54,193 nt of DNA, taken from NCBI GenBank assembly GCA_011389555.1, contig JAABUD010000302.1:1-54193 (forward strand). Direction: 5' to 3'. Source of the DNA: Desulfotignum sp. Its GTDB lineage: Bacteria > Desulfobacterota > Desulfobacteria > Desulfobacterales > Desulfobacteraceae. Shown here one piece after another: positions 1 through 54,193 of the stretch (position 1 is the stretch's first letter; every line of letters begins with the position of its first letter). The notes below the pieces were generated by a model that was not told the DNA's origin, searched no databases, and worked only from the letters and a program-made list of their open reading frames with translations. The position numbers and the translations under genes were made by a program.

Positions 1-164
1 GTATCCCCTTCCTGCAGCCGGGTTTCAGCCCAGGACGTCTGCCGGACCAGGGTGTGATTGTGCTCGATGACCAGCGATGACAGATCCAGGTTTCGGGCGT
101 TCACAAGGGCGAGAAGATCCAATGCCTGGGTTTGTGTCTCGTCGCCGTTTAATCTGATTTTCAT
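1..164 (-). CDS. thiS: Sulfur carrier protein ThiS (partial, C-terminus off the window)
   Basis: The visible part reads MKIRLNGDETQTQALDL... followed by a stretch around 'LVIEHNHTLV' and 'W.ETRLQEGD', the usual ThiS pattern of a beta-grasp fold. ThiS carries sulfur as a C-terminal thiocarboxylate for thiazole synthesis in thiamine biosynthesis. About 54 of the usual 65-70 residues are present, and the C-terminal Gly-Gly lies beyond position 1. The ATG is preceded by a GGAGG ribosome binding site. A TPP riboswitch lies upstream on the same strand (258-344), which independently supports a thi operon that continues outside the window. Confidence 0.85.
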   Translation of the reverse strand, partial: MKIRLNGDETQTQALDLLALVNARNLDLSSLVIEHNHTLVRQTSWAETRLQEGD

Positions 165-257
165 TCAACCTCCACAGTGTGTAAGTCCATACGTTCACCC
201 GGGGGGGAAATGAAACGGGAATGCGGAGAAGAAAAGAAACCATTGCTGGTGGGTTTG

Positions 258-344
258 CACTGTCCCTACGCCGGTATTACCCGTATCAGGTTCCAAGGGT
301 TGAAGCAGACACGCTTCTCTCAGCCGGTGGCGGCACCCCCAGTG
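258..344 (-). promoter_or_regulatory. TPP riboswitch (THI element)
   Basis: On the minus strand this stretch contains the canonical thi-box parts in order: GGGGTGC, CTGAGA, ACCC, GAACCTGAT, GGTAAT-like, and GCGTAGGGA. The ends CACTG (344-340) and CAGTG (262-258) form the closing P1 helix. Established knowledge: this aptamer binds thiamine pyrophosphate and switches off downstream expression. It sits about 93 nt before the thiS start. I could not identify the expression platform with confidence, and no clear terminator with a U-run is seen before thiS. Confidence 0.95.
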
Positions 345-356
345 AAAAAAATCGAT

Positions 357-431
357 TGGTGATCCCACCGGGATTCGAACCCGGGTTACCGGCGTGAGAG
401 GCCGGCGTCCTAACCACTAGACGATGGGACC
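357..431 (-). tRNA. tRNA-Glu (anticodon CTC)
   Basis: The minus strand folds as a full cloverleaf. The acceptor stem is GGTCCCA/TGGGATC with one G-U pair. The anticodon stem CCGGC/GCCGG encloses loop CTCTCAC, giving anticodon CTC. The T arm contains GGGTTCGAATCCC. The 3' CCA is encoded (357-359 on the plus strand read as TGG). It lies downstream of a small membrane-protein gene and only 12 nt upstream of the TPP riboswitch on the same strand. Confidence 0.96.
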
Positions 432-453
432 ATTGTTGATTTTTAAAAGATTG

Positions 454-482
454 TATCTATACCGGAACAGGGAAAAAGTCAA
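454..482 (-). promoter_or_regulatory. Candidate sigma-70 promoter for tRNA-Glu
   Basis: The minus strand shows TTGACT (482-477), a 17-nt spacer, and TAGATA (459-454). That places the start of transcription about 15-20 nt before the mature tRNA 5' end at 431. The -35 box is close to consensus and the -10 box is moderate. No comparable promoter fits in the 12 nt between the tRNA and the riboswitch. Confidence 0.5.
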
Positions 483-488
483 CGATAT

Positions 489-698
489 TTATGCGGTAAA
501 AGATTTCTTTTGGCCTTTTCGATAACCGAAGAGCAGATAGATGAGCCATCCGATCAAAGGAATCAGGGCGATAAAATGCCACAGCAGTTTTATTTTCAGG
601 GAACCGAAATCTTTTTTGATGATATCCACCAGGGCCAGCATGGTGAGGCACAAAGAGATGCCGAAAATCAGCAGAATAATCAAAACGATGTCGTTCAT
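489..698 (-). CDS. Small membrane protein with PLD-nuclease N-terminal-like (PLDc_N) domain
   Basis: A 69-residue protein with two hydrophobic segments (about residues 3-25 and 38-58) separated by the short polar link 'DIIKKDFGS'. The motif 'LLWHFIALIPLIGWLIYLLFGYRKG' region resembles the PLDc_N domain found alone in many small inner-membrane proteins. The function of the stand-alone domain is not known. It lies 9 bp downstream of the lytic transglycosylase on the same strand, so the two are probably cotranscribed. Confidence 0.7.
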   Translation of the reverse strand: MNDIVLIILLIFGISLCLTMLALVDIIKKDFGSLKIKLLWHFIALIPLIGWLIYLLFGYRKGQKKSFTA

Positions 699-707
699 GG
701 ATATTTT

Positions 708-1595
708 TCAGCCTTCCTTGAGCCGGTCCGATATTTTCATCAGGGTGTCCACATAATAGTTGCTGTGGTTGTAGCGAAACAGGACTTCGTGCTGGCGCTG
801 CCGGGAGATGCCGGGTTTCCATCCATGATGTTTGAGATAATTGGCCACGGAATATATGGCATCACTGTGATCGAACAGATCGATTCTGCCGTCATTGTTG
901 CCGTCTTTTGCCAGAGTCAGGGCATTGGAGGGCATGAACTGGGAAATACCCATGGCACCGGCATAGGAGCCCTGGATGTTTTCCGGATCGATGCCTTCGC
1001 GGTCTGTGTATCGGATCAGGGCTTTGAGTTCTTCGTATCCCCACTTGGAGCGCTGGTTCACTTTTTTCAGAAAGGTATCTCGTTTCGGCTTTTTCTGATC
1101 CGGAATCGCATTCCAGATGCGTTCCCGCAGGGTGTCATCTGTGAGGGATGCCATAGTGGCCAGGGTATTGATGACGGTTCGGTTTCCCAGGTAGGAGCCC
1201 AGGCGGGTTTCCACCAGCAGGATAGCGGTGATGACGGTCTTGTCCACGCCAAACATCTCCTGGGCACGGTCCAGGGTTTTTTTATGTTCCGCCATGTATT
1301 TGAATGCATTGGCTATGGAGTCTTTGGACAGAAACTGGTCATAGTTGAGGCTGGATTCGGAATGGACAAAAAACAGGGAAACCCCGTCAGGGGTGAAGGA
1401 AACCGTGTCTTTGGTCAGTACGGCTTGAATTTTTTCCGGGGCGAATCCATCGCTGATCAGCCGCTGTTTCAGCGCGTCGAACTCAGTGCCGGCGGATGCC
1501 TGCTGGGCAGATGTCCAGGGAGCGAGGCATAACAGAACAAGTATGAAAAAGCAGCACCCTGGAAAACGTGAGCGTAAACAAGGCAAAATTTCCAT
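708..1595 (-). CDS. Lytic murein transglycosylase, MltB family
   Basis: A 295-residue protein with an N-terminal signal sequence (hydrophobic stretch about residues 12-30, cleavage likely near 'TSAQQ'). The SLT_2/MltB fold is recognisable from 'ILLVETRLGSYLGN', which carries the catalytic glutamate, and 'SYAGAMGISQFMPS', followed by 'DGRIDLFDHSDAIYSVANYL'. These enzymes cleave peptidoglycan glycan strands in the periplasm and form 1,6-anhydromuramyl ends. No lipobox is obvious despite cysteines at residues 14-15 and 22, so a soluble periplasmic form is more likely than a lipoprotein. The exact start among nearby codons is uncertain. Confidence 0.88.
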   Translation of the reverse strand: MEILPCLRSRFPGCCFFILVLLCLAPWTSAQQASAGTEFDALKQRLISDGFAPEKIQAVLTKDTVSFTPDGVSLFFVHSESSLNYDQFLSKDSIANAFKYMAEHKKTLDRAQEMFGVDKTVITAILLVETRLGSYLGNRTVINTLATMASLTDDTLRERIWNAIPDQKKPKRDTFLKKVNQRSKWGYEELKALIRYTDREGIDPENIQGSYAGAMGISQFMPSNALTLAKDGNNDGRIDLFDHSDAIYSVANYLKHHGWKPGISRQRQHEVLFRYNHSNYYVDTLMKISDRLKEG

Positions 1596-1705
1596 ATACA
1601 GCGTGCCTCCCGAATCAATTCGTTAAAAGTTACTCTGTTATATCGTATTTTTCGGGGGATTGCATTAAAAAAATGATGGAATGTAACGGATGCTCAGGAG
1701 GACCC

Positions 1706-1738
1706 AAAGGGGCATCATTTCATGAATGACACCCCTTT
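1706..1738 (-). terminator. Stem-loop downstream of glnA
   Basis: The sequence forms AAAGGGG/CCCCTTT (7 bp), a small internal loop, then TCATT/AATGA closing a short loop. It sits 35 bp past the glnA stop codon. There is no U-run on either strand, so it is a candidate factor-dependent terminator or 3'-end-stabilising hairpin rather than a classical intrinsic terminator. Confidence 0.45.
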
Positions 1739-1772
1739 GTCTAATGGATGGAATCAGGCGGCCCAAATACGC

Positions 1773-3185
1773 CTATATATCGAAATACAGGTAGAACTCA
1801 TGAGGATGGGGCCGGCTGATGACCGGTTTCACCTCGTTGTTCATTTTGTAGTCGATCCAGTGCTCGATGACATCTTTGGTGAACACATCCCCCTTGAGCA
1901 GGAATTCATGATCCTCTTTGAGGGCCTCAAGCGCTTCCCCCAGGGAACCGGGTGCGGATTCCATCTGTGCCAGCTCTTCGGGGGGCAGGTCATAAATGTT
2001 TTTATCCATGGGGTCGCCCGGGTCCAGCTTGTTCTGTATGCCGTCGATCATGGCCATGGCAATGGCGGAAAATGCCAGGTATCCGTTGCAGGAGGGGTCC
2101 GGCGTTCTGAACTCGATCCGTTTGGCCTTGGGGGAATTGGAGTACATGGGCAGACGGATGGCCGCACTCCGGTTCCGGCTGGAATAGGCCAGGTTGATAG
2201 GGGCCTCGAACCCTGGCACCAGCCGCTTGTAGGAGTTGGTGGTGGGGTTGGTAATGGCGCACAGGGCTTTGCAGTGCTTCATGATGCCGCCGATGGCCCA
2301 CAGGGCTTCGTCGGACAGGCCGGCGTATTTATTGCCCGCAAACACGGGGTTGCCGTCTTTCCAGAAACTCATGTGGGTGTGCATGCCCGTGCCGTTGTCT
2401 CCGTAGAGGGGTTTGGGCATGAAGGTGACGGTGTGGTCGTATTTATGGGCCACGTTTTTGAGCACATATTTGAACCACGCCAGGCTGTCCCCCATATTCA
2501 CCAGAGAATCGAACCGCAGATCGATTTCCGACTGGCCGGCGGAAGCCACTTCATGATGCTGGCATTCCATGGCGATCCCCAAGTTTTCCAGGGTGAGCAT
2601 CATCTCGGTTCTCATGTCCTGGTACTGGTCGGCCGGCGGCAGGGGAAAGTATCCATGCTTGGGCTTGATCTTGTACCCCAGGTTGGGCATTTCATCGGAT
2701 CCGGTGTTCCAGTGCCCTTCCGGGGAATCGATCTCGAAAAACGCGGCATGGGCTTCAGATGCGTACCGGATATTGGAAAAGATGAAAAATTCCGGCTCAG
2801 GACCCACAAAAATAGTGTCTCCCAGGCCCGTGGTTTTCAGGTATTGCTCGGTTTTTTTGGCGATGCCCCGGGGGTCTCTGGAGTAGGATTCACTGGTAAT
2901 GGGATCATGGATGTTGCCGATGATGGCCAGGGTGGGGACCTTGAAAAAAGGATCCATTCTGGCGGTAGGGGCTTCCGGGATCACGATCATGTCACTGTTG
3001 TTAATGGCCTGCCAGGCCCGCATGGAAGAGCCGTCAAATCCGAACCCGTCCTCGAACGCGGATTCCGTGAATTCACTGACAGGGATTGAAAAATGCTGCC
3101 AGGTGCCGATGAAATCCATATACCGGATGTCGACTACTTTTGCATTGTTTTCTTTGGCCAGGGCAATGGCGTCTTTGGGAGTCAT
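1773..3185 (-). CDS. glnA: Glutamine synthetase, type I
   Basis: A 470-residue GSI that condenses glutamate and ammonia with ATP. Family motifs include 'DGSSMRAW' near residue 51, 'GPEPEFFIF', 'NGTGMHTHMSFW' and the ATP-binding 'NRSAAIRLP'. Tyr398 sits in 'NIYDLPPEE', the site adenylylated by GlnE in the GSI-beta subtype, so covalent control is possible. No GlnE gene is visible here. The ATG has AAAGGAA upstream. It is the last gene of the glnD-glnB-glnA group and lies 66 bp after glnB. Confidence 0.97.
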   Translation of the reverse strand: MTPKDAIALAKENNAKVVDIRYMDFIGTWQHFSIPVSEFTESAFEDGFGFDGSSMRAWQAINNSDMIVIPEAPTARMDPFFKVPTLAIIGNIHDPITSESYSRDPRGIAKKTEQYLKTTGLGDTIFVGPEPEFFIFSNIRYASEAHAAFFEIDSPEGHWNTGSDEMPNLGYKIKPKHGYFPLPPADQYQDMRTEMMLTLENLGIAMECQHHEVASAGQSEIDLRFDSLVNMGDSLAWFKYVLKNVAHKYDHTVTFMPKPLYGDNGTGMHTHMSFWKDGNPVFAGNKYAGLSDEALWAIGGIMKHCKALCAITNPTTNSYKRLVPGFEAPINLAYSSRNRSAAIRLPMYSNSPKAKRIEFRTPDPSCNGYLAFSAIAMAMIDGIQNKLDPGDPMDKNIYDLPPEELAQMESAPGSLGEALEALKEDHEFLLKGDVFTKDVIEHWIDYKMNNEVKPVISRPHPHEFYLYFDI

Positions 3186-3251
3186 GGGTGTTCCTTTCGT
3201 TTTAAAGTTATATCAATAAAAAAATTGAATTCTGTAAAAAATTCCATCCGG

Positions 3252-6228
<2,977 letters not shown>

Positions 6229-6243
6229 GGCCTTTATTCTCTA

Positions 6244-6259
6244 AGCAACGGGCGTGCCA
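6244..6259 (-). promoter_or_regulatory. Sigma-54 (RpoN) promoter upstream of glnD
   Basis: On the minus strand the sequence is TGGCACGCCCGTTGCT, an exact match to the -24/-12 consensus TGGCACG-N4-TTGC(A/T) with GG and GC ten bases apart. Counting from the -12 C gives a transcription start near 6233, five bases before the glnD ATG. The function fits: nitrogen-assimilation operons are classic RpoN/NtrC targets. I could not identify a convincing enhancer-binding site in the next 250 bp. Confidence 0.8.
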
Positions 6260-6466
6260 GCCTTTGTCTGGCAACGGATTGTCCTGCCGGTTACCGCGCT
6301 TTTCAGATTTTATAAACAAAAAAAATGGGCACTGGATAATAAATAACAAAAATGTTCAATAAAGGTCAAATAAAATTACAATTTTGTTGAGCGTGTCGCA
6401 GCGCATTGTGAGTTTTGAGAGATTTTTCTTACCATGATCCGCCGGAAAACAACGGATGAAATACAT

Positions 6467-6495
6467 GCAGCCGGGTAACAGAACGGCCCGGCTGC
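6467..6495 (-). terminator. Perfect 9-bp stem-loop between tatA and glnD
   Basis: GCAGCCGGG pairs with CCCGGCTGC across an 11-nt loop. It is about 36 bp downstream of the tatA stop codon on the minus strand and lies between tatA and the glnD promoter. It lacks an adjacent U-run on the minus strand. On the plus strand a T-rich tract begins only about 16 nt later. The most likely role is 3'-end formation for tatA. The rest of 6260-6530 is A/T-rich and holds no supported gene. Confidence 0.5.
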
Positions 6496-6530
6496 CAGAG
6501 TGAAAAAAAGATTTTTTTCAAAAAAAAGGG

Positions 6531-6716
6531 TTATTCTTTGTCAATTTTCTCCGGTTCTTTGTCGGCATCTTCCAGGGGTTCTTTTGTGGCTTTTTTGAAA
6601 TTTTTTATCCCTTTGCCCAGTCCGGCACCGATTTCAGGCAGTTTGCCCGCACCAAAAATGACGAGGATAATGACGAGGATAATTATCAGTTCCGGCATTC
6701 CGATTCCACCAATCAT
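6531..6716 (-). CDS. tatA: Sec-independent translocase subunit TatA
   Basis: A 61-residue TatA/E protein with a short N-terminal transmembrane helix (about residues 6-22), the hinge 'FGAGKLPE', an amphipathic helix '[14 protein letters not shown]', and a charged acidic/basic tail. TatA oligomers form the pore for folded proteins with twin-arginine signals. The ATG follows AGGAG with good spacing. It is monocistronic here and tatB/tatC are not adjacent. A weak upstream promoter (TTGACA at 6789-6784 with a 17-nt spacer) may drive it. Confidence 0.94.
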
Positions 6717-6900
6717 GGGACTCTCCTAATTTATTTCATGACTGTCAATATTCATCGATCCTCTTACCACTAAGCCGCATCAGTGTCAATGGTTTAGAAT
6801 TCATGGACTCAAAATAAAAAACACAACTTTGTAACTTGTTGTCCGATGCTCCGGTTTTTTAATAAATTCCTTGTGAAAAAAAAGGATTTGCTTCATATTT

Positions 6901-6915
6901 CTCAATTGTATTGAG
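6901..6915. promoter_or_regulatory. 15-bp palindrome upstream of the MoxR gene
   Basis: CTCAAT-TGT-ATTGAG is a perfect 6+3+6 palindrome ending 32 bp before the MoxR ATG. Size and placement suit a dimeric repressor site or a short transcript hairpin. I cannot name the regulator. The rest of the tatA-MoxR intergenic region (6717-6947) shows no gene. Confidence 0.35.
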
Positions 6916-6947
6916 ATTAACTTTTGGATTTTCGGAGAGAATGACCC

Positions 6948-7799
6948 ATGAATGAGAATATGACCCAGGAATTTCAAGGCGCCACCAAATATGTGCTGGA
7001 CCAGGAACTGGCCGCCATTGTCAATATATCCATGCGGCTGGAAATGCCGCTGCTTCTCAAAGGAGAGCCGGGTACGGGCAAGACCATGCTGGCCTATGCC
7101 ATTGCCGAAAACCTGGATATGCCCCTGATTGTCCTGAACGTGAAATCCAGCATGAAACTGGTGGAAGCCCTGTATCAGTATGATACCTTGACCCGGCTCA
7201 ATGATTCCCGGTTCGGGGATTCCAAGCGGGATGTCAGCAATATCGAAGAATACATTACAATGGGCAAAATCGGCCAGGCGTTTGTGGCAGACCAGCGAAC
7301 CGTGCTGCTCATCGATGAGATCGACAAGGCAGACACGGATTTTCAGGATGACATGCTCGATGTGCTGGATCAGATGCAGTACGATATCATCGAGACCGAC
7401 CGGATCGTCAAGGCAGCCCACCGACCGGTGATCATCATCACGTCCAATGCCAAAAAAGACCTGTCCGATCCGTTTCTGGGCCGATGTAACTTTCATCATA
7501 TTGCGTTCCCGGATCCCAAAATGATGCGCAAGATCATCCATGTCCATTTCCCGAATCTGGATGAAAAGCTGGCGGATAACGCCATCAAGGCGTTTTTCAG
7601 CATGCGGGATATCGACGGCATTGAAAAGAAACCCGCCACCCGGGAGTTGATCAACTGGATTCGGGCCTTGAACGCGGACCCGGATTTCCGGGTAAAAGAC
7701 CTGATCAATGGAAAACTGCCGTTCCTCGGTGTGTTGTTCAAAAAAAGCCCGGACTATGAGCGGGCCCAGAACCTGACATCCCGAAGACGTCTGTTTTAA
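6948..7799 (+). CDS. MoxR-family AAA+ ATPase
   Basis: A 283-residue AAA+ protein with Walker A GEPGTGKT at residues 39-46, Walker B 'LLIDEIDKA' near residues 120-128, and 'ITSNAKKDL' as the sensor-1 region. MoxR proteins act with VWA-domain partners as chaperones that insert metals or remodel enzyme complexes, as in CbbQ/CbbO, NorQ/NorD and CoxD/CoxE. The VWA partner gene begins 12 bp downstream, which strongly suggests a functional pair. GGAGA precedes the ATG. The client enzyme cannot be named from this neighbourhood. Confidence 0.9.
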   Translation: MNENMTQEFQGATKYVLDQELAAIVNISMRLEMPLLLKGEPGTGKTMLAYAIAENLDMPLIVLNVKSSMKLVEALYQYDTLTRLNDSRFGDSKRDVSNIEEYITMGKIGQAFVADQRTVLLIDEIDKADTDFQDDMLDVLDQMQYDIIETDRIVKAAHRPVIIITSNAKKDLSDPFLGRCNFHHIAFPDPKMMRKIIHVHFPNLDEKLADNAIKAFFSMRDIDGIEKKPATRELINWIRALNADPDFRVKDLINGKLPFLGVLFKKSPDYERAQNLTSRRRLF

Positions 7800-7811
7800 G
7801 GCGTATTCCCC

Positions 7812-9005
7812 ATGTTTGTGAAATTTTTCTATACCCTCAAAGAGGTGGGCATCCCTGTGTCGCCCACGGCATTTCTGACGTTGCAGAAAGCGTTGTACAA
7901 CGGCATGGTGGCCGGTCTGGATGATTTTTATACCTGTGCACGCGCCATTCTGATTAAAAGCGAGCGGTATTTCGACCTGTATGACCAGGTGTTTTCCCAT
8001 CATTTTGAAGGGGTGCCGCTGCCGGATGACGAAGGGTTTGCGATCGATGAAATCGCCAGAGGGTTGCTGGATGAATGGCTCAAGAACCCTAAAATGGTGG
8101 CCGATGCGCTGGGAATTGACGAGGACAAGCTCAATAAAATGACCCCGGATGAACTGATCGAGTATTTCAAGGAACGGCTCAAGGATCAGGACGGACGTCA
8201 TGACGGCGGCGGTAAATGGATCGGCACCGGTGGATATTCCCCGGTGGGACATTCCGGACATCACCCCGGCGGCATGCGGGTGGGCGGCGTGTCACAAAAC
8301 AAATCCGCGGTCAAGGTGGCCAACGAACGTCGGTACAAGGATTACTCCACGTCCGGTCCATTGACCCAGGCCAATATCGGTGAAGCCCTGAAACGGCTGC
8401 GCAACCTGGTGCCGGCCGGACCCAAAGACCAGGTGAATGTGGATGAGACCATCAGAGAAACCATGCGCAATGCCGGCGAGATCGAGCTGGTGTTCGACCG
8501 GGCCCTCAAGGACCGGCTCAAGGTGATTCTGGCCATTGACAACGGTGGATGGTCCATGGATCCGCACATCGATATTGTCCAGACCCTGTTTGATTATGCA
8601 AAGGCCCAGTTCAAGGAGATTAAAACCTATTTTTTCCACAACACCATATACGATTATGTGTGGGAGGATCCGGCCCGGTACAAAAAACCCAAAAAAATTG
8701 TGGAATTCACCCGGAATGACCCGGATACCCGGCTGGTCATTGTGGGAGATGCCAGTATGGCGCCCTATGAGCTGATGGCCCACGACGGTTCCATTCATAT
8801 CAGTGAACGCAGCGGCCGGCCCAGTATTCACCAGCTCAGATTTCTGGCGGAGACATTTCCCCATAGCATCTGGCTCAACCCGGTGCCGGAATCCATGTGG
8901 GGGTATACGCATACCATCATGACCATCAACACCATATTTCCGATGTTTGAACTGTCTTTGGACGGTCTGGAAAAAGCGGTGACAAAATTGATGGCCAAAG
9001 AGTAG
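7812..9005 (+). CDS. CoxE-like VWA-domain protein, MoxR partner
   Basis: A 397-residue protein. The N-terminal half is helical, the middle is Gly/His-rich (about residues 135-160, containing 'GHSGHHPGGM'), and the C-terminal half is a VWA-like domain. The MIDAS position, normally DxSxS, reads D243-N-G-G-W-S, so the metal site is altered. It forms an operon with the MoxR ATPase 12 bp upstream. The combination matches the MoxR/VWA chaperone systems. Which enzyme it matures is unknown. Confidence 0.85.
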   Translation: MFVKFFYTLKEVGIPVSPTAFLTLQKALYNGMVAGLDDFYTCARAILIKSERYFDLYDQVFSHHFEGVPLPDDEGFAIDEIARGLLDEWLKNPKMVADALGIDEDKLNKMTPDELIEYFKERLKDQDGRHDGGGKWIGTGGYSPVGHSGHHPGGMRVGGVSQNKSAVKVANERRYKDYSTSGPLTQANIGEALKRLRNLVPAGPKDQVNVDETIRETMRNAGEIELVFDRALKDRLKVILAIDNGGWSMDPHIDIVQTLFDYAKAQFKEIKTYFFHNTIYDYVWEDPARYKKPKKIVEFTRNDPDTRLVIVGDASMAPYELMAHDGSIHISERSGRPSIHQLRFLAETFPHSIWLNPVPESMWGYTHTIMTINTIFPMFELSLDGLEKAVTKLMAKE

Positions 9006-9015
9006 AGGGTGCGGG

Positions 9016-9804
9016 TCAGGTAAAACAGGTGCCGAAAAACCGGTTGGTGTTGTTGAAAATGGTGACGGCCAGGTCTTCGGGATCCTGGTTCCGGACCCGG
9101 GCCAGGGTAGTCAGCACGGATCCCACAAAAGCCGGCTCATTGCGGCGGACTTTGTTCTTCTGGGGGGCCGGTGTCAGATAGGGCGCATCCGTTTCAATGA
9201 GAATCCGGTCTTCCGGGATCAGGGGCGCCAGTTCCCGCAGATACCCGCCCCGCTTCTGGATCGTCAAAATCCCGGTAATACCGATGTGATACCCCAGATC
9301 CAGGTATTTGAACAGTTCCGTGCGGGTGCCGGAAAAACAGTGGACCACGCCTTTTCTGGATCCGGGTCCGTTTGATTTGACGATGTCATAAAACCGGCCG
9401 CTGGAATCCCGTTCATGGAAAATCAACGGCAGGTCCAGTTCTCCGGCAATGGCCAGCTGGGCTTTGAGGCACGCTTCCTGATCTTTTTGCGGGGAAAACA
9501 TGCGGTTGAAATCCAGACCGGTTTCCCCCCAGGCCTTGATACAGTCGTTTTCTTTTGCCAGGCGGATCAGGCCATCCAGGATGTCCGGGCTGCAATGGGC
9601 CGCATCATGGGGATGAATGCCCACGGCCGTGATGACATTCTTATGCCGGGCGGCAATACCGACGGCCTTTCGGGCGGTATCCGCATCCACGCCGGCGATG
9701 GCCATGGCCCGGACCCCGGTGGTGCGGGCCCGATCGAACATGGCATCCATGTCTTGTTCAAAACAGGGGTCATCAATATGACAATGGGAATCGAATAATA
9801 TCAT
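9016..9804 (-). CDS. tatD: TatD-family metal-dependent hydrolase/DNase
   Basis: A 262-residue TIM-barrel amidohydrolase. It begins MILFDSHCHID with the HxH metal motif, followed by 'GVHP'-type 'AVGIHPHDA', 'WGETGLDF', 'IFHERDS' and 'VHCFSG', and 'LIETDAPYL' near the end, all TatD signatures. Family members have 3'-5' exonuclease activity. The longer reading would begin with GTG at 9843, but the ATG at 9804 has an AAGGA site and fits family length, so I chose it. It converges with the VWA gene, with only 10 bp between the stops. Confidence 0.93.
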   Translation of the reverse strand: MILFDSHCHIDDPCFEQDMDAMFDRARTTGVRAMAIAGVDADTARKAVGIAARHKNVITAVGIHPHDAAHCSPDILDGLIRLAKENDCIKAWGETGLDFNRMFSPQKDQEACLKAQLAIAGELDLPLIFHERDSSGRFYDIVKSNGPGSRKGVVHCFSGTRTELFKYLDLGYHIGITGILTIQKRGGYLRELAPLIPEDRILIETDAPYLTPAPQKNKVRRNEPAFVGSVLTTLARVRNQDPEDLAVTIFNNTNRFFGTCFT

Positions 9805-9833
9805 AACAGGTATCCTTATGGCTGGTAAATGCA

Positions 9834-9882
9834 AAGCCTTCACTGTTTGGAAGAAGCCGGGTTACGGGTCCAGTGAAGGCTT
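9834..9882. repeat. 12-bp perfect inverted repeat between tatD and ftsE
   Basis: AAGCCTTCACTG (9834-9845) and CAGTGAAGGCTT (9871-9882) are exact complements across a 25-nt spacer. It lies between two divergent genes, where a terminator is not expected, and has no U-run. It could be a transcript hairpin in the tatD leader or a protein-binding cruciform. Function unknown. Confidence 0.6.
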
Positions 9883-9912
9883 GGGTGTAAGAAAAACTGT
9901 TTTCAGCACTCC

Positions 9913-9941
9913 TTGACACAATCCGTATATATCAGTAAATT
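9913..9941 (+). promoter_or_regulatory. Candidate promoter for the ftsEX operon
   Basis: TTGACA at 9913-9918, a 17-nt spacer, and TAAATT at 9936-9941. The -35 box is perfect and the -10 box matches four of six positions. The following leader contains three degenerate copies of CAGTCAAT (about 9949-10000). Confidence 0.5.
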
Positions 9942-10015
9942 CGGCCTCAGTCAATCTCAGTCGATCGAAGTGAGGTCAGCTGAGTCAATTCAAACGCGGA
10001 CGGACGGGAAAGAGA

Positions 10016-10750
10016 ATGAATCTGAACACGGGAAAACAAGCCATCATCCGGCTGTTCAATGTCACCAAACATTTCGGGGAAAAACCGGCATTGCAGAATG
10101 TGTCCATGGACATTGAGCCCGGTGAGTTCGTGTTTATCTCCGGACCGTCGGGAGCGGGAAAGTCCACTTTGCTCAAAGTGCTGTATCTGGCGGAAACCTT
10201 GTCTGACGGGCAGATTCTCATCGATGGCATGAATCTTTCCAGGATAGCCCCGGCCAGACTGCCGTATCTGCGGCGGCGGTTCGGCATGGTGTTTCAGGAT
10301 TTCAAGCTGATATCCACCCGTACGGTGTTTGACAATGTGGCCCTGGCCCTGGAAGTGGCCGGAAAAAAGCCGGCGTTTATCAGAAAAAAAGTCATGCATG
10401 TGCTGCGGATCACGGGGATGGAAAAAAAAGCCCATGTGCTGCCCCCCACTTTGTCCGGAGGAGAGCAGCAGCGGGTGGCCGTGGCCCGGGCCGTGGCCGG
10501 AGACCCGGATATCATTCTGGCGGATGAGCCCACCGGCAGTCTGGATCAGGCATCTGCAAGGCGGGTGCTGGAGATTCTTCTGGCGTATCACAAGAAAGGG
10601 GGGACGATTCTGGTGGCCAGCCATCATCTTCAGCAACTGCAGACCCTGGTGACCGGCCGCAGCATTGTGCTGGAGAAAGGCCGGCTGATATCCGCCACCC
10701 GCCTGGATCCATACGCCCCGGAAAGCAATGAGGGGCCGTGTATGTCATGA
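10016..10750 (+). CDS. ftsE: Cell-division ATP-binding protein FtsE
   Basis: A 244-residue ABC ATPase with Walker A 'GPSGAGKST', Q-loop 'VFQDFKL', signature 'LSGGEQQRVAVARA', Walker B 'IILADEPTGSLD' and H-loop 'VASHH'. The 'FQDFKLI' and 'DEPTG' forms are typical of FtsE. With FtsX it couples ATP hydrolysis to activation of periplasmic peptidoglycan hydrolases at the septum. The stop codon overlaps the ftsX ATG (ATGA). EnvC, the usual FtsX partner, follows ftsX. Confidence 0.93.
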   Translation: MNLNTGKQAIIRLFNVTKHFGEKPALQNVSMDIEPGEFVFISGPSGAGKSTLLKVLYLAETLSDGQILIDGMNLSRIAPARLPYLRRRFGMVFQDFKLISTRTVFDNVALALEVAGKKPAFIRKKVMHVLRITGMEKKAHVLPPTLSGGEQQRVAVARAVAGDPDIILADEPTGSLDQASARRVLEILLAYHKKGGTILVASHHLQQLQTLVTGRSIVLEKGRLISATRLDPYAPESNEGPCMS

Positions 10751-11622
10751 TCCGTTATTTTTATAAAGCCCTGGCAGATATCCGATCCAACCGGTTTTTA
10801 CATCTGATCACCATGGTGACGATTTCTTTGTCCATTCTGATGGTCTCCCTGTTTCTGCTGTTTTTTGAAAACCTGGACCGGCTCATGGACAGCTGGAATC
10901 AGGAAGGCCGGGCCATGGTGTATCTGGTACCTGAGTTCTCCACAGACATGCGCCCGGAGGCAGCATCGGCCATCACACAGATGGACGGGGTCGTTCAGGC
11001 CACGTTTGTCTCGAAAACCCGGGCGATCGCGCGCCTGAAAGAACAGATGGCCGGGTCCACCCGATTCCTGGATACGCTGACACAAAATCCGCTGCCCCAT
11101 GCGTTTGAAGTTCACATACAGACCCGGGGCGGATTTGAAGCGGTGGCCGCCGTTGTCGGGCAGATCGAGTCCCTGTCCGTGGTGGAGAGTGTGGAATACG
11201 GCCAAAAATGGCTGGCCCGGGTTCTTGATTTCTTTCAATGGGTCCGGGTGACCGGGTATGTCATGTGCGCGCTGTTTTTATTGATCGCTTTTTTTATCAC
11301 GGCCAGCACGGTACGGCTGGTATTTCATTCCCGGCAGTCGGAAGTGGAGATCATGCGACTGGTGGGGGCGACCGACCGATTTATTAAAATGCCTTTTTAT
11401 ATGACCGGGTTGATACAGGGGGGGGCAGGCGGTATGGCAGGACTGCTGATACTTTTTGCGGCCTATCTGGCCCTGTGCCCGGGCATTTCCCGAAGCATGG
11501 GGGATTCGTTTCATCTGGATATCCGGTTTCTGTCTTTTACCGCCATGGGGGGAATCTGGGTTGTCAGTACATTTTTAGGGTGGTTCGGATGTTATCTTTC
11601 TTTAAGACAGCTGTTAAAATAA
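10747..11622 (+). CDS. ftsX: Cell-division permease-like protein FtsX
   Basis: A 291-residue membrane protein with one N-terminal TM segment (about residues 19-42), a periplasmic domain of about 120 residues, and three C-terminal TM segments ending with 'FLGWFGCYLSLRQLL'. The segment 'VEIMRLVGAT' is the characteristic FtsX/MacB loop. I take the ATG at 10747, which overlaps the ftsE stop. An in-frame GTG at 10738 is an alternative. The 3' end overlaps the start of envC by 34 nt. It transmits FtsE ATPase cycles to EnvC in the periplasm. Confidence 0.92.
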   Translation: MIRYFYKALADIRSNRFLHLITMVTISLSILMVSLFLLFFENLDRLMDSWNQEGRAMVYLVPEFSTDMRPEAASAITQMDGVVQATFVSKTRAIARLKEQMAGSTRFLDTLTQNPLPHAFEVHIQTRGGFEAVAAVVGQIESLSVVESVEYGQKWLARVLDFFQWVRVTGYVMCALFLLIAFFITASTVRLVFHSRQSEVEIMRLVGATDRFIKMPFYMTGLIQGGAGGMAGLLILFAAYLALCPGISRSMGDSFHLDIRFLSFTAMGGIWVVSTFLGWFGCYLSLRQLLK

Positions 11623-12755
11623 GTCTGGTGTCAGGCTGCCTGATATGCTGTCTGCCGATGGGCCTGCCGGCGGAGTCATCGGATTCCCTGACACGGCAAA
11701 AACAGAATATTGAAACCCGTATGCACGGGGAACAGTCCCGTGTCCGAGAGTTCACCCGAAAGGAAACCCGACTGATCCAGGATCTGGATGCAATCGATTA
11801 CCGCCGGAATCAGGCCCGGAATCGAGTGAATACCCTGTCCTCCCGGATCAGGGAACTGGAGGAAACCATATCTGTCCTCCAGGCGGACCGGCAGGACCTG
11901 GCCTGCCGGATCGATGAACGACAGACATATGCGGAAAATCGCCTGGCGGCACTTTACCGGATGCATGCGGCCGGTCGCCTGAACATGATGGCACCGCCTG
12001 ACACGGTGTTCGATTTTCTGGTCACTCGGCGGGCCATGGAACAGGTGGTGAACGCGGATTATGAAATCATTGACAATTTGAACAAGGACCTGTCGCGAAT
12101 GCAGGTCCTCGAACCCCAGCTGGCTGAGCAGAAAGCCGCCATGGATAAATTTGAGCAGGATCTGGCCCAAGAGATTCAGATCATGACCCGGACGTCTGAA
12201 AAAAAACAAACGATACTGCATGCCATTCAGCATCAGAAAAAAATGGCCCATGCGGCCCTGGCATCCTTGAAAGAATCCGCGGATGCGCTGGAACGTCAGA
12301 TTGCCGATTTTGAAAAACAGAAAGAATCCGACCCGGGCGTGACCGCATTTTCCCGCCAGAAAGGCCGCCTGATGCCGCCGGTGACAGGAAAAATCATATC
12401 CCGGTTTGGGATCAGCCAGTCGGGTAATTACAAATCCTTCACTTTTCAAAGCGGAGTTGATATAAGAGGAGATCTGGGTGACCCGGTCCGGTCGGTTTTC
12501 AAGGGCGACATTGTCTTTGCTGAATGGCTGAAAGGGTATGGCAATATGGTGATCATCAACCATGGGGAAAATTATTATACCCTGTATGCCCATTTACAGG
12601 AGATGTTCACACAAAAAGGAGATGCCGTGGATGCCGGTGAAGTGATCGCCACCCTGGGGGATACCGGGTCTTTGAAAGGCGTGTGTCTTCATTTTGAAGT
12701 CAGGCACCATGGAAAACCGGTAGATCCCTTGAAATGGTTTAAAAAAGGAGCATAA
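11589..12755 (+). CDS. envC: EnvC-like murein hydrolase activator with LytM/M23 domain
   Basis: A 388-residue protein. It has a signal peptide (MLSFFKTAVKISLVSGCLI region), a long coiled coil (about residues 28-250, rich in heptads such as 'LSSRIRELEETISVLQADR'), and a C-terminal M23 domain. The M23 region shows 'SGVDIRGDLGDPVRSVFKGDIVFAEWL' type sequence and 'HFEVRHHGKPVDPLKW'. The usual HxxxD first zinc ligand is replaced by 'GVDIRG', as in EnvC proteins that activate amidases without cutting themselves. The chosen ATG gives a proper signal peptide and has AGGGTGG upstream. The position after ftsEX matches the known FtsEX-EnvC complex. Confidence 0.9.
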   Translation: MLSFFKTAVKISLVSGCLICCLPMGLPAESSDSLTRQKQNIETRMHGEQSRVREFTRKETRLIQDLDAIDYRRNQARNRVNTLSSRIRELEETISVLQADRQDLACRIDERQTYAENRLAALYRMHAAGRLNMMAPPDTVFDFLVTRRAMEQVVNADYEIIDNLNKDLSRMQVLEPQLAEQKAAMDKFEQDLAQEIQIMTRTSEKKQTILHAIQHQKKMAHAALASLKESADALERQIADFEKQKESDPGVTAFSRQKGRLMPPVTGKIISRFGISQSGNYKSFTFQSGVDIRGDLGDPVRSVFKGDIVFAEWLKGYGNMVIINHGENYYTLYAHLQEMFTQKGDAVDAGEVIATLGDTGSLKGVCLHFEVRHHGKPVDPLKWFKKGA

Positions 12756-12762
12756 AAAAGTC

Positions 12763-14097
12763 ATGACAATTCGATCGTTATCCTTTTCAAAATGCCTTGG
12801 AACCCTATGGGTTCTATGGTTGATATGTCTTTTTGTCCCGCCGGCCCATGCTGAGTCGGAGCCTTCTTATGAGTCACTGAAATTGTTTGTGGCGGTTCTG
12901 GAGGAACTGGAAAACAATTATGTGGAGGATGTGGATGCTGAAACGCTGATTCACAATGCCATCAAAGGAATGGTGGAGAATCTGGATCCCCATTCCAGCT
13001 TTATGCCGCCCCGGGCGTTTGAAGACCTTCAGGATGACACCAAAGGGGAGTTTTCCGGGATCGGTATTGTGATTACGCTCAAAGACGGGATTCTGACGGT
13101 GGTGTCGCCCATCGAGGGAACCCCGGCCTATGATGCCGGGATTTATGCCGGTGATATCATTGTCAAGATCGATGGTGAATCCACCAAAGGCATGGCATTG
13201 TGGGAAGCGGTGAACCGGATGCGCGGCCCGCGGCATGAAAAAGTCGTGATCACCATTATCCGGGAGGATGAGCCCGCTCCCCTGGAATTTTCCCTGAAGC
13301 GGGATCTGATTCCCATGACCAGCGTCAGATCGTCCCGACTGGCACCTGGATACGGATATATCCGGGTGACCAATTTCCGGATGAATACCCATGAAGAGAT
13401 GGGACGGCAGCTGGAAGAACTTGAAGCAGATGAATCTCCCCTGAAAGGGCTTGTGATCGATCTGCGGGACAATCCCGGGGGACTGCTGGATCAGGCCATC
13501 AAGATGGCGGATCTCTTTTTGAATGCCGGGACGATTGTTTCCATTAAAGGGCGGGATCAGAAAGAAAACCAGGTCTATCAGGCCCGTCCGGGCCGATCCG
13601 ATAAAAATTATCCCGTTGTCGTGCTCATCAACGGCGGGTCCGCCTCTGCGTCGGAAATTGTGGCCGGTGCATTGCAGGATCATGCCCGGGCGCTGATTCT
13701 GGGAACACCTTCCTTTGGGAAAGGGTCGGTCCAGACGGTTCGTCCCCTGAAGGATGGATATGGTCTCAAATATACCATTGCCCGGTATTACACCCCCAAC
13801 GGCCGTTCCATCCAGGCCAGAGGCATCCAGCCGGATATCGAGGTGGGATCCGGGGTTCTGGAAGAAACCCGGAAGAAATCATCTGTGTTCGACCGGATGA
13901 TAAAGGAAAAAGATCTGCATCACAGTCTGGTGCCCGAAGATGCGCAAGACGACTCTTCTGAAGAAACAATTCCGGAGGCATCCGAACAACAGCGTCAGAC
14001 CAAGGAATCGGCCCAGCTTCTCCAGGATGCTCAGGTGATGCGGGCCTTGGATATTCTGATCAGTTACGGGGTGTTCAGCAATCTCAATGACAAGTAA
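12763..14097 (+). CDS. ctpA: C-terminal processing protease, S41 family (CtpA-like)
   Basis: A 444-residue periplasmic protease. It has a signal peptide cleaved near 'AHA|ESE', a PDZ domain (about residues 95-180, 'GEFSGIGIVI' and 'GIYAGDIIVKIDGES'), then the S41 catalytic core. 'GGSASASEIVAGAL' carries the nucleophile serine and 'PSFGKGSVQT' the lysine of the Ser-Lys dyad. The C-terminal tail is charged and Glu/Gln-rich. It starts 7 bp after envC and ends overlapping the next gene by 11 nt, so it belongs to the division operon. Related CtpA proteases control peptidoglycan hydrolases by proteolysis. Confidence 0.93.
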   Translation: MTIRSLSFSKCLGTLWVLWLICLFVPPAHAESEPSYESLKLFVAVLEELENNYVEDVDAETLIHNAIKGMVENLDPHSSFMPPRAFEDLQDDTKGEFSGIGIVITLKDGILTVVSPIEGTPAYDAGIYAGDIIVKIDGESTKGMALWEAVNRMRGPRHEKVVITIIREDEPAPLEFSLKRDLIPMTSVRSSRLAPGYGYIRVTNFRMNTHEEMGRQLEELEADESPLKGLVIDLRDNPGGLLDQAIKMADLFLNAGTIVSIKGRDQKENQVYQARPGRSDKNYPVVVLINGGSASASEIVAGALQDHARALILGTPSFGKGSVQTVRPLKDGYGLKYTIARYYTPNGRSIQARGIQPDIEVGSGVLEETRKKSSVFDRMIKEKDLHHSLVPEDAQDDSSEETIPEASEQQRQTKESAQLLQDAQVMRALDILISYGVFSNLNDK

Positions 14098-15220
14098 AAA
14101 AACGTCGTCCCGGAAAAAGTCGGGGGCCCAAAAAACAGCCCGGAAAAAAAAGGTCACAACATCCGGAAAAAAGGGTGTCAAGAAAACAAAACCCGATGTG
14201 CTGGCTCAATTGAAAAAGATCGGGTTCGGCGTTTTGATACTGGTGACAATCTGCCTTATAGGGGCCATGGTTGCGGATCTGCTGATCCGGAAACCACCCC
14301 CCCCGGTGCCCGGAAAAACAGCCGGGCAAACCGCCTCGTCTCCTGGAACAAAAGACGCGCAAAAAAAATCAGTCCCCCGGGAACCCTCTGTCGGGATTTC
14401 CAAAGATTCCCGTGGCGCAGACCCTATCTCGCCGCAGTCCGGGATGATGGAAAAAAACGGTCATCCGGTTCTGTATGAAGTGTTCGAGGAAACCAAAGAT
14501 CCCCCAAGATCTGGCTCCGACTCCCGTCCGCTGGCCGAAAAAGGGGACGGCTTGGTTGATATCGCCCTGATTATCGATGATATCGGATATGATCAAAAGA
14601 TGGCCATGGACCTGTATGACCTGGAACCCAATATCAGTTTCTCGATTCTTCCCGGGTCTCCCCATGGCCGGGCCATTGCCGGAATGCTCAAGGACAAAGG
14701 GGCGCAGATCATGCTTCATCTGCCCATGGAACCGGTCCAGTATCCGGATGTGAATCCCGGACCCGGGGCGTTGCTCACAAGCATGTCTCCGGATGCGCTC
14801 ATTGCCCAGCTGGAAAAAAATCTGGAGGATGTGCCCGGGGCATCCGGGGTCAACAACCATATGGGATCCCGGCTCACCACGGAAGCCGTTCAGATGTATC
14901 AGGTATTTACCATTCTCAAGAAAAGAAATCTGTTTTTCATCGATTCCATAACCGCACCCAGATCCCAGTGCCGGGCAGCGGCCCGCCTGCTTCAGGTTCG
15001 TTTCGGTGAACGGGATGTATTTCTGGACAATATCCAGGAGATTGACTATATCACGGGTCAGTTCGCCCAGTTGAAAAAGATTGCACTGAAATACGGGTCT
15101 GCCATCGGTATCGGTCATCCCTATCCCGCCACCCTGGAGACCCTGAAAGCGGAACTGCCCAAAATCAAGGGAAAAATCCGGATCGTCCCTGCCAGCCGCA
15201 TGGTGACGATTCCCGGTTGA
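14087..15220 (+). CDS. Divergent polysaccharide deacetylase family protein (YibQ-like)
   Basis: A 377-residue protein. A very Lys-rich cytoplasmic N-terminus (residues 1-45) is followed by one TM helix (about 46-68) and a low-complexity periplasmic linker. The divergent polysaccharide deacetylase (DUF610) domain starts near residue 155 with 'IALIIDDIGYD' and continues with 'SFSILPGSPHG', 'QIMLHLPMEP' and 'VNNHMGSRLT'. The family commonly sits next to envC (yibP-yibQ in E. coli), and here it overlaps ctpA by 11 nt in the same operon. The substrate is not established. A role in cell-wall or polysaccharide trimming during division is an inference. Confidence 0.88.
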   Translation: MTSKKTSSRKKSGAQKTARKKKVTTSGKKGVKKTKPDVLAQLKKIGFGVLILVTICLIGAMVADLLIRKPPPPVPGKTAGQTASSPGTKDAQKKSVPREPSVGISKDSRGADPISPQSGMMEKNGHPVLYEVFEETKDPPRSGSDSRPLAEKGDGLVDIALIIDDIGYDQKMAMDLYDLEPNISFSILPGSPHGRAIAGMLKDKGAQIMLHLPMEPVQYPDVNPGPGALLTSMSPDALIAQLEKNLEDVPGASGVNNHMGSRLTTEAVQMYQVFTILKKRNLFFIDSITAPRSQCRAAARLLQVRFGERDVFLDNIQEIDYITGQFAQLKKIALKYGSAIGIGHPYPATLETLKAELPKIKGKIRIVPASRMVTIPG

Positions 15221-15238
15221 CCGACAAGGAGAAAAACA

Positions 15239-15673
15239 ATGACGCAGATCTGGAAACAATCTCTTGACCTGGCACCGTTTGCACCGGTCATCGATAAAAC
15301 CATTGTGGGCCATATGGGCATTGAATTCACTGAATTCGGCCCGGATTTTATCTGTGCCACCCTGCCCGTGGACCACCGTACCATCCAGCCCATGGGGATA
15401 CTCCACGGCGGCGCGTCCGCGGTGCTGGCCGAAACCCTGGGCAGTGTGGCCTCGTTTCTGGCCCTGGATTCGGATCATTATTCCGTGGGACTTCAGATCA
15501 CTGCCAATCACCTGAAACAGGTGCGCAAAGGAAAGGTCACCGGCACGGTCCGGCCGGTGCATCTGGGCCGCACCACCCATGTCTGGGATATCACCATTGA
15601 AAACGAGGCCGGCGAACCGGTCTGTGTGTCCCGGCTCACCATGGCGGTGATGCCGGTGGCAAAGGTGGAATAG
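15239..15673 (+). CDS. Hotdog-fold PaaI/YdiI-type thioesterase
   Basis: A 144-residue single hotdog-domain protein. The motif 'MGILHGGASAVLAETLGS' contains the HGG turn and the conserved Glu of the central helix used in 4HBT-II thioesterases. 'VGLQITANHLKQVRKGKVTGT' is the usual second half. It probably hydrolyses an aryl- or acyl-CoA. The substrate cannot be read from the sequence. It follows the division operon by 18 bp and may be cotranscribed. Confidence 0.87.
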   Translation: MTQIWKQSLDLAPFAPVIDKTIVGHMGIEFTEFGPDFICATLPVDHRTIQPMGILHGGASAVLAETLGSVASFLALDSDHYSVGLQITANHLKQVRKGKVTGTVRPVHLGRTTHVWDITIENEAGEPVCVSRLTMAVMPVAKVE

Positions 15674-15784
15674 CCGGGAGCTCCGCTGTGCAAGGGAATT
15701 CAGGGTCCCGGGCTTCTGTGAGAAGGCTGGCAAACTTTGGTGCAAAGAAGCGTCATTCATGTTCATCGCTGCCATCAATGACTA

Positions 15785-15973
15785 GTGCCGGGGGGTACCT
15801 GTGGGTCGAATCCCATTCTAACGAGGTTGTTACAGGCTTTTGGGCATGCGAAGCGTTAAAAACGGTGAACTGTCTGAGGACATACCTGCCCGCAGTTTTC
15901 ACCGTTTCGCACAGCAGGCCCTAAAGCCTGTCAACCGAGGCAGAGGGTGAGACCTACAGGTACCCCCCGGCAC
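15785..15973. repeat. 189-bp near-palindromic element (structured RNA or MITE-like)
   Basis: The ends GTGCCGGGGGGTACCTGT (15785-15802) and its exact complement (15956-15973) form an 18-bp stem. Inside, after asymmetric unpaired segments of about 20 nt on each side, nested arms pair: GGTTG/CAACC, ACAGGCTTT/AAAGCCTGT, GGGC/GCCC, TGCGAA/TTCGCA-like and AACGGTGAA/TTCACCGTT. The apex holds a small TGTC/GACA hairpin. The 5' unpaired side can form TGGG-TCGAAT-CCCA. A rod with a closing stem, central bubble and terminal arm of about 185 nt resembles 6S RNA. The perfect ends could instead be terminal inverted repeats of a miniature element. No target-site duplication, promoter or U-run is clear. It is non-coding on both strands. 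Confidence 0.55.
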
Positions 15974-16172
15974 GGGTCTCTGATCAACATGCCAGGTTCA
16001 GGTGCAATGAGTCATATATGCCGGATACCATGGATGCCGGATTGCCATGGATGGTGACATGCGATCCCTCCCGCCTTCTGACGTCATTCAAATCAAGACT
16101 TGACAGATCGATGTTTTGTAAGTAAGTTTCACTCACCTTCACCAGAAACAGGGTAAAAAATGGGCAGGCATT
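15974..16172. other. Intergenic region with candidate TetR promoter/operator
   Basis: No gene is supported here. TTGACA at 16100-16105 followed by 17 nt and TAAGTT could be a weak promoter for the TetR gene. Immediately over this, AAGTAAGT-TTC-ACTCACCTT (about 16120-16139) is an imperfect palindrome in the right place for autorepression by the downstream TetR protein. A short direct repeat around CCATGGATG lies at about 16028-16055. Confidence 0.35.
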
Positions 16173-16778
16173 ATGAATACCCGTGCCAGAACCGGTCCGC
16201 CGGGAAAAATCAAGATCATGAGCGCGTTTTCCCGTCTCATGGAAACCAGGGATTTTCAGTCCATCACCACATCGGAAATCGCCGGGAATGCCGGGGTGAC
16301 CGAAGGGTTGATCTATAAATATTTCACGGACAAAAAAGACCTGCTTCATCAAGTACTGCATCAGCATTTTGCCGCATTCCAGGCCGGAATCGAAACCAAT
16401 ATCGCAGGCAAAGAGACCTGTATCGAGAAGCTGGAAGCCATTGTGTTTGCCAGTCTGGACAGCTATGCCCGCAACCGGGTGCTGGCCCGGATTCTGCTGC
16501 TGGAAGTACGCAATTCCCTGTCCTATTTCGAGTCCGGGGCCTATGCCATGGTGAAAACATATGCCCGGACCATTCTGGAGATCATCCGGGAGGGTATGGA
16601 AACAGGGGAGCTTCGTCCGGACCTGGATCCTTTTCTGCTGCAGAAGGTCCTTCTCGGGGCCATTGAGCACACCTGTCTCAAACAGGTGATATTTGACAAA
16701 AAGATGGATGTGACCGCCGCAGCCGGCGGCATTGTGGACATTGTATTCAACGGAGTGAAACATCATGGATGTCATTGA
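16173..16778 (+). CDS. TetR/AcrR-family transcriptional regulator
   Basis: A 201-residue regulator. The N-terminal helix-turn-helix is clear from 'FQSITTSEIAGNAGVTEGLIYKYFTDKKDLL' (about residues 28-58). The C-terminal ligand domain is helical and of the length typical for AcrR-like acyl-CoA or fatty-acid responsive regulators. Its last 14 nt overlap the start of the acyl-CoA synthetase gene, so the two are translationally coupled and the regulator probably controls that enzyme. The ligand is unknown; an acyl-CoA is a reasonable guess. Confidence 0.9.
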   Translation: MNTRARTGPPGKIKIMSAFSRLMETRDFQSITTSEIAGNAGVTEGLIYKYFTDKKDLLHQVLHQHFAAFQAGIETNIAGKETCIEKLEAIVFASLDSYARNRVLARILLLEVRNSLSYFESGAYAMVKTYARTILEIIREGMETGELRPDLDPFLLQKVLLGAIEHTCLKQVIFDKKMDVTAAAGGIVDIVFNGVKHHGCH

Positions 16779-18972
16779 TATTGACGCGATTCTAACGGCC
16801 GCTGCCAAAAACAATCAGTCAGCGCTCACGGAGGCGGATGCCAAACAGATTTTTAAGGCTGCAGGCATGCCCGTGGTTGCGGAAATTGCGGTAAAAACCC
16901 CGCAAAAGGCAGCGGATGCGGCCTGTGAACTGGGGTTTCCCGTGGTTCTCAAGGGATTTGGTTCAACGATTTTACATAAAACCGAAGCCGGTCTGGTCTG
17001 CCCGGGCCTGTCCACGGCAGACCAGGTTCAGGCTGCGGCCCGGAAAATGACCGTCCGGGCCGGCACAAAGCTGGAAGGGTTTCTGGTACAGCCCATGGTC
17101 CAGGGAAAACGGGAGCTGGTGGCCGGCATGTTCAGGGATCTCCAGTTCGGACCGGTCATCATGTTCGGTCTGGGCGGTATCTTTACTGAAGCGCTCAAGG
17201 CGGTGGTGTTCAAGATCGCACCGTTGACGGATGCAGACATGGACGACATGCTGACGTCCTTTCCCGGTGCGGATCTGCTCAACGAATTCCGGGGAGAATC
17301 CGCCTGTGATTTACAGACATTGAAAACGGTTGTAAAAGGGCTTTCAGATCTGGCTCTTTCCCGGCCGGAAATACGGGAAATCGATATCAATCCCTTGATC
17401 ATTGCACCGGACGGCCGGCCGGTGGCCGTGGACGGCCTGATTGCGCTTCAGCCCCCCCCACAGAGCGAAACGTTCCGGCATCCGGTGGATCTGAAAACCC
17501 TGGGCGCCTGTTTCTATCCGGAATCCATCGCGTTTGTGGGGGCATCGGCCACCATCGGCAAATGGGGCCATATGCTGCCGACCAACACCCTGTCCCGGGA
17601 TTACCAAGGCCGGATCTATCTGGTGAATCCCAAGGGAGAGCCCATCATGGGCCGGCCGGTATTCCGGTCGGTATCAGATATTCCTGAAGATGTGGACCTG
17701 GCCGTGGTGACTGTGCCGGCCCGGCACGTCAAGGGGCTGATCCCCGGGCTGGCAGCCAGAAACGTCAAGGGGATGCTGCTGGTCACCTCCGGGTTCCGGG
17801 AAGTCGGAGCCCGGGGCGCGGCCCTGGAAAAAGAGGTGGTGGATGCCGCGGCACAAGCCGGGATTCTGGTGCTCGGACCCAACACCATGGGGCTGTGTAA
17901 CCCCCATGTACAGCTTTACTGCAGTGCGGCCCATGCATATCCGGTTCCCGGATCCACGGCCCTGGTGTGTCAGTCCGGGAATATGGGGACCCAGCTGCTG
18001 GCCTTTGCCGAACAGCAGGATATCGGTATCCGGGCCTTTTCCGGATCCGGCAACGAAGCTATGGTCACCATCGAGGATTATATGGAAGCCTTTGAGGCGG
18101 ATGCGTTGACCCGCACCGTGGTGCTGTATATCGAAAGTGTCAAGGATGGCCGGCGGTTTTTCAACAGTGCCCGGCGGGTGTCGCAGAAAAAACCGGTGGT
18201 GGTGCTCAAAGGAGGCCGCACCGAGCAGGGGAAACAGGCGGCTGCCAGCCATACCGGGGCCATGGCTTCGGATGCAAAAGTATTTGACGCCGCCTGCCGC
18301 CAGGCCGGTATCATCCAGGTGGATCAGCCCCTGGAGCTGCTGGACCTGTCTGCGGTGTTTTCTTCGTTGCCGCTGCCCCGGGGCAATCGGGTGGCCATCA
18401 TGACCCTGGGGGGCGGCTGGGGGGTGGTCGCCACCGACCTTTGTGCGGAGCACGGCCTGATCGTACCGCCGCTGCCTGATGAGATTATCGACAGACTGAA
18501 CAATGTGCTGCCTGATTTCTGGAGCCATGGTAATCCCGTGGATATCGTGGGAGAAGGGAACCCGGATATTTCCAAAAACTGTCTGGAAGAACTGCTCAAA
18601 TGGGACGGGTGTGATGCGGTCATTCATCTGGGAATTCACGGCAAGCGGGTACTGGTCAACAATATGGCTGAATCTGTTTCCAAAACGGATCCATCGATCA
18701 CCACAGACCAGGTGGCGGGTTACAAACAGGTGATATTGGAAATCGAAGCGGATTATACCCGGTTCGTGGTACAGATGACCCATAAATACAGCAAGCCGGT
18801 GCTAGGGGTGAGCCTGTTGACGGATGGCGCCAGCAAAACCCTTTACCGGTTTGATGACCTGGATTACAAAGGCGTTTTTTTCGCCTCCCCGGAACGGGCC
18901 GTAAAATGCCTTTCTGCCATGGTCCGATACCAAAAATGGTGTCATACACAGCAAGGAAAAGATCCGGGTTGA
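16765..18972 (+). CDS. Acetate/acyl-CoA ligase (ADP-forming), fused beta-alpha form
   Basis: A 735-residue NDP-forming acyl-CoA synthetase. The ATP-grasp (beta) part comes first (about residues 1-225; 'FPVVLKGFGSTILHKTEAGLV', 'EIDINPLI'). The CoA-binding Rossmann domain (about 240-365) and the succinyl-CoA-ligase-like domains follow. His496 in 'ASHTGAMAS' matches the phosphorylated histidine loop. 'GNEAMVTIEDYMEAFEAD' and 'VVLYIESVKDGRRF' are family signatures. It interconverts an acyl-CoA, ADP and Pi with an organic acid, CoA and ATP. The substrate could be acetyl- or aryl-CoA. The gene overlaps tetR by 14 nt. Confidence 0.88.
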   Translation: MDVIDIDAILTAAAKNNQSALTEADAKQIFKAAGMPVVAEIAVKTPQKAADAACELGFPVVLKGFGSTILHKTEAGLVCPGLSTADQVQAAARKMTVRAGTKLEGFLVQPMVQGKRELVAGMFRDLQFGPVIMFGLGGIFTEALKAVVFKIAPLTDADMDDMLTSFPGADLLNEFRGESACDLQTLKTVVKGLSDLALSRPEIREIDINPLIIAPDGRPVAVDGLIALQPPPQSETFRHPVDLKTLGACFYPESIAFVGASATIGKWGHMLPTNTLSRDYQGRIYLVNPKGEPIMGRPVFRSVSDIPEDVDLAVVTVPARHVKGLIPGLAARNVKGMLLVTSGFREVGARGAALEKEVVDAAAQAGILVLGPNTMGLCNPHVQLYCSAAHAYPVPGSTALVCQSGNMGTQLLAFAEQQDIGIRAFSGSGNEAMVTIEDYMEAFEADALTRTVVLYIESVKDGRRFFNSARRVSQKKPVVVLKGGRTEQGKQAAASHTGAMASDAKVFDAACRQAGIIQVDQPLELLDLSAVFSSLPLPRGNRVAIMTLGGGWGVVATDLCAEHGLIVPPLPDEIIDRLNNVLPDFWSHGNPVDIVGEGNPDISKNCLEELLKWDGCDAVIHLGIHGKRVLVNNMAESVSKTDPSITTDQVAGYKQVILEIEADYTRFVVQMTHKYSKPVLGVSLLTDGASKTLYRFDDLDYKGVFFASPERAVKCLSAMVRYQKWCHTQQGKDPG

Positions 18973-19041
18973 AACTTACCCGGTTTTGTTCTAAAGTATG
19001 ATATCTAAAAGTGTGAACCCGAAATTTCAGGAGAAACGATC

Positions 19042-19833
19042 ATGCCATCCCAGGTAACCACAGCTACGTTTATGAAAATGAAGCAGCAGGGCAAAAAAAT
19101 CACCACATTGACCGCATATGACTATCCTTTTGCACGGATACTGGATGAGGCCGGTATCGATTCCATCCTGGTGGGGGATTCTCTGGGCATGGTGATTCAG
19201 GGCAGGCAGACGACATTGCCGGTGACCATGGATGAGATGCTGTATCATACCGCCATGGTGGCCCGTGCCTGTCAACGGGCCCTGGTGATCGGGGATATGC
19301 CGTTCATGTCCTACCAGGGCGCCTTGAATGACGCGGTTCAGAATGCCGGCCGGTTTTTAAAGGAAGCCGGGGCATCTGCCGTGAAACTGGAGGGCGGGGC
19401 GGATGTGTGTCCGGTGATCACGGCACTGGCCAAAGCCGGGATTCCGGTGCAGGCCCATATCGGTCTGACTCCCCAGTCGGTCCACCAGATGGGCGGATTC
19501 AGGGTACAGCGGGACAAGGAAAGACTGCTCAAGGACGCAACGGATGTGGAATCAGCCGGGGCGTTTTCCGTGGTGCTGGAAGGGATTCCGTCTCCCATAT
19601 CGGAAAAGATCACCCAAACCCTGAATATCCCCACCATCGGCATCGGGGCCGGACCCCATTGCGATGGGCAGGTGCTGGTACTCCATGACATGCTGGGGAT
19701 CAATGACCGGTTTCTGCCCAAATTCGTCAAAAAATATGCCGATCTGGCAGCCGCGGCTGGAAAAGGGGTGACCGATTATATTGAAGAAGTACAGCAGGGC
19801 CGGTTTCCATCGGATGAATATGAATACAAATAA
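19042..19833 (+). CDS. panB: 3-methyl-2-oxobutanoate hydroxymethyltransferase (ketopantoate synthase)
   Basis: A 263-residue TIM-barrel enzyme of pantothenate synthesis that adds a methylene-THF-derived hydroxymethyl group to 2-oxoisovalerate. Signatures are '[18 protein letters not shown]', 'VGDSLGMV', 'GDMPFMSYQ', 'AVKLEGG', 'AHIGLTPQS' and '[14 protein letters not shown]'. A GGAG site precedes the ATG. The next gene, a DUF2520 protein, overlaps its 3' end by 20 nt. panC and panD are not in the window. Confidence 0.95.
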
Positions 19834-20719
19834 AACAAAAAATGGGTTCTGTATCATCGGCTGCGGCCGGGTGGGCATCAACCTGGCGGTGTTTCTGGCC
19901 CAGCAGGGATACCGCCCGGCGGCATTTGTCAGCAAAACCCTGGAATCGGCCCAAAAAGCGATGGATTGTGTCCGGGGCGGGGCCGTTTTCACTGATCCGG
20001 CTCAAGCGGCCAGAGACTGTAATCTGATTTTTATCACCACACCGGATGTCCGCATTGAACCGGTGTGCGATCAGGTGGCGGCTGCTGAAGGATTTGATGC
20101 GAACAGTGTGGTGTTTCATCTGTCCGGGGCGCTGTCATCCGTCATTTTGTCGTCGGCCCGGAAAAAAGGGGCTGCCACCGGCTCCCTTCATCCGCTTCAG
20201 TCGTTTGTACCGTATGCACCGGACGCGGCATCGCCGTTTGAAGGGATCCACATGTCCATCGAGGGCACGGATCGGGCCCGGAATTTAGGCCAGCAAATCG
20301 TGACCCGATTGAAAGCCCGGCCCGTTACCATTCCCACAGATGCCAAAACCCTGTATCATGCCGCAGCTGTGGTGGCCTCCAATTATCTGGTGACCGTGGA
20401 ACATGCGGCTTTGACCCTGCTGGGCCGGGCCGGTCTGGAACCGGACCGGGCGTTTGATATCCTGGAACCTCTGATCCAGGGGACCCTGCGCAATATTGCG
20501 GCCAGAGGCAGTGTGGACGCCCTGACCGGGCCGGTGGTCCGGGGCGATGAAGCCATCATCGCCCGGCACCTGACAGACATTGATAAAAAAATGCCCCGAT
20601 ATTCAGACCTGTACCGGCTCCTGGGTCAGCACACCCTGGAGATTGCCAGAAAGAGACCGGATTTTCCCGAAGCGGCCGACCCGGGGCTGGTGGATCTGTT
20701 AAAAATAAAGTCCGATTGA
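19814..20719 (+). CDS. Rossmann-fold DUF2520 protein, candidate PanG-type ketopantoate reductase
   Basis: A 301-residue protein. The N-terminal NAD(P)-binding fold shows GCGRVG within '[18 protein letters not shown]', with a beta-strand series ending at '[11 protein letters not shown]'. The C-terminal DUF2520 domain is helical and contains '[16 protein letters not shown]' and 'LTGPVVRGD'. The start overlaps panB by 20 nt (ATG 19814; an ATG at 19820 is equally possible). The family includes PanG, a ketopantoate reductase described in Francisella, and coupling to panB points to the same step here. The biochemical assignment is an inference. Confidence 0.8.
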
Positions 20720-20726
20720 CGTCCTG

Positions 20727-23705
20727 TTATATTTTGTTCAGTGTCAGCGGGATCTGTCCGGCTTTTTCCAGGGCCTGGTTGGCCTCTTCCAGAGCGGTTT
20801 TGCTGGAGATGACGGAAACACCCGCCTGCCGGCCATCCAGATCAAAGTATCTTCGGGCGATGGCCTTGATCCGGTTTTTGTCCAGCTGAAGCAGCTGATC
20901 CTTGAACTGCCGGCGAATGTCGTCGGTGAGCCGGGCGATATCCCGGTAGAACGCTTTCATGGCGGCCGGTCCCGGGGTTTCCGGTTTATCGATGTCAGAG
21001 CAGACCTGAAGAATCGCTTCCTTGACATCGGTCTGGGTGTAGTCCCCTTTCATGATGTATTCACAGGCTTTGTCATATACATCCAGGGTGCGCGTGATAT
21101 GAGGATCCCGATAGGAACCGAATGAAAAAATGCCTTCTTCGGAGTTGTAAGTGGCAAATCCGCCATAGGCCCCGCCTTTTTCCCTGATTTCCCGGTGCAG
21201 AAACAAGGAGCGCAGAATTTTGCTGATCACGGACAGGCCGGGGGCGTCTTCATGGGTGATACCGACTGTTTTAAACGACTGGCCCACAAACGAGACGGCC
21301 GTGTGGGTCATCCATCCGTCCCGGGGGGATTCCGTGTCTCTGGAAATGTCCGGGGTGAAAAATGCCGGTCTGGATCCGTCCGGCAACGCGGTCAGCATCT
21401 GTCCGATGGCCTGATCCGCCTGACGGATGGCATCCGGATGTCCGATGACGGCCGGTTTGAAATTGTCCTTGCGTAACATGGCTTCTGCCATGGCACCCAG
21501 GTCTGCTGACAGACTTGCCAGTGCCGGCTGCGCCGTGTCCGGATCTGTCACATTCCGTGTAATCTGCTTGATGGTCCGGTACTGGGCGATGCCGTGCCAG
21601 ATTTCATTGATGTGGGATGCCATGGACAGATGCCGGGAGGACAGTGAAATGGCATACCGGTGGCCGGTGGCGACAATGGCGGATTCCATGCCGGCCCGGT
21701 ACTGGAGCAGCAGGTTTCTCAACCGCTCCAGATCCGTGAACCCATAAGTCAGAACAAACTCCTTGACGATGTCCAACAGATGGGTGACGTTCCGGTCCAG
21801 CGCTTTTCCCTGAAGCGCCAGAAACACATGGGAATCCGCTTCCTTGTCAAAATACGAACCGGAAAAAGGAGACAGGGTCACCCCGCCGGTGTACCGGTCT
21901 ATTTTTTCCGCCATCTGAAAATAGGATTGATCGGCAGTTCCGCTGTGGGTAAAGGCCTGGCAGAAAAAAGGCACCAGGGGAAACAACGATGACGCCACAT
22001 GACCGGCCCCCATCGGACAGGTGAAATACAGAATGCCGGACGTGGCTTTGTCATAACCGGCGGAATGCGTCACCCGGTCCAGGTGATCCGGCGTGATGAT
22101 CTCGATTTCCGGGGGCACATCCGTCAGCTCCAGTGTGGGAAGCACAGACAGGTCTTCCTGCTGTTCCTGTAAGTGTTCAAGCTCACGGGCATCCTGTCGG
22201 ATTTTTTCCAGATCGTTTTCTGACAGGCCCTGGTATGTTTTTTTCAATTCTTCTTTGATCTGCGCTTCAGTGGTTGATTCCAGATCCGGATCAGGGGCCA
22301 GGGTGAACAACACCCGGTGGGGGTTGTCAATAAAATGGGTTTTCAGTTTTTCTTCGAGAAATCCGCCTTTGGCAAGGGCCTGTTTCAGCCGTTCCAGATC
22401 GGTGTCAATGTTGATGCATGATACCGGATCCCCTTCATGGATCAGGGTGCCGGCAATGGAAAGCAGCAGCTTGATGCCATAGGGATACGGGGTGTTGGTG
22501 ATCTCTTTTCGATAAAATTCGATCTGATGGATGGCGGATTCAACCAGATCCGGATCGATCCCTTTTTCCACCAGGGTTTCAAGGGTTGAAAAAACAATGG
22601 ATTCCACCCGGGGCACGGACGTTTTTTCAATGTCTTTGAGTCCGATGGCAAACATGGCATCCCGGTTGTCGGGTTCAAATCCGGAAGCGTCTGCCAGGGC
22701 AGATCCCAGGTTGGAATCGATCAGCGCTTTTCTCAATGGGGATCCGGCGTTGCCTATGAGAATCTGTTCCAGTACAGTGAGTACCAGCACCTCAAACGCG
22801 TCTGTGGCATCGCAGGTGAGCCAGGCCACACTTCCCTGATATTTTTTGTTCAGTGTGTCGGTTTCGGAATAAGCGTAGTAGTGAGTGTCTTGTCGAGGGG
22901 CCTGCCACCGGGGCTGGGCAGGTACCAGAGAATCCACGGCCAGACACTCGAACCGGCACAGCACCTTGTCATGGATGAACGCCAGGGTTTTTTCCAGAGG
23001 CAGATCTCCGTATGTGTAGAACTGGGCGTTGGAAGGATGGTAGTACCGGCTGTGAAAAGCCTGGAGATCCTGCCACGTCAGTTGCGGGATCTCCAGGGGA
23101 TCCCCGCCGGAGTTGTTGCTGTAAGTGGTGTCCGGGTACAGGCTCTGGAGCAGGGCCCGTCCCATGACCTGACTGGGGGAGGACATGGCGCCTTTCATCT
23201 CGTTGTACACCACGCCTTTGTATACCAGCCCCTCATCCCGGGATGGGTCCAGGTCCAGGCGACATCCTTCCTGCTTGAAACTCAATTCATCGATTTCAGG
23301 AAAAAAGGCGGCATCCAGGTAGACATCCATGAGATTGAAATAATCTTTTTCGTTCTGGGTGGAAAACGGGTACATGGTCCAGTCGGATGCGGTGAACGCG
23401 TTCATGAACGTGGACAGACTCCGCTTGATCATGGAAAAAAACGGATCCCGGACATTGAAATTTCGGGATCCGCACAACACGGTATGTTCCAGTATGTGAG
23501 CGACCCCTGTGGAGTCGGTGGGAACCGTCCTGAAAATCACGCTGAAGGTGTTTTCTTTGTCCTGGTTGGCGATATGAAAATGCCGGGCCCGGGTTGGGTT
23601 ATGCACCAGTTGAATCAATGTGGAATCGATGATGGGCAATGGGGTGACGGACTCAATTTCATACTGGTGAATGCGCTGGCCAGGGGTATATGTGTGTCGG
23701 GTCAT
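20727..23705 (-). CDS. Insulinase-family (M16C) zinc metalloprotease, presequence-protease-like
   Basis: A 992-residue protein with the inverted zinc motif HxxEH at residues 70-74 (HILEH) and the third ligand Glu in 'YNEMKGAMS' further on. Length and the four-domain clam-shell organisation match PreP/Cym1/falcilysin-type M16C peptidases, which degrade short peptides inside a closed chamber. The C-terminal half includes 'GGAYGGFATYNSEEGIFSFGSYRDP', a conserved M16C block. There is no signal peptide, so it is probably cytoplasmic. It lies 20 bp after the winged-helix-like gene on the same strand and converges with the DUF2520 gene (7 bp between stops). Confidence 0.92.
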   Translation of the reverse strand: MTRHTYTPGQRIHQYEIESVTPLPIIDSTLIQLVHNPTRARHFHIANQDKENTFSVIFRTVPTDSTGVAHILEHTVLCGSRNFNVRDPFFSMIKRSLSTFMNAFTASDWTMYPFSTQNEKDYFNLMDVYLDAAFFPEIDELSFKQEGCRLDLDPSRDEGLVYKGVVYNEMKGAMSSPSQVMGRALLQSLYPDTTYSNNSGGDPLEIPQLTWQDLQAFHSRYYHPSNAQFYTYGDLPLEKTLAFIHDKVLCRFECLAVDSLVPAQPRWQAPRQDTHYYAYSETDTLNKKYQGSVAWLTCDATDAFEVLVLTVLEQILIGNAGSPLRKALIDSNLGSALADASGFEPDNRDAMFAIGLKDIEKTSVPRVESIVFSTLETLVEKGIDPDLVESAIHQIEFYRKEITNTPYPYGIKLLLSIAGTLIHEGDPVSCINIDTDLERLKQALAKGGFLEEKLKTHFIDNPHRVLFTLAPDPDLESTTEAQIKEELKKTYQGLSENDLEKIRQDARELEHLQEQQEDLSVLPTLELTDVPPEIEIITPDHLDRVTHSAGYDKATSGILYFTCPMGAGHVASSLFPLVPFFCQAFTHSGTADQSYFQMAEKIDRYTGGVTLSPFSGSYFDKEADSHVFLALQGKALDRNVTHLLDIVKEFVLTYGFTDLERLRNLLLQYRAGMESAIVATGHRYAISLSSRHLSMASHINEIWHGIAQYRTIKQITRNVTDPDTAQPALASLSADLGAMAEAMLRKDNFKPAVIGHPDAIRQADQAIGQMLTALPDGSRPAFFTPDISRDTESPRDGWMTHTAVSFVGQSFKTVGITHEDAPGLSVISKILRSLFLHREIREKGGAYGGFATYNSEEGIFSFGSYRDPHITRTLDVYDKACEYIMKGDYTQTDVKEAILQVCSDIDKPETPGPAAMKAFYRDIARLTDDIRRQFKDQLLQLDKNRIKAIARRYFDLDGRQAGVSVISSKTALEEANQALEKAGQIPLTLNKI

Positions 23706-23725
23706 GTAATGGGGGTTCCGGTCGA

Positions 23726-24088
23726 TTAAATGGTTTTGTAGGTGCCGCGGCGGACTCGTTTGATTTTTTCCAGCGAGTCCAGCCGGTAAATGATGTTTCT
23801 CAGTTTTTTGTCATCAAAGCCGGTGGCATCCATGATGGTTTTGAAATCAACCCCGTCGGGATATCCGGCAATGATTTCCAGAGTGATGGCAGACGCGCTT
23901 TTTCGTTTGCTCGTCTTTTTCCGGGGTGGCCGTTTTGCGGCGGGCTGTTTCTGCTGAATGAGCTGTTCCAGCGTGTCGAGTCTGGCATGAAGGTGATGGA
24001 TATCCTCTTTTGTGGGCATATCCAATCGCTGCAGCAGGGTTTTGATCGCCCCTTCCCAGTTGGCGCCAAGGTCCACGTTTTTTGACAT
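23726..24088 (-). CDS. Small protein with coiled coil and winged-helix-like C-terminus
   Basis: A 120-residue protein I cannot assign to a named family. Residues 10-48 look like a helical/coiled-coil segment ('IHHLHARLDTLEQLIQQ'). Residues 50-68 are a basic Pro/Lys/Arg linker. Residues 68-118 resemble a winged helix ('ITLEIIAGYPDGVDFKTIMDATGFDDKKLRNIIYRL'), ending with a 'RRGTYKTI' wing. A DNA-binding or nucleoid role is likely. It is divergent from rsmA and upstream of the M16C protease. The upstream region carries repeated TATT(A)ACGT words that could be its own sites. Confidence 0.7.
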   Translation of the reverse strand: MSKNVDLGANWEGAIKTLLQRLDMPTKEDIHHLHARLDTLEQLIQQKQPAAKRPPRKKTSKRKSASAITLEIIAGYPDGVDFKTIMDATGFDDKKLRNIIYRLDSLEKIKRVRRGTYKTI

Positions 24089-24152
24089 GACGTATCTCCT
24101 GTTTCTAAAGGTTGTGTTTTCACGTAAATATCCTCTTGGACCGGCTGTGCCG

Positions 24153-24185
24153 GTATTGAATATTACGTCGTATTAACGTATATTG
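24153..24185. promoter_or_regulatory. Repeated TATT(A)ACGT words between the winged-helix gene and rsmA
   Basis: The stretch reads TATTGAATATTACGT followed by CGTATTAACGTATATTG, giving two near-identical TATTACGT/TATTAACGT words in tandem. Another ACGTAAATA lies at about 24122-24130. Such spaced repeats in a divergent promoter region suggest regulator binding. The rest of 24089-24239 shows no gene. Confidence 0.3.
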
Positions 24186-24239
24186 TTTTCTTGTGTCTGT
24201 ATAAATTACTTCTTGAAATAAAGAAAGTCAAGTAGCAAT

Positions 24240-25085
24240 ATGATAAATCCAGTGCAATTGCTCAAAGATAATCAGATTTATGCCGGTAAGGAGTTGGGGC
24301 AGAATTTTCTGTCAAACCCGGATACGGCCCGTATGATTGTGGACCGGACCGGTATCGATGGGCATGCAAGGGTGGTGGAAATCGGTCCCGGTTTAGGGGC
24401 ATTGACCATACCCATTGCAAAAAAAACCCGTCATGTTACCGTCGTGGAAAAGGACCGGCGGCTGATTCCGCTGCTGGAAGAGGTGCTTGAAAATCATGAA
24501 ATCGACTGGGTCCGGGTGGTGAACCAGGATTTTTTGAAAACCGATATTGCCGCTCTGGCTGAAGAAAAAAAACTGGTGGTCATGGGTAATCTGCCCTACA
24601 ATGTCTCGTCTCAGATTCTGTTTCAATTGATCCGGACCCGGGATGCCATTGACAAGGCGTTTCTCATGTTTCAAAAGGAACTGGCGGATCGGATTCTGGC
24701 AATGCCGGGCAACAAAGCCTATTCGCGTTTGTCTGCAGTTTCCCGGTATGCCGCGGATATCCGGCGGGTGGTGGATATCGGTCCGGGTGCTTTTTTCCCG
24801 AAACCGGCCGTGGATTCCACGGTGCTGGTATTTGATTTTTTTCCCTCCCGGCCGTTTTCCCGGGATATGGAACAACGGTTGTTTACCGTGATCAAGGCGG
24901 CATTTTCAAAACGTCGCAAGTCATTGAAAAACGCGTTGGTCGGCCCGGATCTGGGCCTGGACAAACCCACGATTACACAAGCGCTGAAAAGTGCGGGCAT
25001 CGCGCCGGAACGGCGGGCCGAAACCCTGGATGTGCCGGAATTCGAGAGATTGACCCGTGCCGTTGATCCGTTTTTAAACGAGTGA
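24240..25085 (+). CDS. rsmA: 16S rRNA (adenine1518/1519-N6)-dimethyltransferase
   Basis: A 281-residue KsgA/RsmA enzyme that dimethylates two adjacent adenines in the helix 45 loop of 16S rRNA, using SAM. Visible motifs are 'ELGQNFLSNPDTA', the SAM site 'VVEIGPGLGALTIPI', the acidic 'VVEKDRRL', and the catalytic 'GNLPYNVSSQIL' near residue 116. The C-terminal domain has the usual 'AFSKRRKSLKNAL'. The ribosome-binding site is weak. Confidence 0.95.
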   Translation: MINPVQLLKDNQIYAGKELGQNFLSNPDTARMIVDRTGIDGHARVVEIGPGLGALTIPIAKKTRHVTVVEKDRRLIPLLEEVLENHEIDWVRVVNQDFLKTDIAALAEEKKLVVMGNLPYNVSSQILFQLIRTRDAIDKAFLMFQKELADRILAMPGNKAYSRLSAVSRYAADIRRVVDIGPGAFFPKPAVDSTVLVFDFFPSRPFSRDMEQRLFTVIKAAFSKRRKSLKNALVGPDLGLDKPTITQALKSAGIAPERRAETLDVPEFERLTRAVDPFLNE

Positions 25086-25140
25086 AGAGAACATGAGAAT
25101 TTGGATGGTGAAAACCGACTCAATATAGAAAGGAAAATCG

Positions 25141-26367
25141 ATGATCAGAGCCAATGAAAACTATCAGAAACTGAAAGCGTCCTATCTTTTTTCAGATATC
25201 GCCCGGCGCGTGGATCAGTTTCAAAAAAAGAATCCAGATACCCGGGTCATTCGTCTGGGTATCGGAGATGTGACAAGAGCACTGCCGCCTGCGGTGATCG
25301 ACGCGTTTCACAGGGGTGTGGATGACATGGCAAATGACGTCACTTTCCGGGGATACGGCCCGGAACAGGGGTATGCGTTTTTACGTGATAAAATTGCGGC
25401 CCATGATTACCAGGCCCGGGGAGCGGAAGTGTCAGCCGATGAAATATTCGTGAGCGACGGGGCCAAATGCGATACCGGCAATTTTCAGGAGCTGTTTGCT
25501 TCTGACATCCGGATCGCCATTCCGGATCCGGTGTATCCGGTGTACCTGGATACCAATGTCATGGCCGGCAGAACCGGGGAATTGGTGGATGGCCGGTACG
25601 AAAACATTGTCTACCTGGATTGTGTCAAAGAAAACCGGTTTCTTCCGCAGCTGCCAAAAACCCCGGTGGACCTGATCTATCTGTGTTTTCCCAACAATCC
25701 TACCGGTACCTGTGCCACGAAACAGGATCTGGCGCAATGGGTGGAGTATGCCAGAGAGAACCAGGCATTGATATTGTATGATGCCGCCTATGAGGCTTTT
25801 ATACGAAACCCGTCTCTTCCCAGAAGCATCTACGAAATCAAAGGCGCCCGGGAAGTGGCGGTGGAGTTCCGAAGTTTTTCCAAAACCGCCGGATTCACCG
25901 GCACCCGCTGCGGGTTTACCGTGGTTCCCAGAGACTGCTCGATATTTCTGAGCAATGGGGATGCGGTGTCTCTGCACGGGCTGTGGAACCGTCGCCAGAG
26001 CACCAAGTTCAACGGCGTGTCCTACCCGGTGCAGAGGGCCGCGGAAGCCGTGTATTCACCCGAAGGACAGGCCCAGATCAGTGAACTGACCGCCGGTTAC
26101 CTGGACAATGCCGATATCATCGGTAAAACCATGGCAAACCTGGGATTCGACTATGTGGGCGGGGACAATTCCCCCTATATCTGGGTGGACGGCCAGGGCC
26201 GGGACTCCTGGGAATTTTTTGACCTGCTGCTACAGAACGCCGGGGTTGTCTGCACCCCTGGCGGGGGATTCGGGCGATGCGGCAACCCGTATATCCGGAT
26301 ATCCGCGTTTAACAGCCGCGACAATGTGGTCGACGCCATGGAGCGGCTGAAAGAGGCATTGAAATGA
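25141..26367 (+). CDS. dapL: LL-diaminopimelate aminotransferase
   Basis: A 408-residue fold-type I PLP enzyme that makes LL-diaminopimelate directly from tetrahydrodipicolinate, bypassing the succinylase or acetylase steps. Signatures are '[19 protein letters not shown]', '[14 protein letters not shown]', '[16 protein letters not shown]', '[10 protein letters not shown]' and '[14 protein letters not shown]', where Lys248 binds PLP. GAAAGGAAA precedes the ATG. The stop overlaps the moeA start (ATGA), an operon link with no obvious functional reason. DapL is typical of Desulfobacterota, chlamydiae, cyanobacteria and some methanogens. Confidence 0.95.
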
Positions 26368-27590
26368 GTCATTTCTTCAAAGTGAAAACCCTGGATGACG
26401 TGCTGTCCATGACTCGGCAGTTCGGTCCGACCGATTCCGAAACCGTTGATATCCGTTCGGCTTTTTCCAGAATCCTGGCACAGGATGTGAGGACGTCCGG
26501 GGATATGCCCGGGTTCCGGCGGGCCACCATGGACGGGTTTGCCGTCCATGCATCCGCTACGTTCGGGGCATCGGAATCCACGCCGGCATGGCTGGAGATC
26601 CAGGGGACCGTTCCGATGGGTCAGGTACCGGATTTTGAACTGGCACCGGGGCGGGCCGCCTGGATTTCCACCGGCGGTATGCTGCCCGAGGGGGCGGATG
26701 CCGTGGTCATGGTGGAGCATACCCAGACCATTGATGACACATCCGTGGAGATATATAAAAGTGTGGCACCTCTTCAGCATGTGATCGATGCCAATGAGGA
26801 TTTTTCATCCGGAGACGTGGTTCTGGCGGCCGGCACATTCATCCGTCCCCAGGAAGGCGGGCTGGCAGCCGGGTTGGGGCTCACCACTTTGCCGGTTCAC
26901 CGGGTGCCGGTGGTGGGTATCATTTCCACGGGAGATGAAATTATTCCCATCGATCAGGAACCGGCCCCGGGCCGAATTCGTGACATCAACTCCTATGCCC
27001 TGAGCGGTTTCGTCCAGGAAGCCCATGCCAAAGTCATTTGTTATGGAATTGTGAAAGACGATCCAGACCTGTTGCAGGGGGTTTGTGAAAAAGCCCTGGC
27101 CGAAACCGATATGGTGCTCATTTCCGGCGGCAGTTCCGTGGGTACCCGGGATTTTACCGTGGAGGTCCTTTCCTCACTGCCGGACACCCGGATACTGGTG
27201 CATGGCATGTCCGTGAGTCCCGGCAAACCCACCATTCTGGCCCAAAGCGGGACCAAACCGGTGTGGGGCCTGCCCGGACAGGTGGTCTCTGCCATGGTGG
27301 TGATGAAAATGGTGGTGATACCGTTTCTACACCGGATCCAGGGGTACAGGGAACCCAAACCGCTGGTGAGAGTCCCTGCCAGACTGACCCGGAACGTGGC
27401 ATCTGCCCAGGGCCGTCGGGATTTTGTCCGGGTGATGCTGGAAACCGGCCCGGAAGGGGTGACGGCAAAGCCGGTTCTCGGCAAATCCGGCCTGATTCGA
27501 ACCATGGTTCATGCCGACGGCCTTCTGGATATCGGTGAAAATCTGGAGGGTCTGGAGAAAGATATCGTCACCCGGGTGATACTTCTGTAA
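26364..27590 (+). CDS. moeA: Molybdopterin molybdenumtransferase MoeA (first copy)
   Basis: A 408-residue MoeA. '[13 protein letters not shown]' is the N-terminal signature, 'STGDEI' and '[11 protein letters not shown]' lie in the middle, and the MoCF-like domain contains '[13 protein letters not shown]' and '[13 protein letters not shown]'. MoeA inserts molybdate or tungstate into adenylylated molybdopterin to give the active cofactor. It overlaps dapL by 4 nt, and a second, longer MoeA follows 23 bp later. Two different MoeA proteins in tandem may serve Mo and W separately, which is inference. Confidence 0.92.
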
Positions 27591-27613
27591 TATGCCAACA
27601 TAAGGAAACAACA

Positions 27614-29542
27614 ATGACATCCAAACGAAATATCTATCTGGATACCCAGCCCATTGAAACCGCTTTGCAGATTTTGATGGATACGTTCAAAGACCGGGTG
27701 ACCGAAGTGGAGACCATCGATGTGACCGCCGCCCGGAACCGGGTTCTGGCCGCACCGGCAGTGGCAAAGCTGTCCAGCCCCAATTTTCACGCCGCTGCCA
27801 TGGATGGGATGGCCGTGGACGCGAAAGACACATTCGGTGCCAGCGAGGATGCGCCCAAAATTCTGGTTCCAGAAGAAACCGGGGTCTGGGTCAATACCGG
27901 GCATGCCCTGCCGCCCGGCACCAATGCCGTGATCATGATCGAGCATATCAACATCATCGATGAAAAAACCGTTGAAATAGAAGCCCCGGTGTTTCCCTGG
28001 CAGCATGTGCGAAAAATGGGTGAAGATATCGTGGCCACCAAGCTGCTGTTTCCCCGGGGGCATCAGATCAATGCCTATGCCATGGGTGCGTTATTGTCCG
28101 GCGGGGTGTTTCAGGTCAAGGTGCATAAAAATCCCCGGGTGCTGATCATTCCCACGGGTTCGGAACTGGTCCAGTGGCATGAGATGTCTCCGGATCAACT
28201 GGTTCCGGGACAGGTGATAGAATCCAATTCCACGGTGCTCAAAGCCCTTTGCCGGGACAACGGGGCCGATGCCGATCGCCATCCCATGCTCAAAGATGAT
28301 CTGGAAACCATCACAGACGCCGTGGCCCAGGCGGTAAAGGGTGATTATGACATGGTGTGCATCATCGGGGGATCTTCGGCGGGTTCTGAAGATTTTGCCC
28401 GGCCGGTCATGGCATCTTTGGGCCGTGTCATGGTTCACGGAGTGACCATGATGCCCGGCAAGCCGGTATTGATGGGAGATATCTCCGGCAAACCGGTATT
28501 CGGTATCCCCGGATATCCGGTATCGGCCATTGTGGCATTCGAGCAGTTTGTGGGCCCGTTGCTTCGTGCCATGCAGAAGCTGGCGCCCCTGGAATCCCGG
28601 ACCGAGCCGGTTTCACTGGCCCGGAAAATCGCGTCCAAGCTGGGTCAGGATGAGTTCCTGCGGGTAAAGATCGGGTCGGTGGACGGTCGGCTCATCGCCT
28701 CGCAGCTGCCCAGAGGGTCGGGCAGTATCACCACGTTGACCGAAGCCGACGGCATTATCCAGATCCCTAAGGATGTGGAGGGAATTTCCGAAACCGAGAC
28801 CCCGTCCGCCCGGTTGCTGAAACCGTTGTCCGCCATTGAAAACACCCTGGTGATCACCGGGTCCCATGACAATACCCTGGATCTTCTGGCCGACCAGATG
28901 CGGCGGTACCATGACGGTATCCATCTCTCTTCCAGCCATGTGGGAAGCATGGGGGGGATTATGGCGGTTCGGAACAACGCCTGCCACCTGGCCGGTGCCC
29001 ATCTGCTGGACCCGGACGACGGTTCCTACAATGTCAGTTACATCAAAAAGTATCTGCCCGATGTGCCGGTGCGCCTGGTGAACCTGGTCATGCGGCAGCA
29101 GGGATTGATCGTGCCCGGGGGCAATCCGAACAATATCGGGTCGATCACGGATCTCAAAGACAAAAAACTGCGGTTCATCAACCGGCAGGCCGGTTCCGGC
29201 ACGCGGATCCTTTTTGACTATAAGCTGTCGGATGCCGGCTTGACCCCGGCGGATATCATCGGATATGAAAATGATGAATATACGCATATGTCGGTGGCTG
29301 TGGCCGTGTTGTCCGGCCGGGCGGATGCGGGCCTGGGGATTATGGCTGCGTCCCGTGCCCTGGATCTGGATTTTGTTCCCATCGTCACGGAATCCTATGA
29401 TCTGGTGATACCGGAGCGGTTTTTTGACACACCCAATGTTCAGATTCTGCTGGAGACTATTTCCAGTAATGAATTCAAGGAAAGGATTCTGGCATTGGGG
29501 GGATACAGCGTAGAAAAAACCGGGCAGGAAATACCGATCTGA
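27614..29542 (+). CDS. MoeA fused to a periplasmic-binding-protein-like domain (second copy)
   Basis: A 642-residue protein. Residues 1-410 are a complete MoeA ('HAAAMDGMAVDAK', 'PTGSELV', 'IGGSSAGSEDFA', 'GVTMMPGKPVLMG'). Residues 415-640 form a PBP-like domain ('LVITGSHDNTLDLLADQM', 'INRQAGSGTRILFDYKLSDAG', 'MAASRALDLDFVPI') like the one in ModE/LysR-type molybdate-associated proteins. No signal peptide is present, so the PBP domain is cytoplasmic and may bind an anion or cofactor ligand. This architecture is common in archaea and anaerobic bacteria. A strong AAGGAAAC site precedes the ATG. Confidence 0.9.
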   Translation: MTSKRNIYLDTQPIETALQILMDTFKDRVTEVETIDVTAARNRVLAAPAVAKLSSPNFHAAAMDGMAVDAKDTFGASEDAPKILVPEETGVWVNTGHALPPGTNAVIMIEHINIIDEKTVEIEAPVFPWQHVRKMGEDIVATKLLFPRGHQINAYAMGALLSGGVFQVKVHKNPRVLIIPTGSELVQWHEMSPDQLVPGQVIESNSTVLKALCRDNGADADRHPMLKDDLETITDAVAQAVKGDYDMVCIIGGSSAGSEDFARPVMASLGRVMVHGVTMMPGKPVLMGDISGKPVFGIPGYPVSAIVAFEQFVGPLLRAMQKLAPLESRTEPVSLARKIASKLGQDEFLRVKIGSVDGRLIASQLPRGSGSITTLTEADGIIQIPKDVEGISETETPSARLLKPLSAIENTLVITGSHDNTLDLLADQMRRYHDGIHLSSSHVGSMGGIMAVRNNACHLAGAHLLDPDDGSYNVSYIKKYLPDVPVRLVNLVMRQQGLIVPGGNPNNIGSITDLKDKKLRFINRQAGSGTRILFDYKLSDAGLTPADIIGYENDEYTHMSVAVAVLSGRADAGLGIMAASRALDLDFVPIVTESYDLVIPERFFDTPNVQILLETISSNEFKERILALGGYSVEKTGQEIPI

Positions 29543-29581
29543 AAAAAAATCGGCGGGTTTATACTCTGGATAAACCCGCCG
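29541..29581 (-). terminator. Strong intrinsic terminator for the VWA-OmpA lipoprotein gene
   Basis: CGGCGGGTTTAT (29551-29562) and ATAAACCCGCCG (29570-29581) form a perfect 12-bp stem with a 7-nt loop. On the minus strand it is followed at once by ATTTTTTTT. It ends transcription of the gene ending at 29648, and also overlaps the 3' flank of the moeA fusion gene, where it may act weakly. Confidence 0.92.
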
Positions 29582-29647
29582 ACCGGATCAAATTGTATGC
29601 GATCATGGTCCGAGATCCGTGAATATTACACGGATCGATTTTTGAAC

Positions 29648-30796
29648 TTAGGGATGAAGTTCCACCCGTCTGTTGAGGGAACGACCGAATTCCGTGCCGT
29701 TGAGTGCGACCGGTTTGCTGAATCCGAATCCCTTTGTGGTCAGACGGTCACCTGAAACACCTTTGCCTTCAAGGTAGTCAGCCACGGCATTGGCCCGTCT
29801 CAAGGACAGACCCATGTTGTATTCCCGGGTGCCGATATTGCAGGTATGACCCTGGAGTTCCACATCCATGCCCGGGTTCTTTTTCATGATGGTAACCACT
29901 TCATCGAGCAGATGATAGGCTTCGGGTTTGATCACGGCTTTGTCAAAATCAAACAGGACATTTTCCAGAACCCAGCAACCCACTGAATTCACGCGTGCGC
30001 CTGTCGGGGTGCCGGGGCACTGGTCTTGATCATCATAGACACCGTCGCCGTCAGAATCTTTTCTTACCGGTGCGGGTGCGGGCGCAGGGGCGGGTTTGTC
30101 TTTGAGAAACACGTTGGATACAAAATCAGCCATACCGGCACTGGTCAAAAGATCATCCGCCGTGCTGAAAAACCCGCAGGCCCCGATTTGGGCAAGTTCT
30201 TCAAGCAGCTGACGGCCTTCGGGCGCATTGCCTGCCAGAATCGGGTAGATGCACAGGGAGGATCCATATGCGTCTTTCAGCGCCTGGGCCTGACCCAGCA
30301 CATCGGTCATGTCTTTACCGTCACTGATCACGATGACGGCATTGTGAACACCGGCCAGGCCTTCCAGATCGGTTTGAGCCGCTGCCAGGGCATTGTCCAT
30401 GGGGCTGGTCCCGCCCGGTTTGGTCACAAGTCCGAGTCCGTCCGCCATGCCGGCGGTGGCATAGGTATCCATGCCGTAAAATAACCTTGTTTTGTTCCGG
30501 CAGACGGAAGGATCATGGCCAAATGTCCGAAGGCCGGCGGTCTGACCCAGTTCCGGAATGGTCATGTTCAGACGTTCGACAACGGTTTTGGCGGTAGCGA
30601 ACTTGTCGTCATGCCGCATGGAGCTGGAGGCATCCATGATCACCAGAAAATTGTCCACTTTGGATTCCACCTTGTCCAGATCGAACTGGGCCGGGGTGAA
30701 TGCACCGAAATTTACAGGTTCCTTGGCGGCACATCCGAACAGAAACAAGAAGGCCAGCATGGTTAAAAGAAGTTGAATTCCCCGTTTTGTTTTCAT
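29648..30796 (-). CDS. OmpA-family lipoprotein with VWA domain
   Basis: A 382-residue outer-membrane-type lipoprotein. The signal peptide ends in the lipobox 'FLFGC' with Cys22. A VWA domain (about residues 45-225) has an intact MIDAS 'DASSSM' and later 'ISDGKD'. A Pro/Ala hinge ('APAPAPAPV') leads to a thrombospondin type-3-like calcium repeat 'DSDGDGVYDDQDQCPGTP'. The C-terminal OmpA domain ('VLFDFDKAVIKPEAYHLL' to 'NRRVEL') binds peptidoglycan. It probably tethers the outer membrane to the wall and displays the VWA domain. AAGGAG precedes the ATG. A promoter at 30850-30878 and the terminator at 29541 make it a single-gene unit. Confidence 0.93.
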   Translation of the reverse strand: MKTKRGIQLLLTMLAFLFLFGCAAKEPVNFGAFTPAQFDLDKVESKVDNFLVIMDASSSMRHDDKFATAKTVVERLNMTIPELGQTAGLRTFGHDPSVCRNKTRLFYGMDTYATAGMADGLGLVTKPGGTSPMDNALAAAQTDLEGLAGVHNAVIVISDGKDMTDVLGQAQALKDAYGSSLCIYPILAGNAPEGRQLLEELAQIGACGFFSTADDLLTSAGMADFVSNVFLKDKPAPAPAPAPVRKDSDGDGVYDDQDQCPGTPTGARVNSVGCWVLENVLFDFDKAVIKPEAYHLLDEVVTIMKKNPGMDVELQGHTCNIGTREYNMGLSLRRANAVADYLEGKGVSGDRLTTKGFGFSKPVALNGTEFGRSLNRRVELHP

Positions 30797-30849
30797 TTTT
30801 TTCTCCTTACATGATTGCAGGTTTTGATAAAGACATCATCCACTCTTTT

Positions 30850-30878
30850 TAGATATATACTCGAATACATGGTGTAAA
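30850..30878 (-). promoter_or_regulatory. Candidate promoter for the VWA-OmpA lipoprotein gene
   Basis: On the minus strand, TTTACA (30878-30873), 17 nt, and TATCTA (30855-30850). It lies about 55 bp before the start codon. The -35 box matches five of six positions. Confidence 0.4.
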
Positions 30879-30979
30879 ACCAGTTCGTTTCCAAGTTAAA
30901 ATCATACAAAAAATCCTGGATGAAATCAACTGAAATATAAATGTGTTTTTTTCAAGGCGTTTTCACTGCCAACTTATCC

Positions 30980-31008
30980 TTGCAATTTCAGGCGAACAAT
31001 ACTATGTA
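30980..31008 (+). promoter_or_regulatory. Candidate promoter for uppP
   Basis: TTGCAA at 30980-30985, a 17-nt spacer and TATGTA at 31003-31008, about 70 bp before the uppP start. Both boxes are moderate matches. Confidence 0.4.
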
Positions 31009-31077
31009 GAGCGTTGATTTTTCAACGGCTGTTCGAATCGGTGGCCGGTGTCTGCAATTCAGGAAATGGTTGATCAT

Positions 31078-31899
31078 ATGGAAATATATCAGGCAGTCAT
31101 ACTGGGTGTTTTACAGGGGTTGACGGAGTTTCTACCGGTGAGCAGTTCCGGTCACCTGGTGCTGGGGCAGCTTTTTTTCGGTATCACGGAATCGTCTCTG
31201 GCATTCAATATCAGTGTACATATGGGAACGCTGGGGGCCGTGGTGCTGGTGTATTTTGCCGATATCCGGGGCATGGTGGTGTCCGTGCTGTCCAGTATGG
31301 GGAAAATGATCAAACGGCAGCCGGTTGCGATAAAATCGGATGCCCATCTGAAACTGGCCCTGTTCATTGCGGCCGGTTCGGTTCCCACCGCCCTTATCGG
31401 CATGGGGTTGAAAAAATTTGAAGCGATTTTGTTTACATCCGGACTTCTGGTGGGGGCCATGCTGATCGTGACCGGAACCATCCTGTGGATATCCCGGGGG
31501 TTTTATCGATCCGAAAAGACCGGCGCTTTTCTGGACGTCAAAAGATCCCTGATTATCGGCGTCAGTCAGGGCCTGGCCGTGATTCCGGGGATTTCCAGGG
31601 CCGGCACCACCATTGCCTGCGGCATGTTCTGCGGACTCGACCGGCAGACGGCTGCCAAATTTTCCTTTTTGCTGTCCATTCCGGCCATTTTAGGGGCTCA
31701 GCTCATCAGTATTCTGGAATCGTTAAAGCAGGGGATTCAGTTTGACGCCGCAATGGTTTATGGTACACTGGTGGCGTTTGTCAGCGGGCTGATGGCACTG
31801 AAACTGCTGATAAAACTGGTGCATGCGGGAAAATTTCATCTGTTCGCCCCCTACTGCTGGGCGTTGGGTGTTCTGGTGCTGGTGTTAACCATCGTCTAA
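31078..31899 (+). CDS. uppP: Undecaprenyl-diphosphate phosphatase UppP (BacA)
   Basis: A 273-residue polytopic membrane enzyme that recycles undecaprenyl pyrophosphate for cell-wall synthesis. Key motifs are 'LQGLTEFLPVSSSGHL' near the N-terminus and 'IPGISRAGTTIACGM' in the second half, both needed for catalysis. I chose the ATG at 31078 because family proteins begin just before this motif. An ATG at 31066 and a GTG at 31048 are in frame. The phosphomannomutase gene follows 23 bp later, in keeping with envelope-sugar synthesis. Confidence 0.94.
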   Translation: MEIYQAVILGVLQGLTEFLPVSSSGHLVLGQLFFGITESSLAFNISVHMGTLGAVVLVYFADIRGMVVSVLSSMGKMIKRQPVAIKSDAHLKLALFIAAGSVPTALIGMGLKKFEAILFTSGLLVGAMLIVTGTILWISRGFYRSEKTGAFLDVKRSLIIGVSQGLAVIPGISRAGTTIACGMFCGLDRQTAAKFSFLLSIPAILGAQLISILESLKQGIQFDAAMVYGTLVAFVSGLMALKLLIKLVHAGKFHLFAPYCWALGVLVLVLTIV

Positions 31900-31922
31900 G
31901 ATTGATTTTTAGGAGGAGATAC

Positions 31923-33278
31923 ATGGAATCGGGTATTTTCAGAGAATATGATATCCGGGGTGTGGCCGGGGTTGATATTCAGGAAGAAGACGTGAAAAAT
32001 ATCGGCAAAGCCTTTGGAACGCTGATCAACCAAAAGGGTGGACAAAAAGTTTCGGTGGGCCGGGACTGCCGCCTGACATCGGACAGATATGCGGATCTGT
32101 TCATACAGGGGGTGTTGTCCACCGGATGTGATGTGGTGGACATCGGCATGTGCCCGACACCGGTGCTGTATTTTTCCATTCATCACCTGGATCTCGGAGG
32201 CGGTGCCATGATCACGGCCAGCCATAATCCACCGGAATACAATGGATTCAAACTCATGAACGGCCATGATTCCATCCACAGCCAGGGATTGCAGGAGATC
32301 CGGAAGGTCATTGAACGCAGCGCCTATATCACCGGTTCCGGCCGCTTCACCCGGGAGGATGTCCTGACCCCGTATCAAAAATATATCACAGACCACATCA
32401 CCATCCCCGCCGCCCTTCGTCTGGGCATCGATGCCGGAAACGGCACCGGGGGAATCACGGCATTGCCGGTGTTAAAGGAACTGGGGTGCGAAGTGTATGA
32501 TCTTTTCTGCGATCCGGACGGACGTTTTCCCAACCATGAGGCAGACCCCACCCAGAAAAAAAATTTAGGCGAGCTCATCGCCCTGGTAAAGGAAAAGAAA
32601 CTGGATCTGGGAGTGGGATATGACGGGGATGCAGACCGCATCGGCGTGGTGGATAAAAACGGAACTGTGATTTACGGGGATCAGCTCATGGTGATCTATG
32701 CCAGGGAGATTCTTTCCCGCAAACCCGGCGCCACCTTCATTTCCGAAGTCAAGTGCTCCATGGTCATGTATGACGATATCCGCCATCACGGGGGCAACGC
32801 CATCATGTGGCGCACCGGTCACTCCCTGATCAAGAAGAAGATGAAAGAGGAAAATGCCGAGCTGGCCGGGGAGATGAGCGGGCACATGTTTTTTAAAGAC
32901 CGGTTTTTCGGGTTTGACGACGCGCTCTACGCCACCTGCCGGCTTCTGGAGATTATGGCCGCCACGGGCAAGGGCGTGGATGAACTGATCCAGGACCTGC
33001 CTCAAACCTTTACCACTCCTGAAATCCGGGTGGAATGCCCGGATGAGATCAAGTTCGATGTGGTGGCACAAATCGTGGCCCATTACAAGGCAAAACAGGA
33101 GGTGATCGATATTGACGGCATGCGGGCCCTGTATCCCGACGGCTGGGGGCTGGTGCGGGCTTCCAATACCCAGCCGGCGTTGGTGCTGCGGTTCGAGGCA
33201 CTGACTTCTCCGCGCCTGGACGAGATCCGCCAGGACATTGAAACCACCTTGAAACAGATTATTTCCCGGACAAAATAA
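31923..33278 (+). CDS. Phosphomannomutase/phosphoglucomutase
   Basis: A 451-residue alpha-D-phosphohexomutase. It begins MESGIFREYDIRG. The active-site serine is in 'ITASHNPPEYNGFK', the metal-binding loop is 'GYDGDADRIG', the sugar-binding loop is 'GEMSGHMFF' and the phosphate-binding site is 'RASNTQPALVLR'. It interconverts mannose or glucose 1- and 6-phosphates for nucleotide-sugar synthesis. The ATG has a near-perfect AGGAGG site, which rules out the longer reading from 31902. It is downstream of uppP. Confidence 0.93.
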   Translation: MESGIFREYDIRGVAGVDIQEEDVKNIGKAFGTLINQKGGQKVSVGRDCRLTSDRYADLFIQGVLSTGCDVVDIGMCPTPVLYFSIHHLDLGGGAMITASHNPPEYNGFKLMNGHDSIHSQGLQEIRKVIERSAYITGSGRFTREDVLTPYQKYITDHITIPAALRLGIDAGNGTGGITALPVLKELGCEVYDLFCDPDGRFPNHEADPTQKKNLGELIALVKEKKLDLGVGYDGDADRIGVVDKNGTVIYGDQLMVIYAREILSRKPGATFISEVKCSMVMYDDIRHHGGNAIMWRTGHSLIKKKMKEENAELAGEMSGHMFFKDRFFGFDDALYATCRLLEIMAATGKGVDELIQDLPQTFTTPEIRVECPDEIKFDVVAQIVAHYKAKQEVIDIDGMRALYPDGWGLVRASNTQPALVLRFEALTSPRLDEIRQDIETTLKQIISRTK

Positions 33279-33291
33279 AAGCGTACTTTTT

Positions 33292-35151
33292 ATGCAATTA
33301 TCTTCACAGCAGCAGCAGGCGGTGACCCATACCGGGTCCCCGGCCCTTATTGTGGCCGGGGCCGGTTCCGGCAAGACCCGGACCCTGACCGCCAAATTTT
33401 CCCATCTCATCGAACAGGGGTACGATCCCCGGCGGATCCTGGCCATCACCTTTACCAACAAGGCGGCAGAAGAGATGAAATCCCGGCTCATGACCATGAC
33501 CGGCCGGTCTCCGCAACAGTTCCAGTGGGTGAGAACCTTTCATTCCGCCTGCCTGATGATGCTCAAGCAGCACTGCACCCGCCTGGGGTACGTGCCGCCG
33601 GTTCAGGTGCTTTCCGTGTACCAGCAGGGCAAGCTGGTCAAGGAACTGTGTGTGGCCAACAACATTGACAAGAAATACGCCCCCCGGATATTGTCGTTTC
33701 TGTCCCGGGCCAAAAATTCCGGCAATCCTTTCCAGTTTTTTGACAGAAAACCGGTGTTTTTCAATATCCGCACCGCAGATATTTTCGATCAGTACGAGGA
33801 ACGTCTCAAACAGATGAACGGGGTGGATTTCGACAATATTCTGCTGAAAACAAGGGATTTGCTGCAAGCGCACGAAGATGTCCGAAAAGACTATCAGTCC
33901 TGGTTTTCTTATATCCTGGTGGATGAATACCAGGATACCAACAACCTGCAGGAGGACCTGACCTCGCTGCTGCTGGGAGCCCACCGCAACCTGTTCTGCG
34001 TGGGGGATGACTGGCAGGCGGTGTATGGATTCCGGGGGTCCAATGTCAACCATTTTCTGCGGTTTTCCAAAAAATACAGGGATGCGAAAATTTTCCGGCT
34101 GGAAGAGAACTTCCGGTCCGCCAATGAGATCGTGCAGGTGGCCAATGACCTGATCGACTACAATCCGGACAAGATGGACAAACACTGCTTTTCCCATAAA
34201 AAAGGCGGGGTGGTGGAAATTTACGATTTTCTGTCCGATGCCCATGAAGCCGAGTGGGTGGCCCGACGCGTCAAAGCCATGAACCGCCAGGGGCAGGGCA
34301 TCGCCTATGACCGCATGGCTGTGGTGTACCGGACCAAGTTCTGCTCTCTGCCTTTTGAAAAGATATTCCGGGCGTTCAGGGTTCCCTACCGGCTCTTGGG
34401 GGCCCAGGGATTTTTCGAGCGCATGGAAATCCTGGACATCAATTCCTATCTGAGTGCCGCGTTTTTTCCCAATGACGATCTGTCCTTTGAACGGGTGGTC
34501 AACACCCCGAAACGGGGGATCGGGCCGGCCATGGTGAAAAAAATGGCAGCCATGCGAAACACCGGCACCAGTCTCCAGGATGCGGCACGGATCATGGTCA
34601 AAGAACGGGTCCTGACCCCGAAGATCCATGAAAACCTGTCCCGGGTCCTGGAGATCCTGGACACCATTCGGGATATGGCGCCGGCCAGGGCCATGGAGGA
34701 AGTGATCGAGCACACCGGTTATTATGATTATCTGGAAAAAAAGACCAAAACCAAAGCGGAATGGATCTCCAAAAAAGAGAATATCGAGCAGCTGATCCAT
34801 ACGGCCCGAGCCAAGGCCGATATGCTGGCCTACCTGGAAGAGGCGGCCCTGATCCGGGAGGATAAGGAAGAGGAAGACACCGACTCCGACGGCGTGGCCC
34901 TGCTCACCATCCATTCCGCCAAAGGCCTGGAATTTGATACCGTGTTTGTGGTGGGATGTGAGGAACGCCTGTTTCCCCACTGGCGGTCCATCGATGACGG
35001 GGACGCGGCCCTGGCTGAAGAGCGCCGCCTGATGTATGTGGCCATGACCCGGGCGGAACGGTTTTTGTATCTCACCCATGTCAATTATCGAAAAGGAGAA
35101 TTTGCCCTGCCCAGCCGGTTCATCGATCAGATCAGAGAGTGTCTGGATTAG
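33292..35151 (+). CDS. ATP-dependent UvrD/Rep/PcrA-type DNA helicase
   Basis: A 619-residue SF1A helicase. It has Q-motif 'LSSQQQQAV', Walker A AGAGSGKT at residues 22-29, motif Ia 'AITFTNKAAEEMKSRL', DEYQD of motif II near 211, motif III 'VGDDWQAVYGFRGS', motif V 'LLTIHSAKGLEFDTVFV' and motif VI 'YVAMTRAERFLYL'. It is about 100 residues shorter than classic UvrD and lacks the long C-terminal extension. A repair or replication-restart role is likely. It follows the phosphomannomutase by 13 bp. Confidence 0.92.
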   Translation: MQLSSQQQQAVTHTGSPALIVAGAGSGKTRTLTAKFSHLIEQGYDPRRILAITFTNKAAEEMKSRLMTMTGRSPQQFQWVRTFHSACLMMLKQHCTRLGYVPPVQVLSVYQQGKLVKELCVANNIDKKYAPRILSFLSRAKNSGNPFQFFDRKPVFFNIRTADIFDQYEERLKQMNGVDFDNILLKTRDLLQAHEDVRKDYQSWFSYILVDEYQDTNNLQEDLTSLLLGAHRNLFCVGDDWQAVYGFRGSNVNHFLRFSKKYRDAKIFRLEENFRSANEIVQVANDLIDYNPDKMDKHCFSHKKGGVVEIYDFLSDAHEAEWVARRVKAMNRQGQGIAYDRMAVVYRTKFCSLPFEKIFRAFRVPYRLLGAQGFFERMEILDINSYLSAAFFPNDDLSFERVVNTPKRGIGPAMVKKMAAMRNTGTSLQDAARIMVKERVLTPKIHENLSRVLEILDTIRDMAPARAMEEVIEHTGYYDYLEKKTKTKAEWISKKENIEQLIHTARAKADMLAYLEEAALIREDKEEEDTDSDGVALLTIHSAKGLEFDTVFVVGCEERLFPHWRSIDDGDAALAEERRLMYVAMTRAERFLYLTHVNYRKGEFALPSRFIDQIRECLD

Positions 35152-35162
35152 GGTCTGTGTGA

Positions 35163-36434
35163 ATGAATCTTTTCGAAACCATCCGTGCACCCATGGCACG
35201 GCTGTCGGTGACGATTTTCCGTAAAGGCAGTCAGGCCATTCCCTCAGATCATAAAGGTGTTTTCGCCACCTTGTTTTTCATCATCTTTTCCACCATCACC
35301 GGGGTGGGGATCGTGGTGCCGCTGCTGCCCATCTATGCCTATGATCTGGGTGCCACCGGCGTTTATGTGGCCATGATATTCGGATCTTTTTCCATCTCCA
35401 GGGTGTTTCTGCTTCCCTATTTCGGGCGGATGTCCGATCTAAAAGGAAGAAAACCCTTTATTCTGGCCGGATTGATTTCCTATACCCTGATTTCTTTTGC
35501 ATTCATCTTTTCCGATACTGTGGAGGGATTGATTGTCATCCGGTTTATCCAGGGGGCGGGGTCTGCCATGATCATGCCGGTGGTGCAGGCCTATGTGGGG
35601 GAGATCACGCCAAAAGGGTCGGAAGGCTATTCCATGGGACTGTTCAACCTGTCCATGTTTCTGAGCCTGAGCCTGGGCCCTTTTATGGGCGGGGTGATCA
35701 ATGATATCTGGAACATGAATGCCGCGTTCGTGTGCATGGGGCTGCTGTCGTTTGTCGGTGTGCTGCTGTGTGTGGTTCTGCTGCCGCCTTTGTCCGAGGA
35801 ACGGCTCCGGTCCGGACACCAGCCTCTCCAGGTTCCCTGGGCACTGGTCATCCGGGATCGGGAGCTGTTTGGCCTGTTTTCGTTCAGATTTGCCTACACC
35901 GCCTGCATCGGTGCCATATGGAGTTTTCTGCCTCTGTTCGCAGCCCGGGTGTTCGGTCATTCCGGTGCCGGCATCGGACTGCTGGTGACGCTGGGTGTCT
36001 TCATATCCGGGGTGCTGCAGCTGCCCATGGGGTATGCGGCGGACCGCATCAGCCGGCCTGCCATGACGGTTTTCGGCGGGATCGTGGTTACCTTCAGCAT
36101 GGTGTGGATTTATTTTGCCACCTCGTTTTTCGATCTTCTGGCGGCCGTGTCCCTGTTCGGGGTGGGCGGCGGGATTGCCATGCCGGCCATCACGGCGCTG
36201 GCCGTGGTCAAGGGGGAGCAGAAAAAAGCCATGGGCTCGGTCATGGCGATTCTGACGGTGGCCCACAGCTTAGGTATGCTCACCGGATCCTTGGCCGCCG
36301 GTCTGGCCATGGATTTTTTCAGTCTCAGGCTGGCGTTTCCTGTGGCCGGTCTGGTCATGGCACTGGGAACCCTGGTGTTTGTCCTGGTGCATTTTTCCGG
36401 AGTAATACGGCGGTCTCAGAAAGAACAGAGATAA
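35163..36434 (+). CDS. Major facilitator superfamily transporter
   Basis: A 423-residue MFS protein with about 12 predicted TM segments. A cytoplasmic N-terminal stretch of about 35 residues precedes the first, 'VFATLFFIIFSTITGVGIVVPLL'. The MFS loop motif 'YFGRMSDLKGRKPFIL' lies between TM2 and TM3, and 'MGYAADRISRPAM' is its echo in the second half. The overall pattern is that of drug:H+ antiporter-like exporters (TetA/MdtG type). The substrate cannot be inferred. It begins 11 bp after the helicase. Confidence 0.9.
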   Translation: MNLFETIRAPMARLSVTIFRKGSQAIPSDHKGVFATLFFIIFSTITGVGIVVPLLPIYAYDLGATGVYVAMIFGSFSISRVFLLPYFGRMSDLKGRKPFILAGLISYTLISFAFIFSDTVEGLIVIRFIQGAGSAMIMPVVQAYVGEITPKGSEGYSMGLFNLSMFLSLSLGPFMGGVINDIWNMNAAFVCMGLLSFVGVLLCVVLLPPLSEERLRSGHQPLQVPWALVIRDRELFGLFSFRFAYTACIGAIWSFLPLFAARVFGHSGAGIGLLVTLGVFISGVLQLPMGYAADRISRPAMTVFGGIVVTFSMVWIYFATSFFDLLAAVSLFGVGGGIAMPAITALAVVKGEQKKAMGSVMAILTVAHSLGMLTGSLAAGLAMDFFSLRLAFPVAGLVMALGTLVFVLVHFSGVIRRSQKEQR

Positions 36435-36537
36435 TATTTCGCTGCCCATGGTTTGAAAATTTCAGAAATGTGATACAATTACAGGTTCATTCTGTAGAAC
36501 AAAACAAAATTTGTGTGTGAAAAAAAAGGGGTATCCA

Positions 36538-37008
36538 ATGAAAAAATTATCTGTTATCACCTGTTCGGCGGTATTGACAGCTCTTATCGCCCTGATGGCA
36601 GGCGGATGTGCATCCAGCCGGTCCGGCGAGGTGTATTCCAGGGATCATGCCCGTCAGGCCCAGACCGTGATGCTGGGGACCGTGGAGTCGGTCAAGCATG
36701 TCACCATCGAAGGCACCAAAACCCCGGTGGGAACCGCTGCCGGCGGGGTTGCCGGCGGGGTGCTGGGCAGTACGGTGGGCGGCGGGTCCGGTCGGACCGT
36801 GGCCACGGTGGTGGGGGCCCTGGCCGGAGCGGCTGCAGGTACGGCCATGGAAGAAGGCATGACCCGGAAGCCCGGGTTGGAGATCGTGGTAACCAAAGAC
36901 ACCGGCACCACCATTGTGGTGGTCCAGGAAGCGGATGTGGAACTGATACCCGGAGACCGGGTCCGGATCATCACCGCGGCAGACGGCACCACCCGGGTGT
37001 CCAAATAA
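36538..37008 (+). CDS. Glycine-zipper outer-membrane lipoprotein (SlyB/Pcp-like)
   Basis: A 156-residue lipoprotein. The signal peptide ends in 'LMAGGC' with Cys24. A glycine zipper of about 40 residues (about residues 65-110, including 'GTAAGGVAGGVLGSTVGGG') matches the 17 kDa antigen/SlyB family. The C-terminal part reads as a small beta-rich domain ('GLEIVVTKDTGTTIVVVQ', 'LIPGDRVRII'). I use the ATG at 36538, preceded by AGGGG. Upstream in-frame starts give a non-secretory N-terminus. It probably supports outer-membrane integrity. typA follows 25 bp later. Confidence 0.88.
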   Translation: MKKLSVITCSAVLTALIALMAGGCASSRSGEVYSRDHARQAQTVMLGTVESVKHVTIEGTKTPVGTAAGGVAGGVLGSTVGGGSGRTVATVVGALAGAAAGTAMEEGMTRKPGLEIVVTKDTGTTIVVVQEADVELIPGDRVRIITAADGTTRVSK

Positions 37009-37033
37009 TTGACATAAAAAAAAAGAGCCAGTA

Positions 37034-38881
37034 ATGAAAAAACAGACCCAGACCAATGACCGGCTGCGCAATATCGCCATCATCGCCCATGTGGACCATG
37101 GCAAAACCACCCTGGTGGATGCCATGTTCCGACAGAGCGGGATCTTCAGGGAAGGCCAGGAGGTGGATGAACGCCTCATGGACAGTATGGACCTGGAGCG
37201 GGAGCGGGGCATCACCATTGCCGCCAAAAACTGTTCCGTGAAGTGGAAGGATGTGAAAATCAATATCATAGACACCCCGGGGCATGCGGATTTCGGCGGG
37301 GAAGTGGAGCGGGCGTTGTCCATGGCGGACAGTGCCATTCTTCTGGTGGATGCATCCGAAGGCCCGTTGCCCCAGACCCGGTTCGTGTTGAAAAAAACCT
37401 TTGAGGCGAATCTGCCGGTCATGGTGATCATCAACAAGATCGACCGCAAAGATGCCCGGCCCGATGAAGTGCTGGACATGGTGTATGATCTGTTCATCGA
37501 TCTGGAGGCCACCGAGGAACAGCTGGACTTCACCTATTTTTATGCCATCGGCCGGGACGGGATCGTCAAACGGGAACTGGATGCGGAGGTGACCCATCTG
37601 CATGACCTGTTCGATACCATTGTCAAGCAGATGCCCCCGCCGTCCTATGATCCGGAAGCCCCGTTTCAGATGCTGGTGTCGGATCTCGGGTATTCCGACT
37701 ATCTGGGACGTCTGGCCATCGGCAAGGTGTTCAACGGATCGGCCGCGTCCAATGAATCGTTGGTGTGCCTGGGGGAAAATGACCACCAGATCCTGTTGAA
37801 AGTGACCAAACTTCAGTCCTATAAAGGCATGACCCTGGTGCCGGTGGACCGGGCCGATCCCGGGGATATCGTGGTGCTGTCCGGTATCGAGGATGTCAGG
37901 ATCGGAGACACCATCTGTACCCGCCAGGCCCCTTGTGCCCTGACCAGGATCACAGTGGACGAGCCCACGGTGTTCATGCAGTTTGCCATCACCAATTCGC
38001 CGTTTGCCGGCCGGGAAGGCAAATATGTCCAGTCCAGAAAAATCCGGGAGCGTCTGATCAAAGAAACCCTGAAAAACGTGGCCATCGAGGTGGAAGACAG
38101 TACCACGGACGAGAGTTTTGTGGTCAAGGGCCGCGGCGAGCTGCAGCTGGCCATACTCATCGAAACCATGCGCCGGGAGGGGTTTGAACTGTGTGTGAGC
38201 CGGCCCAGGGTGATTTATAAGCAGGGTCAGGGGGAGACACTGGAACCGATTGAACAACTGTTTGTGGACTGTGAAGAGGATTTCATGGGAGTGGTGACAG
38301 AAAAACTGTCCATCCGCAAAGGCAAAATGACCAACCTGGTGAACAACGGCAAAGGAAGGGTCCGCATCGAGTTTTCCATCCCGTCCCGTTCCCTGATCGG
38401 TTACCGGGATGAGTTTCTCACCGACACAAGAGGTACCGGGATCATGAACTCCTATCTGGCCGGATACGAACCGTTCCGGGGGGAATTCCCCGTGCGGTTC
38501 AACGGGTCCCTGGTCTCGGACCGGCAGGGCACGGCCGTGCCCTATGCCCTGTTCAACCTGGAACCCCGGGGCCAGCTGTTCATTGCACCCGGCACCCCGG
38601 TGTATGAAGGCATGGTCATCGGGGAACACAACCGGGCCACGGATATCGATGTCAATCCCTGCAAAGAGAAAAAACTCACCAACATGCGGGCATCGGGCAA
38701 GGATGAAAACGTGGTGTGTACGCCGGTGCGGGAGATGACCCTGGAAAAGGCCATACATTTTATCACGGATGATGAAATGGTGGAGGTGACCCCGGTGTCC
38801 ATCCGGTTGCGCAAAACGGTTTTGCATTCCCAGAAGCGGCATCTCATTGCCGGAAAACTCAAGAAAAAGGACAGGAAATAG
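37034..38881 (+). CDS. typA: Translational GTPase TypA/BipA
   Basis: A 615-residue ribosome-binding GTPase of the EF-G family. G1 is 'AHVDHGKTTL', the switch region has 'RERGITIAAKNCS', G3 'DTPGHADFGGEVER' and G4 'NKIDRKDA'. The BipA-specific C-terminal domain contains 'GRVRIEFSIPSRSLIGYRDEFLTDTRGTG' and 'NPCKEKKLTNMRASG'. It is involved in ribosome assembly and stress adaptation. It is the last gene of the plus-strand block from uppP. Confidence 0.96.
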   Translation: MKKQTQTNDRLRNIAIIAHVDHGKTTLVDAMFRQSGIFREGQEVDERLMDSMDLERERGITIAAKNCSVKWKDVKINIIDTPGHADFGGEVERALSMADSAILLVDASEGPLPQTRFVLKKTFEANLPVMVIINKIDRKDARPDEVLDMVYDLFIDLEATEEQLDFTYFYAIGRDGIVKRELDAEVTHLHDLFDTIVKQMPPPSYDPEAPFQMLVSDLGYSDYLGRLAIGKVFNGSAASNESLVCLGENDHQILLKVTKLQSYKGMTLVPVDRADPGDIVVLSGIEDVRIGDTICTRQAPCALTRITVDEPTVFMQFAITNSPFAGREGKYVQSRKIRERLIKETLKNVAIEVEDSTTDESFVVKGRGELQLAILIETMRREGFELCVSRPRVIYKQGQGETLEPIEQLFVDCEEDFMGVVTEKLSIRKGKMTNLVNNGKGRVRIEFSIPSRSLIGYRDEFLTDTRGTGIMNSYLAGYEPFRGEFPVRFNGSLVSDRQGTAVPYALFNLEPRGQLFIAPGTPVYEGMVIGEHNRATDIDVNPCKEKKLTNMRASGKDENVVCTPVREMTLEKAIHFITDDEMVEVTPVSIRLRKTVLHSQKRHLIAGKLKKKDRK

Positions 38882-38890
38882 AAACGCCCC

Positions 38891-38965
38891 GCCCCCTGTG
38901 GGAGCCTTGCGCCCGGCCCGAGATTTTTGAATCTGACGGTCCGGTCACAAGGCCCCACAGGGGGC
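38891..38965. terminator. 75-nt hairpin between typA and the aminotransferase
   Basis: GCCCCCTGTGGG-A-GCCTTG (38891-38909) pairs with CAAGGCCCCACAGGGGGC (38948-38965), 18 bp with one bulged A. The inside folds further (CCGG/CCGG, CCG/CGG, AGATT/AATCT). It lies 10 bp past the typA stop between converging genes. There is no U-run on either side, so it may work as a Rho-associated or bidirectional 3'-end structure. Confidence 0.6.
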
Positions 38966-38995
38966 TCGATCCATATCATTGGCGTTCATTCTGTC

Positions 38996-39044
38996 TGCGA
39001 TGGTCTGTGGGGGACTGTTTGGGTCGGAAAACAAACAGATCGCA
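38996..39044 (-). terminator. Stem-loop directly after the aminotransferase stop codon
   Basis: On the minus strand TGCGAT-CTGTTTG (39044-39032) pairs with CAAACAG (39021-39015) and ATCGCA (39001-38996), a 13-bp composite stem interrupted on one arm by about 13 nt. It begins at the base next to the stop codon. No U-run follows. Confidence 0.4.
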
Positions 39045-40385
39045 TCAGGAATGAATAATCTTGAAATCGCTGCCTTCGGGGTGATCCGCCTGGAAACGGG
39101 TCAGCCGGTCTGCCAGTTCTTTGAACCGTTCTTTTCCGGTCAATGACACACAGGCCCGCAACCCTTCGTGGCGGTCGCTGCCCGTGGTGCTCAAAGAGAT
39201 GGCACTGATGCCGTAATAGAGCAGCTCCTCCACCAGTTCCACGCCGGTGAATCCCGGATAGGAGATGGTGAAATAAAATCCGTCGGCAATGGGCTGGTCA
39301 TCATCCATGTCATATACGATCTGAAAGCCGTTTTCCGTGAACATCCGCTTCATGGCTGCGGCCCGGTCTCCATATTCCTTTACGTGATCCACAAAATTGA
39401 ATTCTTTTGAATTGACTGCTTTGAGCAGTCCCAGCAGTCCATACTGGTTGGAGTGGGACACCCCGGAGCTTAAGGCATACATGGCCCCGAAAATATAGGC
39501 ATACCCGAACCGGTCGCTGCCGAAAAACGGCTTGAGGTTGGTGCCCGTGGAATGGAACAGTTTTTCCGGAATCGCGGACATGCCGATGCGCTGACCGGCC
39601 ATGGAAAAGGATTTGGAACTGGAGATCAAAAGAATGTAATTGTCGGTGAACTTGGCCACGGACGGAATGAACGGGGGCTGGCCCGGTATGGAATAGTTTT
39701 TCCGGAAATCCATACCAAAATAGGCCAGGTCTTCCATGACAATGCAGTCATATTGGGTGGCCAGGGAGCCGATGGTTTCCAGTTCTTTTTCGGTAAAGCA
39801 GATCCAGGCCGGATTGTTGGGGTTGGAATACATGATGGCAGCCACATCCCCTTTTTCCAGAAATGATTCCAGCCTGGGCCCCAGCTTGTCTCCCCGGTAC
39901 TCATACACATCAAAATGGGCATAGGGCAGTCCCAGAACCCGGGCCTGATGCTTGTTCACCGGAAATCCCGGATCGATGAACAAGAGTTTTTCCTTTCCCT
40001 GGATCCGCCGGCCGCAGCACATCATGGCCATATAGCATCCCTGCATGGAGCCCACAGTGGGAAAGCAGGATTCCGCCGGGATCTCGATGTCCACAAAGTT
40101 TTTCACAAACGCGGAGATTTCGGTTTTCAGCTGGGGAATACCGTCAAAAGGCGGATATTTAGAGCCCACTCCCTGTTTGAGGGCGTGTATTTCCGCATCC
40201 ACGGCAATCTGTGGGGGAGCCAGGCCCGGTACGCCCATCTCCATGCGGATGAACGAATCGCCTGTGGCGGTTTCAATGTTGTTCACAATCCGGTTCAGTT
40301 CCCGGATGGATGCCATTCCAACGGACTCCAGGCCCATGGTATCAATTTCCTGTTTGACAATCTGACGGTTGATCGGGGTTTCCAT
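39045..40385 (-). CDS. PLP-dependent aminotransferase, class I/II
   Basis: A 446-residue fold-type I aminotransferase. Signatures are 'VPGLAPPQ', 'FPTVGSMQGCYMAMM', 'YSNPNNPAWICFTEKEL', 'EDLAYFGMDFR' and the PLP lysine in 'LLISSSKSFSMAGQRIG'. The C-terminal domain contains 'ISLSTTGSDRHEGLRACVSL'. Substrate specificity is not evident; the family includes aspartate/aromatic and alanine-type transaminases. Upstream lies TGATTA-N6-TAATCA (40408-40425), then a FadR/GntR regulator on the same strand, so it may be under local control. Confidence 0.88.
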   Translation of the reverse strand: METPINRQIVKQEIDTMGLESVGMASIRELNRIVNNIETATGDSFIRMEMGVPGLAPPQIAVDAEIHALKQGVGSKYPPFDGIPQLKTEISAFVKNFVDIEIPAESCFPTVGSMQGCYMAMMCCGRRIQGKEKLLFIDPGFPVNKHQARVLGLPYAHFDVYEYRGDKLGPRLESFLEKGDVAAIMYSNPNNPAWICFTEKELETIGSLATQYDCIVMEDLAYFGMDFRKNYSIPGQPPFIPSVAKFTDNYILLISSSKSFSMAGQRIGMSAIPEKLFHSTGTNLKPFFGSDRFGYAYIFGAMYALSSGVSHSNQYGLLGLLKAVNSKEFNFVDHVKEYGDRAAAMKRMFTENGFQIVYDMDDDQPIADGFYFTISYPGFTGVELVEELLYYGISAISLSTTGSDRHEGLRACVSLTGKERFKELADRLTRFQADHPEGSDFKIIHS

Positions 40386-40407
40386 TCAATTCTCCTGAAA
40401 AAAAATC

Positions 40408-40425
40408 TGATTAAAAAAATAATCA
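40408..40425. promoter_or_regulatory. 18-bp palindrome upstream of the aminotransferase gene
   Basis: TGATTA-AAAAAA-TAATCA is a perfect 6+6+6 inverted repeat, 22 bp before the start codon and next to the ribosome-binding site AGGAGA. It is placed where a repressor would act. The regulator is unknown; the neighbouring GntR protein is a candidate, though its own upstream palindrome has a different sequence. Confidence 0.4.
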
Positions 40426-40544
40426 ATTATCGACCGGGACGAGTGTACGGCCTTCCCTGTTTTTTTTCAAGAGGTAAATATCCGGGAAAAAAACCTGTTG
40501 TAAAGACTTCGCAAAAAAAAGACCGGCAGGTTGGAGAGAGGGGG

Positions 40545-41252
40545 TCAGGGCTGTTTTCCTGTCATTTTGTCATGGAATCGCCGCACATGGTCGGAGATGA
40601 TGGCGGATGCGGTGGCACCATTCTTTGCTTTCATGGCGGCAATGATCTTGTCAAAGTCCTGAAGGTTTTCCAGGGTCCGTTCCCGGTTCATCGGCAGGTA
40701 ATCCTGGTAGTAGCGGTGAATGTTGTCATGGATGCTTTTCTGGATAAACTGGAACACGGGATTCCGGGTCATGGTACCGATATAGGTGTGCAGGGTCTCA
40801 TCGGTTTTCAGGAAATTTTCCCAGTCCCGGCGTTCAAAACAGCGTCTGGCTTTGGCCTGGAGCCGCTCCAGCTCCTGGATGTCTTCCGAAGTGGCGCGCT
40901 GGGTGGCCAGTTCCACCAGACTGCCTTCTATTTTGATCCGGAACTCGGACAGATGTTCCAGCGCCACTTCACCGGACTGGATCAGCAATGCCAGAGATTC
41001 CATGAGAGGATCGGTGTCGATCCGCTTGACAATGGCACCGCCGGCAACTCCGAGCTTGATCTCTATAAGCCCTTTCTGTTCCAGGACCCGCAGCGCCTCC
41101 CGGAGTGTCCCCCGGCTGGTGTTGAACATCTCCTTGAGGTCCCGCTCTGCCGGCAGCCGGGTTCCCGGGGCCAGTTTCCGGGTCAGAATGGCCTCCTGGA
41201 TCTGATCCACCACGTCCTGAAAGACCCGGTTCTGTCTGGCGCGTTTAAACAT
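40545..41252 (-). CDS. FadR/GntR-family transcriptional regulator
   Basis: A 235-residue regulator. The GntR winged helix-turn-helix (about residues 8-75) shows 'LAPGTRLPAERDLKEMFNTSRGTLREALRVLEQKGLIEI'. The C-terminal FCD domain is all-helical ('LSEFRIKIEGSLVELATQRAT', then a histidine in 'FLKTDETLHTYIG' that would bind metal). FCD regulators respond to carboxylic acids such as lactate, pyruvate or glycolate. A TGGT-N3-ACCA site lies 74 bp upstream, matching the operator class of this subfamily. The FeS/2-oxoacid genes are not adjacent, so the regulon is uncertain. Confidence 0.92.
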   Translation of the reverse strand: MFKRARQNRVFQDVVDQIQEAILTRKLAPGTRLPAERDLKEMFNTSRGTLREALRVLEQKGLIEIKLGVAGGAIVKRIDTDPLMESLALLIQSGEVALEHLSEFRIKIEGSLVELATQRATSEDIQELERLQAKARRCFERRDWENFLKTDETLHTYIGTMTRNPVFQFIQKSIHDNIHRYYQDYLPMNRERTLENLQDFDKIIAAMKAKNGATASAIISDHVRRFHDKMTGKQP

Positions 41253-41325
41253 AAAAATCCTGGTGTCCTCACTCCCTGAGTCTTGCAGAAATCCAAAATA
41301 CCCGTCAACAATGGCACTTGATAAT

Positions 41326-41340
41326 AATGGTTAAACCATT
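41326..41340. promoter_or_regulatory. FadR-type operator AATGGT-TAA-ACCATT
   Basis: A perfect 15-bp palindrome containing TGGT-N3-ACCA, the consensus half-site spacing of PdhR/LldR/GlcC-type FadR-subfamily regulators. It lies upstream of the gntR gene that encodes such a protein, so autoregulation is the simplest reading. The rest of the 334-bp gap (41253-41586) holds no gene. Confidence 0.65.
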
Positions 41341-41586
41341 TGATGGTCTTTGTCAATTATTTTCAGGCACAGTGAACATCATGGCATATCGGGCGGTTGG
41401 ATAATTGCAATGTGCTTGAGTTTTGCACGACTTCATGATAGGGCAGGTATGGTTGAGTATTTCGAAAATCAAGATTTGTAATCATTCAAAACTTGACAGG
41501 GTCATTCAACCTTGGGAATGCAGATCAAATGGCTCGACATATTCAGGCAGTTGACCCGAGTCAACAGCCGAAAGGAATGAATCACC

Positions 41587-41931
41587 ATGTATTTACTTGT
41601 TAATGTATTGGAGCAGACAGAACACCTCCCTGCCATTCTCGAAAAATTTGCTCGATTGAATATAAAGGGATCGACTGTGATCAACAGCACGGGCATGGGG
41701 CGGGTTTTGATGCAGGTCGGGGCGGCTACACCGGGCATCGAAGGGATTAAAAAAACATTGCGGAATATGGAACCATCCAATAAAATGATTTTCACGGTAG
41801 TGGGTGACAAAGAAACGCTCGACAAAGCGATAAATACCGTGAAATCGCTTTGTGGAGATCTTACTGAACCGGGAAAAGGGATATTGTTTGCACTTCCTTT
41901 GAGTTTTGTCGATGGATTGTCGGAAGGGTAA
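41587..41931 (+). CDS. Small PII-like domain protein
   Basis: A 114-residue protein with the PII-type ferredoxin-like fold pattern: 'MYLLVNVLEQTEHLPAILEKFARLNIKGSTVINSTGMGRVL' then 'MIFTVVGDKETLDKAINTVKSL'. It lacks the uridylylated Tyr and the long T-loop of GlnB. Such PII-like proteins are sensors whose ligands and partners are mostly unknown. The gene stands alone, and the neighbours give no clue to its target. AAAGGAA precedes the ATG by a suitable distance. Confidence 0.75.
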   Translation: MYLLVNVLEQTEHLPAILEKFARLNIKGSTVINSTGMGRVLMQVGAATPGIEGIKKTLRNMEPSNKMIFTVVGDKETLDKAINTVKSLCGDLTEPGKGILFALPLSFVDGLSEG

Positions 41932-42023
41932 TATCGGGCAGAAAAAAAATGATCGGGCATAATCATCGAGAGCATCCAAAAGGATATTTCAACGAAATTT
42001 CAAGCAGGCAGAGGAATCGGAAC

Positions 42024-43757
42024 TTATACAATGAAGTTTTTCGGTGAATGTGAACGGCGTTTTCTGCCCGGTGATCTCCGGGGGGTGGTGACCACGTCTT
42101 TCTGCCGCTGTTTTTTGACAGGATCTTTTTCTACAAACACCGGGTGTCGGGTGAACGGATCGTGGCCGGTGTGATACATCAGCGTGGAATAAGTGGACGG
42201 GGTGGGGGTGAAAATCTGGACCTGCTCGGGCGTGATTCTCAGTTTGTCCGTGGTAAAACGTTTCAGTGCGGTCATGTCGCTCTGGGTGCATCCGGGATGG
42301 GCCGCCATCAGGTAATACGTTAAAAACTGGGGTTTGCCGCAATCGGCGGACAATTTGTCAAACGCGGATTTAAAGGCCAGCAGATCGTCAATGGTCGGTT
42401 TGCCCATGTGATGTAACACATGTTTTTCACAGTGTTCCGGTGCCACTTTGAGCTGGCCGGACACATGGTCTTTGACCAGTTTTTTCAGAAACGCCATGCC
42501 ATGTTTTTTGTCCTGAAGAATCAGATCGTACCGGAGTCCGGAGGTGATAAACACTTTTTTGATGCCGGGCAGGGCGCACAGTTTTTCCAGCAGATCCAGG
42601 TATCGGGAATGGTCCGGCCGCAAAATGTGGCAGATGTCGGGGAACAGGCAGCTTTTGTCCTGGCAGGCCCCTTTGGATGCTTTTTTCGGGCACTCATACC
42701 CGTACATGTTGGCGGTGGGGCCGCCCAGATCCATGATGTTTCCCTTGAAATCCGGATGGGCCGTAAACTGCCGGGCCTGCCGAAGAATGGATGCCGGGCT
42801 CCGGGACTGCACGGTCCGGCCCTGGTGGACCGTGATGGCGCAGAATCGGCATTCCCCGTAGCAGCCGTAATGGGTGGGGATGGCAAACCGGATGGTGTCC
42901 AGGGCCCGGACCGGTCCCATGGCTTTGTAAAAAGGGTGGACATCCTGTTCATATGGAAGATCGTGGATTTCGTCCATCTGGGCCGTGGTGGAAACAGGTG
43001 CCGGTGGATTCAGCACCAGGTACCGGTCCTGGTGGGCCTGACACAGCTGTTGCCCTGTGACCGGATCGGTGTTGCGGTAAAATGTGGTGAATGCATCCGT
43101 GCAGGCCTGGCTGTTTTTGGCAACCGTGTCAAAACAAGGCAGTTCCATTCCTTTCCGGGTTCCGGAAATATAGGCGATGCCGGGGATGTTTTCCACGGGT
43201 TCCCCCTGTTTCAGGGCCTGTGCCAGAAAGCGGATGGTGGTGTGCCCCATACCGAACACCAGGTAATCAGCTTTGGCGTCAAACAGAATGGACCGCCGGA
43301 TTTTGCCGGACCAGAAATCGTAATGGGCCATGCGCCTCAGGCTGGCTTCGATGCCGCCCAAGACAATGGGGGGCGAGGGTTTGCAGAACCGCCGGATCAG
43401 GTTGGCGTAGGCGATCACGGCCCGGTCCGGCCGGCGGTTGTTTGCATGGCCCGGGGTGTAGTCATCGATCTTTCGCCGTTTTTTCAAAGGCGTGTAATTG
43501 GCCACCATGGAATCCACAGCCCCGGCCGTGACTCCCCAGAACAAAGACGGGGGACCTAAGCGCAGGATATCCTCCGAAGTGTTCAGGTCGGGCTGGGCAA
43601 TGATCCCCACCCGGAACCCGTCCTTGAGAAGGATCTTGCCGATGAGGCTGATGCCCATGAAGGGCGAGTCGATATAGGTGTCGCCCGTGACCAGAAGAAT
43701 GTCCAGCCGGTCCCAGCCCAAAGCAGTCACTTCGGTCATGGTGGTGGGGATAAACAT
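42024..43757 (-). CDS. YgiQ-family radical SAM protein
   Basis: A 577-residue protein. Radical SAM cysteines are in 'CYGECRFCAI', preceded by the N-terminal YgiQ domain ('DILLVTGDTYIDSPFMG', 'YTPGHANNRRPDRA', 'VLGGIEASLRRMAHYD'). The C-terminal region has 'LKVAPEHCEKHVL' and a DUF3362-like tail ('QVQIFTPTPSTYSTLMYHTG'). A cysteine-rich insertion ('CPKKASKGACQDKSCLFPDIC') follows the radical SAM core. The function is unknown. The ATG at 43757 avoids overlapping the VOC gene and fits homologues; the longer frame runs into the upstream coding region. Confidence 0.92.
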   Translation of the reverse strand: MFIPTTMTEVTALGWDRLDILLVTGDTYIDSPFMGISLIGKILLKDGFRVGIIAQPDLNTSEDILRLGPPSLFWGVTAGAVDSMVANYTPLKKRRKIDDYTPGHANNRRPDRAVIAYANLIRRFCKPSPPIVLGGIEASLRRMAHYDFWSGKIRRSILFDAKADYLVFGMGHTTIRFLAQALKQGEPVENIPGIAYISGTRKGMELPCFDTVAKNSQACTDAFTTFYRNTDPVTGQQLCQAHQDRYLVLNPPAPVSTTAQMDEIHDLPYEQDVHPFYKAMGPVRALDTIRFAIPTHYGCYGECRFCAITVHQGRTVQSRSPASILRQARQFTAHPDFKGNIMDLGGPTANMYGYECPKKASKGACQDKSCLFPDICHILRPDHSRYLDLLEKLCALPGIKKVFITSGLRYDLILQDKKHGMAFLKKLVKDHVSGQLKVAPEHCEKHVLHHMGKPTIDDLLAFKSAFDKLSADCGKPQFLTYYLMAAHPGCTQSDMTALKRFTTDKLRITPEQVQIFTPTPSTYSTLMYHTGHDPFTRHPVFVEKDPVKKQRQKDVVTTPRRSPGRKRRSHSPKNFIV

Positions 43758-43779
43758 GGACCGTGTCAGTAATCGGAAT

Positions 43780-44148
43780 TCATCGGACGGGTACGATTTC
43801 CAGCCAGTATCCATCCGGATCATTGATGAAATAGATACCCATGTCCTTGTTTTCTAGACAGATGCAGTCCATCTGTTTGTGCAGGGCATACGCCGCGTCA
43901 AAGTCATCGGTTTTAAAAGCGATGTGAAACTCTTCATCCCCTAAGTCATAAGGGGATGTCTGGGATTTGAGCCAGGTCAGTTCCAGTTTGCAGTGGCTGG
44001 CGCCGTCTCCAAGATACACGATGATATAACTGCCGTCATCCGCAGGGGTGCGACGGGTTTCCTTGAGACCCAGTGCTTTTTCATAAAACGCCAGGCTTTT
44101 GTCCAGGTCCAGGACATTGATGTTGAAATGGTCGATGGTGAATGTCAT
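43780..44148 (-). CDS. VOC-family (glyoxalase/bleomycin-resistance) protein
   Basis: A 122-residue single-chain VOC protein with paired beta-alpha-beta-beta-beta modules: 'HFNINVLDLDKSLAFYEKALGL', then 'FHIAFKTDDFDAAYALHKQ' and the terminal 'YFINDPDGYWLEIVPV', typical of glyoxalase I-like lyases. Metal ligands are plausible at His7, His (in 'EEFHIAF') and the C-terminal Glu. The substrate is unknown; lactoylglutathione-type activity is only one possibility. It lies 22 bp upstream of ygiQ. Confidence 0.85.
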   Translation of the reverse strand: MTFTIDHFNINVLDLDKSLAFYEKALGLKETRRTPADDGSYIIVYLGDGASHCKLELTWLKSQTSPYDLGDEEFHIAFKTDDFDAAYALHKQMDCICLENKDMGIYFINDPDGYWLEIVPVR

Positions 44149-44353
44149 TGTTTGTTCCCTTTCGTTATCTGCAAGGTGTTATTTCCATGTAACACCCTTT
44201 TTTTGTCTGTTTTATTGAATGTCGGCCGGTCACGAAGTGAAATACTACCGTACAAATATATTTCAGCATTGGGCTCTGTCAATAAAAATATCTCTGACTG
44301 ATTTTGTGAAAATGTCCGTTTCTCTTTTCCGCGTTCATTGCTATACTGACATC

Positions 44354-45730
44354 ATGAATGGAAAAAGAAAACAACGAAATCATATTTTCCAGAATATCCG
44401 GGCGGTTTGCCGGATGACCCGACAAAGCTGGCAGATTCTCCGGGTGATGGCGCTGGCCTGGCTTGTGGCCGGGTTGCCGGCCGATGCGGCCGGGTTTTCA
44501 ACTACGCCATCGGATTTTCAACAGTTTCAAGCAAAAATCATTGACCATCAAAGCCGGTTGAATCCGAAATTCAAAAAAGTGCCGCGGAAACAAACGTTGT
44601 ATGTGATCGTGCATACATCGGAACTCGGATTGTCGGCCACCCTGCGGGTCGTGGCCCGGGGCAAGCGGTTGAAAAGCGGCCGCAGCACCCCCGGGGGGCA
44701 TGCCAATTATGTGATTGCCAGAGATGGCACCACCTACCGGATGGTAAACAAGCGGTTCCGGGCGGACCATGCCGGGTTGTCCATGTGGAACGGCCGGCAG
44801 GATATCTCATCGGTTTCCATCGGCATCGAGCTGGTGGGATACCATAACGCGCCGCTGACAGATGCGCAGTATCGGTCCGTGGGGTTGCTCATCAAAATTC
44901 TCCAGAAGGTCTACGGCCTGAGTGATCCGGCCGTGCTCACCCACAGTCAGGTCGCGTTCGGCAGGCCCAATCCCTGGTTTTCAAAAGACCACCGGGGCAG
45001 AAAACGGTGCGCCAAAAACTTTGATCGTGACCGGGCCGGGCTGGGGCCGACAGTGGATCAGGATCCGGATGTCAGGGCCGGACGGCTCCTGCCGGACCCG
45101 TATCTGGCCGATCTGTTCTACGCGCCCGGACCGGCCGTGGCTGCCCGGGTCGCCGCCACCGGTCCGGTTCCGGGCCTGATTTCAAAAGAGCGCACGGCCT
45201 GGGCCATTGCCGGCGAGGAATATGATTGTTCGACCACGGTATATGTGCTTCCCAACGGCCGCCGATTGGCGGGGGATCAGATTGCAGATGCCATGGGATG
45301 GCATCTGCTGCCGGTCAATACCCGGGTGCTGCTGAATCAGGAAGAACGGCATGCGGAAAACCCAGCCCCGGAAAATCCGATAAAAAGGATCACCGACCGC
45401 ATGACCGCCTGGTCTCATGCCGGGCCGGCCTATAAATTCGATTCCACCATCTATTTTCTGCCTTTTGGTGCGGTTCAGCCCGGCTCCCGGATTTTCGACT
45501 GGGATGATCTGCCGTTGAACACCCGCTTGATTGTGGGGTATCAGGGTCCGTTTGTCATCACCGGAAACAAGACGGCCTACCGGATTGCCGGCCAGAAATA
45601 CAAAGCACGGACCACCGTGTATTATCTGCCGCCGGGACAGGTGAAAACAGGGGCGGAGATATCGAATTTTGGCCGTCTGCCGAAAGGGACCCAGCTTTAC
45701 CTGCCCATTGACAGTCTGCCGCCCGGGTAA
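44354..45730 (+). CDS. N-acetylmuramoyl-L-alanine amidase with three C-terminal repeats
   Basis: About 458 residues from the chosen start (ATG 44354; ATG 44414 also possible). A hydrophobic signal segment ('ILRVMALAWLVAGLPADA') is followed by an Amidase_2/PGRP-like domain with likely zinc ligands His in 'VIVHTS', 'RADHAGLS' and 'VLTHSQVAFG'. After it, three tandem units of about 45-50 residues share the pattern T-A-W/Y-x-x-A-G-x-x-Y-x-x-x-T-T/S-x-Y-x-L-P-x-G (45191-45703). They resemble no repeat I can name and are probably wall- or sugar-binding. No neighbour explains its role. Confidence 0.82.
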   Translation: MNGKRKQRNHIFQNIRAVCRMTRQSWQILRVMALAWLVAGLPADAAGFSTTPSDFQQFQAKIIDHQSRLNPKFKKVPRKQTLYVIVHTSELGLSATLRVVARGKRLKSGRSTPGGHANYVIARDGTTYRMVNKRFRADHAGLSMWNGRQDISSVSIGIELVGYHNAPLTDAQYRSVGLLIKILQKVYGLSDPAVLTHSQVAFGRPNPWFSKDHRGRKRCAKNFDRDRAGLGPTVDQDPDVRAGRLLPDPYLADLFYAPGPAVAARVAATGPVPGLISKERTAWAIAGEEYDCSTTVYVLPNGRRLAGDQIADAMGWHLLPVNTRVLLNQEERHAENPAPENPIKRITDRMTAWSHAGPAYKFDSTIYFLPFGAVQPGSRIFDWDDLPLNTRLIVGYQGPFVITGNKTAYRIAGQKYKARTTVYYLPPGQVKTGAEISNFGRLPKGTQLYLPIDSLPPG

Positions 45731-45739
45731 CCGGAAGGA

Positions 45740-46741
45740 TCAGTAGGTGTAGAACAACTGCTGAATGTGAGAAGTGCCGTATTTTTTTGCCAGTGCCAGC
45801 ATCAGCAGTATCCGGGCTTTGGCAGGATTGAGTTCATCCGATACAATGAATCCCAGTGAATCGTCATCCAGTTCCACATTCCGGCCCACCGTGCCGGTAG
45901 GAACCCGGGAACTTCTGACAATGCAGATCCCCTGAGCCGCCTTTTGTGCGGCATTTTTCATGGTGCCCTGATTCATGTTCCCGTTGCCGTCCCCGGCAAT
46001 GACAATGCCCCTGGCACCGGCAGCCAGGGAAAAATCGATCAGATCCGGGGGCATGTCAACACAGGCATAAAGGATGTCCACCCGGGGCAGCGCAGGATGG
46101 GGAGGCTGACAGAACCGGCTGGAAAATTCGCTCAGACAGGTGTGCCGTCGGAAAGGAAATCGAAAATAGGCGGTTTTTCCGTAATTGACGGTTCCCACCA
46201 GGCCGTTGACCGGGGACAGAAATGTTTCCACGGATGTAGTATTGGTTTTGGTCAGAGAATGGGCCCCGTGAATCCGGTCGTTCATCACCACCAGGACCCC
46301 TCGTTCCCGGGCATCGGGATCGGCTGCCACAGCCACGGCATTGAACAGGTTCAACGGGCCGTCCGCTGAGATGGCGTTGGCCGGCCGCATGGCCCCGGTC
46401 AAGATCACCGGCTTGGGACTGTTGACAGCGAGGTTCAGAAAAAATGCGGTTTCTTCCATAGTATCGGTGCCATGGGTGACGACAATGCCGTGAATATCAT
46501 CTTGTGTCATCAGCTCGTTGATGCGGCAGGTCAGGTGGATCAGGATATCAAAAGACATGTCCTGGGACCCGACATTGGCGATCTGTTCTCCCGAAATTCT
46601 GGCCACCTGCTTCAGATCCGGAACCGCATCGATCATATCCTGAACACCCATCTGTCCCGCGCAGTAATCGGATTGGGCCGGGGTCTGGCTGATGCCGGCG
46701 ATGGTCCCGCCGGTGGCAAGAATCATGACATGGGATTTCAT
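45740..46741 (-). CDS. L-asparaginase (type II sequence, no signal peptide)
   Basis: A 333-residue asparaginase. The first catalytic Thr is in 'LATGGTIAGIS', and the second Thr with the Asp-Lys relay begins in 'VTHGTDTMEETAFFLNL'. 'LTGAMRPANAISADGPLNL' is the second signature. The sequence starts at the catalytic strand with no leader, so the enzyme is probably cytoplasmic although it groups with AnsB-like forms. The ATG at 46741 has AAGGG upstream, which excludes the longer TTG-initiated reading. It converges with the amidase gene. Confidence 0.92.
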   Translation of the reverse strand: MKSHVMILATGGTIAGISQTPAQSDYCAGQMGVQDMIDAVPDLKQVARISGEQIANVGSQDMSFDILIHLTCRINELMTQDDIHGIVVTHGTDTMEETAFFLNLAVNSPKPVILTGAMRPANAISADGPLNLFNAVAVAADPDARERGVLVVMNDRIHGAHSLTKTNTTSVETFLSPVNGLVGTVNYGKTAYFRFPFRRHTCLSEFSSRFCQPPHPALPRVDILYACVDMPPDLIDFSLAAGARGIVIAGDGNGNMNQGTMKNAAQKAAQGICIVRSSRVPTGTVGRNVELDDDSLGFIVSDELNPAKARILLMLALAKKYGTSHIQQLFYTY

Positions 46742-46890
46742 GAAATGTCCCTTCAAAAAACAGGATTTGCGTTCATATCGGTATGCTGCCTGTCAAAAAA
46801 AATTCCAGACACTGAATATACCAGACAGATTGGTTTTTTGCCAGGTGTTGATCAGATTCTTACGTAATCAGCTTGAAAAAAAAAGGGTTC

Positions 46891-47349
46891 ATGGATAAGA
46901 TACCTGAGATGAAAATAATTTCCGGCATATATACTTTTTTTCTGGTGAGCCTGTTTGTGGGAGGTTTCAGCATTCCCCGGGCATGGGTCCAGGAACCGGC
47001 CCCGGTCATCGGGCCGGTGTCTGAACCACCGGTGCTGATCCAGGCCCAGATGTGCGAATCCATTGAAAGGTTTCTGCCGGTGAATCCGGCGGTGGTTTTT
47101 TCCATTTCTCTGGGACGGATATATTGTTTTACCGCGTTTGATCCGGTGTATGAAGAAACCGTGGTGTATCATCGCTGGTACCGGCAGGATCGGCTGATTT
47201 CCAATGCCAGGCTGGTATTGAATCCTCCCAAATGGTCTTCCTTCAGCAGTATGCAGCTTCGAAGCGCGGACAAAGGGCCATGGCGGGTGGAGATTGTCGA
47301 CGGCCGGGAAAAAGTGTTGAAAACCCTTCGATTCGGTATTTCAGACTGA
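46891..47349 (+). CDS. DUF2914-domain protein
   Basis: About 152 residues with an N-terminal hydrophobic segment ('ISGIYTFFLVSLFVGGFSI') acting as signal or anchor. The DUF2914 region is seen as 'AQMCESIERFLPVNPAVVFSISLGRIYCFTAFDPV' and 'VYHRWYRQDRLISNARLVLNPPKWSSFS...WRVEIVDG'. The family occurs in Desulfobacterota and other proteobacteria; its function is unknown. It lies 6 bp upstream of the diadenylate cyclase, so it may act in the same envelope or second-messenger pathway. The ATG at 46891 follows AAAGGG closely; an ATG at 46909 is also possible. Confidence 0.8.
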   Translation: MDKIPEMKIISGIYTFFLVSLFVGGFSIPRAWVQEPAPVIGPVSEPPVLIQAQMCESIERFLPVNPAVVFSISLGRIYCFTAFDPVYEETVVYHRWYRQDRLISNARLVLNPPKWSSFSSMQLRSADKGPWRVEIVDGREKVLKTLRFGISD

Positions 47350-47355
47350 TCTGTG

Positions 47356-48786
47356 ATGGAAAATTTTTTGAATATCGGATGGCAGAACGGGCTGGATATC
47401 ACCCTGAACACCTATATTCTGTTCCGGCTGTATGTGCTGTTCAGAGGAACCAATGTACTCAGGGTACTGTTCACCATGGTGGTGCTGCTGGTTTTCAGGC
47501 AGGTGGCGTTTGCCATGGGGTTGATAATCACCAGCTGGGTGCTTCAGGGCGTGCTTGCCGTGGCCGCCCTGGTGATCATCATCGTATTTCGCAATGAAAT
47601 TTCATCCGCACTCAAGACCCGGGATCTGAAATATTTTTTCTGGGGGATTCCCCGGCAGCAGATCAAGACCCCGGTCGGTATCATTGTCGACAGTGTGTAT
47701 GAGATGGCTGGAAAAAAAATCGGCGCCTTGATTGTACTGCCGTTGAGCCGGGGAATGGAAAGCGTTGTTCAAGAAGGGATTGCGTGGCAGGGAAAGCTGT
47801 CCAAAGAGATGCTGATCAGCATTTTCTGGCAGGACAACCCGGTCCATGACGGGGCGGTTGTGATCCGGGGGGATCGGATCACGGAGGTCGGTGTGATTCT
47901 TCCGCTGTCCAAAAGGACCGATCTGCCTTCCCGTTTCGGAACCCGTCACCGGGCCGCGGTGGGGCTGGCCGAGCAGACTGATGCCCTGGTGATCGTGGTA
48001 TCAGAGGAACAAGGAAAGATTACCCTGGTCCGGGACAAGCAGATGTACGATATCAATGATGCCGGGGTGCTTGAAAAGATACTGACGCAGCATGCCGGAG
48101 GAGACCTGTCCGCCCGGAATGTCAAAAAACAGACCCGGGAACTGGTGGTTGCAGCCGCCGTGTGTCTGGCGTGTGTCACCGGGCTGTGGGTCAGTTTCTC
48201 CAGGGGGGTGGAAGCCCTTGCCACCCATGATATCCCCGTTGAATTTGTAAAATCGAACCAGAATCTGGAAGTATTTTCTTCTTCAGCCGGCAGTGTCCGG
48301 CTTCTGCTCAGCGGGTCCCGTCCTTTGGTTCGATCGTTGAGACCGGATCGGATCAGTGTGAAGCTGAACCTGGTCAATACTGAACCGGGCGTCAATCAAC
48401 TGACCGTCGCCCGGGATTCGATTTCATTGCCGCCCGGTATTCAGGTGAAAAATATCGAGCCGTCCATGCTGGAGGTGATGGTGGATGTGCCATTGAAAAA
48501 AATATTGCCGGTTCAACCCTACTGGGTGGGGAAACTGCCCCGGGACCGGATCATGACCCGGGTGGCGGTATCACCGGAAACGGTTCCTGTCATCGGTCCG
48601 GCCCGGGTTCTCAAAGAAATGAATACGCTGTTTACGGAACCGGTTTCTCTGGATGGCCTGACAGAATCCGGTGCGCTGCGTGCCGGAGTGGCGCTGAACC
48701 CTTCCACGCTGCGTCTCGAGGATGAAAAAAACCGGATGGTTCAACTGGATTGCACCATCCAGATACGTGAAAATACCGCCCCTTGA
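47356..48786 (+). CDS. Diadenylate cyclase (CdaA) fused to YbbR domain
   Basis: A 476-residue membrane protein. Three N-terminal TM segments (about residues 20-80, with 'FRGT') lead to the DAC domain. The catalytic DGA is at 165-167 ('HDGAVVI') and RHR at 197-199 ('GTRHRAAVG'). A further TM helix (about 263-283) is followed by YbbR-like repeats (about 285-470; 'DIPVEFVKSNQNLEV', 'VKNIEPSMLEVMVDVPLKK'). It makes c-di-AMP from two ATP. In Firmicutes CdaA and its regulator YbbR (CdaR) are separate; here they are one chain, placing the regulator in the periplasm. It starts 6 bp after the DUF2914 gene. Confidence 0.92.
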   Translation: MENFLNIGWQNGLDITLNTYILFRLYVLFRGTNVLRVLFTMVVLLVFRQVAFAMGLIITSWVLQGVLAVAALVIIIVFRNEISSALKTRDLKYFFWGIPRQQIKTPVGIIVDSVYEMAGKKIGALIVLPLSRGMESVVQEGIAWQGKLSKEMLISIFWQDNPVHDGAVVIRGDRITEVGVILPLSKRTDLPSRFGTRHRAAVGLAEQTDALVIVVSEEQGKITLVRDKQMYDINDAGVLEKILTQHAGGDLSARNVKKQTRELVVAAAVCLACVTGLWVSFSRGVEALATHDIPVEFVKSNQNLEVFSSSAGSVRLLLSGSRPLVRSLRPDRISVKLNLVNTEPGVNQLTVARDSISLPPGIQVKNIEPSMLEVMVDVPLKKILPVQPYWVGKLPRDRIMTRVAVSPETVPVIGPARVLKEMNTLFTEPVSLDGLTESGALRAGVALNPSTLRLEDEKNRMVQLDCTIQIRENTAP

Positions 48787-48822
48787 AAATGGGGCCAATC
48801 TTTTTAAATGAGGAGAGATTCT

Positions 48823-49476
48823 ATGTTGAAGCTTGGAGAAAAAGGAGCCATTCCCCAGAAAGACAACGAAACCTATGCCATTGCCCCTCACATTCCCTGC
48901 GGGGTGGTTACGCCGGATCTGCTGCGGAAAATTGCGGATATATCTGAAAAATACCAGGCCAAAGCCATAAAAATCACCGGGGCCACCCGGCTGGCTATCG
49001 TGGGACTCAAAGAATCCGACATCGATGCGGTCTGGGAAGATCTGGGCATGGAAAAAGGCGCGGCCGTCGGGCTTTGTGTCAGAAGCATACGCACGTGCCC
49101 CGGCACCACGTTCTGCAAACTCGGAAAACAGGATGCACTGGGGATCGGGATGAAGCTGGACCAGAAATACCATGCCGCCACATTGCCGGGTAAATTCAAG
49201 ATGGCGGTATCCGGCTGCAAGCTGAGCTGTTCGGAATCCTGGGTCCGGGATATTGGATTGATCGGGCTTCCGGGCGGGTGGACCCTGACCATCGGCGGAA
49301 ATGTGGGGATGACCCCCCGGATAGGCAAAGAACTGGTGGCCGAACTGGATGATGATCAGGTGTTGGCGGCCGTGGAAAAAGTGATCGCTGTTTATACGGA
49401 CCAGGCAAAACCCGGTGAACGCCTGGGGAAAATGATAGAACGACTTGGACTGGATCCGTTCAAAGCGGTTCTGTAA
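48823..49476 (+). CDS. Small assimilatory-type siroheme sulfite reductase
   Basis: A 217-residue protein. The cysteine pattern is C92-x5-C98 ('CPGTTFC') and C132-x3-C136 ('CKLSC'), the siroheme/[4Fe-4S] signature of nitrite and sulfite reductases. The length matches the low-molecular-weight assimilatory-type sulfite reductase of Desulfovibrio vulgaris, about half a usual subunit. It reduces sulfite, or possibly nitrite, with electrons from a ferredoxin-type donor. The ATG at 48823 has AGGAG. It lies 36 bp after the cyclase gene. The 3' flank has a strong inverted repeat at 49512-49569. Confidence 0.88.
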   Translation: MLKLGEKGAIPQKDNETYAIAPHIPCGVVTPDLLRKIADISEKYQAKAIKITGATRLAIVGLKESDIDAVWEDLGMEKGAAVGLCVRSIRTCPGTTFCKLGKQDALGIGMKLDQKYHAATLPGKFKMAVSGCKLSCSESWVRDIGLIGLPGGWTLTIGGNVGMTPRIGKELVAELDDDQVLAAVEKVIAVYTDQAKPGERLGKMIERLGLDPFKAVL

Positions 49477-49511
49477 AGAATCGCAGCATCCCTGGCGGAT
49501 CGATTTCGCCC

Positions 49512-49569
49512 TGGCGCCGCACGGTAAAGACGAAACGATACGTCGTGCCTGAAACGCCGTGCGGCGCCA
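49512..49569. terminator. Inverted repeat (13 bp) after the sulfite reductase gene
   Basis: TGGCGCCGCACGG (49512-49524) and CCGTGCGGCGCCA (49557-49569) pair exactly over a 32-nt loop, which itself contains ACGA-TACG-TCGT. No U-run follows on the plus strand. It is the likely 3' end of the cyclase/reductase transcript, possibly factor-dependent. Further downstream (49570-49783) the region is A/T-rich and contains TTGTATC and its complement GATACAA at 49697-49703 and 49724-49730, but no gene other than the one starting at 49784. Confidence 0.55.
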
Positions 49570-49783
49570 ATCGTTGATTTATCAACTATTGGCTTTTTTT
49601 GAAATTGCATTTTTTTCAGATAAGTCCCGCTCTTCACTTACCAAAACTGCCATTTTTTTGTTATTTTGTGATTTTTTGCTTGACAATGCAATCGATTTGT
49701 ATCAAAAAAATGGCTATGAAATAGATACAATAAAGCAGTGTTGCCCAGGGTCATTTTATTCGCGTAAACAGGGGAGGGATTGT

Positions 49784-50071
49784 ATGTCATCAAATCAATT
49801 TTTTAATCACGAAGGACCGTGGTCGGATGCCACAGAACCGCTGATGTGCACGGATACCGGCGATTGGCGAACCAAGCGGCCGGTGGTGGACAAGGAAATG
49901 TGTATTTTCTGCGGTTTCTGTGCCATCTACTGCCCGATTCAGGTGATGGAAATGACAGCGGACAGCTGTTTCGAGCCTGATCTGGATTTCTGCAAAGGAT
50001 GCGGCATCTGCGCAAAAGAATGTCCCAAAGGGGCGATCACCATGGTTTCAGAAGGGGAGTTTGTATCATGA
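49784..50071 (+). CDS. 2-oxoacid:acceptor oxidoreductase, delta (ferredoxin-like) subunit
   Basis: A 95-residue two-[4Fe-4S] ferredoxin. The cysteines are C40-C43-C46-C50 and C70-C73-C76-C80. This is the delta subunit that relays electrons in four-subunit pyruvate-, 2-oxoglutarate- or phenylglyoxylate-type oxidoreductases. A GGGGAGGG site precedes the ATG; the longer frame from 49559 includes non-coding sequence. The stop overlaps the alpha-subunit ATG. The order delta-alpha-beta-gamma differs from the pad operon of Aromatoleum but matches common Por/Kor clusters in anaerobes. Confidence 0.88.
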
Positions 50072-51294
50072 ATACCTCTGCAACATCGTCTACTATCAAA
50101 GTCATCACCGGAAACGCCGCCGCCGCCATCGGCGCAAAACTGGCCCGGCCCGATGTGGTGGCCGCCTATCCCATTACTCCCCAGACCGAGGTGATCGAAC
50201 AGATATCGAGCTTTCACGCATCCGGAGAGATGGATTGTGAACTGATCACCGTGGAAGGGGAAAATTCCGCCATGAACGCCGTGATGGCGGCATCTCTGGC
50301 AGGCGGCCGGGTATTTACCGCATCCTCTTCCTGGGGGCTGGTGTTCATGTATGATGCTGTTTTGGCTACAGCCGGTGCCAGAGCCCCCGTGGTCATGGTC
50401 AATGTGAACCGGGAAACCCCGGGGATTATTGCGGTGTCTTCCGGTCAGCAGGACATGATCTCCACCCGGGACGCGGGCTGGATATTTCTGGTTGCTGAAA
50501 ACTGCCAGGAGATTCTGGACCTGGTCCTTCAGGCCTACCGCCTGGCCGAGGATTATGATATTCAGGTGCCGGTGATGGTGCATTATGACGGTTTTTTTCT
50601 GTCCTATCTGTCCGAAGGCGTGGAAATTCCGGAGCAGGAAACCGTGGATCAGTTTCTGTCGGTACTTGAAACCCAGCCGAAGCGGACCATGCTTCGACCC
50701 GGTGAAAAAATGGGCGTGGGAACCCACGGGATTCTGGGCGGGTACATGGAACTGAGGCATAAACACGTGACCGCCATGGAGCGGTCCAAAGCCAAATTCG
50801 ATGCCATTGATCAGGAATTTGCCGATGTTTTCGGCCGAGCCTATGGCGGGCAGCTGGAAGAGTATCGCACCGAAGATGCGGATATGGTTCTGGTGGGATC
50901 CGGTTCCATGTGCGGCACCATCAAGTCGGTCATCGATGAACAGCGAGAAAAAGGCCTGCGCGTCGGGCTGGTGAAGATCCGCATGTACCGTCCTTTTCCC
51001 CATCAGGCCCTGGTCAAGGCGCTCAAGGGGAAAAATGCCATCGGCGTGGTGGATCGCAGCCTGGCGTTCGGATTTGACGGCGGTCCCATCTACACGGAGT
51101 TGAAAGCATTTGAAACCAAATTGGGTGGGGCGAAACTGGTCAGTTTTATCGATGGCATCGCCAATACCGATATCACCAAAACCAATGTGATACAGATGAT
51201 CCGGATGACGAAAGATCTGGCGGACGGCAAGGATGTCCCTGAAGTAACCTGGGTGTCGTATCCGGAGGCCAATTCAGACAAAGGGGGAAAATAA
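50068..51294 (+). CDS. 2-oxoacid:acceptor oxidoreductase, alpha subunit
   Basis: A 408-residue PorA-type subunit. '[35 protein letters not shown]' is the substrate/pyrophosphate domain start. '[29 protein letters not shown]' and '[21 protein letters not shown]' follow, with a late '[13 protein letters not shown]'. It forms part of the thiamine-diphosphate-dependent complex that oxidatively decarboxylates a 2-oxoacid to acyl-CoA, reducing ferredoxin. The ATG overlaps the delta stop. The substrate (pyruvate, 2-oxoglutarate, phenylglyoxylate) is not decided by sequence alone; the downstream Mo-enzyme genes favour phenylglyoxylate. Confidence 0.9.
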
Positions 51295-51295
51295 C

Positions 51296-52270
51296 ATGAC
51301 TGAGAAAAAGAAAGGCCGGCTGACCAACGTACTGGATTACCTCAAACATGACGACCCGTTTTCAAAAGGGGTGGCGTTCTGCCCGGGGTGCGGTCTGGAA
51401 CTGCTGTTGCGTTTCATCCCCCGGGTCCTGGGAAATGACATCGTCATTACCGGCACCCCGTCCTGTTCCGCCCCGGTACTGCTGGGTCAGAACAGGCAGT
51501 CCTGGCACACCCTGTCTTATTTCGGGACCCTGATGACCGGGGCCGCCGCCAATGCAACGGGCCTGGTGCGTTACTACAAAAAAGCCGGTATCGACAACAC
51601 GGTGGTGTGTTTCAACGGCGACGGCACGGCCAATGATATTGGATTCGGTAATCTTTCCGGGGCTGCGGAACGCAATGAACCCTTCATCTACATCTGCTAT
51701 GACAATGAAGGGTATATGAACACCGGTATCCAGAAAAGCGGCACCACCCCTTATGGGGCCACCACCACCACCACCCCCTACGGCACCGTGCACAGGGGAA
51801 AGAACCTGCGGCGCATGAACCTGGGGCTGAAAATGGCCATGAACAAGATTCCCTATACTGCCACGGCGACACTCAGTGATCTGGAGGATCTGGCCAAGAA
51901 ACTGCTCAAGGCGAAAAAAGCCAAGGAGCGGGGATTCTGTTTTCTCCATGTGTTCGCGCCCTGTCCCACCGGCTGGGGAGCGGATCCCGCAAATACGATC
52001 GACATCTGCCGGCAGGCGGTGAAATCCAATTATTTTCCGCTGTGGGAGGCGGAAAACGGTAAAATCCGCATGACCAAGACCGTCAAAAAGCCCAAACCCG
52101 TGAGCAGTTACACCAAAATGATGAAAAAATTCAACCACATGACTGAAAAGGATATGAAGATCCTTCAGGAAGATGTGGAATATGAATATTGCCTGTTGGG
52201 CGGACTGAGCGTGCTGGAAGCGGAATGCCAGCTCCCGGTTTCTGCGGAAGATCAAGGAGAAAAATTATGA
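51296..52270 (+). CDS. 2-oxoacid:acceptor oxidoreductase, beta (ThDP-binding) subunit
   Basis: A 324-residue subunit. N-terminal 'FCPGCGLELLLRFIP' and 'TPSCSAPVL' supply FeS cysteines. The ThDP motif is 'GDGTANDIGFGNLSGAAERNEPFIYICYDNEGYMNTGIQKSGTTP'. 'FLHVFAPCPTGWG' carries another conserved Cys. The complex binds ThDP here and passes electrons through 4Fe-4S clusters. It ends overlapping the gamma-subunit ATG, and starts 1 bp after the alpha subunit. Confidence 0.92.
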   Translation: MTEKKKGRLTNVLDYLKHDDPFSKGVAFCPGCGLELLLRFIPRVLGNDIVITGTPSCSAPVLLGQNRQSWHTLSYFGTLMTGAAANATGLVRYYKKAGIDNTVVCFNGDGTANDIGFGNLSGAAERNEPFIYICYDNEGYMNTGIQKSGTTPYGATTTTTPYGTVHRGKNLRRMNLGLKMAMNKIPYTATATLSDLEDLAKKLLKAKKAKERGFCFLHVFAPCPTGWGADPANTIDICRQAVKSNYFPLWEAENGKIRMTKTVKKPKPVSSYTKMMKKFNHMTEKDMKILQEDVEYEYCLLGGLSVLEAECQLPVSAEDQGEKL

Positions 52271-52818
52271 TGAGTGAAGTCAGATTCCATGGCAGGGGCG
52301 GGCAGGGGGTGGTCACCACCTCCAAGATTCTGGCCAATGCATTTGTCAGAACCGGGCAGTTCGGCGCCAGCTTTCCCATGTTCGGATTTGAACGCAGAGG
52401 GGCTCCGGTCACGGCATTCGGGCGGTTTTCCGACAAACCGGTGAAAGAGAAAACCCAGATCTACAATCCCAATATCCTGGTGGTGCTGGATCCGTCCCAG
52501 AAACATTCTTCCGCCGTGTTTGACGGGCTGTTGCCCGGCGGCATGCTGCTGCTCAACGACAAAAAGAATTCAGGCGATATCCGGCATGAGAATCTGAGAA
52601 AACTGGCCGTGGTGGATGCCAACGGCATCGCCCTGGAGGAGATCGGACTGCCCATTCCCAATACTGTGGTGGTAGGCGCGTTTGCAAAAATGTCGGGGCT
52701 GCTGGATATCGAACCGGTGCTGGAGGCATTGGCGGATTTTTTTTCCGGCAAAAAACTGGATGCCAACAAGGTGTGTGCAAAAAGAGGGTTTGAAGAGGTA
52801 GCGACGGTTGATCTTTAG
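52267..52818 (+). CDS. 2-oxoacid:acceptor oxidoreductase, gamma subunit
   Basis: A 183-residue PorC/PorG-type subunit beginning MMSEVRFHGRGGQGVVTTSKIL, the signature of the family. It continues with 'FGASFPMFGFERRGAPVTAFGRFS' and 'PIPNTVVVGAFAKMSGLLD'. A CAAGGAGAA site precedes the ATG, which overlaps the beta stop (ATGA). Together with delta, alpha and beta this completes a four-subunit enzyme with no FAD subunit, so the electron acceptor is likely ferredoxin rather than NAD+. Confidence 0.9.
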   Translation: MMSEVRFHGRGGQGVVTTSKILANAFVRTGQFGASFPMFGFERRGAPVTAFGRFSDKPVKEKTQIYNPNILVVLDPSQKHSSAVFDGLLPGGMLLLNDKKNSGDIRHENLRKLAVVDANGIALEEIGLPIPNTVVVGAFAKMSGLLDIEPVLEALADFFSGKKLDANKVCAKRGFEEVATVDL

Positions 52819-52880
52819 GCAGCGTGAAACAGGATCAATACAGATGCAAAATAATAAAATAAAGACAAAAAGGAGCTGCT

Positions 52881-53537
52881 ATGCCTAGATGGGGAATGGT
52901 AATCGATGTAAAACGGTGTATTGCCTGCTGGGGGTGCACCATCGCGTGCAAGGAAGAACATTTTCTGCCCCCCGGGGTGTTCTTTAACCGGGTGCTGATC
53001 GGGGAAACCGGCAAGTTTCCCACCTCGTCCAAGCTGATTTATCCGATCCTGTGCAACCATTGCGAGGACGCGGCCTGTGTGGAGGCATGCCCCACGGGTG
53101 CCACTTATGTCCGAGAAGACGGGATCGTGGCCATCGACGAGAGCAAATGCGTGGGATGCCGGGCCTGTATGATCGCGTGTCCGTATCAGCAGCGGACCTA
53201 TTATGATGAAAAAGTCAAAAGCCGGGAATATTTCCCGGGCCAGGGCAAGACCGAGATGGAAATTATCGGTGAAAAACTGTATCCCTTTACACTCGGGACG
53301 GTGATTAAATGCAATTTTTGTTCGGAACGGATCGATGATGGCATGAAAAAAGGCCTGACCCCGGGCAAGGATGAAGACGCAACGCCCGCCTGTGTCAATA
53401 TCTGTCCGGTAGGTGCCCGGGTGTTTGGAGATCTGGATGATCCCAACAGCGAGATCAACCGGTTGATCATGGAGAAGAAAGGCAAACAACTCAGAAAAGA
53501 ATTCGGCACTGAACCCGCCGTTTACTATATCGATTAA
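52881..53537 (+). CDS. DmsB-like four-[4Fe-4S] electron-transfer subunit (PadC-like)
   Basis: A 218-residue ferredoxin-type protein with four cysteine groups: 'CIACWGCTIAC', 'CNHCEDAACVEACP', 'CVGCRACMIACP' and 'CNFC' paired with 'PACVNICP'. This is the electron-transfer subunit pattern of DMSO-reductase-family molybdoenzymes. A molybdopterin oxidoreductase starts 12 bp later, so the two are partner subunits. There is no Tat or Sec signal. The pair resembles PadC and PadB of phenylacetyl-CoA:acceptor oxidoreductase, which is supported by context rather than by a unique motif. AAGGAG precedes the ATG. Confidence 0.88.
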   Translation: MPRWGMVIDVKRCIACWGCTIACKEEHFLPPGVFFNRVLIGETGKFPTSSKLIYPILCNHCEDAACVEACPTGATYVREDGIVAIDESKCVGCRACMIACPYQQRTYYDEKVKSREYFPGQGKTEMEIIGEKLYPFTLGTVIKCNFCSERIDDGMKKGLTPGKDEDATPACVNICPVGARVFGDLDDPNSEINRLIMEKKGKQLRKEFGTEPAVYYID

Positions 53538-53549
53538 ACAGGAGGCAAT

Positions 53550-54193
53550 ATGACCTATAAGACAGATGAAATTTGGGAAGACAAATGGGTAAATACCACC
53601 TGTGGCGTCTGCTATTGCGGATGCGGAGCCAAAGTGCGGGTGGTGAACGGGGTGCCGGTGAAAATCGAGGGCATCAAAGAGACCACCATGGGCGGTACCA
53701 ATGCCGGTCTGTGCGGCAAAGGGGTGGCCGGTCTCATGTACTACCATGACCCCAACCGGATCAAAAAACCGATGCTGCGGACCAATCCGGAAAAAGGGAT
53801 CGGTGTGGATCCCAAGTGGAAAGAGATTGAATGGGAAGAAGCCTATGACATCATCACCACCAAGATGAAAAAGATCATGGAAGATGATCCCAACAAGATT
53901 CTGTTCACCAATCAGACCATGCGGGCTTCGGACGGTCCGCACAACCATCCCTATTTTTATGCCCAGGCGTTCGGGGTCAAGAACAACGGAAATTTTATCA
54001 TCGGCGGCGGCAGCCTGCACTGCGGCAATGCCTGTCACATGCTGGGGGGCCTGATTCACGGGGCCTGGTCCATTGCGCCGGACTGGCGGTACACCAAATA
54101 TGTGTTGAAATGGGGCTCCAGCAAGGGCACCGGTTCCGGACATTCCGCCATGACCAATGCCCGGTTGCGGGCCGATGCAGTCCGAAGAGGCAT
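53550..54193 (+). CDS. Molybdopterin oxidoreductase catalytic subunit (partial, PadB-like)
   Basis: The first 214 residues of a DMSO-reductase-family Mo/W enzyme; the rest is beyond the window. The N-terminal FeS motif is 'TTCGVCYCGCGAKVRV', with the last Cys in 'AGLCGKG'. The next part ('RIKKPMLRTNPEKG', 'WEEAYDIITTKMKKI') and the 'GSLHCGNACHMLGGLIHG' segment follow the usual fold. No twin-arginine signal is present, so the enzyme is cytoplasmic. It is preceded by GGAGG and the DmsB-like gene. The metal-ligand residue cannot be assigned from what is visible. Confidence 0.85.
   Translation, partial: MTYKTDEIWEDKWVNTTCGVCYCGCGAKVRVVNGVPVKIEGIKETTMGGTNAGLCGKGVAGLMYYHDPNRIKKPMLRTNPEKGIGVDPKWKEIEWEEAYDIITTKMKKIMEDDPNKILFTNQTMRASDGPHNHPYFYAQAFGVKNNGNFIIGGGSLHCGNACHMLGGLIHGAWSIAPDWRYTKYVLKWGSSKGTGSGHSAMTNARLRADAVRRG

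Follow-up and report, generated by a model that had tools for sequence, protein, structure and literature searches.

A conserved operon of a Por-type oxidoreductase and a PadB-like molybdenum enzyme in Desulfotignum forms a branch separate from Pad and may produce benzoyl-CoA from phenylacetate-type compounds

In this work, we analyzed a stretch of 54,193 nucleotides from Desulfotignum sp. (the window), which is the complete contig C303 and stops inside a molybdenum (Mo) enzyme gene, so that nothing lies downstream of position 54193 in the window. The six genes that the initial annotation had proposed at its end were all found on the forward strand, neighbors overlapping or being separated by 1-62 bases: (i) a PorD/PadF-type delta subunit (49784..50071; 95 aa, two 4Fe-4S sites), for which the profile scan, from 49811, detected 4Fe-4S domains and TIGR02179 (87.1 bits, cut-off 60.05), (ii) a PorA/PadG-type alpha subunit (50068..51294; 408 aa) with POR_N and PFOR_II domains, (iii) a PorB/PadI-type beta subunit (51296..52270; 324 aa) with a TPP domain, (iv) a PorC/PadE-type gamma subunit (52267..52818; 183 aa; TIGR02175, 196 bits, cut-off 81.1), (v) a PadC/DmsB-like Fe-S electron-transfer subunit (52881..53537; 218 aa) and (vi) the first 214 aa of a PadB-like molybdopterin enzyme (53550..54193), cut by the contig end. 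The delta and gamma subunits thus exceeded the cut-offs of subfamily-level models (2-oxoacid:acceptor oxidoreductase, pyruvate/2-ketoisovalerate), and the beta subunit scored 46 bits against TIGR02177, below its cut-off of 262. The Mo enzyme carries the sequence SLHCGNACH, which holds the probable Mo-ligand cysteine. No twin-arginine (Tat) signal was visible by eye on the Fe-S protein or, as had been noted before, on the Mo enzyme.

A PadD-like membrane subunit, which had been expected past position 54193, was found next to the Mo enzyme in relatives and on contig C304 of the same assembly (locus L075). This contig opens with 363 Mo-enzyme residues (L075:2-1093; recognized by similarity to the L028 Mo enzyme, 97% identity over query 509-871); the full-length enzyme of L028 has 872 aa, and about 295 residues fall in the gap separating C303 from C304. 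A 301-aa PadD-like membrane-type subunit follows (L075:1111-2016), which is 89% identical to the L028 copy, and then a GNAT gene and Liv-type ATPases. The L028 protein shares 29% identity (E 6e-22) with PadD of cluster G091, which matches Pfam NrfD; no Pfam (including NrfD) or NCBIfam model matched the C304 copy. The order delta-alpha-beta-gamma-FeS-Mo-PadD-like is kept in the fetched loci of Desulfotignum and Desulfobacula genomes, and the recurrence of this identical order across the family rules out chance adjacency of the Por and Mo genes. Both are likewise found together in the family loci that we read, and also in L108, L111, L116, L121 and L159. In three f50 genomes, the Mo and PadD-like genes lie on a different contig from the Por and FeS genes, yet all parts are kept, which suggests a single pathway. 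A plasmid search for Pad gave, among the matches listed, distant Mo enzymes only (≤36% identity).

The initial annotation had suggested a Pad-type module leading from phenylacetyl-CoA to benzoyl-CoA. The two enzyme types, the PadD-like subunit and a family-level link to oah sustain this proposal, but the operon is not PadBCD/PadEFGHI itself, as the comparison with the canonical clusters L049/G091, L168/G056, L169/G063, L171/G019 and L135 indicates. As with PadBCD, the Mo, Fe-S and PadD-type subunits form a single operon adjoined by a Por-type enzyme, without a visible Tat signal and with a conserved cysteine at the probable Mo-ligand position; however, the window-type Mo subunit is 29-32% identical to PadB and falls outside the PadB clade. 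For example, PadB of G091, encoded next to PadI and PadH that score above their cut-offs, and the L028 Mo enzyme are 32% identical across 868 aligned columns, and the L028 Fe-S subunit is 45% identical to PadC of G091. Similarly, the gamma, delta, alpha and beta subunits are homologous to those of PadEFGHI (NF045762-NF045766) and share the QQD motif in alpha, but they form their own clade, and their scores lay below the Pad cut-offs (PadE 172 bits, cut-off 300; PadF 79, cut-off 150; PadG 351, cut-off 700; PadI 272 over positions 147-435 of 443, cut-off 700), whereas PadG reached 737-749 bits in the positive controls G056, G019 and G063. The reported lack of PadH was confirmed, with no match among the window ORFs or within 9 kb of alpha in 21 window-clade tree loci (control G091, 535 bits, cut-off 475). 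The N-terminal ferredoxin-like domain of PadI likewise had no match in any of the 21 window-clade betas and was matched in 18/18 Pad and Pad-like betas. A canonical Pad cluster occurs at another locus in three of the 45 family genomes bearing the Mo gene (G056, G063 and G019), so that the substrates of the two systems need not be common; the assembled part of the genome containing the window yielded none. The hydroxylase genes adjoining canonical Pad scored under the 4-hydroxybenzoyl-CoA reductase cut-offs.

The phylogeny of alpha and beta (62 PorAB loci hand-picked from 108, with near-identical copies and various others omitted) placed them neither with the classical pyruvate type nor, against the Pad assignment, within the PadG/PadI clade, the two being separate 100/100 clades. 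Six loci that have PadH-like genes and betas fused to ferredoxin were joined to the window clade at 100/100. The Por group nearest to this clade comprises the uncharacterized Pad-ordered clusters L159 and L121 and the Por parts of L123, L129, L134 and L137; the order in L159 is Mo-FeS-PadD-E-F-G-H-I, and in both L159 and L121 alpha scored best with PadG, under its cut-off. Among Mo subunits, too, those of these two clusters and of L116 come closest to the window type (37-42%) without belonging to it. The L159/L121 group differs in retaining a PadH-like gene and a ferredoxin-fused beta; in L116, the beta is unfused and the Por part is placed inside the window Por clade. In the Mo tree (25 rows picked from 79, many of the rest being copies), a single clade of PadB and the Por-linked Mo enzymes was rejected (p-AU 0.014, with long branches present). 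Against PadB, the Mo subunit scored 398 bits and five related Mo enzymes scored higher (427-463 bits), with no Por gene seen near these five.

The whole operon was read in the fetched loci, and elsewhere the Mo gene, scored on its N-terminal part (E ≤ 1e-20), served as its proxy. Its association with the benzoyl-CoA pathway is strong inside the family and weaker outside. Among 86 genomes of the family, 45 carry the Mo gene; it occurs together with oah (E ≤ 1e-50) in 39, alone in six, oah alone in four and neither in 37 (Fisher p 2.5e-13; within-genus permutation p 6e-5, a genus-level correction without a species tree). With the set restricted to the 45 genomes of ≥95% completeness, the corresponding counts are 20, 2, 1 and 22, and in genus g4 both genes are restricted to the same two of 19 genomes. 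The had search, covering 14 genomes, detected had in four of the six genomes with Mo only, while G044, G076 and G182 have the Mo gene with neither oah nor had found. Outside the f1 search, oah was found in two (L108 and L121) of seven Mo-bearing genomes (Mo-flank loci L105, L108, L111, L116, L120, L121 and L159), these being MAGs whose completeness was not established, and in an order sample of 242 genomes, 72 bear oah without a window-type Mo gene. IorA, present in 82/86 genomes, was uninformative as a correlate.

Taken together, these results lead us to consider it somewhat probable that the operon encodes a Pad-like, ferredoxin-linked alpha-oxidation module, in which two enzymes would convert an arylacetyl-CoA to an aroyl-CoA feeding the benzoyl-CoA pathway. 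In the direction, orientation and cofactor use that we infer for both enzymes, a membrane-anchored Mo enzyme of PadB-, PadC- and PadD-like subunits, whose active site, given the lack of a visible Tat signal, is probably cytoplasmic, would oxidize phenylacetyl-CoA, 4-hydroxyphenylacetyl-CoA or another arylacetyl-CoA at the alpha carbon to an arylglyoxylate, and the electrons would reach the quinone pool by way of the Fe-S and PadD-like subunits. The adjacent delta-alpha-beta-gamma oxidoreductase would then carry out the CoA-dependent decarboxylation of this arylglyoxylate to the aroyl-CoA, presumably forming reduced ferredoxin rather than NADH since PadH is missing. Rather unlikely, though possible, is the more specific proposal that this is a second, PadH-less system for converting phenylacetyl-CoA to benzoyl-CoA, one that arose separately from canonical Pad and serves most benzoyl-CoA-degrading Desulfobacteraceae of the family, and which would conserve the energy of phenylglyoxylate oxidation as reduced ferredoxin. 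If so, this ferredoxin could directly support a tungsten-type (class II) benzoyl-CoA reductase.

The best surviving alternative is that the same chemistry acts on a non-benzenoid or aliphatic acyl-CoA, such as one derived from a branched-chain or other amino acid that the neighboring Liv-type transporter imports, or indoleacetyl-CoA. The genes most commonly found downstream of the operon, a GNAT gene and a Liv-type transporter, with a PatB-family PLP enzyme beyond, would suit it; in 7/13 family loci, several loci being cut by contig edges, a LivF homologue is present with an identity of roughly 70% or higher, and LivM scored above its cut-off, the Liv models being best but under cut-offs for LivF, LivG, LivH and the binding protein. 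These neighbors agree in part with the outcome that the initial annotation had named as refuting its proposal, downstream genes unrelated to aromatic degradation. The exception, in favor of an arylacetyl-CoA substrate, is G017, where oah and had share a 20-kb contig with the FeS-Mo-PadD part, which reaches the contig end. The weak oah link outside the family and the best NCBIfam model for beta, a 3-methyl-2-oxobutanoate dehydrogenase subfamily (282 bits, cut-off 405), point to the non-benzenoid or aliphatic alternative. However, the association with oah and had inside the family is not expected for such a substrate, the 2-ketoisovalerate alpha model (299.5 bits) scored below PadG, and aromatic amino acids can be substrates of Liv-type transporters as well. 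We regard this alternative as unlikely.

It is less likely still that the Mo enzyme is a reductase, or has some other respiratory function, and shares only regulation with the oxidoreductase. The DMSO-reductase family contains many reductases, related Mo enzymes adjoin hydantoinase-, aconitase- or UbiD-type genes (the IorA, UbiD, thiolase and PadH labels being upheld on re-scan), and the f50 genomes have the two parts on separate contigs; but the lack of a visible Tat signal makes a periplasmic terminal reductase improbable, and these same genomes keep every part. More doubtful again is the possibility that the Por-type genes encode a common pyruvate or 2-oxoglutarate:ferredoxin oxidoreductase whose Mo neighbor is unrelated. 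For alpha, PorA_Arch ranks first among the models (414 bits), and the best PDB match is the separate-subunit pyruvate:ferredoxin oxidoreductase 9bt4, to which alpha and beta are homologous over most of their length. Nevertheless, the scores lay below the PorA/PorB equivalog cut-offs (PorA_Arch, 550), and the DHQD motif is missing: alpha has SSGQQD where 9bt4 has WNDHQD and 8/10 canonical PadG rows have WGGQQD. GQQD occurs also in clostridial alpha subunits without an assigned substrate, so that the motif counts against the pyruvate type and not for arylglyoxylate. In addition, the tree position is distant from the DHSD-type rows, the Por and Mo genes travel together, and the same genome holds six other POR_N places, one in an 896-aa frame; on the basis of motif, cut-off and tree we rejected a plain pyruvate enzyme. 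Finally, adjacent enzyme types and a PadD-like subunit notwithstanding, it is highly improbable that the operon is the canonical PadBCD plus PadEFGHI system, whose membership is contradicted by the missed cut-offs, the lacking PadH and ferredoxin domain, the separate clades and the distinct canonical loci in three genomes, although the function could still match.

In the Desulfococcus multivorans proteogenomic study, the phenylglyoxylate to benzoyl-CoA step in sulfate reducers is called unclear, and no PadB or PadEFGHI genes were found in that organism (PMC5109826). The operon described here, of which no description appeared in the portions of the open-licence PubMed Central literature consulted, is a concrete and widespread candidate for this step in Desulfotignum and Desulfobacula, with a predicted electron acceptor, ferredoxin, that differs from the NAD of the known enzyme. 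Furthermore, the PadB-plus-Por pairing occurs in lineages far removed from canonical Pad, which makes similar unnamed clusters in other phyla recognizable and testable. For Desulfotignum phosphitoxidans, no growth on benzoate is reported (PMC4046663), a result set aside here.

Two further observations concern genes around the operon. The first favors an arylacetyl-CoA substrate: in L108, the operon is preceded on the same strand by IorA (789 bits, cut-off 651), by an IorB-like gene (196 bits, under the cut-off of 206) and by a GntR-type regulator, which stands between these two genes and the operon; IorAB is described as converting phenylpyruvate to phenylacetyl-CoA (PMC9765128). In addition, an AOR-type tungsten enzyme and a 160-aa Fe-S protein are encoded close to the operon in G001 and G017, and an AOR is also present in L120; their sizes were set against those of AorABC from Aromatoleum (66, 46 and 17 kDa; PMC6365974), but the scores lay far under the NCBIfam cut-offs, so that the assignment was rejected and is a lead only.

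Taken together, the results show that the operon at the end of the window is a real and conserved module, Pad-like but non-canonical, that within its family is linked with aromatic degradation and whose substrate is putative; we regard it as a variant of the Pad-type module distinct from the canonical PadBCD and PadEFGHI. All six genes of the initial annotation were found in place, tightly spaced on the + strand and with their types backed by Pfam and NCBIfam: the delta (49784-50071), alpha (50068-51294), beta (51296-52270) and gamma (52267-52818) subunits of a Por-type oxidoreductase, an Fe-S protein (52881-53537) and a Mo enzyme running from 53550 to the contig end. The genome is 94% complete in 317 contigs, the window being the whole of contig C303. 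When the full-length Mo protein from a close relative served as query, its C-terminal part, from residue 509 onwards, matched the beginning of another contig of this assembly, C304, at 97% identity; next on C304 come genes for a 301-aa protein, a GNAT protein and Liv-type ATPases. The PadD-like subunit sought downstream of the window is this 301-aa protein next to the Mo C-terminal part, so called because its copy in the close relative's locus (L028) resembles PadD of G091, a genome with a canonical Pad reference cluster (29% identity). The G091 PadD matches Pfam NrfD, and the C304 copy gave zero matches among Pfam or NCBIfam models. Immediately upstream of the operon lies a small NirB/sulfite-reductase-like (NIR_SIR) gene (48808-49476), present in five fetched loci (L003, L030, L088, L089 and L091), L003 being the window and L030 and L088 one contig.

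The order delta-alpha-beta-gamma-FeS-Mo-PadD is complete in L028, L029, L032, L033, L034, L035, L038 and L039; in the remaining loci some operon genes were masked by longer overlapping frames or lost at contig ends. The N-terminal part of the Mo enzyme, our proxy for the operon, was detected in 45 of the 86 family genomes (E <= 1e-20), and genome G035 holds it only as two pieces, one with an internal stop. Of the 13 family loci, several of which are truncated, 11 have a GNAT gene downstream and 7 have a close LivF homologue; for L028, LivM scored above its cut-off and the other four Liv proteins were best scored by Liv models, below cut-offs. In a different family, f50, three genomes (G134, G182 and G216) carry the Por genes and the Mo and PadD-like genes on separate contigs, the FeS gene remaining beside the Por genes where read. 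AOR-type tungsten enzymes were also seen near the operon (L034:5003-7407, L037:1502-6112 and L120:7417-8920; 63-76% identity to that of L037), together with a 160-aa Fe-S protein in L034 and L037 and a UbiX gene in L034.

The tie to aromatic degradation comes from the benzoyl-CoA-pathway gene oah (TIGR03200), found in 43/86 family genomes, in 39 of them above its cut-off. Both genes occur in 39 family genomes, the Mo gene only in 6 (G031, G032, G044, G074, G076 and G079), oah only in 4 (G039, G052, G061 and G085) and neither in 37, and the observed overlap of 39 exceeds the mean of 33.9 obtained by shuffling within genera (p 6e-5). When only the 45 family genomes at least 95% complete are counted, 20 have both, 2 the Mo gene only, 1 oah only and 22 neither. 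A second pathway gene, had (TIGR03201), was found in four of the six Mo-only genomes and in neither G044 nor G076. In G017, a single 20-kb contig carries oah, had (480 bits against a cut-off of 339) and the FeS-Mo-PadD part. Between the two pathway genes and this part lie an AOR-type tungsten enzyme and a gene with a thiolase domain, and the contig breaks off inside the operon.

Outside the family this link is weaker. Within f50, G134 and G216 carry oah above cut-off, and in G182 neither oah above cut-off nor had was found. In the order sample, oah is present in 79 of 242 genomes. The window-type Mo gene occurs in 8 genomes of this sample, 7 of them with oah; the other 72 oah-bearing genomes lack this Mo gene, and the operon is therefore a side module and not a core part of the benzoyl-CoA pathway. 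Across 16 genomes reached via named loci, two of which coincide in coordinates with family genomes G017 and G048, oah was detected in 8 (E <= 1e-40; 6 above cut-off) and not in those of L105, L111, L112, L114, L116, L118, L120 and L159. Setting G017 and G048 aside, oah accompanies Mo-flanked loci (L105, L108, L111, L116, L120, L121 and L159) in 2/7 genomes, above cut-off for L108 and as a partial match below it for L121, and four oah-positive loci (L107, L109, L110 and L113) have Por genes without a Mo gene in the flank read.

A phenylacetate-type Pad module had been proposed initially, and of this proposal the Pad-like enzyme pair tied to aromatic degradation in the family stands, whereas its identity with PadBCD/PadEFGHI was rejected: the window subunits fall short of the Pad model cut-offs, no PadH was found for the operon, as the initial annotation had noted, and the N-terminal ferredoxin-like domain of PadI, matched in 18/18 Pad and Pad-like betas, was matched in 0/21 window-clade betas. 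Canonical clusters, moreover, lie elsewhere. PadG scored above cut-off in three of the 86 family genomes (G056, G019 and G063), all of which also carry the window-type Mo gene, with PadE-G-H-I-B-C-D at a locus apart from the operon (L168, L171 and L169, respectively). Three xanthine-dehydrogenase-family hydroxylase genes follow canonical Pad in G056 and G019; those of G056, presumably Desulfobacula toluolica, scored below the 4-hydroxybenzoyl-CoA reductase model cut-offs, and their best models, xanthine or glyceraldehyde dehydrogenase, were below cut-off as well.

The PorAB tree (62 loci, with 10 canonical Pad and 21 window-type rows) separates a canonical Pad clade from a window-type clade, the latter joined at 100/100 with six loci (L121, L123, L129, L134, L137 and L159) that have PadH-like genes and a ferredoxin-fused beta; its base does not resolve canonical Pad, the window-type group, clostridial enzymes and L126, L128 and L143. 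In the Mo tree the window type groups with the Por-linked L116, L121 and L159, apart from PadB, at 91/92, and at 97/98 after omission of two long rows. A single clade uniting these Mo enzymes with PadB was rejected (p 0.014) in a data set that contains long branches. The outlying row of this tree is the L134 Mo enzyme, which also sits near a Por gene.

Regarding the substrate, the alpha-subunit motif SSGQQD of the window, compared with WNDHQD in the pyruvate enzyme structure 9bt4, speaks against a classical pyruvate pocket. Canonical PadG has WGGQQD at that site in 8/10 rows and WGGHQD in 2/10, and clostridial enzymes of uncharacterised substrate have most of the SSGQQD-type motif too. L159 combines a complete pad gene order with a Mo enzyme from the window's branch; for its alpha subunit and that of L121 the best model was PadG, at 386 and 430 bits respectively, and for the PadH-like proteins of these two loci it was PadH, at 304 and 317 bits; none of the four scores reached its cut-off. 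For the window alpha, PorA_Arch outscored PadG. Upstream of the Por genes, and separated from them by a GntR-type regulator, L108 carries IorA, at 789 bits against a cut-off of 651, and an IorB-like gene whose 196 bits fall below the cut-off of 206. The sister Por clusters L051 and L112, where no Mo gene was seen, adjoin an adenylate-forming ligase whose best model, dihydroxybenzoate ligase, was below cut-off. Both clusters (L051:845-5630 and L112:6230-10936) read gamma-alpha-beta, their acid-CoA ligases are 65% identical to each other, and L051 additionally has a TRAP transporter.

By analogy with Pad, a cytoplasmic Mo site would probably convert arylacetyl-CoA and water to arylglyoxylate, its electrons probably reaching menaquinone by way of the Fe-S subunit and the PadD-like subunit, and the Por-type enzyme would probably convert arylglyoxylate and CoA to aroyl-CoA and CO2 with reduction of ferredoxin; we infer the chemistry, direction and acceptors of the module from this comparison. 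The Cys of SLHCGNACH, the probable Mo ligand in this enzyme family, aligns with a Cys in the ArrA chain sequence and is conserved in PadB.

Portions of the literature bear on such a module. In Desulfococcus multivorans, padB and padEFGHI are described as absent and the step from phenylglyoxylate to benzoyl-CoA as unclear, and D. toluolica is cited as likewise not requiring these genes for phenylacetate (PMC5109826). Other reports confine BamBC to Desulfosarcina, Desulfobacula, Desulfonema and Desulfotignum (PMC11887813), involve IorAB and AorABC in phenylalanine breakdown (PMC9765128) and claim pad-type genes for Desulfotomaculum gibsoniae and a Dehalococcoidia cell (PMC4148979, PMC4959651). 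The available portions of these five sources and of PMC13416013, PMC6365974 and PMC4046663 do not describe the operon.

Related Mo enzymes were seen elsewhere. A third PadB-like Mo/FeS/membrane set (L170:8063-17714, genome G053) lies beside a UbiD gene (Pfam above cut-off), an AOR-type tungsten enzyme and a pair of genes that look acyl-CoA-synthetase-like on visual inspection. PadB-like Mo enzymes also adjoin hydantoinase-type and aconitase-type genes at L079:7676-13819 and L082:8496-13132.
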